Shown: in pieces, positions 1 to 42,207 of the stretch
Layout: each line of letters begins with the position of its first letter
How positions within the stretch are numbered: position 1 is the stretch's first letter
Assembly (NCBI GenBank): GCA_018268675.1
Contig: JAFDWB010000029.1
Span: forward strand, 1 to 42,207
From: Actinomycetota bacterium
GTDB lineage: Bacteria > Actinomycetota > Thermoleophilia > Solirubrobacterales > 70-9
Direction of reading: 5' to 3'
Length of the DNA stretch: 42,207 bases
The notes under the pieces: model-generated
Database searches by the model: none
What the model saw: only the letters and a program-made list of their open reading frames with translations
Told to the model about the DNA's origin: nothing
Program-made: the position numbers and the translations under genes

Positions 1-331
1 AGGTGGTGAGGGCCACCGCGCCGCCGCCGACCCGGTTGTAGAGGGCGACCGTCGGCGGCATCTCAGTCATCTTCACCTTGATCGAGGCGTAGGCGCCGAC
101 GGCCGAGCCGATCGCCAGGCCGATCGCGATCAGGCCCCAGTTGCCCATCCCATCGAGCAGCAGGGTGGTGAGGACCGCGACCGCCATGCCGACCGCGGCG
201 ATCATGTTGCCGCGCTTTGCCGTGGTCGGGTGCGTGCCCTGTTTCAGCCCCAGGATGAAGAGCGAGAACGAGACGATGTAGAGCGCCGTGGCGGCATCGC
301 CGCCCGGCGGCAGAACCGCGAGCGAGATCAT
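1..331 (-). CDS. pntB: NAD(P) transhydrogenase subunit beta, N-terminal part (partial)
   Basis: This is the amino-terminal 110 residues of the beta subunit of proton-translocating NAD(P) transhydrogenase; the rest lies beyond base 1. PntB forms membrane helices and carries the NADP(H)-binding domain, coupling hydride transfer from NADH to NADP+ to proton movement. The translation from the ATG at 331 runs through hydrophobic stretches and reaches MPPTVALYNRVGGGAVALT, which matches the conserved MPxxVAxxNxxGGGAxAL motif of PntB. The ATG overlaps the stop of the preceding pntAB gene by four bases (ATGA), so the two are probably translationally coupled. Seen directly: motif and overlap. Known of the family: function. 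The gene is truncated by the window, not by mutation. Confidence 0.9.
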   Translation of the reverse strand, partial: MISLAVLPPGGDAATALYIVSFSLFILGLKQGTHPTTAKRGNMIAAVGMAVAVLTTLLLDGMGNWGLIAIGLAIGSAVGAYASIKVKMTEMPPTVALYNRVGGGAVALTT

Positions 332-684
332 TTATCGGCGCCCTCGTCTTTGGACCCGTCCGCCCCCGGATGCGAAGCGGAGGAGGCGGACGGCTTGACC
401 TGGGGTTTCGGCTTTTTGGCGAACATGCCGAGCATCCGGTCGGTGACCATGAAGCCGCCGACGATGTTGATCGCGCCGAAGGCGACGGCGATCGTGCCGA
501 TCACGTACTCGAGGCCGTCGCCGGCGTAGCCGAGCACGATCAGGCCGCCGAGCATGACGATGCCGTGGATCGCGTTGGTCTGCGACATCAGCGGCGTGTG
601 CAGGGTGGTCGGCACCTTGGAGATTACCTCGAAGCCGACGAAGACCGCCAGCACGAAGATCGTCACCTCGGTCATCAGGCTCAT
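328..684 (-). CDS. pntAB: NAD(P) transhydrogenase subunit alpha, membrane part (PntAB)
   Basis: This is the short membrane half of a split alpha subunit, 118 residues, which anchors the NAD(H)-binding subunit to the membrane and contributes helices to the proton channel. Three hydrophobic segments are visible: about residues 5-20, 40-55 and 60-85. The stretch around TTLHTPLMSQTNAIHGIV is the conserved signature of this domain. The C-terminus is a Lys/Pro/Ser-rich polar tail, KPKPQVKP and beyond, longer than in many homologues. It overlaps pntAA upstream and pntB downstream by four bases each, giving a tight three-gene unit. Separate PntAA and PntAB polypeptides are usual in actinobacteria and alphaproteobacteria, unlike the fused E. 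coli PntA. Confidence 0.93.
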   Translation of the reverse strand: MSLMTEVTIFVLAVFVGFEVISKVPTTLHTPLMSQTNAIHGIVMLGGLIVLGYAGDGLEYVIGTIAVAFGAINIVGGFMVTDRMLGMFAKKPKPQVKPSASSASHPGADGSKDEGADK

Positions 685-1811
685 GCGGACTCCCTCCCGG
701 CGGCGCGCTCGTTGGTGATCTCGCCGCCCTGGGTGATCAACGCCGCGGCGAGGATGTCGTCGGAGAGATCGACGTCCACCTCGCCCTCCTCGGTGATCAT
801 CAGGCCGAGCAGGTTCTCCAGGTTCTTGGCGTAGAGCTGGGAGGCGGGGACCGGCATCTCGGAGGCCAGGTTCCGCGGGCCGAGGATCTTGACCCCACCC
901 TCGAGGACGGTCTCCCCCGGCACCGTCAGCTCGCAGTTGCCGCCGGTCTCGGCGGCCAGGTCGACGATCACCGAGCCGGGCGCCATCGCGCGGACCGCCT
1001 CGGTGGTGATCAGCTTCGGCGCCGGGCGACCGGGGATCGCGGCGGTGGTGACGATGATGTCCTGTTTGGCGGCGTTCTGGGTGAGCGCCTCGCGCACCTG
1101 CGCGTCCTCCTCCTCGGTCAGCGGCCGGGCGTAGCCGCCCTCGCCCTCGGCGTCGGGGATGAAGTCGAGCTCGAGCGGCCGGCCGCCGAGCGAGGCGATC
1201 TGCTCCCAGGCGGCGCGGCGGATGTCGAAGCCGGTGACGATCGCGCCGAGGCGCTTGGCGGTGGCGACGGCCTGGAGGCCGGCGACGCCGGCGCCGAGGA
1301 CGAGCACCCGCGCAGGCGGCACGGTGCCGGCGGCGGTGGTCATCATGCCGAAGAAGCGGCCGGACTCCCGCGCCGCGATCAGCATCGCCGCGTAGCCCGC
1401 GGCGGCGGCCTGGGAGGAGAGCGCGTCCATCGCCTGGGCGCGGGTGGTGCGGGGGATCGCCTCCATCGCGAAGCTCGTCACGCCCGAGGCGGCGAGCGCC
1501 TTGTTCGTCTCGGCGGCGACCCAGGGGTTCAGGTGGCCGACGTAGACCTGGGAGGAGGAGAGGCGGGCGATCTCCTCGGCGGTGGGGACGCCGACCTTGA
1601 GCACCACGTCGGCCGCCCAGACCGCCTCGGTCGGGGCGATCTCGGCGCCCGCGTCGGCGTAGGCGGCGTCGGGGTGGCCGGCGGCCTCGCCGGCGCCCGC
1701 CTCGACCAGGACCTCGACCTTCTCGTCCTTCTTCAACGAGCGGACGACGTCGGGCACCAGCGCGACCCGGCGCTCCCCCTCGGCGGTCTCTTTCGGCACT
1801 CCGATCTTCAC
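681..1811 (-). CDS. pntAA: NAD(P) transhydrogenase subunit alpha, NAD-binding part (PntAA)
   Basis: This is the soluble NAD(H)-binding domain of proton-translocating transhydrogenase, 376 residues. It belongs to the alanine dehydrogenase/PNT family. The N-terminus MKIGVPKETAEGERRVALVP is the family hallmark. A Rossmann glycine motif, VLVLGAGVAGLQAVATAKRLGA, lies near residues 170-190. The start is a GTG at 1811, preceded by only a weak AAGG. The LLM oxidoreductase gene ends 37 bases upstream on the same strand, so the four genes may share a transcript. The role is supply of NADPH from NADH and the proton gradient. Identification is secure; co-transcription with the oxidoreductase is inferred from spacing only. 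Confidence 0.93.
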   Translation of the reverse strand: MKIGVPKETAEGERRVALVPDVVRSLKKDEKVEVLVEAGAGEAAGHPDAAYADAGAEIAPTEAVWAADVVLKVGVPTAEEIARLSSSQVYVGHLNPWVAAETNKALAASGVTSFAMEAIPRTTRAQAMDALSSQAAAAGYAAMLIAARESGRFFGMMTTAAGTVPPARVLVLGAGVAGLQAVATAKRLGAIVTGFDIRRAAWEQIASLGGRPLELDFIPDAEGEGGYARPLTEEEDAQVREALTQNAAKQDIIVTTAAIPGRPAPKLITTEAVRAMAPGSVIVDLAAETGGNCELTVPGETVLEGGVKILGPRNLASEMPVPASQLYAKNLENLLGLMITEEGEVDVDLSDDILAAALITQGGEITNERAAGRESA

Positions 1812-1848
1812 GGCGGCGCGGAACCTTATGCGATCTGCCGCAAAGAGG

Positions 1849-2910
1849 TCAGCCGGTCGCGCTCGAGTTGGCCATCGCGGCCAATCGCTCGAGCGTGTGG
1901 AGCTGCTGATCCCGCTCTACATGTACAGGTGAGACGATCAGGCGATCTACACCGGCCGCCGCGAGCCGCATCACCCGATCGGCTATTTCTGCCTCGCTGC
2001 CGACCAGCGAGGTCGCCTCGACGATCTCGTCCGGCATCGCCTCGAAGGCGCCGGCGCGGTCGCCGGCCTGGAAGCGACGCTGCACCTCGTCGGCTGCCTC
2101 GCCGAACCCGAATCGGTGCGCGAGATCGACGTAGAAGTTGGTCTTCCGCGACCCCATACCCCCCAGATAGAGGACCAGGCCCGCCTTGACGACGTTTTTC
2201 GCCGCTTCCACGTCGCCGTCGATCGCCACCTGCAGCGACGGGCTCACCTCGAGGTCGGCGCGCGTCCGCCCGCCCTTCGCGAAGCCCGCCTCGAGGTACT
2301 CCCCCCAGGTCGCCTGGAAGGCGTCGACGGAGAAGAAGATCGGGATCCAGCCGTCGGCGATCTCGGCGGCCATCTCCACCGATTTGCGGCCGATCGCGCC
2401 GACGAAGATCGGGATGCGCTCGCGCAGCGGGTGGAAGTTCAGCTTCAGGGCCTTGCCCTCGCCGCCCGCCAGCGGCAGGTCGTAATGGGCGCCGTGGTGC
2501 TCCAGCGGGCCCTCGCGGGCGATGATCTCCCGCACCACCTCGATGTACTCGCGGGTCCGCCCCCACGGCTTCGCGTACGGCACCCCGTACCAGCCTTCTG
2601 AAACCTGCGGCCCGCTCGGCCCGAAGCCGAGGATCATCCGCCCGCCGGAGAGCTTGTCGATCGTCGCCCCGGCCATCGCCGCCGCCGCGGGCGGGCGCGC
2701 CGGCACCTGCATGATCGCCGCGCCGAGGTTGATCGACTTCGTCTGCCCGGCCAGCCAGGCGAGGATCGAGACCACGTCGGAGCCGTAGGACTCGGCCACC
2801 CACACCGACTCGTAGCCGAGCCGCTCGGCCGCGAGCACGGTTTCGAGCGCCTCCTCCCCCGCAGGCCCGATCCCCCAATAGCCCAGGTTGACTCCCAGCT
2901 TCAGCCCCAT
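1849..2910 (-). CDS. LLM-class F420-dependent oxidoreductase
   Basis: This is a luciferase-like TIM-barrel oxidoreductase of 353 residues, probably using coenzyme F420 as in many actinobacterial relatives. Family marks are MGLKLGVNLGYWG at the N-terminus, AAERLGYESVWVAES at about residues 29-43, DKLSGGRMILGFGPSGPQVSEGW at about 85-108, and LKLNFHPLRERIPIFVGAIG near 170-190. The substrate cannot be read from the sequence; related proteins act on varied organic substrates. A good ribosome-binding site, GGTGGAGG, precedes the ATG. It is divergent from the P-type ATPase with only about 15 bases between the assigned starts, and lies upstream of the transhydrogenase genes. FMN use, as in non-F420 members, is the alternative. 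Confidence 0.85.
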   Translation of the reverse strand: MGLKLGVNLGYWGIGPAGEEALETVLAAERLGYESVWVAESYGSDVVSILAWLAGQTKSINLGAAIMQVPARPPAAAAMAGATIDKLSGGRMILGFGPSGPQVSEGWYGVPYAKPWGRTREYIEVVREIIAREGPLEHHGAHYDLPLAGGEGKALKLNFHPLRERIPIFVGAIGRKSVEMAAEIADGWIPIFFSVDAFQATWGEYLEAGFAKGGRTRADLEVSPSLQVAIDGDVEAAKNVVKAGLVLYLGGMGSRKTNFYVDLAHRFGFGEAADEVQRRFQAGDRAGAFEAMPDEIVEATSLVGSEAEIADRVMRLAAAGVDRLIVSPVHVERDQQLHTLERLAAMANSSATG

Positions 2911-2925
2911 CCGACCTCCACCCTA

Positions 2926-5391
2926 TTGAATACACGGGTGGCCACGGCGCAGGCGACCCCCGAGACCGGACTCTCGAGCAAGGAGGCCGCCGCCCGACTG
3001 CGCGAATTGGGCGACCCGCCCGAGACCTCTTCCCGCTCTACCTCGAGCATCATCGCGGGCAACGTCTTCACCCTCTTCAACGCGATCATCGCGGTCTTCT
3101 TCGTGCTCGACATCGGGCTCGGGCTCTACGCCGACTCGCTGTTCGGCCTGGTCGCCGTGATCAACTCCTACATCGGCATCCGCCAGGAGCTGAAGGCGAA
3201 GCGGACGCTCGACGAAGTCGCGGTGCTCGTCGCGCCGCGGGCGCGGGTGATCCGCGACGGGCAGCCGGTCGAGCTGCTGGCCGACGAAGTGGTCCCCGGC
3301 GACCTGGTCGCGATCAGTCCCGGCGACCAGCTCGTCGCCGACGGCCGGGTGATCGCCAGCCGCGGTCTCACCCTCGACGAGTCGCTGCTGACCGGCGAGG
3401 CCGACGGCATCCGCAAGGAACGGAGCGACGAGGTGCTCTCCGGCTCCTTCGCGATCTCCGGCTCCGGCCACTACGAGATCGAGGCCGTGCGCGAGCACAG
3501 CTACGCGGGCCGCCTGGCGGGCGAGGCGCGCGCCTTCCGTCACCCGCTCTCGCCGCTGCAGGAGGAGGTGAACCGGGTGATCGTCGTCTCGACCTACCTG
3601 ATGATCCCGCTCGCGGTCCTCCTGCTGCTGAGCCTGAAGATCCGCAGTGTCGGCCTGCAGAGCGCCGCCGAGACGGCGACCGCAGGCCTGGTCACGCTGA
3701 TCCCGGAGGGACTGGTGCTGCTGATGAGCGTCACCTTCGCGGTCGCCGCGGTGCGGCTGGCGCGGCGCGACACGCTGGTCCAGCAGATGAGCGCGACCGA
3801 GAGCCTCGCCTCGGTCGACACGATCTGCGTCGACAAGACCGGCACGCTGACCGAAGGGGAGCTGCGCCTGCGCGGGGTCGAGTTCGCCGAGGGAGTCGAC
3901 CCGGCGACCGGGGCCGCGGTGCTGGGACGGTTCGCGGCTAGTGCCGGGGACCGCAACCGGACCCTGGAGACGATCGCCGAGCGCTACCCGGGCGACGCCG
4001 CTACGGTCAGGGCCGAGGTCCCCTTCTCCTCCGCCTACAAGTGGTCGGGGCTGTCGCTGGCGGGGAACGGGGCGGGCGCCGGGACCTTCGTGCTCGGGGC
4101 GCCCGACGTGCTCGAAGAGGCAGGGGCGCTGGTCTTGCCGCCGGCGCTCGCGACCGTGCTCGCCGAGGAGACCGCGGCGGGCCGGCGGGTGGTCGCCTTC
4201 GGGCGCAGCGGCGAGGCGCTCCCCGAGGACCCCGCGAGCGAGCCCGCCCCGCACCTCGCGCCGGTCGCCCTGATCGTGCTGGAGGAGACACTGCGCGAGG
4301 ACGCGGCGGCGACGATCGCGTTCATGCGCGAGCAGGAAGTGGACCTGAAGCTGATCTCCGGCGACGCGGCGGCGACGGTGACGGCGGTCGCCTATGCGGT
4401 CGGGGTGCCACGCGACGCGGGCGTGGTCGAGGGGCCCGACCTGCCCGACGATCCGGAGGCGCTGCAGGAGGTGGCGCTGGCCAACACGATCTTCTGCCGG
4501 ATCAAGCCGGAGCAGAAGAAATCGTTGATCGGCGCGCTGGTCGCGGCGGGGCGCTACGTGGCGATGATCGGCGACGGGGTCAACGACGTGCCGGCACTGA
4601 AGCGGGCGCGGATGGCGGTCGCGATGGGCTCGGGCACGCAGGTGACGAAGGGCGTCGCCGACGTCGTCCTGCTGAAAGACCAGTTCTCGCGGCTGCCCGA
4701 CGCGGTCGGCGAGGGCCGGCGGATCGCCCGCAACATCCACCGCCTCGGCCGCCTCTACCTGACCAAGACGGTGTACGCGGCGACCCTGATCGTGCTCGTC
4801 GCGGTGCCCGGCTTCGCCTTCCCGTTCCTGCCCCGGCATCTGACCATGGCCGCGTTCCTGACGATCGGCATCCCCTCCTTCGTGCTCGCCCTGGCGCCTT
4901 CTGACGGCCCGCTCTACCGCGGCCACCTGATCCGCTCGCTGGCCGCCTTCGCGATCCCCGCCGGGGTGGCGACCGGGGTCGCCTCGATCATCTCCTGCTT
5001 CCTCGTCAACACCGTCGCCGGCGGCGGGCTCGCCGCCGGGCGGACCGCGGCGACGACGACCCTGATCGTCCTCGGCCTCGCCTTCGTCCTACTGCTGGAG
5101 CGCGGCCCGGGCCGCGAGCACATCGCGATCCAGAGCTACATGCTGGCGATGGTCGCCGGCCTCGGCGCCCTCTACGCGCTGATGCTCGCCGCCGAACCGG
5201 TGCGCAAGTTCTTCGAACTCGAAATCCTCGACGCCACCCAGTGGTTCCTGGCGCTCCTCGCCGCCGCGATCGGCCTCACCATCGCCGCCCTGGTCTGGCG
5301 CCTGCCGGTGATCGAACGCTGGGAATCGGAGTCCGACGACGAACCCGACGAGCCGCGGTCGCCGATGGAGGAGTCCGGAGGGCGGGGGTGA
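2926..5391 (+). CDS. ctpE: CtpE-like cation-transporting P-type ATPase
   Basis: This is a P-type ATPase of about 820 residues. The order is N-terminal cytoplasmic segment, helices, actuator domain with LTGEA (about residues 155-159), membrane segment with IPEGL (about 259-263), phosphorylation motif DKTGTLTE with the catalytic Asp near residue 303, nucleotide-binding domain, hinge GDGVNDVPALK (about 549-559), and C-terminal helices. PEGL and the SGSGHYEIEAV..SYAGRLAGEA region closely resemble mycobacterial CtpE, which is reported to take up Ca2+. Heavy-metal-binding N-terminal repeats and the CPC motif are absent, so a copper or zinc pump is unlikely. The assigned TTG start leaves almost no room for a promoter opposite the LLM gene; a GTG at 2938 is an equally good start. 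Confidence 0.85.
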   Translation: MNTRVATAQATPETGLSSKEAAARLRELGDPPETSSRSTSSIIAGNVFTLFNAIIAVFFVLDIGLGLYADSLFGLVAVINSYIGIRQELKAKRTLDEVAVLVAPRARVIRDGQPVELLADEVVPGDLVAISPGDQLVADGRVIASRGLTLDESLLTGEADGIRKERSDEVLSGSFAISGSGHYEIEAVREHSYAGRLAGEARAFRHPLSPLQEEVNRVIVVSTYLMIPLAVLLLLSLKIRSVGLQSAAETATAGLVTLIPEGLVLLMSVTFAVAAVRLARRDTLVQQMSATESLASVDTICVDKTGTLTEGELRLRGVEFAEGVDPATGAAVLGRFAASAGDRNRTLETIAERYPGDAATVRAEVPFSSAYKWSGLSLAGNGAGAGTFVLGAPDVLEEAGALVLPPALATVLAEETAAGRRVVAFGRSGEALPEDPASEPAPHLAPVALIVLEETLREDAAATIAFMREQEVDLKLISGDAAATVTAVAYAVGVPRDAGVVEGPDLPDDPEALQEVALANTIFCRIKPEQKKSLIGALVAAGRYVAMIGDGVNDVPALKRARMAVAMGSGTQVTKGVADVVLLKDQFSRLPDAVGEGRRIARNIHRLGRLYLTKTVYAATLIVLVAVPGFAFPFLPRHLTMAAFLTIGIPSFVLALAPSDGPLYRGHLIRSLAAFAIPAGVATGVASIISCFLVNTVAGGGLAAGRTAATTTLIVLGLAFVLLLERGPGREHIAIQSYMLAMVAGLGALYALMLAAEPVRKFFELEILDATQWFLALLAAAIGLTIAALVWRLPVIERWESESDDEPDEPRSPMEESGGRG

Positions 5392-5396
5392 CCTCC

Positions 5397-5445
5397 GCGC
5401 CGTCTGCATTCACCCCCGCATGGCGGGGGTGAATGCAGACGGCGC
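5397..5445. terminator. Perfect 23-bp stem hairpin at a convergent junction
   Basis: Arms 5397-5419 and 5423-5445 are perfectly complementary over 23 bp around a 3-base ATG loop. The hairpin fills the 56-bp gap between the stop of the ATPase (5391) and the stop of the thioesterase gene (5448). No T-tract follows on either strand. It probably acts as a two-way transcription stop, or as a 3'-end stabiliser. Only the structure is seen directly. Confidence 0.75.
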
Positions 5446-5447
5446 CG

Positions 5448-5894
5448 CTAAATCGCGAAGGGTTCGCCGGGGGGGATGACGAATTGGCTGACGACCAGGT
5501 TGGCGGCCAGTTTGGAGACGCCGTCGCGGATCCGCTCGATGCGGACCTCGATCACGGTCGTGCTGCGGCCCGCGTGAAGGGGACGGGCCTCGGCGACGAT
5601 TTCGTCTCCGAGGCGGCCGGCGCCGAAGACGTTCAGCTTCAGCTCGATCGTGGTGAAGTCCCAGCCGGGCGGGATCGCGCGGAAGGTGGCCCAGGAGGCG
5701 ACGGTGTCGCCGAGGGCGGTCCAGACCCCGCCGTGGACGAAGCCGCCAGGGTGCAGGTGGCGGCTCTCGACGATGATCCGGCCGCGCGCGTGGTCCTCCT
5801 CGATCTCGAGCGGCTCGATGCCGAGATCGGCGGGGAAGCTGCCCACCGCGAACTCGCGGATTTCCTCCGGCTTGACCTGGGAAAGATCGGCCAT
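5448..5894 (-). CDS. PaaI-type hotdog-fold thioesterase
   Basis: This is a 148-residue single hotdog-domain protein of the PaaI/YigI thioesterase family, which hydrolyses acyl- or aryl-CoA esters in the cytoplasm. The diagnostic segment HPGGFVHGGVWTALGDTVASWA (about residues 47-68) is the conserved HGGxxxxLxDxxxG-like region holding the oxyanion helix and catalytic acid. The length is typical. The acyl-CoA substrate is not predictable. The gene lies downstream of an acetyl-CoA acyltransferase on the same strand, separated by an apparent terminator at 5912-5938, so the two may be functionally linked but are probably separate transcripts. Confidence 0.88.
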   Translation of the reverse strand: MADLSQVKPEEIREFAVGSFPADLGIEPLEIEEDHARGRIIVESRHLHPGGFVHGGVWTALGDTVASWATFRAIPPGWDFTTIELKLNVFGAGRLGDEIVAEARPLHAGRSTTVIEVRIERIRDGVSKLAANLVVSQFVIPPGEPFAI

Positions 5895-5911
5895 CGACGG
5901 TATGTAAACAA

Positions 5912-5938
5912 GAAGCGGCCCCGCGTTGGGGCCGCTTC
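5912..5938 (-). terminator. Rho-independent terminator of the thiolase gene
   Basis: An 11-bp perfect stem (GAAGCGGCCCC / GGGGCCGCTTC) with a 5-base loop begins 27 bases beyond the thiolase stop on the minus strand. It is followed there by TTGTTTAC, a T-rich run, the classical layout of an intrinsic terminator. It ends before the ATG of the thioesterase gene at 5894. Confidence 0.8.
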
Positions 5939-5964
5939 GTCACATAACGAGCGCTCGGGGCCGC

Positions 5965-7119
5965 TCAGACGCGTTCGACGATCATCGCCTTGCCCTGCCC
6001 GCCGGCGACGCACATCGTCTCCAGCCCGACCTGGTGGTCGTCGGTCTCCATCGAGTTCAGCAGGGTGCCCATGATGCGGGCGCCGGTCATCCCGAACGGG
6101 TGGCCGAGGGCGATCGCGCCGCCGTGCGTGTTCAGCTTGTCGAGCTCGATCCCGGTCTCGTCCATGATCGGGATCACCTGGGCGGCGAAGGCCTCGTTCA
6201 GCTCCACCGTGTCGATGTCGCCGATCGTCATCCCGGCGCGGTCGAGGACCTTCTTGATCGCGCCGATCGGGGCGACGCCCATGTACTCGGGCTCGTTGCC
6301 GTAGGTGGCGGCGGTGATGATCCGGGCGCGGGGCTTCAGCCCCAGCTCCTTCGCTTTCGTGTCGCTCATCAGCAGCACCGCGGCGGCGCCGTCGTTCAGC
6401 GGGCACGAGTTCCCGGCGGTGACCCCGCCGCCACCGAAGGCCTCGGGCAGTTCGGCGAGCTTCTCCAGGGTCGAGGAGGCGCGCGGGCCGTCGTCCTTGG
6501 CGACCTCGGTGCCGTCGACGTCGACCGGCACGATCTCGCGATCGAAGAAGCCGTCTTCCTGCGATTTCACCGCCAGTTCCTGCGAGCGCTGCGCGAACTT
6601 GTCCATGTCCTCGCGCTTCACGCCGTACCTGTTGGCGACGTTGACGGCGGTGAGGCCCATGTCGATGTAGGCGTTCGGCTGCCCGTTCTCGCCGATCAGC
6701 GCCGGGTTGCGGTCGTCGACGCCGGCGGGCTCGGTGCGCTCGTTGAAGCGGCTGACCCACTCGACCCCGACCGCGAGGTAGACGTCGCCCTCGCCCGCCT
6801 TGATCGCGTTGCCGGCGTGGCGGATCGCGTCGAGGCTGGAGGAGCAGTAGCGGGAGACGGTGACGCCGTTGACGGTCTCCGGCAGCTTCTCCGAGAGCAG
6901 CGCGATGATCCGGGCGATGTTGAAGGCCTCGAGGCCCTGCGGCATGCCGACGCCGCAGAAGACGTCCTCGACCGTGGCGGGGTCGACCTCGGGGTTGCGC
7001 TCCAGCAGGCGGTCGACCACGAAGGCGCCCATCTCGTCCGGGCGCAGCGAGGCCAGCGAGCCCTTGAAGGCGCGGCCGATCGGCGTGCGGATGGTGTCGA
7101 CGATCACTGCTTCGGGCAT
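5965..7119 (-). CDS. fadA: Acetyl-CoA C-acyltransferase (thiolase)
   Basis: This is a 384-residue thiolase acting in fatty-acid beta-oxidation or acetoacetyl-CoA chemistry. The nucleophilic Cys is in SRYCSSSLDAIRHA (Cys about 92). The NEAFAAQ box, the GGAIALGHPFGMTGARI segment with the active His, and the C-terminal CVAGGQGKAM with the second Cys are all present. The ATG at 7119 was chosen because AAGGAGG stands nine bases upstream and the protein then begins MPEAVIVDTIRTPIG, the usual thiolase N-terminus; a longer reading frame upstream has no such support. Degradative versus biosynthetic role cannot be decided. A TetR-type inverted repeat upstream (7208-7225) suggests repression by a fatty-acid-responsive regulator. 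Confidence 0.92.
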   Translation of the reverse strand: MPEAVIVDTIRTPIGRAFKGSLASLRPDEMGAFVVDRLLERNPEVDPATVEDVFCGVGMPQGLEAFNIARIIALLSEKLPETVNGVTVSRYCSSSLDAIRHAGNAIKAGEGDVYLAVGVEWVSRFNERTEPAGVDDRNPALIGENGQPNAYIDMGLTAVNVANRYGVKREDMDKFAQRSQELAVKSQEDGFFDREIVPVDVDGTEVAKDDGPRASSTLEKLAELPEAFGGGGVTAGNSCPLNDGAAAVLLMSDTKAKELGLKPRARIITAATYGNEPEYMGVAPIGAIKKVLDRAGMTIGDIDTVELNEAFAAQVIPIMDETGIELDKLNTHGGAIALGHPFGMTGARIMGTLLNSMETDDHQVGLETMCVAGGQGKAMIVERV

Positions 7120-7207
7120 CTCGGGCGCCTCCTTGGGCTGGGGTGCGAATCGACTGACTGCGGGTCGTGGACCGATCGGGAGCGTAGAGCAAACGGCCCA
7201 CCGACTG

Positions 7208-7225
7208 ATTGACTGGTCGGTCAAT
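7208..7225. promoter_or_regulatory. Putative TetR-type operator in the divergent fadA promoter region
   Basis: ATTGAC-N6-GTCAAT, an inverted repeat with centre TGGTCG, lies 89 bases upstream of the thiolase ATG. Its layout resembles operators bound by TetR-family regulators of lipid degradation. TTGACT at 7209-7214 and TGACAT at 7232-7237, spaced by 17 bases, could also be a promoter for the rightward zinc-ribbon gene, so the site may serve either side. No TetR gene is in the window. Confidence 0.4.
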
Positions 7226-7349
7226 AGATTGTGACATTTCGCACCCACCGGCGCGGAATCGTCGCCGATCTCGGGTACATTCGGTCGCACCAGCCCGCGT
7301 CGGCACGCGGGAAGACGCCGCGCAACGCGGCACGAAAGGAGGGCTCGAC

Positions 7350-7499
7350 ATGCCCGAGGGCTACTGCGTCAAAGAGCGCAAGAAGGTCGAGATCAAGGAC
7401 GCCAAAGAGGTGACGATGAAGAACGGTCGCCCCGCGATCCAGGGCACCTGCCCCGACTGCGGGACGAAGATCTTCAAGATCGGCAAACTCGCGGCCTGA
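7350..7499 (+). CDS. DUF5679 zinc-ribbon protein
   Basis: This is a 49-residue protein that begins MPEGYCVKERKKVEIKDAKE and continues MKNGRPAIQGTCPDCGTKIFKIG. It matches the DUF5679 family, a single treble-clef/zinc-ribbon unit found across actinobacteria. The CPDCG knuckle is complete; the N-terminal side has one Cys (Cys6) rather than the CxxC seen in many homologues, where the second position here is Glu9. A strong AAAGGAGG site at 7336-7343 supports the ATG at 7350. The role is unknown. Because of its size it is easily missed within a longer overlapping reading frame. Confidence 0.85.
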   Translation: MPEGYCVKERKKVEIKDAKEVTMKNGRPAIQGTCPDCGTKIFKIGKLAA

Positions 7500-7607
7500 C
7501 CTCGGGCAGCCGAGCCGCTGCACGGGCTGGCCTGAACCTCTCCCCGGTCCTACCCGTACACCGGTCGACATGAGTCGACCGAGACACCACAGGAAGCCGC
7601 GCGGCCG

Positions 7608-8111
7608 ATGGGCGCCCTGACCCGTGAGCGCGATGTCCGCGAGGCCTACTCGGCCCACTCCGGCGAACTGTTCGGGTTCGCGGTGCGCTCGCTCGGCGAC
7701 GCCGGGCTGGCCGAAGAGGCGGTTCAGGAGACCTTCCTCCGCGCCTGGAAGGCGGGCGACCGCTTCGATCCCCAGATCGGCAGCCTGCGCACCTGGCTCT
7801 TCGCGATCCTCCGCAACGTGGTGATCGACCTGGGGCGGGCCCGGGCGGCGCGGCCGCGAGTCGCCGAGGGCGGCGTCGAGCCCGCGGTGGAGCCGCTCGA
7901 GCAGGCGCTCCTCGCCTGGCAGGTGGAGGAGGCGATGCGGCGGATCGGCGAGGATCATCGGCGGGTGCTGCTCGAGACCCACTTCCGCGCCCGCCCCTAT
8001 GCCGAGGTCGCGGCGGAGCTCGGCGTCCCCGAGGGGACGATCAAGAGCCGCGTCTACTACGGCCTGCGGGCGCTGCGGGTCGCGCTCGAGGAGATGGGCT
8101 ATGAGGACTGA
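7608..8111 (+). CDS. ECF-type RNA polymerase sigma factor
   Basis: This is a 167-residue extracytoplasmic-function sigma factor. Region 2 spans about residues 10-75, with the helix LAEEAVQETFLRAWKAGDRFD and SLRTWLFAILRNVVIDLGRAR. Region 4 spans about 115-165, with the helix-turn-helix YAEVAAELGVPEGTIKSRVYYGLRALR. Regions 1 and 3 are absent, as expected. An AGGAAG lies 12 bases before the ATG. Its stop overlaps the start of the anti-sigma gene, and a secreted lipoprotein gene follows, so the three form one operon. It is probably held inactive at the membrane by the anti-sigma factor and may autoregulate; a small hairpin, GGTCGAC-ATGA-GTCGACC, at 7563-7580 precedes the gene. Confidence 0.93.
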   Translation: MGALTRERDVREAYSAHSGELFGFAVRSLGDAGLAEEAVQETFLRAWKAGDRFDPQIGSLRTWLFAILRNVVIDLGRARAARPRVAEGGVEPAVEPLEQALLAWQVEEAMRRIGEDHRRVLLETHFRARPYAEVAAELGVPEGTIKSRVYYGLRALRVALEEMGYED

Positions 8112-8826
8112 GGACCACCGCGACTGGCGCCTCTCGCTCGGCGCCTACGCGCTCGGCGACCTGCCGGCGGACGAGCGCGCGGCGGTGTCCGCGCACCTCG
8201 AGGGCTGCGCCGAGTGCCGCGCCGAGCTGCGCTCGCTGGAAGGGGTGGCGGCGCTGATGGCGCTCGCCGACCCGGACCGGATCGAGGCGCCCGCGGCGAG
8301 CCCCCCCGCCGACCTCGGCGCCCGGATCGAGGCCCAGATCGCCGCCGAAGCCTCCAGGGAGAGAAGGGAGAAGCGACGGCGTCGCCTCCGGTTGGGCGCC
8401 GGCGGCGCCGTCGCCGCGGCGCTCGTCGCGGCGGTGCTCGCGATCGCGATCCTGCCCGGCGGCGGGAGCGGCGGCGGTGGGGAAAGTTCGCCCGCCCAGC
8501 AGGTCCATTTCACCTCCGTGCCGAATGGGGTCAGCATCAGCGCAACCCTCGAACCCCACGCCTTCGGCACCGAGATCCAGATGTACGTGAGCGGCATCCG
8601 CTCCGGCACCCTCTGCCGCGTCTTCCTGCGCGACGCCAGGGGTCGGACCTTCCCGGCCGGCAGCTTCCGCTATCGCTGGGGAGGCGACTCGGAGGCCGTG
8701 CTGAGCTCGGCGCTCGACCTCTCCCAAGCGGCGGAGATCGGCGTCCACGCCGGCGCTCAGACCTTCACGGCGCCGATCGGTCAGGCGACCGCGCTGGTCG
8801 GTGGGGCGGGAACCGGCTCGGCGTGA
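8101..8826 (+). CDS. Membrane-bound zinc anti-sigma factor
   Basis: The ATG at 8101 overlaps the sigma-factor gene by 11 bases and gives a 241-residue protein. The cytoplasmic N-terminus holds the zinc-finger HxxxCxxC motif, HLEGCAEC (His32, Cys36, Cys39), typical of anti-sigma domains. An Arg/Lys-rich run then leads into one transmembrane helix at about residues 95-118 ([21 protein letters not shown]). The outer part of about 115 residues looks like a beta-rich domain and contains a single Cys. It is inferred to bind and silence the upstream sigma factor until a membrane or redox signal arrives. The stop overlaps the lipoprotein start (GTGA). Confidence 0.88.
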
Positions 8827-9350
8827 GCAGGCGGGGCGCGGCGGCGCTCCTGGCCGCGGCGATCCTCGGCGCGGGGGCGCTCGCCGGGTGCGGCGGCGGC
8901 TCGAGCAGCCCGGGGACGACCTCGACCGCCGCGAAGACGACCGCGGCGCCACCGGTCGCCGAACCGCCGCCGAATGCCGAAGAAGGCACCGTCTTCGTCT
9001 CGCTCGGCAGCGCCAAAGGCCTCGGCCAGGTCCTGGTCGACTCCGAAGGGCACACCCTCTACGCCTTCAGCGGCGACAGTGCCAAGGCCTCGACCTGCGA
9101 AGGGGCCTGCGCGAAGGCCTGGCCCCCGCTGCTCGACGAAAGCGGCGAACCGCAGCCGAGCAACGGCACCAGCGCCGCCCAACTCGGCACGATCACCCGC
9201 CCCGACGGCACCAAGCAGGTCACCTACGCCGGCCACCCGCTGTACACGTTCGGCGGCGACCAGCAACCGGGCCAGGCCAACGGCAACGGCAAGAGCGGCT
9301 TCGGCGGCACCTGGAGCGCGCTGAAGGCCGGCGGAGCTCCCGCGAGGTAG
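8823..9350 (+). CDS. Secreted lipoprotein with two Tyr/Trp repeats (Lipoprotein_15 type)
   Basis: This 175-residue lipoprotein starts at a GTG that shares bases with the anti-sigma stop. Its signal peptide ends in the lipobox LAGC (Cys23). After a Ser/Thr/Ala linker come two copies of the repeat seen in COG4315/PF03640 proteins. The first contains [29 protein letters not shown]; the second contains [22 protein letters not shown]. The family is common in actinobacterial sigma/anti-sigma operons, but its biochemical role is not established. Membership in this operon suggests it is a cell-surface target or sensor of the stress response. Confidence 0.88.
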
Positions 9351-9392
9351 GGACGGCGGCTGGCGCGGGGCCCACTCCCGACCCGTCCCCAC

Positions 9393-9441
9393 GGTGAGTT
9401 CGCACTTCACCGCGCTATTCGCGGGTTTCTGCGAACTCACC
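9393..9441. repeat. Two-storey hairpin, family B (copy 1)
   Basis: Outer arms GGTGAGTTCGCA (9393-9404) and TGCGAACTCACC (9430-9441) pair over 12 bp. An inner stem CCGCG / CGCGG (9410-9414, 9420-9424) closes a CTATT loop. It lies between the convergent lipoprotein and acyltransferase genes. The same 47-base architecture recurs at 36435-36481 and 36495-36541, and its arm is identical over 20 bases with the ends of the IS30-like element at 14721 and 15971. Likely roles are transcription stop or a short non-autonomous mobile remnant. Confidence 0.75.
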
Positions 9442-9452
9442 CAGGTAGGGCG

Positions 9453-10079
9453 TCAGCTGGTGCGCTTGCGGTAGCTGATCACCGGCGGCGCGATCGCGCG
9501 GATCTCGGCCAGCAGGCGGGCCGCGAGCTCGCCGGGATCCTCGTCCGGGCGCGGTTGGCCGCCAGAGGGATCGAAGAAGCGGACCTTGATGTCGGGGCGG
9601 CGGGGGAATCCGGTCAGGTCGGCGGTGCCGGTGACGGCGACGCAGGCGACGTGGGCCTCGGGGACTTCGAGGGCCAGGCGGCCGACGCCGCTGCGGGCGC
9701 GCATGACTTTGCCGCGGGAGCGGGTGCCCTCGGGGAAGACCCCGACGCAGGCGCCGTCGCGCAGGGCCTCGACCGCGTTGGCGAGGGCCTGGGCGTCGCC
9801 CGCGCCGCGGACGATCGGGATCTGGCCCATGCCGTCGAGGATCGGGGCCAGGCCTCGGACGTCCCAGAGGGTCGATTTGGCGAGCGCCCGGATCATCCGC
9901 CGGCGACGCGCGGCGATGCCGATCATCACCGGGTCCCAGTGGCTGTCGTGGTTGCCGACCAGGAGCAGCGGGCCGCTCGCGGGCAGGGTCTCGACGCCGC
10001 TCGCCTCGAGGCGCGCCCAGCGGGCGACCGGGAGGTTCAGGGCCATCGCGATGCGGTACGTACGGGTGGAGTCGGGCAT
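9453..10079 (-). CDS. 1-acyl-glycerol-3-phosphate acyltransferase family (PlsC-like)
   Basis: This 208-residue enzyme of the lysophosphatidic-acid acyltransferase family transfers acyl chains to lysophospholipid-type acceptors at the membrane. The catalytic block I is NHDSHWD (NHxxxxD) and the acceptor-binding block III is FPEGTRS. The ATG at 10079 (MPDSTRTYRIAM) is preferred over a longer frame from 10127, which would run into the upstream promoter of the divergent PAS gene; no clear ribosome-binding site marks either. An internal ATG at the MALNLPV position is also possible. The acceptor specificity is unknown. Confidence 0.85.
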   Translation of the reverse strand: MPDSTRTYRIAMALNLPVARWARLEASGVETLPASGPLLLVGNHDSHWDPVMIGIAARRRRMIRALAKSTLWDVRGLAPILDGMGQIPIVRGAGDAQALANAVEALRDGACVGVFPEGTRSRGKVMRARSGVGRLALEVPEAHVACVAVTGTADLTGFPRRPDIKVRFFDPSGGQPRPDEDPGELAARLLAEIRAIAPPVISYRKRTS

Positions 10080-10149
10080 GCCGGGGGCGGAAGCGTAGTC
10101 GTTGCGGCGGTTTCCCGGAATCCGCAAATTACGGATTAGAGTGTGGTCC

Positions 10150-10596
10150 GTGTCGCAAAAGCCGCTCGAGTTGATCCTTGCGAGGAACCTGATGTCGGCG
10201 CTCTCGACCCCCGCTTTCCTCGTCGACGAGGGCGGCCTGCTGGTCTTCTACAACGACGCCGCCGGGACGCTGCTCGGCCGCGGCTACGACGAGGTCGGCC
10301 AGGTCGGCCCGCGCGAGTGGGGCGGCCTTTTCGGCCCCTACGATGGCGCCGGCGACGCGATTCCCTATGACGACCTCCCGTTGGTTCGGGCGGTGCGCGC
10401 CGGCCGTCCCGCCCACGCGAGCTTCGGCCTGCGCGCCTTCGACGGCAGGATCCACGAGGTCGAGTGCTCGGCCTTCCCGATCCTGACCGCGCGCGGCTCG
10501 CAGGGGGCGATCGCGATCCTCTGGCCGGTCGAGCCGGACCCTGCCGACGCGGTCGGCACCGCCGCCGCGGGCCGCGCGAACGGGGCGCCCGCGTGA
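10150..10596 (+). CDS. PAS-domain protein
   Basis: This is a protein of about 148 residues made of a single PAS-like sensor domain: STPAFLVDEGGLLVFYNDAAGTLLG is a typical PAS opening, and the strand IHEVECSAFPILTARGSQGAIAILWP is typical of the later PAS core. There is no kinase, cyclase or DNA-binding domain. The start is uncertain: GTG codons at 10141 and 10150 are in frame and neither has a ribosome-binding site, so translation may be leaderless. The stop overlaps the GTG of the metallo-beta-lactamase-fold gene. The protein could sense a small ligand or redox state and act through its operon partners. Confidence 0.75.
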   Translation: MSQKPLELILARNLMSALSTPAFLVDEGGLLVFYNDAAGTLLGRGYDEVGQVGPREWGGLFGPYDGAGDAIPYDDLPLVRAVRAGRPAHASFGLRAFDGRIHEVECSAFPILTARGSQGAIAILWPVEPDPADAVGTAAAGRANGAPA

Positions 10597-11507
10597 AGGT
10601 CGCCCTCTGGGGGACCCGTGGCTCGGTCCCGTCCCCCGGACCGGAGACGATCCGCTACGGCGGCAACACCTCCTGCGTCGCCGTCACCCTCGCCGACCAC
10701 TCCCTTCTCGTCCTCGACGCCGGCACCGGCATCCGCGCCCTCGGCCTCGCGCTCGCCCCCGCGCCACTCCGGGTCGACATCCTCCTCACCCACCTGCACC
10801 TCGACCACATCCAGGGCCTCGCCTTCTTCGCGCCGCTCTTCTGGCCGCAGGCCGAGATCGTCATCTGGGGGCCCGCCACCCCCGAGGCCTGCCTGCGCGA
10901 CCGGATCGCCCGCTACATCTCGGCGCCGCTCTCGCCGGTCGAGGTGCGCGAGCTGCCCTGCGAGGTCTCGTTCCGCGCCTCCCCGGCCGAGTGGGAGATC
11001 GGCTCCGCCCGGATCACCGCCGCCCCGGTCGCCCACCGCGGCCCGACCCTCGGTTACCGGATCGACGACGCCGGCGCCTCGCTCGCCTACATCCCCGACC
11101 ACGAGCCCGCGCTGGGCGTCGACCTCGACGCGCTCGAGCCGCCGTGGATCTCCGGCTTCGCCCTCGCCGCCGGCGCCGACCTGCTGATCCACGACGGCCA
11201 GTACGCCGACCGCGAGTACCCCGACCACCTCGGCTGGGGCCACTCGGCCCTCTCGCACACCCTGGCGTTCGCGCGCCGGACCGGGGCGCGGCGCACGCTC
11301 CTGTTCCACCACGACCCGCTCCACACCGACGAGTGGCTCGACGCCCACGCCGAGCGGGCCGCGGCCGCCTGGGAGGCGCTGGGCGGCGCGCCGGGGGCCG
11401 TCGACCTGGCCCGCGAGGGCGCGCGCGTGGAGCTCGCCGCCGACGCCGCCGCGGATGCGACCAAGGTCCGATCGTCCCCACCCGCCACCACCCTCGTCCG
11501 CTCGTGA
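10593..11507 (+). CDS. Metallo-beta-lactamase-fold hydrolase
   Basis: This 304-residue protein begins VKVALWGTRGSVPSPGPETI, the start typical of the MBL clade near phosphoribosyl cyclic phosphodiesterases and RNase Z-like enzymes. The metal-binding motif THLHLDHIQG gives HxHxDH at residues 67-72. Further ligands are likely in VAHRGPTLGYRI, IHDGQYADREY and LFHHDP. It probably hydrolyses a phosphodiester; the substrate is unknown. GTG start and upstream stop overlap (GTGA), and so do its own stop and the HD gene start, so three genes are translationally coupled. Confidence 0.85.
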   Translation: MKVALWGTRGSVPSPGPETIRYGGNTSCVAVTLADHSLLVLDAGTGIRALGLALAPAPLRVDILLTHLHLDHIQGLAFFAPLFWPQAEIVIWGPATPEACLRDRIARYISAPLSPVEVRELPCEVSFRASPAEWEIGSARITAAPVAHRGPTLGYRIDDAGASLAYIPDHEPALGVDLDALEPPWISGFALAAGADLLIHDGQYADREYPDHLGWGHSALSHTLAFARRTGARRTLLFHHDPLHTDEWLDAHAERAAAAWEALGGAPGAVDLAREGARVELAADAAADATKVRSSPPATTLVRS

Positions 11508-12124
11508 GCCCGATCGACACCGCCCCGATCGACCTCGCCGCGACCCGGTCGGAGCTGATCGCCGACGCCCTCGCCAAGGCGGCCGCCGACCACGCCGGGC
11601 AGGTCCGCACGGGCAGCGGCGGCCTCCCCTACATCGAGCACCCGCGGATGGTCGCGGCGACGCTCGCCGAGCGCGACTACCCGGAAGCGACCGTGGCGGC
11701 GGCGCTCCTCCACGACGTGGTCGAGGACTCCGACACCACGGTCGAGGAGCTGCGCGCCGAGTTCGGCGACCGGATCGCGGACCTGGTCGATGCCCTCTCC
11801 GACGACGAATCGATCGACTCCTTCCGCGAGCGCAAGGACGAGCACCGCGCCCGCGTCGCCCGGGTCGACGGCGACGCCCTGGCGATCTACGCCGCCGACA
11901 AGCTGGCCAACATGACGACCCTGCACGCGGCGATCGAGGCGGAAGGGATGAAGGCCGCCGACGAGTACGAGGTGCCCCTCTGGCTCAAGCTCGAAGTCTG
12001 GGAAGCCGACGCGGCCATGCTCCGCGACGAGGCGCCGCGGCTGGCGCTGATCGACCGCCTGGAGGCGGCGATCAACGATCTCGCGGCGGACCTAAGAGCG
12101 GCAGGCCCTCGTTCCGATACTTGA
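11504..12124 (+). CDS. HD-domain protein related to SpoT/RelA hydrolases
   Basis: This 206-residue protein has the (p)ppGpp-hydrolase-like HD arrangement: YIEHPRMVAATL (His46), ALLHDVVEDSDTTVEELRAEFG (His70-Asp71, Asp75) and YAADKLANM. There is no synthetase, TGS or ACT domain, so it resembles a small alarmone hydrolase. The GTG start overlaps the preceding stop by four bases (GTGA). It shares an operon with a PAS protein and an MBL-fold hydrolase. Its 3' end overlaps the convergent DUF6328 gene by 53 bases. Hydrolysis of ppGpp is inferred from the family; another nucleotide substrate is possible. Confidence 0.85.
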   Translation: MSPIDTAPIDLAATRSELIADALAKAAADHAGQVRTGSGGLPYIEHPRMVAATLAERDYPEATVAAALLHDVVEDSDTTVEELRAEFGDRIADLVDALSDDESIDSFRERKDEHRARVARVDGDALAIYAADKLANMTTLHAAIEAEGMKAADEYEVPLWLKLEVWEADAAMLRDEAPRLALIDRLEAAINDLAADLRAAGPRSDT

Positions 12125-12623
12125 GCCGGCGCCGCAGCGGCAGCACCGCCCAGAGCACGGTGAACATCAGCAGCACCGCCCCCGTCGTCACCGCCGTGGT
12201 CGCGACGGTGCCGAACAGGTAGTTGGTGATCAGCATGATCGCGCAGGTCATCGCCAGCGCCAGCGCCACCAGCCCGGCGATCGCCAGCCGGTTGGCGAGG
12301 AAGACGAGGCGGCCCTTCTGCTGGTAGCGGAAGGTGATCCGGTGGTAGGCCGAGGGCGCGATCAGCAGCGCCCCCGAGAGCGCCGTCAGCAGCAGGGTCG
12401 CGAAGTAGGCCTTCTTGTCGAAGTCGCTGACCGTGGCGAAGTGCTGCTGGAACGGGACCGCGAGGAGGAAGGCGAACAGCACCTGGACGCCGGGCAGCGC
12501 GACCCGCAGCTCCTGGAGCAGCTCGGAGAGGTTGCGGTCGAGCCGCTCGGCTTCGGTCTCGTCGCGGCCGGACGGCCGGCCCTCGGGATCGCGGTCGCCC
12601 GCCAGGCTCTGTGACGCTGACAT
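12072..12623 (-). CDS. DUF6328 family membrane protein
   Basis: This is a 183-residue protein with a polar N-terminus rich in Asp, Glu and Arg (about residues 1-40), then four hydrophobic helices in the middle (AFLLAVPFQQHF, LLTALSGALLIAPSAY, LAIAGLVALALAMTCAIML, TTGAVLLMFTVLWAVLPL), and a basic C-terminus. It matches the actinobacterial DUF6328 family; the function is unknown. The ATG at 12623 is chosen because an upstream extension in the same frame has no hydrophobic or conserved content. The C-terminal 53 bases overlap the convergent HD gene. Confidence 0.75.
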   Translation of the reverse strand: MSASQSLAGDRDPEGRPSGRDETEAERLDRNLSELLQELRVALPGVQVLFAFLLAVPFQQHFATVSDFDKKAYFATLLLTALSGALLIAPSAYHRITFRYQQKGRLVFLANRLAIAGLVALALAMTCAIMLITNYLFGTVATTAVTTGAVLLMFTVLWAVLPLRRRLKYRNEGLPLLGPPRDR

Positions 12624-12665
12624 GGGGTGAAGATATGCCCCCGGCGGGCGGCATACGATGCCGCG

Positions 12666-13346
12666 ATGGGACGGCTGGCCGTCATCCTCGGCTCCAACGC
12701 GCTCGGTCCGGGTGGCGGCGAGATCGCGGCGGCCGCGGCCGAGCACGGGGCGGCGGTCGTCCAGCGCCACGGGCCCGCCGGCGAGTTCGTCCTCCCGCAC
12801 GAGATCGACCACGCCGCCAACCTCCGCCCGCTGGCCGAGCAGGGGTGCGATCGGGTGCTGGCGATCGCCTCGGTGGGCAGCCTCCGCGCCGATCTGCCGG
12901 TCGGCAGCCTGGTCTGCCCGGACGACTTCATCGCCCTCCACGTCTCGGCCTCGATCTTCGCCGACGCCCGCGCCCACAGCGCCCCGCGCTTCGCCACCCA
13001 CTGGCGCGCCGAGCTGCTCGCTGCGTGGGCCGAAGGGGGCGAGGCGCCGGTCGACGGCGGCGTCTACTGGCAGACGATCGGGCCGCGCTTCGAGACCCCC
13101 GCCGAGGTCCGCCTGATCGCCGCGCATGCCGACGTGGTCGGGATGACGGTCGCCTCCGAGTGCGTGATCGCAGGCGAGCTGGGGCTCGAGTACGCGGCGA
13201 TCTGCGTCGTCGACAACCTCGCCAACGGGCTGGCCGAGGGCGAGCTGACCGTCGCCGAGATGGAAGCCGACCGGATCGTCAACGCCACCCGGGTGCGCGA
13301 CGGGCTCGCCGCCGTCCTCCCCCGGCTCGGCGCGGTCGGTCGTTGA
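12666..13346 (+). CDS. Purine/methylthioinosine-type nucleoside phosphorylase
   Basis: This 226-residue protein is of the MTAP/PNP phosphorylase family. Visible marks are ILGSNALGPGG, the hydrophobic stretch EFVLPHEIDHAANLRPLAEQG, IASVGSLRADLPVGSLVCPDDFIAL, YWQTIGPRFETPAEVRLI, and DVVGMTVASECVIAGELGLEYAAICVVDNLANG. It is shorter than human MTAP but near the size of bacterial methylthioinosine phosphorylases. The next gene, 28 bases downstream, is an MTA/SAH deaminase-like amidohydrolase. The likely pathway is methylthioadenosine to methylthioinosine to hypoxanthine plus methylthioribose-1-phosphate. Futalosine or general purine cleavage is an alternative. Confidence 0.8.
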   Translation: MGRLAVILGSNALGPGGGEIAAAAAEHGAAVVQRHGPAGEFVLPHEIDHAANLRPLAEQGCDRVLAIASVGSLRADLPVGSLVCPDDFIALHVSASIFADARAHSAPRFATHWRAELLAAWAEGGEAPVDGGVYWQTIGPRFETPAEVRLIAAHADVVGMTVASECVIAGELGLEYAAICVVDNLANGLAEGELTVAEMEADRIVNATRVRDGLAAVLPRLGAVGR

Positions 13347-13374
13347 GGCGGCGGGCCGCACCGCGGGGGAGCCG

Positions 13375-14619
13375 TTGAGCGGTCTCGTCGTCACCGACGC
13401 GCGCCTCGACGGTGAGCGGGTCGGCCTGCGCTGCGCCGGCGACGGGACGATCGCCGCGCTCGGCCCCGAGGTCGTCGCCGGCGCCGGGGAGGAGGCGCTC
13501 GACGCGGGCGGCGCGCTCCTCGTGCCGCCGCTCCTCAACGGCCATACCCACGCGGCGATGACGCTCTTCCGCGGCTCCGGCGGCGAGCTGCCGCTGGTGC
13601 CGTGGCTGGAGGAGCGGATCTGGCCGGTCGAGGCGCGGCTCGAGGCCGAGGATGTCTACTGGGGCGCGCGCCTCGCCTGCCTGGAGATGGTCCGCTCCGG
13701 GACGACGCGCTTCTGGGACATGTACTGGCACCCGGAGGCGACCGCGCGGGCGGTGGGCGACGCCGGGATGCGGGCGACGATCGGCGCCCCCTTCTTCGAC
13801 CGCGGCGACCCGGCGGCGACGTGGGCGGCGGCGCGCGAGGAGCTGGCGCTGCTGGAGGGCCTCGGCGGCCCGGTCTCCCCGGCGCTGGCGCCGCACGCGA
13901 TCTACACGGTCGGCGAAGAGTCGCTGCGCTTCATCGCCGAGCTCGCCGCCGAGCATGGCGTCCCGGTCCAGATCCACCTCGCCGAGACGGCCGCGGAGGT
14001 CGCCGACTGCATCGCCGCCCACGGCCGCCGCCCGGCCGCCTACCTCGATGGCCTGGGGCTGCTCGGGGAGCGCACCGTGCTGGCCCACGGCGTCTGGCTC
14101 GACGAAGACGAGTTGGCGCTGATCGCGGCGCGCGGCGCCACCGTCGTCTCCAACCCGGCCGCGAACATGAAGCTGGCGGTCGGCAAGGTCTTCCCCTGGC
14201 CGGCGGCGCGGGCGGCCGGGGTGCGGGTGGGGCTCGGCACCGACGGCGCCGGGTCCAACGACTCGCTCGACCTGCTCGCCGAACTGAAGCTCTTCGCGCT
14301 CGCCCAGCGCCACGCCGCCGCCGACGCCACCGCGATCAGGGCGGCGGACGCCTGGGCGATCGCCACCGGGGCCGCCGCGCCGCTCCTCGGCGCCACCCCG
14401 CTCGCGGTGGGCGCCCCCGCCGACTTCGTCCTGCTCGACCCCGGCGCCCCCGAGCTGGCGATCGGCGACCCGACGAACGACCTCGTCTACGCCGCCGACC
14501 GCACCGCGGTCGACACCGTCGTCGTCGCCGGCCGCGTCCTGATGCGCGGCGGCGCCCAGCCGGAGCGCGACGAAGTCGTCGCCAGGGCCGTCGAGCGCGC
14601 GGCCCGGCTCGGACTGTAG
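13375..14619 (+). CDS. Amidohydrolase, MTA/SAH deaminase-like
   Basis: This 414-residue amidohydrolase of the cytosine/adenosine deaminase superfamily (SsnA/MtaD type) starts at a TTG, with GGGGGA just upstream. Metal and catalytic motifs are complete: NGHTHAAMTLFRG (HxH), the substrate-binding HLAETAAEV, the metal His in LAHGVWLDEDEL, and LGTDGAGSNDSLDLL with the catalytic Asp. The N- and C-terminal beta-sandwich halves flank the barrel. Together with the phosphorylase upstream it most likely deaminates methylthioadenosine or S-adenosylhomocysteine. Aminodeoxyfutalosine deaminase of menaquinone synthesis is a close relative and cannot be excluded. Confidence 0.85.
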   Translation: MSGLVVTDARLDGERVGLRCAGDGTIAALGPEVVAGAGEEALDAGGALLVPPLLNGHTHAAMTLFRGSGGELPLVPWLEERIWPVEARLEAEDVYWGARLACLEMVRSGTTRFWDMYWHPEATARAVGDAGMRATIGAPFFDRGDPAATWAAAREELALLEGLGGPVSPALAPHAIYTVGEESLRFIAELAAEHGVPVQIHLAETAAEVADCIAAHGRRPAAYLDGLGLLGERTVLAHGVWLDEDELALIAARGATVVSNPAANMKLAVGKVFPWPAARAAGVRVGLGTDGAGSNDSLDLLAELKLFALAQRHAAADATAIRAADAWAIATGAAAPLLGATPLAVGAPADFVLLDPGAPELAIGDPTNDLVYAADRTAVDTVVVAGRVLMRGGAQPERDEVVARAVERAARLGL

Positions 14620-14661
14620 GCGGTCGATTCGCGGCCCGGGGCGCGCGCGGCGCCCCCCGAC

Positions 14662-14704
14662 CAGCTGTTCCTTATGCCGGAATGGTCGGCAAAAGGAACA
14701 GCTG
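14662..14704. repeat. Two-storey hairpin after the amidohydrolase gene
   Basis: Outer arms CAGCTGTTCCTT (14662-14673) and AAGGAACAGCTG (14693-14704) pair over 12 bp; inner arms TGCCG (14675-14679) and CGGCA (14687-14691) pair around a 7-base loop. It stands 42 bases beyond the amidohydrolase stop. It has the same plan as the other hairpins of the window but its own sequence. It probably ends the phosphorylase-amidohydrolase transcript. Confidence 0.7.
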
Positions 14705-14720
14705 ACGTGCTGCCTCCCCG

Positions 14721-15971
14721 GTGAGTTCGCAGAAACCCGCGGCGGCCTCAAGGGTTCAACGCAACAGCTCCTCCATCTTCTCAGCCGGCGTCGCCCAGTC
14801 CAGCGTCTCGCGCGGCCGACCGTTCAGCTCTGCCGCGATCTCGTCCAGTTCGACCTGGCTGCGAGCAGCCAGGTCGAAGCCCTTGGGCAGGTACTGGCGC
14901 AGGAGGCCGTTGGGGTTCTCGTTTCGATCCTCGCTGCCAGGGCGAGGGGGGGTCGCAGAAGTAGACGGCGACCCCGGTCTCGACGCTGAAGCGGGCGTGC
15001 GCGGCGAGCTCCTTGCCCTGGTCCCAGGTGAGCGAGAGGAGGAGGTGGGCCGGCAGCCCGCGGATACGGCCTGAGCGCCTCGGTCACATGTCCGGTGCCG
15101 CGCGCGGTCCCCAGCCGCGCCAGCATCACGTAGCCGGTCCGCCGCTCGACCAGGGTGGCGACGTAGGAGCGGCCCCCCCTTGCCGACCAGCAGGTCGCCC
15201 TCCCAGTGACCGGGGACGGCCCGCGAGTCGGCCTCCGGGGGGCGCTCGGCGATCGGCACCATGCCGTGGATCCTTCCCCGCCGCCCGGGTCCCTCGCGAC
15301 GGGGGCGCCGCCTGGTGCGGCCGCTGCGCAGGGCACGGGTGAGCTCGCGGCGCAGCTCGCCCCGGGACTGCACGTAGAGCGAGCGGTAGATCGTCTCGTG
15401 GCTGATCCGCATCTCCGGGTCGTCGGGGTGATCGACCTTCAGTCTGGCCGATATCTGCTGCGGGGACCAGCGCCGCCGCAGGCCGGCCTCGACCTCGCGG
15501 CGCAGCCGCGGGCAGCGTGAGAGCTCGTCGCCTTCGGCCGGGTCGCCCGGGCCACGGCCAGGCGCTCGGCGCCCAGGGCGCGGTAGCGCCGCCGACCGCC
15601 GCAGCGCCCGATCTCGCGGCTGACCGTGGAGGGGGCGCGCCTCGGCGCCCGCTCGCGCTCGGCGAAGGAGAGTCGCCGTCGCGGCCCGCGGGCCGGGCCC
15701 CGGGCTCGCGCCCGCGCCGCAAACCGGGCCTGCTCGCAGAGCGTAGACGGTCCGCGGCGAGCAACCGACCGCCGCGGCCACGTCGCCTGCGGACTCTCCG
15801 TCCCGGTGGCGCTCGACGATCTCCCGGCGCTCCTCGGCCGTCAGCCGTCTGCTGCGCCTCCCGGGCCTTCTCGTCCTCGACATCCATGTCTCCTCTCGGT
15901 GATCACGACGGGCCGTGTTGCGATGACCGGTGGAGACCACCCGCGCTATCCGCGGGTTTCTGCGAACTCAC
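14721..15971 (-). mobile_element. Degenerate IS30-family insertion sequence with 22-bp terminal inverted repeats
   Basis: A transposase-like region is bounded by 22-bp perfect inverted repeats at 14721-14742 and 15950-15971, the latter ending GCGAACTCAC. The overall length of 1251 bp fits IS30-family elements, which carry 20-30 bp terminal repeats. No clear 2-3 bp target duplication is visible next to the repeats (CCG on the left, AGG on the right). The repeats match the arms of the stand-alone family B hairpins at 9393, 36435 and 36495. The transposase frame is broken in several places, so the element is probably dead unless rescued in trans. Confidence 0.7.
14756..15883 (-). pseudogene. IS30-type transposase, frameshifted
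   Basis: All parts of an IS30 transposase are present but in changing frames. The N-terminal helix-turn-helix (EERREIVERHRDGESAGDVA) is in one frame. A second segment, RRLSFAERER, is in another. The first frame then resumes with DELSRCPRLRREVEAGLRRRWSPQQIS, RISHETIYRSLY and HWEGDLLVGKGG (first catalytic Asp). A shift at a run of seven C's near 15173-15179 moves RSYVATLVERRTGYVM to another frame; [14 protein letters not shown] (second Asp) and [13 protein letters not shown] follow in a third. An extra A near 14940 shifts the end, [16 protein letters not shown] (catalytic Glu region), back. At least four shifts, several at homopolymers, mean true decay or, less likely, sequencing errors. Confidence 0.8.
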
Positions 15972-15983
15972 AGGGGGGCGCTT

Positions 15984-16034
15984 CCTTCCGTGGTTAGAAA
16001 CTTCGCCCATATCGAAGTAACTAACCACGGAAGG
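15984..16034. repeat. Two-storey hairpin, family C (copy 1)
   Basis: Outer arms CCTTCCGTGGTTAG (15984-15997) and CTAACCACGGAAGG (16021-16034) pair over 14 bp. Inner arms CTTCG (16001-16005) and CGAAG (16013-16017) close a CCCATAT loop. A related copy at 36559-36599 keeps CGTGGT...GAAA and AACCACGG but has a different, still self-complementary, inner stem. It lies between the IS end and the permease promoter. Confidence 0.7.
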
Positions 16035-16087
16035 CCGGAGCGCGTCGGTCCGGGGCGCGGCGCCGAGGCAGCGGCAGCCGCTGTCCA

Positions 16088-16108
16088 TATACCCACAGGG
16101 GGTATAAT
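16088..16108 (+). promoter_or_regulatory. CsoR/RcnR-like operator overlapping the permease promoter
   Basis: TATACCC-ACAGG-GGGTATA (16088-16106) is a perfect 7-bp inverted repeat with a G/C-rich centre, the form of operators bound by the CsoR/RcnR/CstR family of metal- or sulfide-sensing repressors. It overlaps a near-consensus -10 element, TATAAT (16103-16108). The permease ATG is at 16117, only nine bases after it, so the mRNA is probably leaderless. Binding would block the promoter. No CsoR-like gene is in the window. Confidence 0.6.
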
Positions 16109-16116
16109 TGCCGGCG

Positions 16117-17280
16117 ATGGGCGTCCTCGACACGATCAGGGAAGGGATCGAACAGTCGTTTCTGATGGCCTACGAGGTCTGGTGGGCGCTGGTGATCGGG
16201 TTTGCGATCTCCGGGGTCGTCCAGGCTTGGGTGCCGCGAGCGCGGATCGAAGGGGCCCTGGCGGGGGAAGGCTTCGGGCCGATCGCCAAGGCGACCGGGC
16301 TCGGTGCCGCCTCCTCGTCGTGCTCGTACGCGGCGATCGCGATCGCCCGTTCGCTCTTTGCCAAGGGCGCCTCGGCGATCACCGCGCTCGCCTTCCAGTT
16401 CGCCTCGACGAACCTGGTCTGGGAGCTCGGGCTCGTCCTCTGGGTGCTGATGGGCTGGCAGTTCACGCTCGCCGAGTTCGTCGGCGGCCTCGTGATGATC
16501 GCGCTGATGGCGGTGCTGCTGCGCCGCTTCGTGTCACCGGCGCTGGAGGCGCGGGCGCGCCGCCACGCCCAGGAGGCCGCGGGCGAAAAAGACGGCCACG
16601 ACCACGGCGACCACGGCTCCGGCGTGGCCGACGCCCGCCCGCTCCTCGAGGCGGTCCGCTCGGGAGAGGCCTGGCGCGAGGTCGCCGCGAACTTCCGCAT
16701 GGACTGGTCGATGCTCTGGAAGGAGATCTGCCTCGGCTTCCTGCTCGCCGGCTTCATCGGCCTGCTCGGCGACAACTTCTTCAGCGCCCTCTTCACCACT
16801 GACGCCCCACCTCTCTTGCGCACGCTCGAGAACGTCCTCGTCGGCCCGCTGATCGCCGTGCTCAGCTTCGTCTGCTCGGTCGGCAACGTGCCGCTCGCCG
16901 CAGTGCTCTGGTCGGGCGGGATCGGCTTCGCGGGCGTCGTCGCCTTCATCTTCGCCGACCTGATCGTGATCCCGATCGTCCTCGCCTACCGCAAGTACTA
17001 CGGGGGCGCCTTCGCGCTGCGGATCACGGCGCTGATGCTGGTCACGATCGTCCTCGCGGCGCTGGCCGTCGACGGCGCCTTCGGCCTCCTCGGCCTCGTC
17101 CCCACCGGCCCCCGCCCCACCCGCACCGACGTCTTCGGCTCCGTCGGCCTGAACTACAAGCTGGCCCTGAACGTCGTCGCCACCGCGATCTTCCTCGCCC
17201 TCTTCGGGCTTTCCCGCGACGCCGGCGCCGCCCGACACTGCGAGCACCACGCCGGTACCGATATTCCCGGGAAGGCGTGA
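16117..17280 (+). CDS. Permease of the DUF318/ArsP-like family (PF03773)
   Basis: This 387-residue polytopic membrane protein has the two repeated halves of the family: GLGAASSSCSYAAIAIARSLFAKGAS in the first and SFVCSVGNVPLAAVLWSGGIGF in the second, each with a conserved Cys near a helix break. A His/Asp-rich cytoplasmic loop, KDGHDHGDHGSG, at about residues 150-165 could bind metal, and the C-terminus carries HCEHH. Relatives include arsenic-type (ArsP) and uncharacterised permeases. The CsoR-like operator and the His-rich loop suggest export of a metal, metalloid or thiol compound. The ATG at 16117 follows the -10 box so closely that leaderless translation is expected. Confidence 0.82.
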   Translation: MGVLDTIREGIEQSFLMAYEVWWALVIGFAISGVVQAWVPRARIEGALAGEGFGPIAKATGLGAASSSCSYAAIAIARSLFAKGASAITALAFQFASTNLVWELGLVLWVLMGWQFTLAEFVGGLVMIALMAVLLRRFVSPALEARARRHAQEAAGEKDGHDHGDHGSGVADARPLLEAVRSGEAWREVAANFRMDWSMLWKEICLGFLLAGFIGLLGDNFFSALFTTDAPPLLRTLENVLVGPLIAVLSFVCSVGNVPLAAVLWSGGIGFAGVVAFIFADLIVIPIVLAYRKYYGGAFALRITALMLVTIVLAALAVDGAFGLLGLVPTGPRPTRTDVFGSVGLNYKLALNVVATAIFLALFGLSRDAGAARHCEHHAGTDIPGKA

Positions 17281-17290
17281 ATCCGCCCAC

Positions 17291-17303
17291 ACAGGGGTAT
17301 AAG
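17291..17303 (+). promoter_or_regulatory. Promoter with half-operator before the ABC importer operon
   Basis: ACAGGGG-TATAAG (17291-17303) matches the right half of the operator/promoter upstream of the permease (ACAGGGGGTATAAT). The left half, CCCAC, is only partly conserved. TATAAG would be the -10 box, and a GTG at 17313 lies ten bases after it, mirroring the permease spacing. This suggests a second leaderless promoter that could be a weaker site for the same regulator. Confidence 0.45.
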
Positions 17304-17312
17304 GTCGCCCCA

Positions 17313-18506
17313 GTGCCTGCCGCCGAGGTGACCGGACAGTCCCAGAGCGGAGCTTCCTCCGTCACCTATAGAGGTGCCACCAAGCGTTACGCGAACGCGA
17401 GCGCACCCGCGGTGGACCATCTCGATCTCGAGGTGGCGGCCGGGGAGATCTGCGTCCTGGTCGGCCCGTCCGGCTGCGGCAAGACGACCTCGATGCGGAT
17501 GGTCAACCGGATGATCGAGATGACCGAGGGCGACATCCTGATCGGCGGCGAGTCGATCAAGCGGCGCGACGCGGCCAGGCTGCGGCGCGAGATCGGCTAT
17601 GTGATCCAGCAGGTCGGCCTCTTCCCCCATCGCACGATCGCCCAGAACATCGCCACCGTGCCGCAGCTGCTCGGCTGGGACCGGGAGCGGGTGCGCGCCC
17701 GCACGAGCGAGCTGCTCGACCTGGTCGGGCTCGACCCCGAGCTCGCCGACCGCTACCCGGTGCAGCTCTCGGGCGGCCAGCAGCAGCGGGTGGGCGTCGC
17801 GCGGGCGCTTGCCGTCGACCCGCCGGTGATGCTGATGGACGAGCCCTTCGGCGCGATCGACCCGATCAACCGCGAGCGCCTCCAGAACGAGTTCCTCCGC
17901 CTCCAGGCCGAGATCCGCAAGACGGTCCTCTTCGTCACCCACGACATCGACGAGGCGATCAAGATGGGCGACCGGATCGCGATCATGAAAGAACACGGGC
18001 GGGTCGAGCAGTACGCGACCCCGGCCGAGGTCCTGATGGCGCCCGCGAACGAGTTCGTCGAGGACTTCGTCGGCGCCGACCGGGCGCTGAAGCGCCTCTC
18101 GCTGATGCGGGTCCGCGACATCCGCCTCTGGAAGGCCCCGCTCGCCCGGGCCGGACAGGCGACCGCGGAGGTGCGCGCCGCGCTCGACGCGCCCGAGGTC
18201 GAAGTCCCCTACGCGCTGCTGGTCGACGACCGCGAGCGGCCGCGTGGCTGGCTCACCACCCGCGACCTCGCCGGCGACACCGTCCCGGCGACCGCCGACG
18301 CGCCGCTCGGGCCGGTGCTGGAAACCGGCGACGTGATGCGCGACGCGCTGGCCGACCTGCTCCAGGGGGAGTCGATGTACGCGCCGGTGGTCGACCACGG
18401 CGGCGCCGTCGTCGGCATCCTCTCGGTCGAGATCATCTCCGAGTTCCTCGCCTCGCCGGAGGCGAAGACGGAGGAGCAGCCGGCGGTGGAGCGGCCGCGT
18501 GGCTAG
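17313..18506 (+). CDS. opuCA: ABC transporter ATP-binding protein, OpuCA/ProV type
   Basis: This is the ATPase of an osmoprotectant importer, about 397 residues. Walker A is GPSGCGKT (about residues 51-58), the signature LSGGQQQR is near 154, Walker B is VMLMDEPFGAID, and the switch His lies in FVTHDIDEA. The C-terminal third carries CBS-like repeats (ALLVDDRERPRGWLTTRDLA; YAPVVDHGGAVVGILSVEIIS), as in OpuCA, where they sense ionic strength. The GTG at 17313 is chosen because it follows a -10 box by ten bases and leaves the ABC domain intact. A GTG at 17277 overlapping the permease stop is the alternative and would imply coupling. Its 3' end overlaps the next gene by eight bases. Confidence 0.88.
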   Translation: MPAAEVTGQSQSGASSVTYRGATKRYANASAPAVDHLDLEVAAGEICVLVGPSGCGKTTSMRMVNRMIEMTEGDILIGGESIKRRDAARLRREIGYVIQQVGLFPHRTIAQNIATVPQLLGWDRERVRARTSELLDLVGLDPELADRYPVQLSGGQQQRVGVARALAVDPPVMLMDEPFGAIDPINRERLQNEFLRLQAEIRKTVLFVTHDIDEAIKMGDRIAIMKEHGRVEQYATPAEVLMAPANEFVEDFVGADRALKRLSLMRVRDIRLWKAPLARAGQATAEVRAALDAPEVEVPYALLVDDRERPRGWLTTRDLAGDTVPATADAPLGPVLETGDVMRDALADLLQGESMYAPVVDHGGAVVGILSVEIISEFLASPEAKTEEQPAVERPRG

Positions 18507-19263
18507 CGCGCTTCCAGGGCTGCCGCTCGCGGCGGCGGTCGGCGAAGTCGGCGAAGGGTTCTTCAAAGAACGGACCGGCGCGACGCTGCCCTGCCAGGCG
18601 CGCCCCTCCCACCTCTTCTGCTGGGACTGGGCGACCGAACACATCAACCGCTTCGGCACGCCCACCGTGCAGCAGTTCGAACTGGTGGTGATCTCGGTCC
18701 TGATCGGCTTCGCGATCGCCTTCGGGCTGGCGCTCCTCGCCCACCGGTTCCGGCTCCTGCAGTGGCCGCTCCTGGCCGGCACCGGGATCCTCTTCGCGAT
18801 CCCCAGCGTCGCCTTCTTCCTGCTCTTGCTGCCGATCACCGGGACCGGCCGCGAGACGGCGATCATCGCGCTCAGCGCCTACACGCTGCAGATCATCTAC
18901 CGCAACGTGATGAGCGGGCTCGCCAACGTCCCCGAGTCGGCGAAGGACGCCGCCCGCGGCATGGGCCTGACCGATCGCCAGATCCTCTGGCGGGTCGAGC
19001 TGCCGCTGGCGATCCCCGAGATCGTCGGCGGCCTGCGGATCGCGACGGTCAGCACGGTGGCGATCGCCACCCTCGCCGTCTTCGTCAACGCGGGCGGCCT
19101 GGGCACGCAGATCTACAGCGAATCGAACCTGACCTTCCCGACCGCGATCATCATCGCCGGGGGCATCGCGATGCTGATGGCGCTCGCCTTCGACGCGGTC
19201 TTCCTCACCGTCCAGCGACTGGCCACGCCATGGCGCCGGGCGGCGGCGGAGGCGTCGGCGTGA
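18499..19263 (+). CDS. opuCB: ABC transporter permease, OpuCB/ProW type
   Basis: This is a membrane component of the osmoprotectant importer, 254 residues, starting at a GTG inside the end of the ATPase gene. The EAA loop that contacts the ATPase is seen as NVPESAKDAARGMGLTDRQILWRVELPLAIPEIVGGLR. Hydrophobic helices lie at about residues 65-85, 90-110, 185-205 and 220-240. The N-terminal 60 residues, which include two Cys and three Trp/Phe-rich turns, look like an extra periplasmic-side segment. It should pair with the following permease. Confidence 0.87.
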   Translation: MASALPGLPLAAAVGEVGEGFFKERTGATLPCQARPSHLFCWDWATEHINRFGTPTVQQFELVVISVLIGFAIAFGLALLAHRFRLLQWPLLAGTGILFAIPSVAFFLLLLPITGTGRETAIIALSAYTLQIIYRNVMSGLANVPESAKDAARGMGLTDRQILWRVELPLAIPEIVGGLRIATVSTVAIATLAVFVNAGGLGTQIYSESNLTFPTAIIIAGGIAMLMALAFDAVFLTVQRLATPWRRAAAEASA

Positions 19264-19979
19264 GCGCGTTCCTCCCCCACCCGTTCTTCGCCGGCTTCGG
19301 CGGGGCGATCGAATTCATCTTCAACGAACAGGAATCGACCGTCACCGGCGGCAAGAAGGTCGGCGGCATCGAACAGGTGCTGGAACTGGCCTGGACCCAG
19401 ATCGAGGTGAGCCTCCTGGCGCTGGCCCTGGCGATCCTGATCGCGGTCCCGGTCGGCCTCTACTTCGGTCACAAGGGGACCGGGGAACTGGTCGCGGTGG
19501 GGATCGGCAACGCCGGTCGCGCGGTCCCCGAGCTGGCGGCGATCGCCCTGATCGCGGCGGTGATCGGCGTCGGCGTCGTCACCCTTACCATCGTCCTCGC
19601 CGTGCTCGGCATCCCGCCCATCCTCACCAACACCTTCGTCGGCATCCGCCAGGTCGACCGGGCGCCGGTCGACGCCGCCCGCGGCATCGGCATGACCGAG
19701 CCGGAGATCGTGCGCAAAGTCGAGCTGCCGATGGCCGTGCCGAGCATCATGACCGGCATCCGCGGCGCCTCGATCAACATCATCGCGACCGCGACGATCG
19801 CGCCGCTGGCGGGCGTCCTCACGCTCGGCGACTTCATCCTCGGCGAAAACGTGTACGGGGCCGACGGTGTGCTCGCCGGCGCGATCCTGGTCGCCGTCCT
19901 CGCCCTCATCTTCGAGTTCGCCTTGGCAGGGTTGCAGCGGCGACTCACCTCCAAGGGCCTGCGCCTGCAGGCCCAGTGA
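19260..19979 (+). CDS. opuCD: ABC transporter permease, OpuCD type
   Basis: This is the second permease subunit, 239 residues. The GTG at 19260 overlaps the preceding stop by four bases (GTGA); an in-frame ATG at 19230 is possible but would add a Gly-rich tail. The ATPase-contact loop is IRQVDRAPVDAARGIGMTEPEIVRKVELPMAVPSIMTGIR, and helices occupy most of residues 45-125 and 165-230. The N-terminus contains an amphipathic region with FNEQESTVTGGKKVGG. Gene order ATPase, permease, permease, binding protein is the standard opuC order. Confidence 0.87.
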   Translation: MSAFLPHPFFAGFGGAIEFIFNEQESTVTGGKKVGGIEQVLELAWTQIEVSLLALALAILIAVPVGLYFGHKGTGELVAVGIGNAGRAVPELAAIALIAAVIGVGVVTLTIVLAVLGIPPILTNTFVGIRQVDRAPVDAARGIGMTEPEIVRKVELPMAVPSIMTGIRGASINIIATATIAPLAGVLTLGDFILGENVYGADGVLAGAILVAVLALIFEFALAGLQRRLTSKGLRLQAQ

Positions 19980-20020
19980 TCCACCAGTCAACCAGTCCAC
20001 CCACCAAGGAGGCACCACCA

Positions 20021-21067
20021 GTGAGGTTCAACAACAAGAAGCCGTTGATGGCGCTGGCGATGCTGATCGCGGCACTGGCGCTCGCGGTCGCCATCTCCGC
20101 CTGCGGCAGCAGCAGCTCCTCGTCGGAAACGACCGAAACCACCACCACCGAAGCCGAAACGGGCGGCGCGGAAGCAGGCGAAGGCGGCGAAGAAGCGGCC
20201 GGCGGGGCGGAAGCGATTGTCGCCAACCCGGCGAACGCCAAGGTCAGCCTGACGATCGGGTCGAAGAACTTCCCCGAACAGGAAATCCTCGGCGAAATCT
20301 ACACGCAGGCCCTGCAGGCGGCGGGTTACAAAGCCAAGAGCGATCTCAGCCTCGGCTCCGAAACGGTCGCCCTGAAGACGCTGAAGGCGGGGCAGATCTC
20401 CGGCTACCCGGAGTACGCCTCGACCGCGCTGACCTCGTTCTTCCACTTCGAACCGGAAGAAGTCCCGTCCGACGGCACCGAAGCGTGGGAAAAAGCAAAC
20501 GCCGAATTCGAAAAAGAAGGCCTGGTGGCGTTCGAACCCACCCCGTTCGCCAGCGCCAACGCGGTCGGCCTGCTCCGTTCGACGGCGGAAAAGTACCACC
20601 TGAAAACGGTGTCGGACCTGGAAGGCGTCAGTGAAAAACTGAGCCTCTACGGTTCGCCGGAGTGCCGCCAGCGGATCGACTGCCTCGCCGGACTGGAAAA
20701 ACTGTACGGGCTGAAATTCAAGGAATTCAAACCCGTCGACATCAGCCTCCGGTACACGGTGCTGGAAAAGGGTCAGGCGGATCTCTCGATCCTCTTCACC
20801 ACCGACCCGCAGCTCGCCGCGGAGAAGGAAAAGTTCGTGATCCTCGAAGACGACAAGCACGTCTTCCCGGCCGGCAACGTGATCTTCGTGAGCCAGAAGA
20901 AGGTCGCCGAAGAAGCGGGCCCGGATTACGAAAAGACGATCCTCGACGTCCAGAAGGGCCTCACCCTGAAGGTGATGCAGGAGCTGGACGCGCGGGTCGA
21001 ACTCGAAAAACAGACCCCGAAGGAAGCGGCCGCCGCCTACCTGAAAGCGGCCGGCTACATCAAGTAG
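20021..21067 (+). CDS. opuCC: Osmoprotectant (glycine betaine/choline-type) substrate-binding lipoprotein
   Basis: This 348-residue lipoprotein starts at a GTG with an ideal AAGGAGG site (20006-20012). The signal peptide ends in ISAC (lipid-attached Cys28), followed by a Ser then Thr/Glu-rich linker of about 40 residues. The mature domain contains the OpuAC/OsmoF-type elements IGSKNFPEQEILGEIY, LKAGQISGYPEYASTAL and LSILFTTDPQLA. It captures a quaternary amine outside the cell and hands it to the two permeases. Nearly all its glutamates are encoded by GAA, whereas the three ABC genes before it use mainly GAG. The substrate cannot be narrowed from sequence alone. Confidence 0.9.
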   Translation: MRFNNKKPLMALAMLIAALALAVAISACGSSSSSSETTETTTTEAETGGAEAGEGGEEAAGGAEAIVANPANAKVSLTIGSKNFPEQEILGEIYTQALQAAGYKAKSDLSLGSETVALKTLKAGQISGYPEYASTALTSFFHFEPEEVPSDGTEAWEKANAEFEKEGLVAFEPTPFASANAVGLLRSTAEKYHLKTVSDLEGVSEKLSLYGSPECRQRIDCLAGLEKLYGLKFKEFKPVDISLRYTVLEKGQADLSILFTTDPQLAAEKEKFVILEDDKHVFPAGNVIFVSQKKVAEEAGPDYEKTILDVQKGLTLKVMQELDARVELEKQTPKEAAAAYLKAAGYIK

Positions 21068-21082
21068 CCCGCGCCCGTCCAC

Positions 21083-21136
21083 GGCGCGCCCGTCCCCCTC
21101 ATGCCGCGGCTGGTCATGAGCGGGTACGGGCGCGCC
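21083..21136. repeat. Two-storey hairpin, family A (copy 1)
   Basis: Outer arms GGCGCGCCCGT (21083-21093) and ACGGGCGCGCC (21126-21136) pair over 11 bp; CTCATG (21098-21103) and CATGAG (21115-21120) form the second storey, with CCC/GGG pairs between. It lies between the importer operon and the convergent MFS gene. The same 53-54 base sequence occurs in reverse orientation at 36635-36687 and, more diverged, at 36364-36416. Confidence 0.75.
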
Positions 21137-21232
21137 TGCACCTATAGCGCGGGTCAGGTCGACCGCGCCGGCAGGGGGACGGGGCGTCCTGGCGGGCGCG
21201 CCCGGAAGGGGACGTGGCCGGGGAGTTCGCCG

Positions 21233-22480
21233 CTACGCGGACGCCTCGAGCACGCTGGTCGGCGCTCTGGACCGCTCCGACAGCCGGGCGAAGGCGTGGC
21301 GGGCCGCCCAGGCGGCGCTGAGGCCGGAGATCCCGGCCAGGACCAGGGGGACGCGGGGGTCGTAGGCCTCGGCGAGCCAGCCGGTGAGCGGGCCGCCGAT
21401 CGGGGTCGAGCCGAGGAAGACGATCGAGAAGAGCGCCATCACCCTCCCCCGCATCTCGGCCGAGACGGCGAGCTGGATCGTCGAGTTGATCGAGGAGACG
21501 AAGATCACCGCGGCGGCGCCGAGCGCGGCGAGCGTGACCGCCTCGAGGGCGAGCACCGGCATCACCGCGGCGAGCAGCGCCGCGATCCCGAAGGCGAGCG
21601 AGGCAGCGGCGATCACGGTCGCCCCGGTCTTGCCGCGGTTGCCATTCACGAGCGCGGCGACGATCGAGCCGAATCCCATCGAGATGACCAGCACCGCGTA
21701 GGTCCCGGCGCCGCCGCCGAAGCTGAACTTGGCGAGCAGCGGCAGCGCGACCTGGAAGTTGAAGCCGAGCGTCCCGACCAGCGCCATCAGGGCGAGGGGG
21801 ATCGCCAGCTCGGGCGTGGCGCGGACGTGGCGGAGGCCCTCGCGGATCGCCCCCGGCCTGCGGTTCGCGGGCGGCGGCGCCTGCAAGGCGCGCGGGTCCA
21901 TCGACCACAGCGCCACCAGCATCGCGGCGAAGGTGAGCAGGTTGAGGCCGAAGCAGGGGACGACACCGACGGTCGCGATCAGGACGGCGGCGATCGCCGG
22001 ACCGACGATGCGGGCGACCTCGATGATCACGCTGTTGAGGCTGACCGCGTTGACCAGGCGGTCGGGGCCGACCATCTCGATCACAAAGCTCTGCCGGGTC
22101 GGGTTGTCGACGCAGTTGACGGCGCCGAAGAGGAAGACGGCGAGGAAGATCATCCACGGCTGCTCCAGGTGGAGCGCGGTGACCGCGAAGAGCCCGGCCG
22201 CCGGGACCATCATCAGCACCTGGGTGACGAGGAGGAGCCGGCGCTTCGGCAGGCGGTCGGCGAGCAGCCCGCCCCAGGCGCCGAAGAGGAGCATCGGCAG
22301 GAACTGGAGCGCGGTGGTGAGGCCGACCGCGAAGCCGGAGCCGGTGAGGCTGAGGACGAGCCAGAGCGCGGTGACGTTCTGCATCCAGTTGCCGGAGAGG
22401 GAGATCACCTGGCCGGCGAAATAGCGTCGGTAGTTCGGTACCTCGAGGGAGTTGAACGAGCGTCGCAGGGCGGTCGTCAA
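21233..22480 (-). CDS. MFS transporter (EntS/DHA3-like)
   Basis: This 415-residue major-facilitator protein has about twelve hydrophobic segments. The motif-A-like loop is GGLLADRLPKRRLLL (about residues 70-84), and a second one is seen in the other half as SAEMRGRVMALFSIVFLG. It resembles the MFS_3/enterobactin-exporter group of drug and siderophore exporters. The TTG start overlaps the stop of the MarR gene by four bases (TTGA), so the regulator and transporter are one operon. The substrate is unknown; a MarR-controlled multidrug efflux role is the likeliest reading. Confidence 0.87.
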   Translation of the reverse strand: MTTALRRSFNSLEVPNYRRYFAGQVISLSGNWMQNVTALWLVLSLTGSGFAVGLTTALQFLPMLLFGAWGGLLADRLPKRRLLLVTQVLMMVPAAGLFAVTALHLEQPWMIFLAVFLFGAVNCVDNPTRQSFVIEMVGPDRLVNAVSLNSVIIEVARIVGPAIAAVLIATVGVVPCFGLNLLTFAAMLVALWSMDPRALQAPPPANRRPGAIREGLRHVRATPELAIPLALMALVGTLGFNFQVALPLLAKFSFGGGAGTYAVLVISMGFGSIVAALVNGNRGKTGATVIAAASLAFGIAALLAAVMPVLALEAVTLAALGAAAVIFVSSINSTIQLAVSAEMRGRVMALFSIVFLGSTPIGGPLTGWLAEAYDPRVPLVLAGISGLSAAWAARHAFARLSERSRAPTSVLEASA

Positions 22481-22929
22481 CCCCGCTCATCCTCCCGGAT
22501 GCGTTCCAGCAGCTCGGCGGCGCGGGCGAGGGTCTCCACCTCCGCCGGGTCGAGCTTGCGCAGGCGGCGCGCCAGGTAGGCGCTCTTGCGGCGGCGCAGG
22601 CGGGCGAGGTGCTCGCGCCCGGCCTCGTTGACGGCGACCAGGGAGCTGCGGCCGTCGGCCGGGTCGGGGGTGCGCTCGATCAGACCCTCGCGCTCGAGGC
22701 AGGCCAGCGTCCGGGTCATCGTCGGGCGCTTCACCCGCTCGATCTCCGCCAGCTCGGATGGCGTGAGCGGGCCGGAGCGGCCGATGCTGGCGAGGGCCGC
22801 GGTCGTCGCCGGGCTGAGGCCGGTCTCTCCCGCCGCGTCCTGGCGGAGCGCCCGCGAGGTGCGCACGATCGCGTTCCGCAGCTGGGAGGCGGTGTCGGTG
22901 AGCGAGTTGTCGGACGTCCTGGCGGTCAT
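22477..22929 (-). CDS. MarR-family transcriptional regulator
   Basis: This 150-residue winged-helix regulator has the MarR layout: dimerisation helices at both ends and the core LTPSELAEIERVKRPTMTRTLACLEREGLIERTPDPADGRSSLVAVNEAGREHL (about residues 55-108), with the DxRxx wing. It is the first gene of an operon with an MFS exporter and is divergent from a second MFS gene across an AT-rich gap with a palindrome. It probably represses both sides and responds to a transported compound. Confidence 0.9.
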   Translation of the reverse strand: MTARTSDNSLTDTASQLRNAIVRTSRALRQDAAGETGLSPATTAALASIGRSGPLTPSELAEIERVKRPTMTRTLACLEREGLIERTPDPADGRSSLVAVNEAGREHLARLRRRKSAYLARRLRKLDPAEVETLARAAELLERIREDERG

Positions 22930-22992
22930 GTGGAAGTTAGCGTTGATAATTAGCTTAGCAAACTAGTTTGGCGACCCCACTCGCCGGCAGCG
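22930..22992. promoter_or_regulatory. Divergent MarR/MFS promoter region with palindrome
   Basis: This 63-bp gap is strikingly AT-rich for the window. It contains the 12-bp perfect palindrome CAAACTAGTTTG (22959-22970), the repeated half TTAGC (in AGTTAGCG and CTTAGCAA), TAATTA (22947-22952), a likely -10 for the regulator, and TTGATA (22943-22948), a possible -35 for the rightward gene. The palindrome or TTAGC pair is the likely MarR operator. Confidence 0.55.
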
Positions 22993-24453
22993 TTGTCTAT
23001 CGTGGGCGGCGTGACCACCGCCGCCGAGGCACGGGACAAGCGCTGGATCGCCCTCGGGCTCCTCTGCGTCGCCCAGTTCGTGGTCGTCCTCGACGCCTCG
23101 ATCGTCAACGTCGCGCTGCCGACGATCAAGACGGCGCTCAACTTCTCCGAGTCGAGCCTTCCGTGGGTGCTGAACGCATACGTGCTGACCTTCGGCGGCT
23201 TCCTGCTGTTGGGGGGGCGGCTGGCCGACCTGCTCGGCCGACGGCGCCTCTTCATGGCCGGGCTGGTGCTGTTCGCGCTCGCCTCGCTGGCGGGCGGGCT
23301 CGCCGCCAACTCGGGCCAGTTGATCGCGGCGCGGGCGGTGCAAGGCCTCGGCGGGGCGATCCTCTCCCCCGCCGCGCTCTCGATCGTCGCCGTCACCTTC
23401 AAAGACGGCGCCGAGCGCAACAAAGCGCTGGGGGTCTGGGGCGCGGTGGCGGGCTCCGGCGGCGCCGCCGGGGTGTTGCTCGGCGGCATCCTCACCGAAT
23501 ACGTCGGCTGGGAATGGGTGCTGTGGGTGAACGTGCCGATCGGACTCGCGGCCGCGGCGATCGCCCCGTCCCTGATCGCCGAGACCAAGGCGGAAGTCGA
23601 GACGCGCCACTTCGACATCGCCGGCGCGGTGACGATCACCCTCGGCCTCTCGGCCTTCGTCTTCGCCCTGCTCGACGCCGAATCGGCGGGCTGGGGCTCG
23701 TTTCAGACCATCGGCACGATCGTCGCCTCGCTGATCCTGCTCGCCGCCTTCGTCGCGATCGAGCTGCGCTCGCGGGCGCCGCTCGTCCCCTTCTCGATCT
23801 TCCGCGTCCGCACCATCACCGGGGCCAATGTGGTCGGCATCCTGATCGGCGCCGCGCTCTTCTCGATGTTCTACTTCATCTCGCTCTACATGCAGCAGAT
23901 CCTCGGCTACAGCCCGATCAAGGCCGGGCTTTCCTACCTGCCGCTGGCGGTGACGATCATCCTCGCCGCCGGGCTGGCCTCCGGCCTCGTCACCCGGGTC
24001 GGCTTCAAGCCGATCCTGGCGATCGGGATGGCCTGCGTCGCCCTCGGCCTCATCTGGTTCACCCAGATCAGCGTCCACGGCACCTTCCTCGCCGACATCC
24101 TCGGCCCCTCCCTCCTCGCCGCCGTCGGCCTCGGCTTCGCCTTCGTGCCGGTGACGATCGCCGCCGTGTCGGGGATCGAAGACCGCGAGCAGGGCCTCGC
24201 CTCCGGTCTCATCAACACCTCGCAGCAGGTCGGCGGCGCCCTCGGCCTCGCGATCCTCGCCGCGGTCGCCAACTCCGTCATCAGCTCGCCCGAAAACTCG
24301 GAATCCCTGGTCGAAGGCTTCCAGGCCGCCTTCGCCGTCGGCGCCGGCTTCGCCGTCCTCGGCCTCATCGCCACCCTGGTCCTGATCCGCACCTCCGACA
24401 GCCGCGCCCACGTCGAACTGGGCAACGAGGCGACCGTCGCCGAGGCTGACTAG
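22993..24453 (+). CDS. MFS transporter, DHA2 (EmrB/QacA) type
   Basis: This drug:H+ antiporter-type carrier of about 486 residues has fourteen expected helices. Motifs are LDASIVNVALPTIK in helix 1 (motif D1), GGRLADLLGRRRLFMAG (motif A, about residues 75-91), and ARAVQGLGGAILSPAALSIV (motif B). It is divergent from the MarR-MFS operon, which suggests shared control. The start is uncertain: TTG at 22993, or GTG at 23002 or 23011; the membrane domain begins at ALGLLCVAQFVVVLDASIV, so all would work. The substrate is unknown. Confidence 0.88.
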   Translation: MSIVGGVTTAAEARDKRWIALGLLCVAQFVVVLDASIVNVALPTIKTALNFSESSLPWVLNAYVLTFGGFLLLGGRLADLLGRRRLFMAGLVLFALASLAGGLAANSGQLIAARAVQGLGGAILSPAALSIVAVTFKDGAERNKALGVWGAVAGSGGAAGVLLGGILTEYVGWEWVLWVNVPIGLAAAAIAPSLIAETKAEVETRHFDIAGAVTITLGLSAFVFALLDAESAGWGSFQTIGTIVASLILLAAFVAIELRSRAPLVPFSIFRVRTITGANVVGILIGAALFSMFYFISLYMQQILGYSPIKAGLSYLPLAVTIILAAGLASGLVTRVGFKPILAIGMACVALGLIWFTQISVHGTFLADILGPSLLAAVGLGFAFVPVTIAAVSGIEDREQGLASGLINTSQQVGGALGLAILAAVANSVISSPENSESLVEGFQAAFAVGAGFAVLGLIATLVLIRTSDSRAHVELGNEATVAEAD

Positions 24454-24457
24454 GGAC

Positions 24458-24913
24458 TCAGACCGGCGGCGCGAGGAACAGCACCTCGGCCGGGAGGTCG
24501 GGCGCGAGGCGCAAGTGGTCGCGGTCGCAGGTGACGAGGACCTGTGCGTGGATGCTCGCCTTGGCCGCAATCCAGAGGTCGTTGTGGCTGATGGCGATAC
24601 CTCTGGTGCGAGCCGCGACGCGCAGGCGGGCCCACTCGTCGACATGCGACCGCCGAATCGGGAGCCAGCGAAATCGGCCGAGCTGCCGTTCGATTTCCGC
24701 CATCCGCGCGCGGCCGCAGCCCGCGTTCAGATAGCCCGCGCGCGTCTCGGCGACGGTGACGACGCTTACCGCCGGCTCCCCCGCGTCGACTCGATCGATG
24801 GCCGCCTCGCCCCACCGCTCGTAGCGTTCAGGCGATCGTCCACGACGCGCGAGGTGTCCGACGAAGCTCGTGTCACAGATCAGCTTCTCGTTCCCGCTGT
24901 AAGCGCCGGTCAT
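24458..24913 (-). CDS. PIN-domain ribonuclease, VapC-like toxin
   Basis: This 151-residue PIN-domain protein has the acidic residues that bind catalytic metal: CDTSFVGHL (Asp14), VVTVAETRAG (Glu), HNDLWIAA (Asp), and TCDRDH (Asp). It likely cleaves RNA and is held in check by the product of the overlapping upstream gene. The ATG at 24913 lies 41 bases inside that gene; no later start keeps Asp14. It is convergent with the MFS gene, with four bases between the stops. The base composition is slightly less GC-rich than its neighbours, compatible with transfer. Confidence 0.82.
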   Translation of the reverse strand: MTGAYSGNEKLICDTSFVGHLARRGRSPERYERWGEAAIDRVDAGEPAVSVVTVAETRAGYLNAGCGRARMAEIERQLGRFRWLPIRRSHVDEWARLRVAARTRGIAISHNDLWIAAKASIHAQVLVTCDRDHLRLAPDLPAEVLFLAPPV

Positions 24914-25088
24914 ACTCGCCCGTCATGCATTCAAACCAGATCTCGTCGGCCTCGGTCCAGGGTCCCTTGAGGGCAAAGGAATCGACCCACCGACGGCGGC
25001 CGGGAGCCTTGCTCCCAGCCGGTTGATCAGCCTGGTCGCGGACCCGCGGCACCTGGAGCGCCTCACTCGATTTCTCTGGCATCGCCAT
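24873..25088 (-). CDS. Putative antitoxin of the VapC-like toxin
   Basis: This small acidic/basic protein of about 71 residues ends WVDSFALKGPWTEADEIWFE..EYDRRLQREREADL. It precedes and overlaps the PIN gene, the position of a VapB antitoxin. I do not recognise the DNA-binding fold with confidence; its C-terminal helix with ADEIWFE could wrap the toxin. The start is unclear: an ATG at 25088 or 25082 is assumed, and one at 25127 would add a Gly/Cys-rich lead. No ribosome-binding site decides this. Confidence 0.6.
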   Translation of the reverse strand: MAMPEKSSEALQVPRVRDQADQPAGSKAPGRRRWVDSFALKGPWTEADEIWFECMTGEYDRRLQREREADL

Positions 25089-25186
25089 CGCTGCTGCACC
25101 GTAGCCACACCCGCCCCCGCACTTCAAGCGATGTCACAGAGTTGGCACAGAGAGGGGCTCGGGCTTCGGGCGTCGAATCTGTGGCG

Positions 25187-26008
25187 GTGAGCTCCGCCGC
25201 CGCCGAGACGCCGGTCCAGTACAAGCCGGGGATGGACGCCCGCAGCACGCGGGTCGCCGAACGCCTGGCGACGCCGATGCTGATCGCGGCGGCGCTGGTC
25301 ATCCCCAGCGTGGCGCTGTCGGAGTCGGATACCACCGGGGCGCTCCACACGATCGCCGACGCGCTCAACTGGATCACCTGGCTCGCCTTCCTGGTCGAGC
25401 TGCTGGTGATGCTCGCGGTGGTGCCGGACCGCCGGACCTGGCTCAGGCACAACCCGCTCGACCTGGTGATCTGCATCCTCACCCCGCCGATCCTGCCCGC
25501 CGGCCTGCAGAGCCTGCGCGCGCTGCGCCTCCTCCGCCTGATCCGCCTGGCGCGGCTCGCCCAGCTCTCGCGCGAAGTCTTCTCGCTGCGCGGGCTCCGC
25601 TACTCCGCCCTGCTCGCGCTGCTGACGATCATCGGCGGCGGCGCCATCTTCGGCGCCTTCGAGAAGCAATCCCAACACCTCACCTTCTGGCAGGACACCT
25701 ACTGGGCGATCACGACCATGACCACCCTCGGCTCCAACATCTATCCGACCACGGTCGGCGGCCAGATCGTCTCGACCTTCATCCTCCTGGTCGGCATCGC
25801 CTTCGTCGCCCTCCTCACCGGTGGCTTTGCCCAGCGCTTCCTCGCCCCCGAACTCGGCCAGATCGAGCAGGAGCTCGCCGATGGCCAGATGGCCCCCGAG
25901 GACCTCGCCCTGCGCGAACTCCGCAGCGTCCAGGCACAGCTCCAATCGCTCCAGGCGGCGGTCGAGAGACTCGCCCGCGAGCGCGAGCGCAGCGGCGCGC
26001 CGAGCTGA
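25187..26008 (+). CDS. Voltage-gated ion channel of the Kv type with an atypical pore
   Basis: This protein of about 273 residues has a six-helix voltage-gated channel plan. A voltage-sensor S4-like segment is SLRALRLLRLIRLARLAQLS, with Arg at about every third position. A pore helix and filter region, WAITTMTTLGSNIYPTTVGG, follows, and then a long S6 helix and a C-terminal coiled-coil (QLQSLQAAVERLARERERS). The usual TVGYG filter is replaced by TLGSN, so selectivity may differ from a classical K+ channel. The start is uncertain among GTG at 25181 or 25187 and ATG at 25232. Confidence 0.82.
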   Translation: MSSAAAETPVQYKPGMDARSTRVAERLATPMLIAAALVIPSVALSESDTTGALHTIADALNWITWLAFLVELLVMLAVVPDRRTWLRHNPLDLVICILTPPILPAGLQSLRALRLLRLIRLARLAQLSREVFSLRGLRYSALLALLTIIGGGAIFGAFEKQSQHLTFWQDTYWAITTMTTLGSNIYPTTVGGQIVSTFILLVGIAFVALLTGGFAQRFLAPELGQIEQELADGQMAPEDLALRELRSVQAQLQSLQAAVERLARERERSGAPS

Positions 26009-26009
26009 C

Positions 26010-26789
26010 CTACAGCCCCGGCACCAGGGCGTCGGCGATCGTGTCCTGCTCGAAGCCCGCGATCACCTCGGCGGTCCGGAACATGTCCTCGACCATGCCG
26101 TCTTCGCCGAGGGCGATGATCCGGTCGCGGGGGCCGATCGCCGCGAGGGAGCTGCGCACCGCGCCGTCCGGGAGGAGGATCGGCACCGCGATCGTCGCCG
26201 CGCCGACCTCGGACTCTTCATCGGAGATCGCGTAGCCACGGTCACGGATCTGCGCCATCTCGTCGGCGAAGGAGTCATCGTCGACGATCGAGTGCTCGGT
26301 GAACCTGGACATGCCGCCGCCCGAGGCGAGCAGGCGCTCGCGCTCGGCGGGCATCGAGAAGGCGAGGATCGCCTTCGCCGACCCCGCCACGTTCGGCGCC
26401 ATCGGCTGGCCGAGCGGCACCGTCACCGTCATCCGGTTGGGGTCGATGGTCGGCATCGAACGCACGCAGATGATCGCATGGTCGACCACCGAGGCGAGGA
26501 AGAAGCACTCGCGCCAGCGGTCGCGGAGCGCCGTCATCCCCGCTTCGATCGAGGCGCCGCGACCGATCTGGGTCACCATCCCGGCCAGCTGCACGAGCCC
26601 CGGGCCGACGCTGTAGCGGCGGGTCAGGGGGTCCCGCTGCACGAGCTCGTCTTCGGCCAGTGCCGCAAGCAACCGATGGCAGGTCGCGGCAGGCAGCGAG
26701 GTGGCGTTGGCGATCTCGACGAGGCCACCACCCTCGGGCCGCCGTGCCACCTCCTCGAGAATCGAGACGGTGCGACTGATTATCTGCAT
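26010..26789 (-). CDS. IclR-family transcriptional regulator
   Basis: This 259-residue regulator has an N-terminal winged helix (SILEEVARRPEGGGLVEIANATSLPAATCHRLLAALAEDEL, about residues 8-48) and a C-terminal effector domain with the family's GxPMAPxxxGSAKAIL-like segment (GQPMAPNVAGSAKAILAF) and RGYAISDEESEVGAATIAVPI. The target genes are not evident: the channel gene converges from the other side and uppP lies upstream on the same strand, 100 bases away. IclR proteins usually control catabolic genes, so the target may lie elsewhere. Confidence 0.88.
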   Translation of the reverse strand: MQIISRTVSILEEVARRPEGGGLVEIANATSLPAATCHRLLAALAEDELVQRDPLTRRYSVGPGLVQLAGMVTQIGRGASIEAGMTALRDRWRECFFLASVVDHAIICVRSMPTIDPNRMTVTVPLGQPMAPNVAGSAKAILAFSMPAERERLLASGGGMSRFTEHSIVDDDSFADEMAQIRDRGYAISDEESEVGAATIAVPILLPDGAVRSSLAAIGPRDRIIALGEDGMVEDMFRTAEVIAGFEQDTIADALVPGL

Positions 26790-26889
26790 CGGCGGCGCTT
26801 CGGCAAGGGCGCTGGCTGGCTTTCGTCGTCGGAATCCCCCGCGATTTTAGCCACCGATGCCGTTTTTTCGACAGGATCGGGATCTGGCT

Positions 26890-27762
26890 CTAGAGAGCGA
26901 AGACCAGCAGGCAGAAGAGGCCGGCGCAGATGCAGTAGATGCCGAAGGGGCTGAGCCGGTTCGTCTCGAAGTACCGCAGCAGGAACTTGACCGCGGCCCA
27001 GGTGGTGACGGCGGCGGCAAGCGCCCCGACCACAGCCTGGCCGCGCACCCCGTTGCCGGCCGAGCCGAGCAGTTCCGGCAGCTTCAGCACGCCTGCCGCA
27101 CCGATGATCGGCGTTGCCAGGAGGAAGGCGTAGCGGGCGGCGTCCTCGTTGGAGAGGCCGGTCAGGAGCCCGCCGCCCATCGTCACCCCGGAGCGCGAGA
27201 TCCCGGGGATCAGCGCCAGCGCCTGGGCGGTGCCGATCGCCAGCGCTTGCCGGAAGCCCATGCGGGCGATCCGCTTGTCGCCGTCCCCGGCGGCGTCGCC
27301 AGGGCGCGGCGGGCGCCGCCGGAACCGCTCGACCGCCAGCAGCATGACCCCGTTGATCGTCAGGAAGATCGCCGCCGCGGTCGGCGAGGCGAACAGCGTG
27401 CGCAGCTTGTGCTCGAGCGCCAGCCCGAGGATCCCGGCCGGGATCGTGCCGACGATGATGATCCAGGCGAGGCGCGCGTCGAGGTCGCGCGGCGTCGCCC
27501 GCCCTTTCACCGAGCGGACGAAGCCGTGCCAGATCCGCTTCCAGTCCTCGAAGAAGTAGACGAAGAGGACCAGTGCCGTCGCGCAGTGGGTGGCGACGAG
27601 GAAGGAGAGGAAGTAGTCGGCGTTCTGGTGGATTTCCCAGCCGAGCAGCTTCGGCAGCAGCACCGCGTGTCCGAGGCTCGAGATCGGGAACGGCTCCGAG
27701 ATCCCCTGCAGGGCCCCGAGGACGATCGCCTGCAGGTAAGAGATCGGTTCCACCGCAGGCAC
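26890..27762 (-). CDS. uppP: Undecaprenyl-diphosphatase
   Basis: This 290-residue membrane phosphatase of the BacA/UppP family recycles the lipid carrier for peptidoglycan. Motif 1 is SEPFPISSLGH (about residues 22-32) and motif 2 is IPGISRSGVTMGGGLLTGLS; both needed for catalysis are present. The Glu of the first EGxTEF pair is replaced by Gln (LQGISEPF), a change also seen in a known branch of the family, while the second Glu remains. The GTG at 27762 starts PAVEPISYLQAI. It fits beside the wall hydrolase and penicillin-binding protein genes downstream in the window. Confidence 0.9.
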   Translation of the reverse strand: MPAVEPISYLQAIVLGALQGISEPFPISSLGHAVLLPKLLGWEIHQNADYFLSFLVATHCATALVLFVYFFEDWKRIWHGFVRSVKGRATPRDLDARLAWIIIVGTIPAGILGLALEHKLRTLFASPTAAAIFLTINGVMLLAVERFRRRPPRPGDAAGDGDKRIARMGFRQALAIGTAQALALIPGISRSGVTMGGGLLTGLSNEDAARYAFLLATPIIGAAGVLKLPELLGSAGNGVRGQAVVGALAAAVTTWAAVKFLLRYFETNRLSPFGIYCICAGLFCLLVFAL

Positions 27763-27774
27763 ACGTTATCTCGG

Positions 27775-27807
27775 CGACGCTTGTCCTCGATACGAAGACA
27801 AGCGTCG
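27775..27807. terminator. Long hairpin between the wall hydrolase and uppP genes
   Basis: Arms CGACGCTTGTC (27775-27785) and GACAAGCGTCG (27797-27807) pair over 11 bp; after a one-base mismatch a TCG/CGA step closes an ATA loop. It lies seven bases past the stop of the minus-strand hydrolase gene and just upstream of uppP, so it probably ends the hydrolase transcript. Confidence 0.7.
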
Positions 27808-27813
27808 GTGCCC

Positions 27814-29103
27814 TCAGAGTCCGGGCGGGTGGCGGACGATGAAGCCTTCGGGGCTGTCGACCGGCGAGGGGTGCCAGCGCGGGCCGGGGCCGCCGACGGT
27901 GTCGAAGGCGAGGCCGGCGATGATCATCCAGGCGTGTTCGGCGTTGGCGTAGACCGTGATCCACTTGCCCGGGCCGGGTTCGCCCCAGGTCTCGAGGCCG
28001 GTCGAGTCGAGCGGGCTTTCCAACAGGCCGCCGCCGTGCAGCGCGTAGGAGACGGCGCCCGAGCAGTCGTAGCCGGAGGATTCGAAGGAGGCGTGGCCGC
28101 CGCCCCAGATGTAGGGGGTCATCGCGATCGCGTTCGCCGCGGCGATCGCCGCCTTCACCTGTTCGGGCGCGCTTTCGGGCGCGCTCGCTTCCGATTCGGA
28201 GATGAAGCCGGCCGTTTCGCCCGCGGTCAGCGGCGCTGGGAATTCGCCCGCCGCTTCGGTGACGACGCCGGTCGATTCGACGTTGGCGGCCGCGGCGGCG
28301 GCGCGCGCGGCGGCGATCTGTTCGGAGATCGACGCGAGGTTGTCGCTCAGCGCCTGTTCGCGCGACTCGAGCGCTTCCATCGTTTCGCGCCGCTGCGCCT
28401 GCGCCGTCTTCAGTTCGGCGAAGCGCGCCTCCGCGGCTTCCTTCGCGGCCACGACTTCGCGCTCGGTGGTGGCGATCGTGTTGCGCGCGCTTTCGATCCG
28501 TTCGCGGGTCGAGGTGAGGCGCCCGACCGCGCCGCGGACTTCGTTCCGCAGGCCCTTGACCCGGCCGACGACCGAGTTGTCGTAGCTCTGGATCCGGTTC
28601 AGGTATTCGGTCTGGGCCGCCATCGAGGACCAGTCTTCGGATTCGAGGATCGCGTTGAGCACGTCCGGCGAGCCTGCCTCGTAGATCGAGACGAGCCGTT
28701 CGCGCAGCAGGCCGAGGGCGCGGGTGAGCTGCTTGCGGACTTCGACCAGGTGTTGGCGTTCGTGGCGCAGCGCCTTGGTCGCCGCTTCGAGTTCTTCTTC
28801 CTTGGCGGCCAGCTGCGCCTCGACCGCTTCCTGCTTCTGCCGCAGGGTCGAGACTTCGCCGATCATCGCGTTGATTTCGGCGTTCTCGGCGGCGATCGTG
28901 TTCGCCAGCGCGCTCTGGTTCGCCTTGACTTCGTTCAGCTTCGACTGCGCCGAGTCGCGCTTTTCCTGCAGGCTGGCGGCGGGCGCCGTCGCGGAGAGCG
29001 CCAGCGCCAGCACGCACAGCGCCGCGACCAGGACGGTGCCGAAGCCGAGCGCACGACGGCGGTGGGCGCGGCGGGGATCAGTGTCTTCGAAAAGGGTCCG
29101 CAT
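27814..29103 (-). CDS. NlpC/P60-type peptidoglycan hydrolase with coiled-coil
   Basis: This 429-residue secreted protein has a signal-anchor at about residues 17-45, then a long coiled coil of roughly 220 residues (Glu/Ala/Arg-rich heptads from LQEKRDSAQSKLNEVKANQS onwards), a linker rich in Ala/Glu/Ser, and a C-terminal NlpC/P60-like domain with YDCSGAVSYALHGGG (catalytic Cys) and EHAWMIIAGLAFDT (catalytic His). The layout resembles PcsB/RipA-type cell-division hydrolases, where the coiled coil keeps the enzyme inactive until partner proteins such as FtsX or similar pull on it. Many Glu codons are GAA. Confidence 0.85.
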   Translation of the reverse strand: MRTLFEDTDPRRAHRRRALGFGTVLVAALCVLALALSATAPAASLQEKRDSAQSKLNEVKANQSALANTIAAENAEINAMIGEVSTLRQKQEAVEAQLAAKEEELEAATKALRHERQHLVEVRKQLTRALGLLRERLVSIYEAGSPDVLNAILESEDWSSMAAQTEYLNRIQSYDNSVVGRVKGLRNEVRGAVGRLTSTRERIESARNTIATTEREVVAAKEAAEARFAELKTAQAQRRETMEALESREQALSDNLASISEQIAAARAAAAAANVESTGVVTEAAGEFPAPLTAGETAGFISESEASAPESAPEQVKAAIAAANAIAMTPYIWGGGHASFESSGYDCSGAVSYALHGGGLLESPLDSTGLETWGEPGPGKWITVYANAEHAWMIIAGLAFDTVGGPGPRWHPSPVDSPEGFIVRHPPGL

Positions 29104-29251
29104 CGAATCCGAGTCGAGTTGTGAAACACAAGAACTCGACTGCGGTCGCGCAGGCTAGCGAACGAGTCCTATCGCACCCGTCGGTTGCCCATAATTTGCA
29201 AGCAACGTTGCAGAACGGCCCCGTTTGCAGGACTTTTCGGACCTACGTAGA

Positions 29252-29286
29252 GGGCTGCGGGGCGCCCCTTGCTCGTCCCGCAGCCC
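29252..29286 (-). terminator. Hairpin terminator of the SHOCT-protein gene
   Basis: GGGCTGCGGG (29252-29261) and CCCGCAGCCC (29277-29286) pair over 10 bp around a 15-base loop, starting 16 bases beyond the minus-strand stop of the SHOCT-protein gene. It probably stops that transcript before the hydrolase promoter. The rest of the 198-bp gap (29104-29301) holds only a short palindrome GCAACGTTGC (29202-29211) and AT-rich promoter-like sequence. Confidence 0.6.
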
Positions 29287-29301
29287 TTTGCATCCCCGTG
29301 T

Positions 29302-29691
29302 TTAGGCGAGCAGCTTGGCCTTCGCCTGGTCGAACTCCTCCTGGCTGAGCGCCCCTTTTTCGCGCAGTTCGTTGAGTTTGTGGAGTTCGTCGGCGGGCGA
29401 GGTGTGGGCCTGTTCCCGCACGTATTCGTCGAAGTGTTTTTTCGCGTCCGTTTCGGCTTTGATGGCCCGATCGCGCATCCCCGAGCCGCGCGCGATCAGG
29501 TAGACCAGCCCGGTCAGGAAGGGGATGAACACGAGGAAAAGGATCCAGATCGCCTTCCCCCACCCCGACATCTCGTGGTCGCGGAAAAGGTCGGTGATGA
29601 TCGTGAACAGGATCCAGATCCAGACCACGAACAGGAAGATCTCGACGACTACGAGGAGTAGTTCGCCGAAACTGATGTTTGCGAGGGGCAC
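29302..29691 (-). CDS. Membrane protein with PLDc_N and SHOCT domains
   Basis: This 129-residue protein has two N-terminal transmembrane helices (about residues 10-30 and 45-67, FLFVVWIWILFTIITDLF and AIWILFLVFIPFLTGLVYLI) of the PLDc_N type, a linker, and a C-terminal SHOCT motif (DELHKLNELREKGALSQEEFDQAKAKLL, about residues 101-128). The SHOCT domain is a short oligomerisation unit. No enzymatic motif is present. It is probably a small stress- or envelope-related protein of unknown role. Confidence 0.85.
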   Translation of the reverse strand: MPLANISFGELLLVVVEIFLFVVWIWILFTIITDLFRDHEMSGWGKAIWILFLVFIPFLTGLVYLIARGSGMRDRAIKAETDAKKHFDEYVREQAHTSPADELHKLNELREKGALSQEEFDQAKAKLLA

Positions 29692-29757
29692 GGGTTTCCT
29701 TTCGATCTCGGATAGGTACTGCGACTTTGCGTCGACAGTTGCTAAGGGCAGCTTTAC

Positions 29758-30540
29758 CTATGAGAGCGGACGGTGCGCGGACGCCTCCGCGCGCGCCCGG
29801 AGGCGGACCGCGTAGAGCACCGCGGCGACCGAGGTCGCGAGGTTGAGGCTGGAGACGCCGGCGCGCATCGGCAGCGCCACCCTGCCGTCGGCGGCGGCGA
29901 GCAGCTCCTCGCTGAGGCCGTGGCGCTCGGTGCCGAAGGCGAGCACCGCGCGGGGCGGGATCGCGGCCGGGTCGATCTCCTCCCCCGCCGGGTCGAGCGC
30001 CAGCAGGGGCCGGCCCTCGGCGCGCGGCGGGCGCCCGACCGCCGCCACCGCGGGCAGCGCGTAGTGGAGGCCGGCGGCGCCGCGGACCGCGTCGGGATGC
30101 CAGGGGTCGTTCTCCCCGATCGTCAACAGCGCCGCCGCGTCGGCCGCCGCCGCGACCCGCACGCACGCCCCGAGGTTCCCCATGTTCCGCGGCTGCTCGA
30201 GGAGGACGACCGGGGCCTCGCGCGGATCCGCGAGCACCGCGTCGAGGTCGGCCCGCCTGCGCCGGGCGATCGCGACGACCCCGGTGCGCGGCGCCTGCGG
30301 CACGAGCTGCGCGAGCTCCTCCGCGTCGATCGGCTCGACGAGCGCCGCGAAGCGCCCGGCCAGATCGGGCGCCAGCTCAGCAGCCAACCGCTCCAACCCC
30401 TCCGGCTCGACCCCCACCGCGACCTCGACCCCCGCCCCGAACCGCAGCGCGTGCTTCAGCGCATGGAACCCTTCCAGCACCGTGAGGTCAGGGTCGCGTC
30501 GCGCACCCTTGAACCTGCGGAGAAGTTCGTCCCGAGTCAT
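29758..30540 (-). CDS. TrmH/SpoU-family RNA 2'-O-methyltransferase
   Basis: This 260-residue protein is of the SPOUT class with an N-terminal substrate-binding domain (about residues 1-100) and the knotted catalytic domain. Motif 1 is LLEQPRNMGNLGACVRVA (usual NxGNxGxxxR), motif 2 is LAFGTERHGLSEELL, and motif 3 is LPMRAGVSSLNLATSVAAVLYAV. It methylates a ribose in rRNA or tRNA; the position cannot be read. The Asn in RNMGN replaces the usual NPGN, which is seen in part of the family. A long hairpin lies just upstream (30565-30633). Confidence 0.87.
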   Translation of the reverse strand: MTRDELLRRFKGARRDPDLTVLEGFHALKHALRFGAGVEVAVGVEPEGLERLAAELAPDLAGRFAALVEPIDAEELAQLVPQAPRTGVVAIARRRRADLDAVLADPREAPVVLLEQPRNMGNLGACVRVAAAADAAALLTIGENDPWHPDAVRGAAGLHYALPAVAAVGRPPRAEGRPLLALDPAGEEIDPAAIPPRAVLAFGTERHGLSEELLAAADGRVALPMRAGVSSLNLATSVAAVLYAVRLRARAEASAHRPLS

Positions 30541-30564
30541 CCGAGCATCCTCCCAGGCCGACGA

Positions 30565-30633
30565 GCGCCGTCAGGGCGACCCCTGAACGAACCTCCCCGC
30601 AGTTCGTGAGAGAAGGGGTCGCCCTGACGGCGC
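30565..30633. terminator. 19-bp stem hairpin with inner stem
   Basis: Arms 30565-30583 and 30615-30633 are perfectly complementary over 19 bp (ending GCGACCCC / GGGGTCGC on the loop side). The 31-base loop contains an inner stem, ACGAAC (30587-30592) with GTTCGT (30602-30607). It lies just beyond the stop of the cupredoxin-like gene on the minus strand and 24 bases before the TrmH start, so it likely separates their transcripts. Confidence 0.75.
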
Positions 30634-30645
30634 CCTCACCCCGCC

Positions 30646-31233
30646 TCACACGGGAGCGACGGGGACCACCGGCGCGACGACCCTGATCGTCCCCCGCACC
30701 CAAGGATGGATCGCGTCCATGAACCAGAGCCGGGTCCCGGCTCGTGCGGTCACCTCCTGGGCGAAGTGCCCGCCCGGGGCGAGCCCGGAGAACCACGAAT
30801 CCCCCGGAACGCTCGTGGACCCCATCGTGTCCCAGCCCGGCGCCCCCGCTTCGGCGGGGTTGATCGTCGGGATGCCTTCGCCGTGGACGCCCTGCCATTC
30901 GGCGATCGCCCAGCAGATGTGGTGCGGGGTGAAGCAGTTGGCGCGCGCGCGTCGCGTCTTCGGCAGGTAGCCGCGGCGGACCAGCGAGAAGGTGACCGGC
31001 CCGACCTTCTGCGGATTGAGCTTGTCGACGATTTCGAGCTCGTCGCCTTCGGCGACCGTTTCCGGGCCGACGAACTGGAGCTTGCCCGCGACTTCTTCGA
31101 CCGCGATCGTCACCGTCTGCCCGGTCGACGGCGGCACCGGCGGCGGGACTTCTGCCGCGGCGCTCCCGACATGCACGGCAAGGACGGCGGCGGGAACGAG
31201 CACGGCGCGTCGGAGTCGTCGCGGAAACCCCAT
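30646..31233 (-). CDS. Secreted cupredoxin-like protein
   Basis: This 195-residue protein has an Arg-rich signal peptide, MGFPRRLRRAVLVPAAVLAVHVGSAAA, cleaved after about residue 27. The mature part is beta-rich and resembles plastocyanin-like copper domains: GPETVAEGDELEIVDKLNPQKVGPVTFSLV near the start, and GGHFAQEVTARAGTRLWFMDAIHPWVRGTIRVVAP at the end, with a Cys in NCFTPHHICWAI and several His. Whether copper is bound is unclear because the usual H..C..H..M order is not certain. The ATG at 31233 gives the proper signal peptide; a frame upstream has no such feature. Confidence 0.75.
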   Translation of the reverse strand: MGFPRRLRRAVLVPAAVLAVHVGSAAAEVPPPVPPSTGQTVTIAVEEVAGKLQFVGPETVAEGDELEIVDKLNPQKVGPVTFSLVRRGYLPKTRRARANCFTPHHICWAIAEWQGVHGEGIPTINPAEAGAPGWDTMGSTSVPGDSWFSGLAPGGHFAQEVTARAGTRLWFMDAIHPWVRGTIRVVAPVVPVAPV

Positions 31234-31270
31234 CGAGCGGAGGATACGCGTAGGTCCTATGGTGATCCCC

Positions 31271-31666
31271 ATGACCAACAAGTACCTCCACACCTGCTAC
31301 CGGATCGGCGACATCGACACCTCGGTCGCCTTCTACGAGAAGCTCGGCTTCAGCGAGGTCGGGCGGATGCCGATCGGCGACGAGGCGATCAACGTCTTCC
31401 TCGCCCTCGAGGACGGCGACCCGATCCTGGAGCTCACCTACAACCACGGCGTCGACTCCTACGACCTCGGCACCGGCTACAACCACATCGCCCTCGCGGT
31501 CGGCGATCTCGACGGCACCCTCGCCGGTCTCGCGGCGCAGGGCATCGAGCCGGAGAAGCCGCCCTACCGCCCCGGCGGCCGCACCACCGGCAGCCGCATC
31601 GCCTTCGTCCGCGATCCCGACGATTACCGGATCGAGCTGGTCGAGCGCACCGACCCGTCCGAATAG
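31271..31666 (+). CDS. Glyoxalase/VOC-family protein, GloA-like
   Basis: This 131-residue vicinal-oxygen-chelate protein has two half-domains. Metal-ligand positions of glyoxalase I are present: His in YLHTCYRIGDIDTSVAFY, Glu in ILELTYNHG, His in YNHIALAV, and Glu in YRIELVERT. It could detoxify methylglyoxal as a thiol adduct, with mycothiol or another thiol as the likely cofactor in actinobacteria. The ATG at 31271 gives MTNKYLHTC; an ATG at 31259 would add four residues. Confidence 0.87.
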   Translation: MTNKYLHTCYRIGDIDTSVAFYEKLGFSEVGRMPIGDEAINVFLALEDGDPILELTYNHGVDSYDLGTGYNHIALAVGDLDGTLAGLAAQGIEPEKPPYRPGGRTTGSRIAFVRDPDDYRIELVERTDPSE

Positions 31667-31719
31667 CCCCGGCGCGGGGCCCGATCAGTTCGGCGCGACG
31701 CCCCCGCCGGCGGGGGCGT
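31666..31719. terminator. Hairpin and palindrome at the convergent glyoxalase/penicillin-binding protein junction
   Basis: GCCCC (31666-31670) pairs with GGGGC (31676-31680) in the short gap between the stops. A perfect 22-bp palindrome, 31698-31719, made of two 11-base arms (ACGCCCCCGCC and its complement), lies inside the last codons of the penicillin-binding protein gene, where it encodes its Gly/Pro/Ala-rich end. Together they probably stop both transcripts. Confidence 0.5.
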
Positions 31720-33802
31720 GGGTGACTTCCGCCGGGGCTTCTTCTTCGGCCGCAGCTTCTTCGGCTTCCTTTTCTTCGGCTTCTTCTTCCGCCCCTTCTT
31801 CGGTTTCTTCGGCTTCTTCGGTTTCGGATTCTTCTTCGCCGTACTTGCGTGAGTGGCCGCCGCTTGCGGTGTGGCCGCCGGTCAGGGCCGAGAGTTCGGG
31901 CAGGGTCGAGGGCGTTTCGAAGGCCGGGCACTTGCCGGCGGTCGCGGCTTCCATGTAGGCGCGCCAGATCGGGCCGGCGGTGGGACCGCCGAAGCCGGTC
32001 GTTTCGCGGGTCTGCGGGTGACCGACCCAGACCGCGGTCGAGAATTCCGGCGTATAGCCGACGAACCAGGCGTCGGATTCTTCCTCCGAGGTGCCGGTCT
32101 TGCCCGCCACTTCCGAGCACGGGAGGTTGGTGTAGCCGGTGCCGGTGCCGTGGGTGATCACGCCTTTGAGGACGTTGGTGACGTCGTAGGCCTGGCCCGG
32201 GGTGAGGACGCGTTCGCCTTCTTCGCTCTCGATTTCGTCGACCTTCCCGCCGGGGAATTCGACTTTGCTGATCGCGGTCGGCGCGTGGTGGACGCCGCCG
32301 CTGGCGAGCGTCGCGTAGCCGTCGGCCTGTTCGAGCGGCGTGACGCCGTAGGCGAGGCCGCCGATCGCCTCCGCCGGGACCGACTGCAGCGGCGTTTCGA
32401 TCCCCATCGAGTGCGCCGTCTCGGTGACGTTTTCCGGCCCCACGTCGAGGTCGAGCTGCGCGTAGACGACGTTGATCGAGTTCCAGGTCGCTTCTTCGAG
32501 CGACATCACGCCACCGCCCGGCTCGTCGTTGTTGACGGTCCAGGTACCGCCACCGGGGATTTCCAGCGTCATCGGCGAGGTGCCGCTGTAGTAGGTGTCC
32601 GCGGGGTTGATCCCCTGCTTGATCGCGGTCGCCAGGACGTAGGTCTTGAACGAGGATCCCGGCTGCCGGTGGGCCTGCCAGGCGTAGTTGAATTCTTCTT
32701 CGCCAGGTTCGCCGGGGGTCGAGGCCATCGCCAGGATCGCGCCGGTTTTCGGGTCGACCGAGGCGAGCCCGGTCACCGGGCCGCCGCCCGACCAGCAGAC
32801 GCCGGATTCGGTGCAGCCGGCCACCGCCGCTTCGGCGTCCTTCTGCAGCGCCGGATCGATCGTCGTGTAGGCCTTGAGCCCGCCGTTGCGGACCGTGTTG
32901 ATCCCGTAGCGTTCGATCAGTTCCTGTTCGACCAGCCGGTAAAGGAACGGGTCCTTGACCTGGGTGTAGCGGGTGCCGGCGTGGAGCCCGAGGCCGCTGG
33001 TGCGCGCCTGCAGGTACCGGGCGTGGGTGATGTAGCCCTGTTCGTACATCGTCCCCAGCACCTCGTTGCGCCGCTGCAGCGCCGCCTTCGGGTTGAGGAA
33101 CGGGTTGTATTCGGAGGGCGCCTGCGGGAGGCCGGCGATCAGCGCCGCCTCGGTCAGGTTCAGTTCCCTGGCCGGTTTGTTGAAGTAGGTCTGCGACGCC
33201 GCTTCCACCCCGAGCGCGGTCCGCCCTTCGTTGGTCCCATAGGGAGCCGTGTTCAGGTAGGTGTTGAGGATCCAGTTGCGGCTGTGCGCTTCGAAGAGCT
33301 CTTCCGCCAGGTGCGCTTCCTTGATCTTCCGCTTGATCGTGTCTTCCGGGTGGCGGATGTAGAGGTTGCGGACCAGCTGCTGGGTGATCGTCGAGGCGCC
33401 CTGGACCGGCTTGCCGCCCGCGGCGAGGTCCTTGAGCGCGGCGCGGATGATCCCCGGGTAGTCGAGCGCGCCGTGGCTCCAGAAGTTCTTGTCCTCGATC
33501 GAGATCGTGGCGTTCTTCATCACCTGCGGAATTTCCTTGCCGGCGATCGGCTGGCGCACGTTTTCGGACTGGATGTAGCCGATCAGCTTGCCGTCGGCGG
33601 TGTAGATCGCCGAGGTACGGCCCTTCTGCACAGGTTTCAGGCTTTTCAGCGGCGGCGCCGAGTCGTAGACGTTCAGCGCCCAGGCGGCACCGATGCCGCC
33701 CGCGGTCACGAGCGCCGCGAGGACGAGCAGGATCGGGATCGCGATCTTGTGCCAGCGCGCCTTGTGCGGCCGCCTGCGCCGCCTACGAATTCGAGTCGCC
33801 AT
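31685..33802 (-). CDS. ponA: Class A penicillin-binding protein (transglycosylase/transpeptidase)
   Basis: This 705-residue bifunctional peptidoglycan synthase has a cytoplasmic Arg-rich start and one transmembrane helix (about residues 20-43). The GT51 glycosyltransferase domain shows EDKNFWSHGALD (catalytic Glu103) and GASTITQQLVRN. The transpeptidase domain has the SxxK motif SSFK (Ser383, Lys386), SxN as SIN (442-444) and KTGT (568-571). The last about 60 residues form a very acidic Glu-rich tail (EEESETEEAEETEEG and onward) before a Gly/Pro-rich end. Most of the tail glutamates are GAA codons. Transcript end is shared with the convergent glyoxalase-like gene. Confidence 0.92.
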   Translation of the reverse strand: MATRIRRRRRRPHKARWHKIAIPILLVLAALVTAGGIGAAWALNVYDSAPPLKSLKPVQKGRTSAIYTADGKLIGYIQSENVRQPIAGKEIPQVMKNATISIEDKNFWSHGALDYPGIIRAALKDLAAGGKPVQGASTITQQLVRNLYIRHPEDTIKRKIKEAHLAEELFEAHSRNWILNTYLNTAPYGTNEGRTALGVEAASQTYFNKPARELNLTEAALIAGLPQAPSEYNPFLNPKAALQRRNEVLGTMYEQGYITHARYLQARTSGLGLHAGTRYTQVKDPFLYRLVEQELIERYGINTVRNGGLKAYTTIDPALQKDAEAAVAGCTESGVCWSGGGPVTGLASVDPKTGAILAMASTPGEPGEEEFNYAWQAHRQPGSSFKTYVLATAIKQGINPADTYYSGTSPMTLEIPGGGTWTVNNDEPGGGVMSLEEATWNSINVVYAQLDLDVGPENVTETAHSMGIETPLQSVPAEAIGGLAYGVTPLEQADGYATLASGGVHHAPTAISKVEFPGGKVDEIESEEGERVLTPGQAYDVTNVLKGVITHGTGTGYTNLPCSEVAGKTGTSEEESDAWFVGYTPEFSTAVWVGHPQTRETTGFGGPTAGPIWRAYMEAATAGKCPAFETPSTLPELSALTGGHTASGGHSRKYGEEESETEEAEETEEGAEEEAEEKEAEEAAAEEEAPAEVTHAPAGGGVAPN

Positions 33803-33879
33803 CGGCCCACGATGTTAGAGAGACCGACCATTCCGCCAGTTAAAACCTGGCCGTCTGGCAGCCGCCGCCCAGCTAGGAC

Positions 33880-34647
33880 CTAGGAGCGGAGCTTGTAGCC
33901 GCGCTGGAAGAGGCGCAGGTTGAAGAGGAAGAGCGCCGCGGTGGCGGCGGTGAGGGCCGCGAGCGCGACCGGGATGTTCACTTCGGAGAAGCCGACGAAG
34001 CCGTAGCGGACCAGGGAGATCATGTAGAAGACCGGGTTGAAGCGGGTCAGGGTCTCGAACGGCTGCGGCAGCAGGGAGGCTGAGTAGAAGACGCCGCCGA
34101 GGAAGATCAGCGGCTGCAGGACGAACGTCTGGGCGAAGGCGACGTCGTCGAACTGCTCCGCGCGGACGCCGATCAGCACCCCGAGGTTGGCGAAGAAGAA
34201 GCCGACCAGGAAGAGCGCCGGGATCAGCACGAGGACGTGGGCGACGCCGAGGTTGGTGAGCACGACCGAGACGATGAAGGTCAGCGCCGCGACGATCAGC
34301 CCGCGCACGAAGCCGCCGAGGTTCAGCGCCAGGAGCAGCTCGCGCGGCGAGGCGGGCGAGGAGAGCTGGTCGTGGATCGCGCCGAGGAACTTCTGCTGCA
34401 GGATCGAGGACGAGTTGTTGGTGAAGGCGTTGGTGGCGAGGGACATCATGATCAGGCCGGGGATCACGAAGAGGATGTATTCGATCCCGTGCAGCTCCTT
34501 GATCCGCGAGCCGAGCGCCCCGCCGAAGACGGTGATGTAGAGGAACGTTTCCAGCAGCGGCCCGCCCAGGGTCTGCTTCTTGATCTTCATGAAGCGGCTG
34601 ATCTCCCGCCGCAGCAGGCTGAAGAAGCGGATCTGGCCAGGGCTCAT
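33880..34647 (-). CDS. ABC-2 type transporter permease
   Basis: This 255-residue protein has six hydrophobic segments of the ABC-2 (YadH/NodJ-like) permease fold, with the characteristic GGVFYSASLLPQPFETLTRFNPVFYMISLVRYGFVG (about residues 172-207). The N-terminus is a basic cytoplasmic region, and the C-terminus ends RLFQRGYKLRS. The ATPase gene lies 15 bases upstream on the same strand. The pair exports an unknown substrate such as a drug, lipid or polysaccharide. Confidence 0.87.
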   Translation of the reverse strand: MSPGQIRFFSLLRREISRFMKIKKQTLGGPLLETFLYITVFGGALGSRIKELHGIEYILFVIPGLIMMSLATNAFTNNSSSILQQKFLGAIHDQLSSPASPRELLLALNLGGFVRGLIVAALTFIVSVVLTNLGVAHVLVLIPALFLVGFFFANLGVLIGVRAEQFDDVAFAQTFVLQPLIFLGGVFYSASLLPQPFETLTRFNPVFYMISLVRYGFVGFSEVNIPVALAALTAATAALFLFNLRLFQRGYKLRS

Positions 34648-34662
34648 CGTCGGCTCCAGGGC

Positions 34663-35445
34663 TCAGGCGGTGACGCCGCCCTCGACGTGCGACCGCGAGA
34701 GCTCGCGGCGCCCGACCAGGGCCAGGTAGGCGTCCTCGAGGTTGGCGACCCCGTAGCGCGCGGCGAGGTCCTCGCTCCTCCCCTGGGCGGCGATCGTGCC
34801 GCCGGCGATGAAGGCGATTCGCCCGCAGAGCTGGTCGGCCTCCTCGAGGTAGTGCGTCGTGAGCAGGATCGTCACGCCTTCCGCGTTGATTTTCTGGACG
34901 TAGTGCCAGAGCTCCAGCCGCAGCTCGATGTCGACGCCGGCGGTCGGCTCGTCGAGGATCAGCAGCCGCGGCCGGTGCATCAGTGCCCGCGCCAGGATCA
35001 GCCGGCGTTTCATCCCGCCGGAGAGCGCGATCGTCCGCTGGCGCGCTTTCTCGGTCAGCGAGAAGGTCTCGAGCAGCTCCTCGGTGCGCTCCTTGCGGTC
35101 GCGCTTGGGCATGCCGAAGTAGCCGCCGTGGAAGTCGAGCGTCTCCTCGACGGTGAGGAACATGTCGAGGTTGATCTCCTGCGGCGCGAGCCCGATCGCG
35201 ATCCGGGCCGCCCCGTAGTCGGAGAGGGCGTCGTGGCCGAAGACGCGGATCTCGCCGCCGGTCGGCTGCGCCAGCCCGGTCGCGCAGTGGATCAGGGTCG
35301 ACTTCCCCGCCCCGTTAGGACCGAGCAGGCCGAAGAAGTCCCCGGGCTCGATCGCGATCGAGACGCCGCGCAGCGCCTCCACCCCGTTGGGGTAGCGTTT
35401 CTCCAGGTCGACGATCTCGAGCGCCTTCTCGTTCGCGGCGGGCAT
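34663..35445 (-). CDS. ABC-2 type transporter ATP-binding protein
   Basis: This 260-residue ATPase has Walker A GPNGAGKST (about residues 40-48), the Q-loop in IGLAPQEINLD, the signature LSGGMKRRL, Walker B LLILDEPTAGVD, and the switch His in LLTTHYLEEADQL. It resembles YadG, paired with a YadH-like permease. The C-terminal region is of the DUF4162 type but short. The gene is divergent from the exonuclease gene with 24 bases between the starts. Confidence 0.9.
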   Translation of the reverse strand: MPAANEKALEIVDLEKRYPNGVEALRGVSIAIEPGDFFGLLGPNGAGKSTLIHCATGLAQPTGGEIRVFGHDALSDYGAARIAIGLAPQEINLDMFLTVEETLDFHGGYFGMPKRDRKERTEELLETFSLTEKARQRTIALSGGMKRRLILARALMHRPRLLILDEPTAGVDIELRLELWHYVQKINAEGVTILLTTHYLEEADQLCGRIAFIAGGTIAAQGRSEDLAARYGVANLEDAYLALVGRRELSRSHVEGGVTA

Positions 35446-35469
35446 CGCCGGTCACGATATAAGTGAGCG

Positions 35470-36330
35470 ATGCCCGGCCCGCTTCTCGTCGTCGACGCGC
35501 CCTCGATGCTCTTCCGCGCCTTCTACGCGCTGCCGAAGACGATCACCGACCCCGACGGCCGCCCGGTGAACGCCCTGCTGGGGACGGCGAACCTGGTCCT
35601 GAGGGAGGTCGAGCGGCACGAGCCGCGGGCGGTCGTCCTCTGCTTCGGCCCCGATGCGGCCGCCTACCGGACCGAGCTCTACCCGCCCTACCACGCCGAG
35701 CGCGAGGAGGCGATGCCAGACGAGCTGCCCGCCCAGTTCGAGGCAAGCGGGCCGTTCTTCGAGGCGTTCGGGTGGACGGTCGCGACCAGCGGCGACCTCG
35801 AGGCCGACGACCTCCTCGGCACCCTGGCCCGGCGCGAGGCGGCGGCGGGCGGCGCGGCGCTGATCATGACCGGGGACCGCGACCTCTACCAGTGCGCCGG
35901 CCCGGGGATCACCGTCCTCTACGTGCGGACCGGCGGCAAAGGCGCCGAAGAGATCGACGCCGACGGAGTGCGCGAGCGCTACGGCGTCGACCCCGAGCAG
36001 GTCCCCGATTTCATCGCCCTGCGCGGCGATCCTTCGGACGGCCTGCCAGGCGCCAAGGGCGTCGGGCCGAAGACCGCGGCCGAGCTGCTGCGCGAGCACG
36101 GCTCCCTGGAGGCGGTCCTCGACACCGCGATCCGCGAGCGCCGCCCCAAACTGCGCGCGGCCCTGATCGAAGGCCACGACGAACTGCTCGTCTTCAAGGA
36201 CATCGCCACCCTGCGCGACGCGGGCGTCGACCCACCCCCCGACCGCGACACCGACTGGGAAGGCGCGGCAAAAGCGGCGCTCGGCCTGGGGATGAGAAAC
36301 CTCGCCGAGCGCCTGATCGAGGGGCGCTGA
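35470..36330 (+). CDS. Stand-alone 5'-3' exonuclease (Pol I 5'-nuclease domain)
   Basis: This 286-residue protein is the N-terminal nuclease domain of DNA polymerase I without the polymerase. Catalytic acidic clusters are seen in LLVVDAPSMLFRAFYALP, VVLCFGPDAAAYRTELYPPYH, LEADDLLGTLARR, TGDRDLYQC, and GDPSDGLPGAKGVGPKTAAELL, the last being the DNA-gripping helix-hairpin-helix. It would remove RNA primers or flaps in replication and repair. The ATG at 35470 is the only one that keeps the first Asp. Confidence 0.9.
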   Translation: MPGPLLVVDAPSMLFRAFYALPKTITDPDGRPVNALLGTANLVLREVERHEPRAVVLCFGPDAAAYRTELYPPYHAEREEAMPDELPAQFEASGPFFEAFGWTVATSGDLEADDLLGTLARREAAAGGAALIMTGDRDLYQCAGPGITVLYVRTGGKGAEEIDADGVRERYGVDPEQVPDFIALRGDPSDGLPGAKGVGPKTAAELLREHGSLEAVLDTAIRERRPKLRAALIEGHDELLVFKDIATLRDAGVDPPPDRDTDWEGAAKAALGLGMRNLAERLIEGR

Positions 36331-36344
36331 CGGAGTTCGAGGGT

Positions 36345-36433
36345 GGGCCGGCTGGCGCCTCGCGGCGCGGCCATCCCCCTCGTGCTTTGGGCAGTTATGA
36401 CGGGGATGGCCGCGCCTTGGTCTGCGCCGGCCC
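36345..36433. repeat. Three-storey hairpin, family A (copy 2)
   Basis: The outermost arms GGGCCGGC (36345-36352) and GCCGGCCC (36426-36433) enclose a 15-bp perfect stem (36364-36378 with 36402-36416, arms GGCGCGGCCATCCCC and complement) and a four-pair inner stem, TCGT/ATGA. The middle 53 bases align with the family A copies at 21083 and 36635. Differences in the stem are paired: GCCATC/GATGGC here against CCCGTC/GACGGG there. Confidence 0.75.
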
Positions 36434-36434
36434 G

Positions 36435-36481
36435 GTGCGTTCGCAGTTGGCCACAACAGTTGTAGATAAGTGCGAACGCAC
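36435..36481. repeat. Hairpin, family B (copy 2)
   Basis: Arms GTGCGTTCGCA (36435-36445) and TGCGAACGCAC (36471-36481) pair over 11 bp. An inner ACAA/TTGT step around CAG (36453-36463) forms the upper stem. Its reverse complement aligns with the copies at 36495 and 9394 (GTGCGTTCGCACTT opening, 47 bases in all). Confidence 0.75.
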
Positions 36482-36494
36482 TGGCCAGGCTCGG

Positions 36495-36541
36495 GTGCGT
36501 TCGCACTTTTCGTCGCTATCCGACGATTACTGCGAACTCAT
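36495..36541. repeat. Hairpin, family B (copy 3)
   Basis: GTTCGCA (36499-36505) pairs with TGCGAAC (36531-36537), with a mismatch then further pairs outside. The inner stem CGTCG (36511-36515) and CGACG (36521-36525) encloses CTATC. Compared with the copy at 9393 (CCGCG/CGCGG around CTATT), the two inner-stem strands have changed together while the loop is kept. Confidence 0.75.
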
Positions 36542-36558
36542 CGGGGGTCGTCCCGTTG

Positions 36559-36599
36559 CGTGGTGCGAAATCCTCGGTATCCGAGGAGAAGGAACCACG
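36559..36599. repeat. Two-storey hairpin, family C (copy 2)
   Basis: Outer arms CGTGGT (36559-36564) and ACCACG (36594-36599); inner arms TCCTCGG (36571-36577) and CCGAGGA (36581-36587) close a TAT loop. It aligns with the copy at 15984-16034 through CGTGGT, GAAA and AACCACGG. A separate 14-bp perfect palindrome, GAACTCCGGAGTTC, follows at 36601-36614. Confidence 0.7.
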
Positions 36600-36634
36600 G
36601 GAACTCCGGAGTTCTCCGGTCCGGCGCAGGCCGA

Positions 36635-36687
36635 GGCGCGCCCGTCGCCCTCATAACCAGCCGAAGCATGAGGGGGACGGGCGCGCC
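36635..36687. repeat. Two-storey hairpin, family A (copy 3)
   Basis: Arms GGCGCGCCCGTC (36635-36646) and GACGGGCGCGCC (36676-36687) pair over 12 bp; after one mismatch CCCTCAT (36648-36654) and ATGAGGG (36668-36674) continue the stem to a 13-base loop. Read on the minus strand it is nearly identical to the copy at 21083-21136, including the loop core CGGCTGGT. Confidence 0.75.
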
Positions 36688-36722
36688 GACGGGCGGCAGC
36701 CGGCAAGCGCCCCGCCCTACCC

Positions 36723-36980
36723 TCAGACCTCCGGCGGCGCTTCTTCGGCTTCTTCGCCGAGGAGCACGAAGAGGCTCCAGGCGGACACCACGGCCCAGAC
36801 TCCCTCCAGCAGCAGGAAGCCGATCTGGCCTTCGACCACGGCGAGGACCGCCATCGTCGCCGAGCCGATCAGGTTGAGGGTGAGGTAGAGGCGCGAGTCG
36901 GTCGGCAGGGCGCCGACCTGACTGGCGGTGAAGGCGCCGAGGACGAAGAGCGCGCCGATGACCTGGATGACCTGAGCCAT
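36723..36980 (-). CDS. CBU_0592-family small membrane protein
   Basis: This 85-residue protein has three hydrophobic helices (about residues 4-22, 29-50 and 53-73) with GALFVLGAFTASQVGALPTDSRLYLTLNLIGSATMAVLAV, the profile of the CBU_0592 family. The C-terminus is acidic (GEEAEEAPPEV). The function is unknown. The upstream array of hairpins stands between its stop and the convergent exonuclease gene. Confidence 0.8.
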   Translation of the reverse strand: MAQVIQVIGALFVLGAFTASQVGALPTDSRLYLTLNLIGSATMAVLAVVEGQIGFLLLEGVWAVVSAWSLFVLLGEEAEEAPPEV

Positions 36981-37034
36981 GCCCCGAGGGTAGAGACCGG
37001 GAAAAATGCGTGCCGGCCGGTTTAGGTTGCGGCG

Positions 37035-37874
37035 ATGACGCCCGGCGCGATTCCCTGGCGCGGCCCGGGCGCGGGGCGCCCCGCTCTACCGCTCCCTCCG
37101 GGCCCGATGCCGCTCCGCCGCGACGGCGCCCTGCGCAAGCGTTGGCGCTACGTCGGCCTTTACGACGAGGCGCTGATGCTGTGCGCGGCGCGCGCCGCGG
37201 TGGGGCCGCTGAGCCAGTCCTTCTGGGTCCTCTGGGAGCGCGAGCGCGGCCGGCAGCTCGCGCACACCGCGCTGCGCCCGGGCAGCCGTGAGGTCGTCCT
37301 CGACGGCGCTCGGCTGCTGATCGACGCGCCCGGGCTCCACGCCGACCTGCGCCTCGGCGAGGCGGCGCCGGTCGAATCGATCTGCCCGAGCGGCGCGGGC
37401 TGGGGCTGGACGCGCAAGCGGGTCGGCCTGCCGATCGAGGGGTTCGTCGAGACACCGGGACGCCGGGTGCGGATCGTCGGCCTCGGGGTCGACGACGAAT
37501 CGGCGGGCTACCAGGCGCGCCACACGAGCTGGCGCTGGTCGGCCGGCGTCGGCACCGCCGCCGACGGCCGCGCGCTGGCCTGGAACCTGGTCGAGGGCAT
37601 CAACGATCCGCCCGAGCGCAGCGAGCGCGCGGTCTGGATCGACGGCGTCCCCCGCGAGCCGGCCCCGGTCGCCTTCGACGGGCTCGAGGGCATCCGCTTC
37701 GCCGACGGCTCCCGCCTCGCCTTCGCCGGCGAGACCGAGCGCGCCCGCGACGACAACTTCCTCCTCGTCCGCTCCGCCTACCGGCACCGCTTCGGCACCT
37801 TCAGCGGGTCCCTCGACGGGATCGAGCTGCGCGCGGGACGCGGCGTGATGGAGTCCCAGGACGCGCTTTGGTGA
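37035..37874 (+). CDS. DUF2804 family protein
   Basis: This 279-residue soluble protein is of the DUF2804 type, seen in actinobacteria. Recognisable segments are RKRWRYVGLYDEALMLCAARAAVG near the start and LAWNLVEGINDPPERSERAVWIDGVPREPAPVAFD near residues 183-217, a block typical of the family. There is no signal peptide or membrane segment. The function is unknown. The ATG at 37035 is the first in frame; an internal ATG (MPLRRDGAL) after a Pro-rich stretch is the more conserved point and may be the real start. Confidence 0.72.
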   Translation: MTPGAIPWRGPGAGRPALPLPPGPMPLRRDGALRKRWRYVGLYDEALMLCAARAAVGPLSQSFWVLWERERGRQLAHTALRPGSREVVLDGARLLIDAPGLHADLRLGEAAPVESICPSGAGWGWTRKRVGLPIEGFVETPGRRVRIVGLGVDDESAGYQARHTSWRWSAGVGTAADGRALAWNLVEGINDPPERSERAVWIDGVPREPAPVAFDGLEGIRFADGSRLAFAGETERARDDNFLLVRSAYRHRFGTFSGSLDGIELRAGRGVMESQDALW

Positions 37875-37897
37875 CGCTTCGCCATCACCGCCCGCGA

Positions 37898-37943
37898 CGC
37901 TCGTTCACCTGAGCCGCCGATAGGCGGCATAAGCGCACGAGCG
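37898..37943. terminator. Two-storey hairpin at a convergent junction
   Basis: Outer arms CGCTCGT (37898-37904) and ACGAGCG (37937-37943); inner arms GCCGCC (37913-37918) and GGCGGC (37923-37928) enclose GATA. It lies between the stops of the DUF2804 gene and the carboxyltransferase gene and has the plan of the other hairpins of the window. Confidence 0.65.
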
Positions 37944-37969
37944 CGGATGCCGAGATCAGCCGCCGGGCC

Positions 37970-39550
37970 TCACCACGTGTCCACCGGCCGCGGGCGCCGA
38001 TCTCGCGCACCCGCCCCGGAGGACGTCGCCGCCGCGAGCGTCCGCGCGATCACCCCGCGCGTATCCGCCGGGTCGATCACATCGTCGATCTCGAACAGCG
38101 TCGCCGCGTTCAGCGCCTTCGCGTTCTCCTCCGCCGCCGCGGTCAGCGCCCGCACCCGGGCCTCGCGCTCCGCCTCGTCGGCGATCTCCTCGAGCTCCTT
38201 GCGCAGCGCCAGGCGCACCGCGCCTTCCAGCCCCATCGAGCCCAGGTGCGCGCCCGGCCAGGCGACGGTCAGCAGCGGCTCGTGCAGGCTGCCGCCCGCC
38301 ATCGCCTGCGCCCCCAGGCCATAGCCGCGCCGCAGCACCACCGCGATCAGCGGCACCCGCAGCGCCGCGCCGCCGACCAAGAGCCGCGAGGCGTGCCGCA
38401 CCAGCCCGGTCGCCTCCGCGTCCGGGCCGACCATGAACCCCGGCGTGTCGAGCAGCGAGACGACCGGCAGCCCGAAGGCGTCACAGAGCGAGAAGAGGCG
38501 GGCGGCCTTGTCGGCGGCGTCGCTGGTCACCGCGCCCGCCATGTGGCGCGAGTCGTTGGCGATGAAGCCGAGCGGCCGGCCCTCGATCCGCGCCAGCGCC
38601 GTCACCAGCTCCGGCGCGAAGCGCTCGCGCAGGTAGGTGACCGAGCCCGCGTCGGCGAGCGTCTCGATCACCGGCCCGACGGCGAATGCGCGGCGCGCCC
38701 GCTCGGGGACCAGCTCGCGCAGCGTCGCCTGGTCGGGAGCCTCCCCCGGCGACGTCGCCCCCTGGAAGTAGGCGAGCAGCCGCTTCGCCGCCGCGGTCGC
38801 CTCGCGCTCGTCGGCCACCACCAGGTCGACGACGCCGTTGCGCGCCTGCACCGCCATCGGCCCGACGTCGTCGGGATCGACGTTGCCGAGGCCGCCGCCC
38901 TCGATCATCGCCGGCCCGCCCATCCCCAGCGAGGACCCCTCGGTGGCGACGATCAGGTCCGAGCAGCCCGCCAGCACCGCGTTGCCCGCGAAGCAGCGGC
39001 CGGCGACGATCGCGATCCGCGGCACCAGGCCGGAGAGGCGCGCCCAGAGCGCGAACGCCCGCGTGTCGAGCGCCGAGACGACCGGGTAGTCGGTGTCCCC
39101 GGGGCGCCCGCCGCCGCCCTCGGCGAAGAGGACCGCGGGCAGGCGCAGGCGCTCGATCAGCTCGAAGAGCCGGTCCTTCTTGCGGTGGCCGAGGACGCCC
39201 TGCGTCCCCGCCAACACCGTGTAGTCGTAGGAGAGGACGGCGCAGGCGGCGCGCTCGCCGAACAGCTCGCCGTTCACCGTCGCGGTGCCGCCGACCAGCC
39301 CGTCGGCCGGGGTCCGCGCGATCAGGTCCTCCAGCTCGCGCCGCCCGCGCTGCGCCGCGATCGCGTACCGGCCGTACTCGACGAAGCTGCCGGCATCGAC
39401 CAGGTCGGCGAGGTTCTCGCGCGCCGTCCGCGCGCCCGCCGCGTGCCGCTGGGCCACCGCATCGAGCCGCGCCGCGTCCTCGGTCGACGCCCGCCGCGCC
39501 CGCAGCTCCGCGAGGTCCGGCCGCTCCACCCTGACATTCCGCTCCGGCAT
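37970..39550 (-). CDS. Acyl-CoA carboxylase carboxyltransferase subunit
   Basis: This 526-residue protein is a biotin-dependent carboxyltransferase (PccB/AccD-type, both crotonase-like halves in one chain). The first half contains YDYTVLAGTQGVLGHRKKDRLFELIERLRLP and GRCFAGNAVLAGCSDLIVATEGSSLGMGGPAMIEGG; the second contains RPLGFIANDSRHMAGAVTSDAADKAARLFSLCDAFGLPVVSLLDTPGFMVGPDAEATGLVRHASRLL and LRRGYGLGAQAM. It moves carboxyl from biotin to an acyl-CoA such as propionyl- or acetyl-CoA. No biotin carrier or biotin carboxylase gene is beside it, so it must work with subunits encoded elsewhere. Confidence 0.9.
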   Translation of the reverse strand: MPERNVRVERPDLAELRARRASTEDAARLDAVAQRHAAGARTARENLADLVDAGSFVEYGRYAIAAQRGRRELEDLIARTPADGLVGGTATVNGELFGERAACAVLSYDYTVLAGTQGVLGHRKKDRLFELIERLRLPAVLFAEGGGGRPGDTDYPVVSALDTRAFALWARLSGLVPRIAIVAGRCFAGNAVLAGCSDLIVATEGSSLGMGGPAMIEGGGLGNVDPDDVGPMAVQARNGVVDLVVADEREATAAAKRLLAYFQGATSPGEAPDQATLRELVPERARRAFAVGPVIETLADAGSVTYLRERFAPELVTALARIEGRPLGFIANDSRHMAGAVTSDAADKAARLFSLCDAFGLPVVSLLDTPGFMVGPDAEATGLVRHASRLLVGGAALRVPLIAVVLRRGYGLGAQAMAGGSLHEPLLTVAWPGAHLGSMGLEGAVRLALRKELEEIADEAEREARVRALTAAAEENAKALNAATLFEIDDVIDPADTRGVIARTLAAATSSGAGARDRRPRPVDTW

Positions 39551-39620
39551 CGAGCCGATCCTAAGGACCTATCGGCGCGGAGGCCGATGCGACCGCCGGC
39601 CCCGGGCGGTAGCGGACCGC

Positions 39621-40271
39621 TCAGGCGCTCGCCGGGCTCTCGCCCTCGTCGACCGGCTCGGCACTGTCGGGGGCGGGCGGCTCGCCGGGCGTCCAGCCGT
39701 CCGGGGCCGCCTCGAAGGCGGCCATGCCGACGATCAGGGCGGTCGGCGGCTCGCCGTTCGCCTCCATCCGCCGCCGGCAGAGCTCGTGGATCGCCTCGAG
39801 CCGGTTCGTCACCGCGTCGAAGACCGCCGCGACTTCCGCCCAGCCCGTCGCGTCCACCGACATCGGCATCCAGTTGAGCGTGGTGTCGTCGCGGGCGTCC
39901 ATGGTGCCCGCCTCGAGCGCGTCGGCGGCGCGGTCGAAGAAGGTGCCGAGGGAGGCGCCGCTGACCGCGTCGCGCAGGGACTTCGGCACTTTGCGCCAGT
40001 CCTGGTGGCCGATATAGGAGCGCGGCCGGGCGCGGAAGTAGTGCTCGACCGCGCCGCGACGACGCGCCGTCGCGACCTGTTCGATACAGCCGCATTTCTC
40101 CAGCACCCGCACGTGGTAGGCGACGTTGCCGAGCGGCGCCGAGAGCATCTCGGTCAGTTCGCTGGGGCTCGCCTGGCGGCGCTGCACGACTTCGAGGATC
40201 TTCACCCGGAGCGGGTGGCCGAGCGCCCGCACCAGGCGCTGGTCGATGCGGTTCGGTCGGCGACGATTCAT
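39621..40271 (-). CDS. ArsR-type winged-helix regulator, paralogue 1
   Basis: This 216-residue protein has an N-terminal ArsR-like winged helix, RLVRALGHPLRVKILEVVQRRQASPSELTEMLSAPLGNVAYHVRVLEKCGCIEQVATARRRGAVEHYFRARPRSYIG (about residues 13-90), and a helical C-terminal domain of about 110 residues containing PMSVDATGWAEVAAVFDAVTNRLEAIHELCRRRM. The same C-terminal block (PMVVDAEGWEEIAAVIQRATAELFEVEARVAER) occurs in the second regulator at 40654, so they are paralogues. The ATG at 40271 is chosen because the helix-turn-helix follows directly. Regulatory targets are unknown. A 19-codon gene lies 155 bases upstream on the same strand. Confidence 0.85.
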   Translation of the reverse strand: MNRRRPNRIDQRLVRALGHPLRVKILEVVQRRQASPSELTEMLSAPLGNVAYHVRVLEKCGCIEQVATARRRGAVEHYFRARPRSYIGHQDWRKVPKSLRDAVSGASLGTFFDRAADALEAGTMDARDDTTLNWMPMSVDATGWAEVAAVFDAVTNRLEAIHELCRRRMEANGEPPTALIVGMAAFEAAPDGWTPGEPPAPDSAEPVDEGESPASA

Positions 40272-40365
40272 TGATCGGGCAGTTTTGCGTAGGTACGCCG
40301 GTGTTGACCGGACAATCGCTCGTTTGAGTAGAACAATTCGACTAATCGGCCTGCGCCCGCCAAAC

Positions 40366-40398
40366 GGGGCGACGCCCACGGGATGCGGGCGCCGCCCC
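40366..40398 (-). terminator. Hairpin terminator after the small peptide gene
   Basis: GGGGCGaCGCCC (40366-40377) pairs with GGGCGcCGCCCC (40387-40398) with one internal mismatch and a 9-base loop. On the minus strand it stands 28 bases beyond the stop of the small peptide gene and before the regulator promoter, suggesting that the peptide gene is its own transcription unit. A smaller hairpin CCGGT-GTTG-ACCGG lies at 40298-40311. Confidence 0.55.
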
Positions 40399-40426
40399 GG
40401 ACCCCAGGCCTTGCGGCTTCGGGACG

Positions 40427-40486
40427 CTAGTTCGCCTTCGCGATGCTGAGCGCGGGAACGACCGCCTCGGTCTGCTCGACCTTCAT
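40427..40486 (-). CDS. Putative 19-residue peptide
   Basis: An ATG at 40484-40486 is preceded seven bases upstream by AAGGAGGTGA (40491-40500 in the + orientation TCACCTCCTT), a near-perfect match to the 16S anti-Shine-Dalgarno sequence and the best such site in the window. The frame of 19 codons, ending in TAG at 40427-40429, reads MKVEQTEAVVPALSIAKAN. There is no signal peptide or Cys. A 7-bp stem CGATCCC-TCCT-GGGATCG (40508-40525) precedes the ribosome-binding site, a terminator-like hairpin follows at 40366-40398, and a palindrome lies upstream at 40544-40557. It stands between two paralogous regulator genes. It could be a signalling, leader or precursor peptide; the gene itself is inferred, not proven. 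Confidence 0.55.
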   Translation of the reverse strand: MKVEQTEAVVPALSIAKAN

Positions 40487-40543
40487 CTCTTCACCTCCTT
40501 CCCTGCTCGATCCCTCCTGGGATCGGCGGGAAGTTGGATGGCG

Positions 40544-40557
40544 TCTGAGCACTCAGA
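40544..40557. promoter_or_regulatory. Palindrome between the peptide gene and the second regulator
   Basis: TCTGAG-CA-CTCAGA is a perfect 14-bp palindrome in the divergent gap. It is placed where a regulator could control both the peptide gene and the rightward gene. A T-rich element, TTTAAT (40610-40615), is a possible -10 for the second regulator gene. Apart from the peptide gene, its hairpins and these sites, the 382-base gap shows nothing else. Confidence 0.45.
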
Positions 40558-40653
40558 TCAGATTTGGCATGTTTCCGTCGCACCACGCGGCATCACGGCG
40601 CGATCGGCTTTAATTCGGGCGGGTTGCAAGCTCAGTTTTTTTTGGGGGATTGT

Positions 40654-41268
40654 TTGGGAACCACTCCGACCAACGACGACCGCGCGGCGGCGATTCCGGA
40701 TTTCGTCAGCCCGCGGCTCGCGGCAGCGATGTCGCACCCGACGCGCGTGCACGCGATGAACCTGCTGCTCGAACGCACGGCCTCGCCCCGACAGGTCGCC
40801 GGCGCGATCGACGAGCCGCTCAACAACGTCACCTACCACCTCAACCAGCTGCGCAAGCTCGGCTGCATCGAGCTGGTGCGCACCGAGCGCGCCCACGGCG
40901 GGCGCGTGGTCGAGCACTTCTACCGGGCGACGCAGCGCGTCTACTTCGACGAGGAGGCCTGGGAGGCCCTCGACGAGAAGCAGCGGCTCGGCGTGATCGG
41001 CGTCATCCTGCGGATCATGTCCCAGGACATCGCGGCGGCGATGGCCTCCGGCACCTTCTTCGCCGGGGACGGCGCCAACGTCTCCCGCGTGCCGATGGTC
41101 GTCGACGCGGAGGGATGGGAGGAAATCGCCGCCGTGATCCAGCGCGCGACCGCGGAGCTCTTCGAGGTCGAGGCAAGGGTCGCCGAGCGCGGTGCCGCGG
41201 CCGCGGACATCCACGCCAAAGTGGAGATGCTCCAGTTCCGCTCGCCGCCGCCGGCCTCAGCCGGCTAG
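40654..41268 (+). CDS. ArsR-type winged-helix regulator, paralogue 2
   Basis: This protein of about 204 residues has a winged helix, RLAAAMSHPTRVHAMNLLLERTASPRQVAGAIDEPLNNVTYHLNQLRKLGCIELVRTERAHGGRVVEHFYRATQRVYF, followed by a helical C-terminal domain with PMVVDAEGWEEIAAVIQRATAELFEVEARVAER, shared with the regulator at 39621. The TTG at 40654 is chosen because GGGGGA (40644-40649) is just before it. An upstream TTG at 40564 would put a run of eight T (40636-40643) inside the coding sequence. The 3' end overlaps the next convergent gene by four bases. Confidence 0.83.
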   Translation: MGTTPTNDDRAAAIPDFVSPRLAAAMSHPTRVHAMNLLLERTASPRQVAGAIDEPLNNVTYHLNQLRKLGCIELVRTERAHGGRVVEHFYRATQRVYFDEEAWEALDEKQRLGVIGVILRIMSQDIAAAMASGTFFAGDGANVSRVPMVVDAEGWEEIAAVIQRATAELFEVEARVAERGAAAADIHAKVEMLQFRSPPPASAG

Positions 41269-41510
41269 CCCCGGATCGCCTTGCCGACGATGTCCTTGAC
41301 CCGGGCGCGGTCGTGGGCGGTCAGGTTGCCGGGGCGGCCGTGGGACTTTTTCAGCAGGCCCCAGAACTCTGATTGCTCGCCCGGGGTCAGGTTCTGGCGC
41401 ACCCGGTCGCGACCTTTCTGGGCGAGCCAGAGGGTGATCGTCCAGACCGTCTTCCAGGGGACTTTCCGCCAGACCCAGGGAGCTGCGCGGCGGGCGATCC
41501 AGGTGGGCAT
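41265..41510 (-). CDS. Hypothetical basic protein, 81 residues
   Basis: This short basic protein begins MPTWIARRAAPWVWRKVPWKTVWTITLWLAQKGRDRV and continues NLTPGEQSEFWGLLKKSHGRPGNLTAHDRARVKDIVGKAI. It has a Trp-rich amphipathic N-terminus and a likely helical C-terminal half. I do not recognise a family. The reading frame ends four bases inside the end of the convergent regulator gene. The gene call rests on length, position and codon composition. Confidence 0.6.
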   Translation of the reverse strand: MPTWIARRAAPWVWRKVPWKTVWTITLWLAQKGRDRVRQNLTPGEQSEFWGLLKKSHGRPGNLTAHDRARVKDIVGKAIRG

Positions 41511-41550
41511 GGCCGCACCGTACCGCGACCGCCGCGCAGCCCGGGGGCCG

Positions 41551-42207
41551 CTAGTAGTTCGGCGACCGCTTGATCTTGTGGCGCTCGACTTTGTGGGCGG
41601 TGCCCTTCTTCTCCAGGGTGTCGCAGGCGTGTTCGATGTCCTCCGCGAGGCGGTCGATCTGGGCGCGGCTGAGGGTGTGCTTGACCAACGCCCGCAGCAC
41701 TTTCACCTCCTGCGCGTTCGGCGGCATCGTGTAGGCGGGCAGCATCCAGCCGCGCTCCGCCGCGACCTGCCAGGAGACGTCGAACTCGTCGTATCCCTTG
41801 CCGTCGATCAGCTTGAAGGCGACCAGCGGCAGCTGCTCCTCGTTCTCGCCGATCAGCTCGAAGTGGCCGCACCGGTCGAGCTTCTCGGCCAGCTTCTTCG
41901 CGTTGGCCGCCATCGCCTCCATCACGTAGCCGTACCCCTCGCGCCCGAAGCGGACGAAGTTGTAGTACTGGGCGAGCACCATCGAGGCGCCGGTGGAGAA
42001 GTTGAGGGTGAAGGTGGCGTCGACCTCCCCCAGGTAGTTCTCGTAGAACACGAGGCCCTCGGCGAGGTCCGACTTCTCCCGGAAGACCAACCACCCGATC
42101 CCCGGATAGACGAGCCCGAACTTGTGGCCGGAGACGTTGATCGAGCGCACCTGCTCGAGCCGGAAGTCCCACTCCGAGTGCGGGTAGAGGAACGGCCAGA
42201 CGAAGCC
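41551..42207 (-). CDS. gadB: Glutamate decarboxylase, C-terminal part (partial)
   Basis: This is the C-terminal 218 codons of a PLP-dependent glutamate decarboxylase; the start lies beyond base 42207. Translation across the window edge reads GFVWPFLYPHSEWDFRLEQV and then RSINVSGHKFGLVYPGIGW, with the PLP-binding Lys in SGHKFG, as in GadB. Downstream are RFGREGYGYVMEAMAANAKKLAEKL and the short C-terminus ending KRSPNY. The enzyme makes GABA and consumes a proton, often for acid tolerance. The truncation is at the window edge only. Confidence 0.92.
   Translation of the reverse strand, partial: GFVWPFLYPHSEWDFRLEQVRSINVSGHKFGLVYPGIGWLVFREKSDLAEGLVFYENYLGEVDATFTLNFSTGASMVLAQYYNFVRFGREGYGYVMEAMAANAKKLAEKLDRCGHFELIGENEEQLPLVAFKLIDGKGYDEFDVSWQVAAERGWMLPAYTMPPNAQEVKVLRALVKHTLSRAQIDRLAEDIEHACDTLEKKGTAHKVERHKIKRSPNY

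What the first reader, a model, noticed from the sequence alone, without database searches (positions are those of the whole stretch)
40272..40653. A 19-residue peptide gene between two paralogous regulators
Seen: an AAGGAGGTGA site at ideal spacing, a 19-codon frame, hairpins on both sides and an upstream palindrome, flanked by two winged-helix proteins with the same C-terminal domain. Known: peptide-regulator pairs in Firmicutes (Rap/Rgg/PlcR types) use such small genes, but with different regulator folds. Inference: the peptide may be the ligand or target of one of the ArsR-like proteins, or a leader peptide.
Basis: partly seen in the sequence, partly recalled or inferred. Interest (0 to 1): 0.7.

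Follow-up and report, generated by a model that had tools for sequence, protein, structure and literature searches.

The report
Tiny peptide gene paired with regulator
A 19-amino-acid peptide gene in an uncultured actinobacterium belongs to an apparently undescribed family of several tiny peptide genes per genome, each back to back with its own regulator and tied genome by genome to one shared modifying enzyme and a methyltransferase, which suggests a many-channel modified-peptide signalling (or peptide natural-product) system.

Summary
Window 40427-40486 (-) encodes MKVEQTEAVVPALSIAKAN behind a perfect Shine-Dalgarno site. Orthologues in same-genus genomes keep frame, length and motif. Seven two-domain wHTH regulators in this genome, and 76 of 138 examined in related Solirubrobacterales, have such a gene, divergently transcribed; 61 of 76 peptides have 19 residues, consensus M-K-I-x7-P-A-x-S-I/V-x-K-G-N/S. 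The partner is the divergent regulator (ArsR2, 40654-41268 +); ArsR1 belongs to a peptide-less clade.

In other Solirubrobacterales the same kind of peptide lies between a methyltransferase and an RRE-ThiF enzyme (relative of PaaA and MccB), near an ECF sigma factor, the same regulator and an oligopeptide-binding protein. In the window's family, RRE-ThiF and this methyltransferase occur in exactly the same 16 of 50 genomes, those with peptides, including the window's, where both lie in trans.

Best reading: RiPP precursors matured by one shared enzyme and a methyltransferase, and controlled or read by dedicated ArsR-like regulators, probably as modified-peptide signals. Precursor status is well supported; signalling is inferred; the chemistry is unknown. 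A leader-peptide reading is disfavoured. No description was found in the papers searched.

The parts
40427..40486 (-). 19-aa peptide gene, MKVEQTEAVVPALSIAKAN
   Evidence: ORF read directly; orthologues in L010, L011, L012, L013, L015 and about 75 family members
40491..40500 (-). Shine-Dalgarno AAGGAGGTGA of the peptide gene
   Evidence: a strong SD (GGAGGTGA or GGGGGTGA) is kept in most members of the family
40365..40399 (-). strong GC-rich hairpin 3' of the peptide gene, terminator-like but without T-run
   Evidence: 60 nt downstream of 76 family peptides fold at mean -31.6 kcal/mol against -22.6 for GC-matched windows of the same loci, p 1e-18; no T-run
40508..40525 (.). small inverted repeat CGATCCC-TCCT-GGGATCG in the peptide's 5' region
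   Evidence: not conserved in all orthologues
40544..40557 (.). palindrome TCTGAG-CA-CTCAGA, candidate operator in the divergent promoter region
   Evidence: inverted repeat kept with changes in orthologous intergenic regions; function inferred
40654..41268 (+). ArsR2: cognate divergent two-domain regulator (wHTH + helical C-terminal region), TTG start behind a GGGGG/GGAGG site
   Evidence: HTH_20/HTH_5 below cut-off, family alignment A4, tree, model mbd3c1f5de0a7
39621..40271 (-). ArsR1: paralogous regulator downstream of the peptide, member of a peptide-less clade; conserved neighbour in the three-gene cassette
   Evidence: same cassette in G003, G004, G006, G008, G011

Best explanation
The 19-mer is a translated precursor of a ribosomally made, post-translationally modified peptide (RiPP). 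Its own transcript starts in the region shared with ArsR2 and probably ends at the 3' hairpin. A single RRE-ThiF adenylating enzyme encoded elsewhere (own genome G000:C55:149294-150358) recognises it and activates a carboxylate, perhaps the C-terminal one next to the invariant Lys at -3; a class-I methyltransferase (G000:C27) adds a methyl or larger SAM-derived group. The genome makes at least seven variants, each from its own dispersed gene, each paired with its own ArsR-like regulator. The most likely use is signalling: the modified peptide, inside the cell or exported and re-imported, binds the C-terminal region of the divergent regulator and changes its hold on an operator between the two genes. 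Shown: gene family, divergent pairing, co-occurrence, compact clusters. Inferred: translation in vivo, modification chemistry, export, ligand role.
For: Conserved short ORF family with SD, fixed length and C-terminal motif; Ser at -6 is coded by both AGC (8) and TCN (28); pN/pS 0.53 in the C-terminal nine codons against 0.86 in the rest. Divergent pairing: 60 of 119 against 0 of 119 downstream, 75 of 138, 27 of 27 pattern hits. Peptide presence follows the regulator tree: 12 changes against 45.6 shuffled. RRE-ThiF with conserved adenylation residues (GxGGLGxW, R173/K186 with the spacing of PaaA R174/K187, two CxxC), aligned over its length with PaaA and over the ThiF domain with MccB. RRE-ThiF and methyltransferase occur in exactly the same 16 of 50 family genomes, those with peptides; G026 and G014 have regulator homologues but no peptide found, no RRE-ThiF and no such methyltransferase. 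Compact clusters methyltransferase > peptide > RRE-ThiF with the same regulator family, ECF sigma and SBP_bac_5 in other genera and families. RRE-ThiF about 1 kb from a peptide-regulator pair in G019 and G031. Peptide distance follows the regulator's C-terminal region (partial r 0.24, permutation p <0.001) more than its HTH (0.06, p 0.15).
Against: No expression, mass-spectrometric or binding data. In the window's genus enzyme and precursor are not adjacent, so the link there is by co-occurrence, and related genomes are not independent (about three or four independent contrasts). The putative RRE has no significant Pfam match on its own (PaaA-like_N E 0.2). The C-terminal residue varies, so one common C-terminal chemistry is not evident. 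No importer next to the pairs in the window's genus. The Mantel signal is weak and may reflect faster evolution of the C-terminal region. Nearly all genomes are metagenome assemblies.
Confidence: 0.65

Rival explanations
1. Peptide natural product, not a signal: the modified peptides are antibiotics, toxins or other secreted products, and the divergent regulators only control their production.
For: RRE-ThiF relatives MccB and PaaA make antibiotics (PMC12250964); MFS transporter beside two tandem-regulator loci; MMPL transporter near RRE-ThiF in the window's genome.
Against: Many dispersed precursors per genome, each with its own regulator and no immunity gene in common; several compact clusters carry an oligopeptide-binding protein, an importer part.
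Confidence: 0.23
2. Unmodified intracellular peptide ligand of the divergent regulator; RRE-ThiF and methyltransferase co-occur only through shared ancestry.
For: One-to-one divergent pairing; peptide distance follows the regulator's C-terminal region.
Against: Same peptide motif between methyltransferase and RRE-ThiF in genomes outside the genus; identical 16/50 presence patterns; G026 has regulators but neither enzyme nor a peptide found.
Confidence: 0.08
3. Leader peptide or attenuator of the downstream regulator ArsR1.
For: In the window the peptide is co-directional with and 150 nt upstream of ArsR1, with a hairpin between.
Against: Only the ArsR1 clade (6 loci) has this order; other peptides have no shared downstream gene; the motif recurs in unrelated contexts.
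Confidence: 0.02

Closest known systems
ThiF-like adenylyltransferase (TLAT) RiPPs: microcin C (MccB), pantocin A (PaaA), GRC (GrcB), enterofaecin (EnfB)
   Same: RRE-ThiF-like enzyme architecture, conserved ATP-binding Arg/Lys spacing, short precursor, compact clusters with a SAM-dependent enzyme in some genomes
   Different: C-terminal Asn of microcin C and Glu-Glu of pantocin A not conserved; several dispersed precursors per enzyme; each precursor with its own divergent ArsR-like regulator; strong copies of the enzyme found only in Solirubrobacterales among the genomes searched
RRNPP peptide-pheromone systems (Rap/Rgg/PlcR)
   Same: small peptide gene beside the gene of a cytosolic regulator, several paralogous pairs per genome; oligopeptide-binding protein in several compact clusters
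   Different: regulator is an ArsR-like wHTH protein, not a TPR protein; peptide has no secretion signal; modifying enzymes present
ArsR-type regulators with C-terminal extension (PH1932 1uly, Kfla_6221 4g6q, Phr 2p4w)
   Same: wHTH and overall arrangement
   Different: partner peptide gene; C-terminal region specific to this family, its fold not resolved here
GRC RaS-RiPPs of streptococci
   Same: ThiF-type RiPP clusters beside quorum-sensing regulators (PMC12250964)
   Different: radical SAM enzymes and quorum-sensing operons there; methyltransferase and ArsR-like regulator here

Membership tests
TLAT RiPP (RRE-ThiF-matured peptide) | ThiF domain with conserved adenylation residues | tested here: met
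   PF00899 E 1.3e-46; GxGGLGxW, R173/K186, two CxxC invariant
TLAT RiPP (RRE-ThiF-matured peptide) | N-terminal RRE (peptide-clamp) domain | tested here: inconclusive
   full-length profile alignment with PaaA 7-369, but no significant Pfam hit for the N-terminal part alone
TLAT RiPP (RRE-ThiF-matured peptide) | short precursor gene in the same cluster or genome | tested here: met
   methyltransferase > peptide > RRE-ThiF in L210, L211, L249, L276, L277 and others; 16/50 co-occurrence
TLAT RiPP (RRE-ThiF-matured peptide) | ATP-dependent modification of the peptide | not testable with these tools
   needs biochemistry
microcin C type | precursor ends in Asn | tested here: not met
   only 17 of 76 peptides end in N
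pantocin A type | conserved central Glu-Glu core in the precursor | tested here: not met
   no conserved Glu pair in the 76 peptides
RRNPP | TPR peptide receptor | tested here: not met
   only HTH families in Pfam; nearest solved folds are ArsR-type
RRNPP | peptide with secretion signal | tested here: not met
   mostly 18-20 residues without a long hydrophobic stretch, by reading of the sequences
ArsR/SmtB metalloregulator | wHTH of the ArsR type | tested here: met
   PF12840/PF01022 above cut-off for ArsR1, below it for ArsR2
ArsR/SmtB metalloregulator | conserved metal-binding cysteines | tested here: not met
   no invariant or nearly invariant Cys in A4
leader peptide / attenuator | co-directional with a conserved downstream gene | tested here: not met
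   peptides divergent from the regulator; co-directional only in the ArsR1 cassette

The most novel reading that the evidence does not exclude
A many-channel modified-peptide signalling system: one RRE-ThiF enzyme and a methyltransferase mature up to a dozen different 19-residue peptides, each read by its own ArsR-like receptor encoded back to back. Peptide receptors of the ArsR type, and RiPPs used as a multiplexed signal code in Actinomycetota, would be a new kind of regulation.
Probability: 0.4. Interest if true: 0.92.

Novelty: new variant of a known kind. Interest (0 to 1): 0.8.

Why it matters
It turns an unannotated 19-codon frame into a family that gene callers miss, links it to a RiPP-type enzyme and a methyltransferase, and shows a one-enzyme-many-precursors design with a dedicated regulator for each precursor. 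If the peptides are signals, ArsR-type proteins join the peptide receptors and Actinomycetota gain a multiplexed peptide code; if they are products, a new group of ThiF-type RiPPs in a largely uncultured order is defined. Both can be tested by expressing three genes in E. coli.

Tried and rejected
Chance ORF: rejected. Leader peptide: rejected. Microcin C or pantocin A membership: defining precursor residues not met. Phage or plasmid origin: no regulator homologue found in viral contigs or plasmids. Rfam: only sub-threshold hits in the region. Promoter/terminator consensus scan: nothing. AlphaFold model of ArsR2 is confident only in the wHTH (mean pLDDT 63.9), so the C-terminal fold is not claimed. 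Intergenic palindromes: longest arms only slightly above shuffles (5.6 against 5.1), so operators are candidates only. A mononucleotide-shuffle test of the hairpins had a faulty upstream control and was replaced by GC-matched windows. Phylum survey of RRE-ThiF at E <=1e-50: one weak hit outside the class, with no peptide of this kind beside it. Literature searches gave no description of the family; the library lacks most subscription papers.

Full report
1. Observation. The minus strand of the window holds, at 40486-40427, ATG AAG GTC GAG CAG ACC GAG GCG GTC GTT CCC GCG CTC AGC ATC GCG AAG GCG AAC TAG, behind GGAAGGAGGTGAAGAG. Downstream on the same strand is ArsR1 (39621-40271); divergent is ArsR2 (40654-41268 +, TTG start). 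Both are wHTH proteins with a common C-terminal region.

2. It is a gene. A DNA search of 61 related genomes found orthologous intergenic regions. Aligned, they keep an in-frame 19-codon ORF behind a strong SD while much of the surrounding intergenic DNA drifts: MKIHETAQIVPATSVQKPN, MNIVKTPQIVPATSVQKPN, MRIQETAAIIPADSVAKGG, MKINETAAAMPADSVAKGG, MRIEESAPVIPVTGIAKGT. In the window's own genome six more loci with paralogous regulators carry such a gene: VRMGTSQGRTAPAAITKGS, VKITVSEQSIPSTSVSKSV, MEIAVTAMPALPSVQISKAG, MELCDGLRVIPHRGISKGN, MTLSETTVAVPAGSITKGQ, MTVTCASATLPAASVSKAN. One further full-length regulator (C32) has its upstream region cut by a contig end, and ArsR1 is the ninth.

3. Scale and controls. 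About 100 regulators of this family were found in 12 genomes of the genus, more in the family. For 138 regulators with enough upstream DNA, the best divergent 15-24-residue ORF, scored on a profile of N-terminal and C-terminal positions, gives two separate groups: 75 at 9 or more, one at 5.9, 62 below zero. The profile was seeded from part of the same data, so controls matter: in the same direction 6 of 138, all the window-type cassette; downstream of the regulator 0 of 119 on either strand. A DNA pattern that does not use the regulators (SD, start, CCN, AAG, stop) was run on 399 genomes of the class. In this genus and a sister genus it gave 27 hits with a true stop, and comparison of coordinates shows all 27 divergent to a regulator of this family. 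Of 76 peptides, 61 have 19 residues; K at -3 in all (partly a selection criterion), P at -9 in 59, I/V/T at -5 in 68; Ser at -6 uses AGC and TCN codons; all three stops occur; start-to-start distance has a median of 171 nt. pN/pS is 0.53 in the last nine codons and 0.86 in the rest, on diverged sequences. The 60 nt after the stop fold at -31.6 kcal/mol on average against -22.6 in GC-matched windows of the same loci, without a T-run in the window.

4. Which regulator. In a tree of 138 regulators the peptide-bearing ones are strongly clustered (12 changes, 45.6 in shuffles, 0 of 500 as low). ArsR1 and its orthologues form one clade within a peptide-less group; ArsR2 and its orthologues lie in a peptide-bearing group (quick tree, the careful search was not finished). 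The cassette ArsR1-peptide-ArsR2 is conserved in the genus, but the pair is peptide + ArsR2.

5. The enzymes. The class-wide pattern search also hit two loci outside the pair arrangement: there the peptide (VVIKRTDKPVIPALSVTKLS in G310, MKLRKVEKPIAPRPSFQKGF in G036) lies between a class-I methyltransferase and a ThiF-domain protein with an N-terminal extension. A search with that enzyme found one strong copy in each of 16 of 50 family genomes (in G011 split in two by an assembly gap): all 12 of the genus, G019 and G031, G036 and G269. The other 34 have at most a general ThiF/MoeB-like protein near 1e-20. The methyltransferase gives exactly the same 16. G026 and G014, which have regulator homologues without a peptide found, have neither. 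Fisher p is 2e-13, but lineages are shared; the independent contrasts are the genus itself, G026 against G019/G031, and G036/G269 against their congeners. In the window's genome the enzyme is at C55:149294-150358 and the methyltransferase at C27:20392-21147, both in trans. In G019 and G031 the enzyme lies about 1 kb from a peptide-regulator pair, and a methyltransferase copy lies within about 1 kb of a pair in G001, G002, G004, G008 and G009.

6. Compact clusters elsewhere. A search with the enzyme alignment in the class led to clusters in other families with the order methyltransferase > peptide > RRE-ThiF, in several cases divergent from an ECF sigma factor, a regulator of the same family and an SBP_bac_5 oligopeptide-binding protein. 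Their peptides are MPSIKKLDTRVIPALSVTKSA (G047), MLKIVKIEEETLPVASLVKNG (G250), MLNIETIDRPIIPDASIWKGG (G406), MIKITPIEEPTMPVAGYVKQG (G300), and in the window's family MKPQEIKKPATPRSAIQKGG (G269). So the regulator family, the peptide and the enzymes belong together also where they are adjacent. In the window's genus the precursors look dispersed and multiplied, each with a copy of the regulator. A tandem-fused regulator (about 424 aa) with its own peptide and an MFS transporter occurs in G008 and G009.

7. Enzyme identity. The profile aligns with PaaA over 7-369 and with MccB over the ThiF domain. The Arg and Lys 13 apart that matter in PaaA and EnfB according to the review PMC12250964 are invariant, as are four cysteines in two CxxC motifs. 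The N-terminal part, about 90 residues, occupies the place of the RRE of PaaA and MccB; on its own it has no significant Pfam match. The methyltransferase's best NCBIfam match is daptide_MTase, far below cut-off.

8. Mechanism. Shown: gene, family, pairing, co-occurrence, clusters. Inferred: RRE-ThiF activates a carboxylate of the peptide, the methyltransferase acts on it, and the product is the ligand of the regulator. Reasons for signalling over antibiotic: one regulator per precursor, many variants per cell, no shared immunity gene, oligopeptide-binding proteins in several compact clusters, and peptide distance that follows the regulator's C-terminal region rather than its HTH (partial r 0.24 against 0.06), which is weak. 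The review lists microcin C, pantocin A, GRC and enterofaecin types; precursor features of the first two were tested and not met.

9. Limits. All of this is computation on metagenome-assembled genomes. The peptide score was trained within the family. Absence of peptides in the 34 enzyme-free genomes rests on regulator absence and on a pattern that finds only about a third of the known members. No translation, modification or binding has been shown.

Noticed in passing
window 40637-40656: ArsR2 starts with TTG behind a G-rich SD (GGAGG in relatives) preceded by a conserved run of T; the TTG start is shared by several orthologues.
   Followed up: partly
L212:5239-6510 and L213:5542-6819: Tandem-duplicated (about 424 aa) version of the regulator, divergent from its own peptide gene, with an MFS transporter next to it.
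   Followed up: partly
L276:5908-7016, L277:6515-7707, L249:8893-9980: In other Solirubrobacterales the regulator gene overlaps the end of an ECF sigma factor gene, so sigma factor and regulator seem to be one unit there.
   Followed up: no
L094, L095, L099, L102, L104, L107, L109, L110: A conserved clade of the same regulator family without any peptide gene, about one copy per genome of the genus; its role is unknown.
   Followed up: no
window 36347-36704: Cluster of inverted repeats (89-nt arms, 80% complementary, and several shorter ones); looks like a palindromic repeat element.
   Followed up: no
L249:10132-14799: Series of tandem paralogous small secreted proteins beside the RiPP-like cluster in G269.
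   Followed up: no
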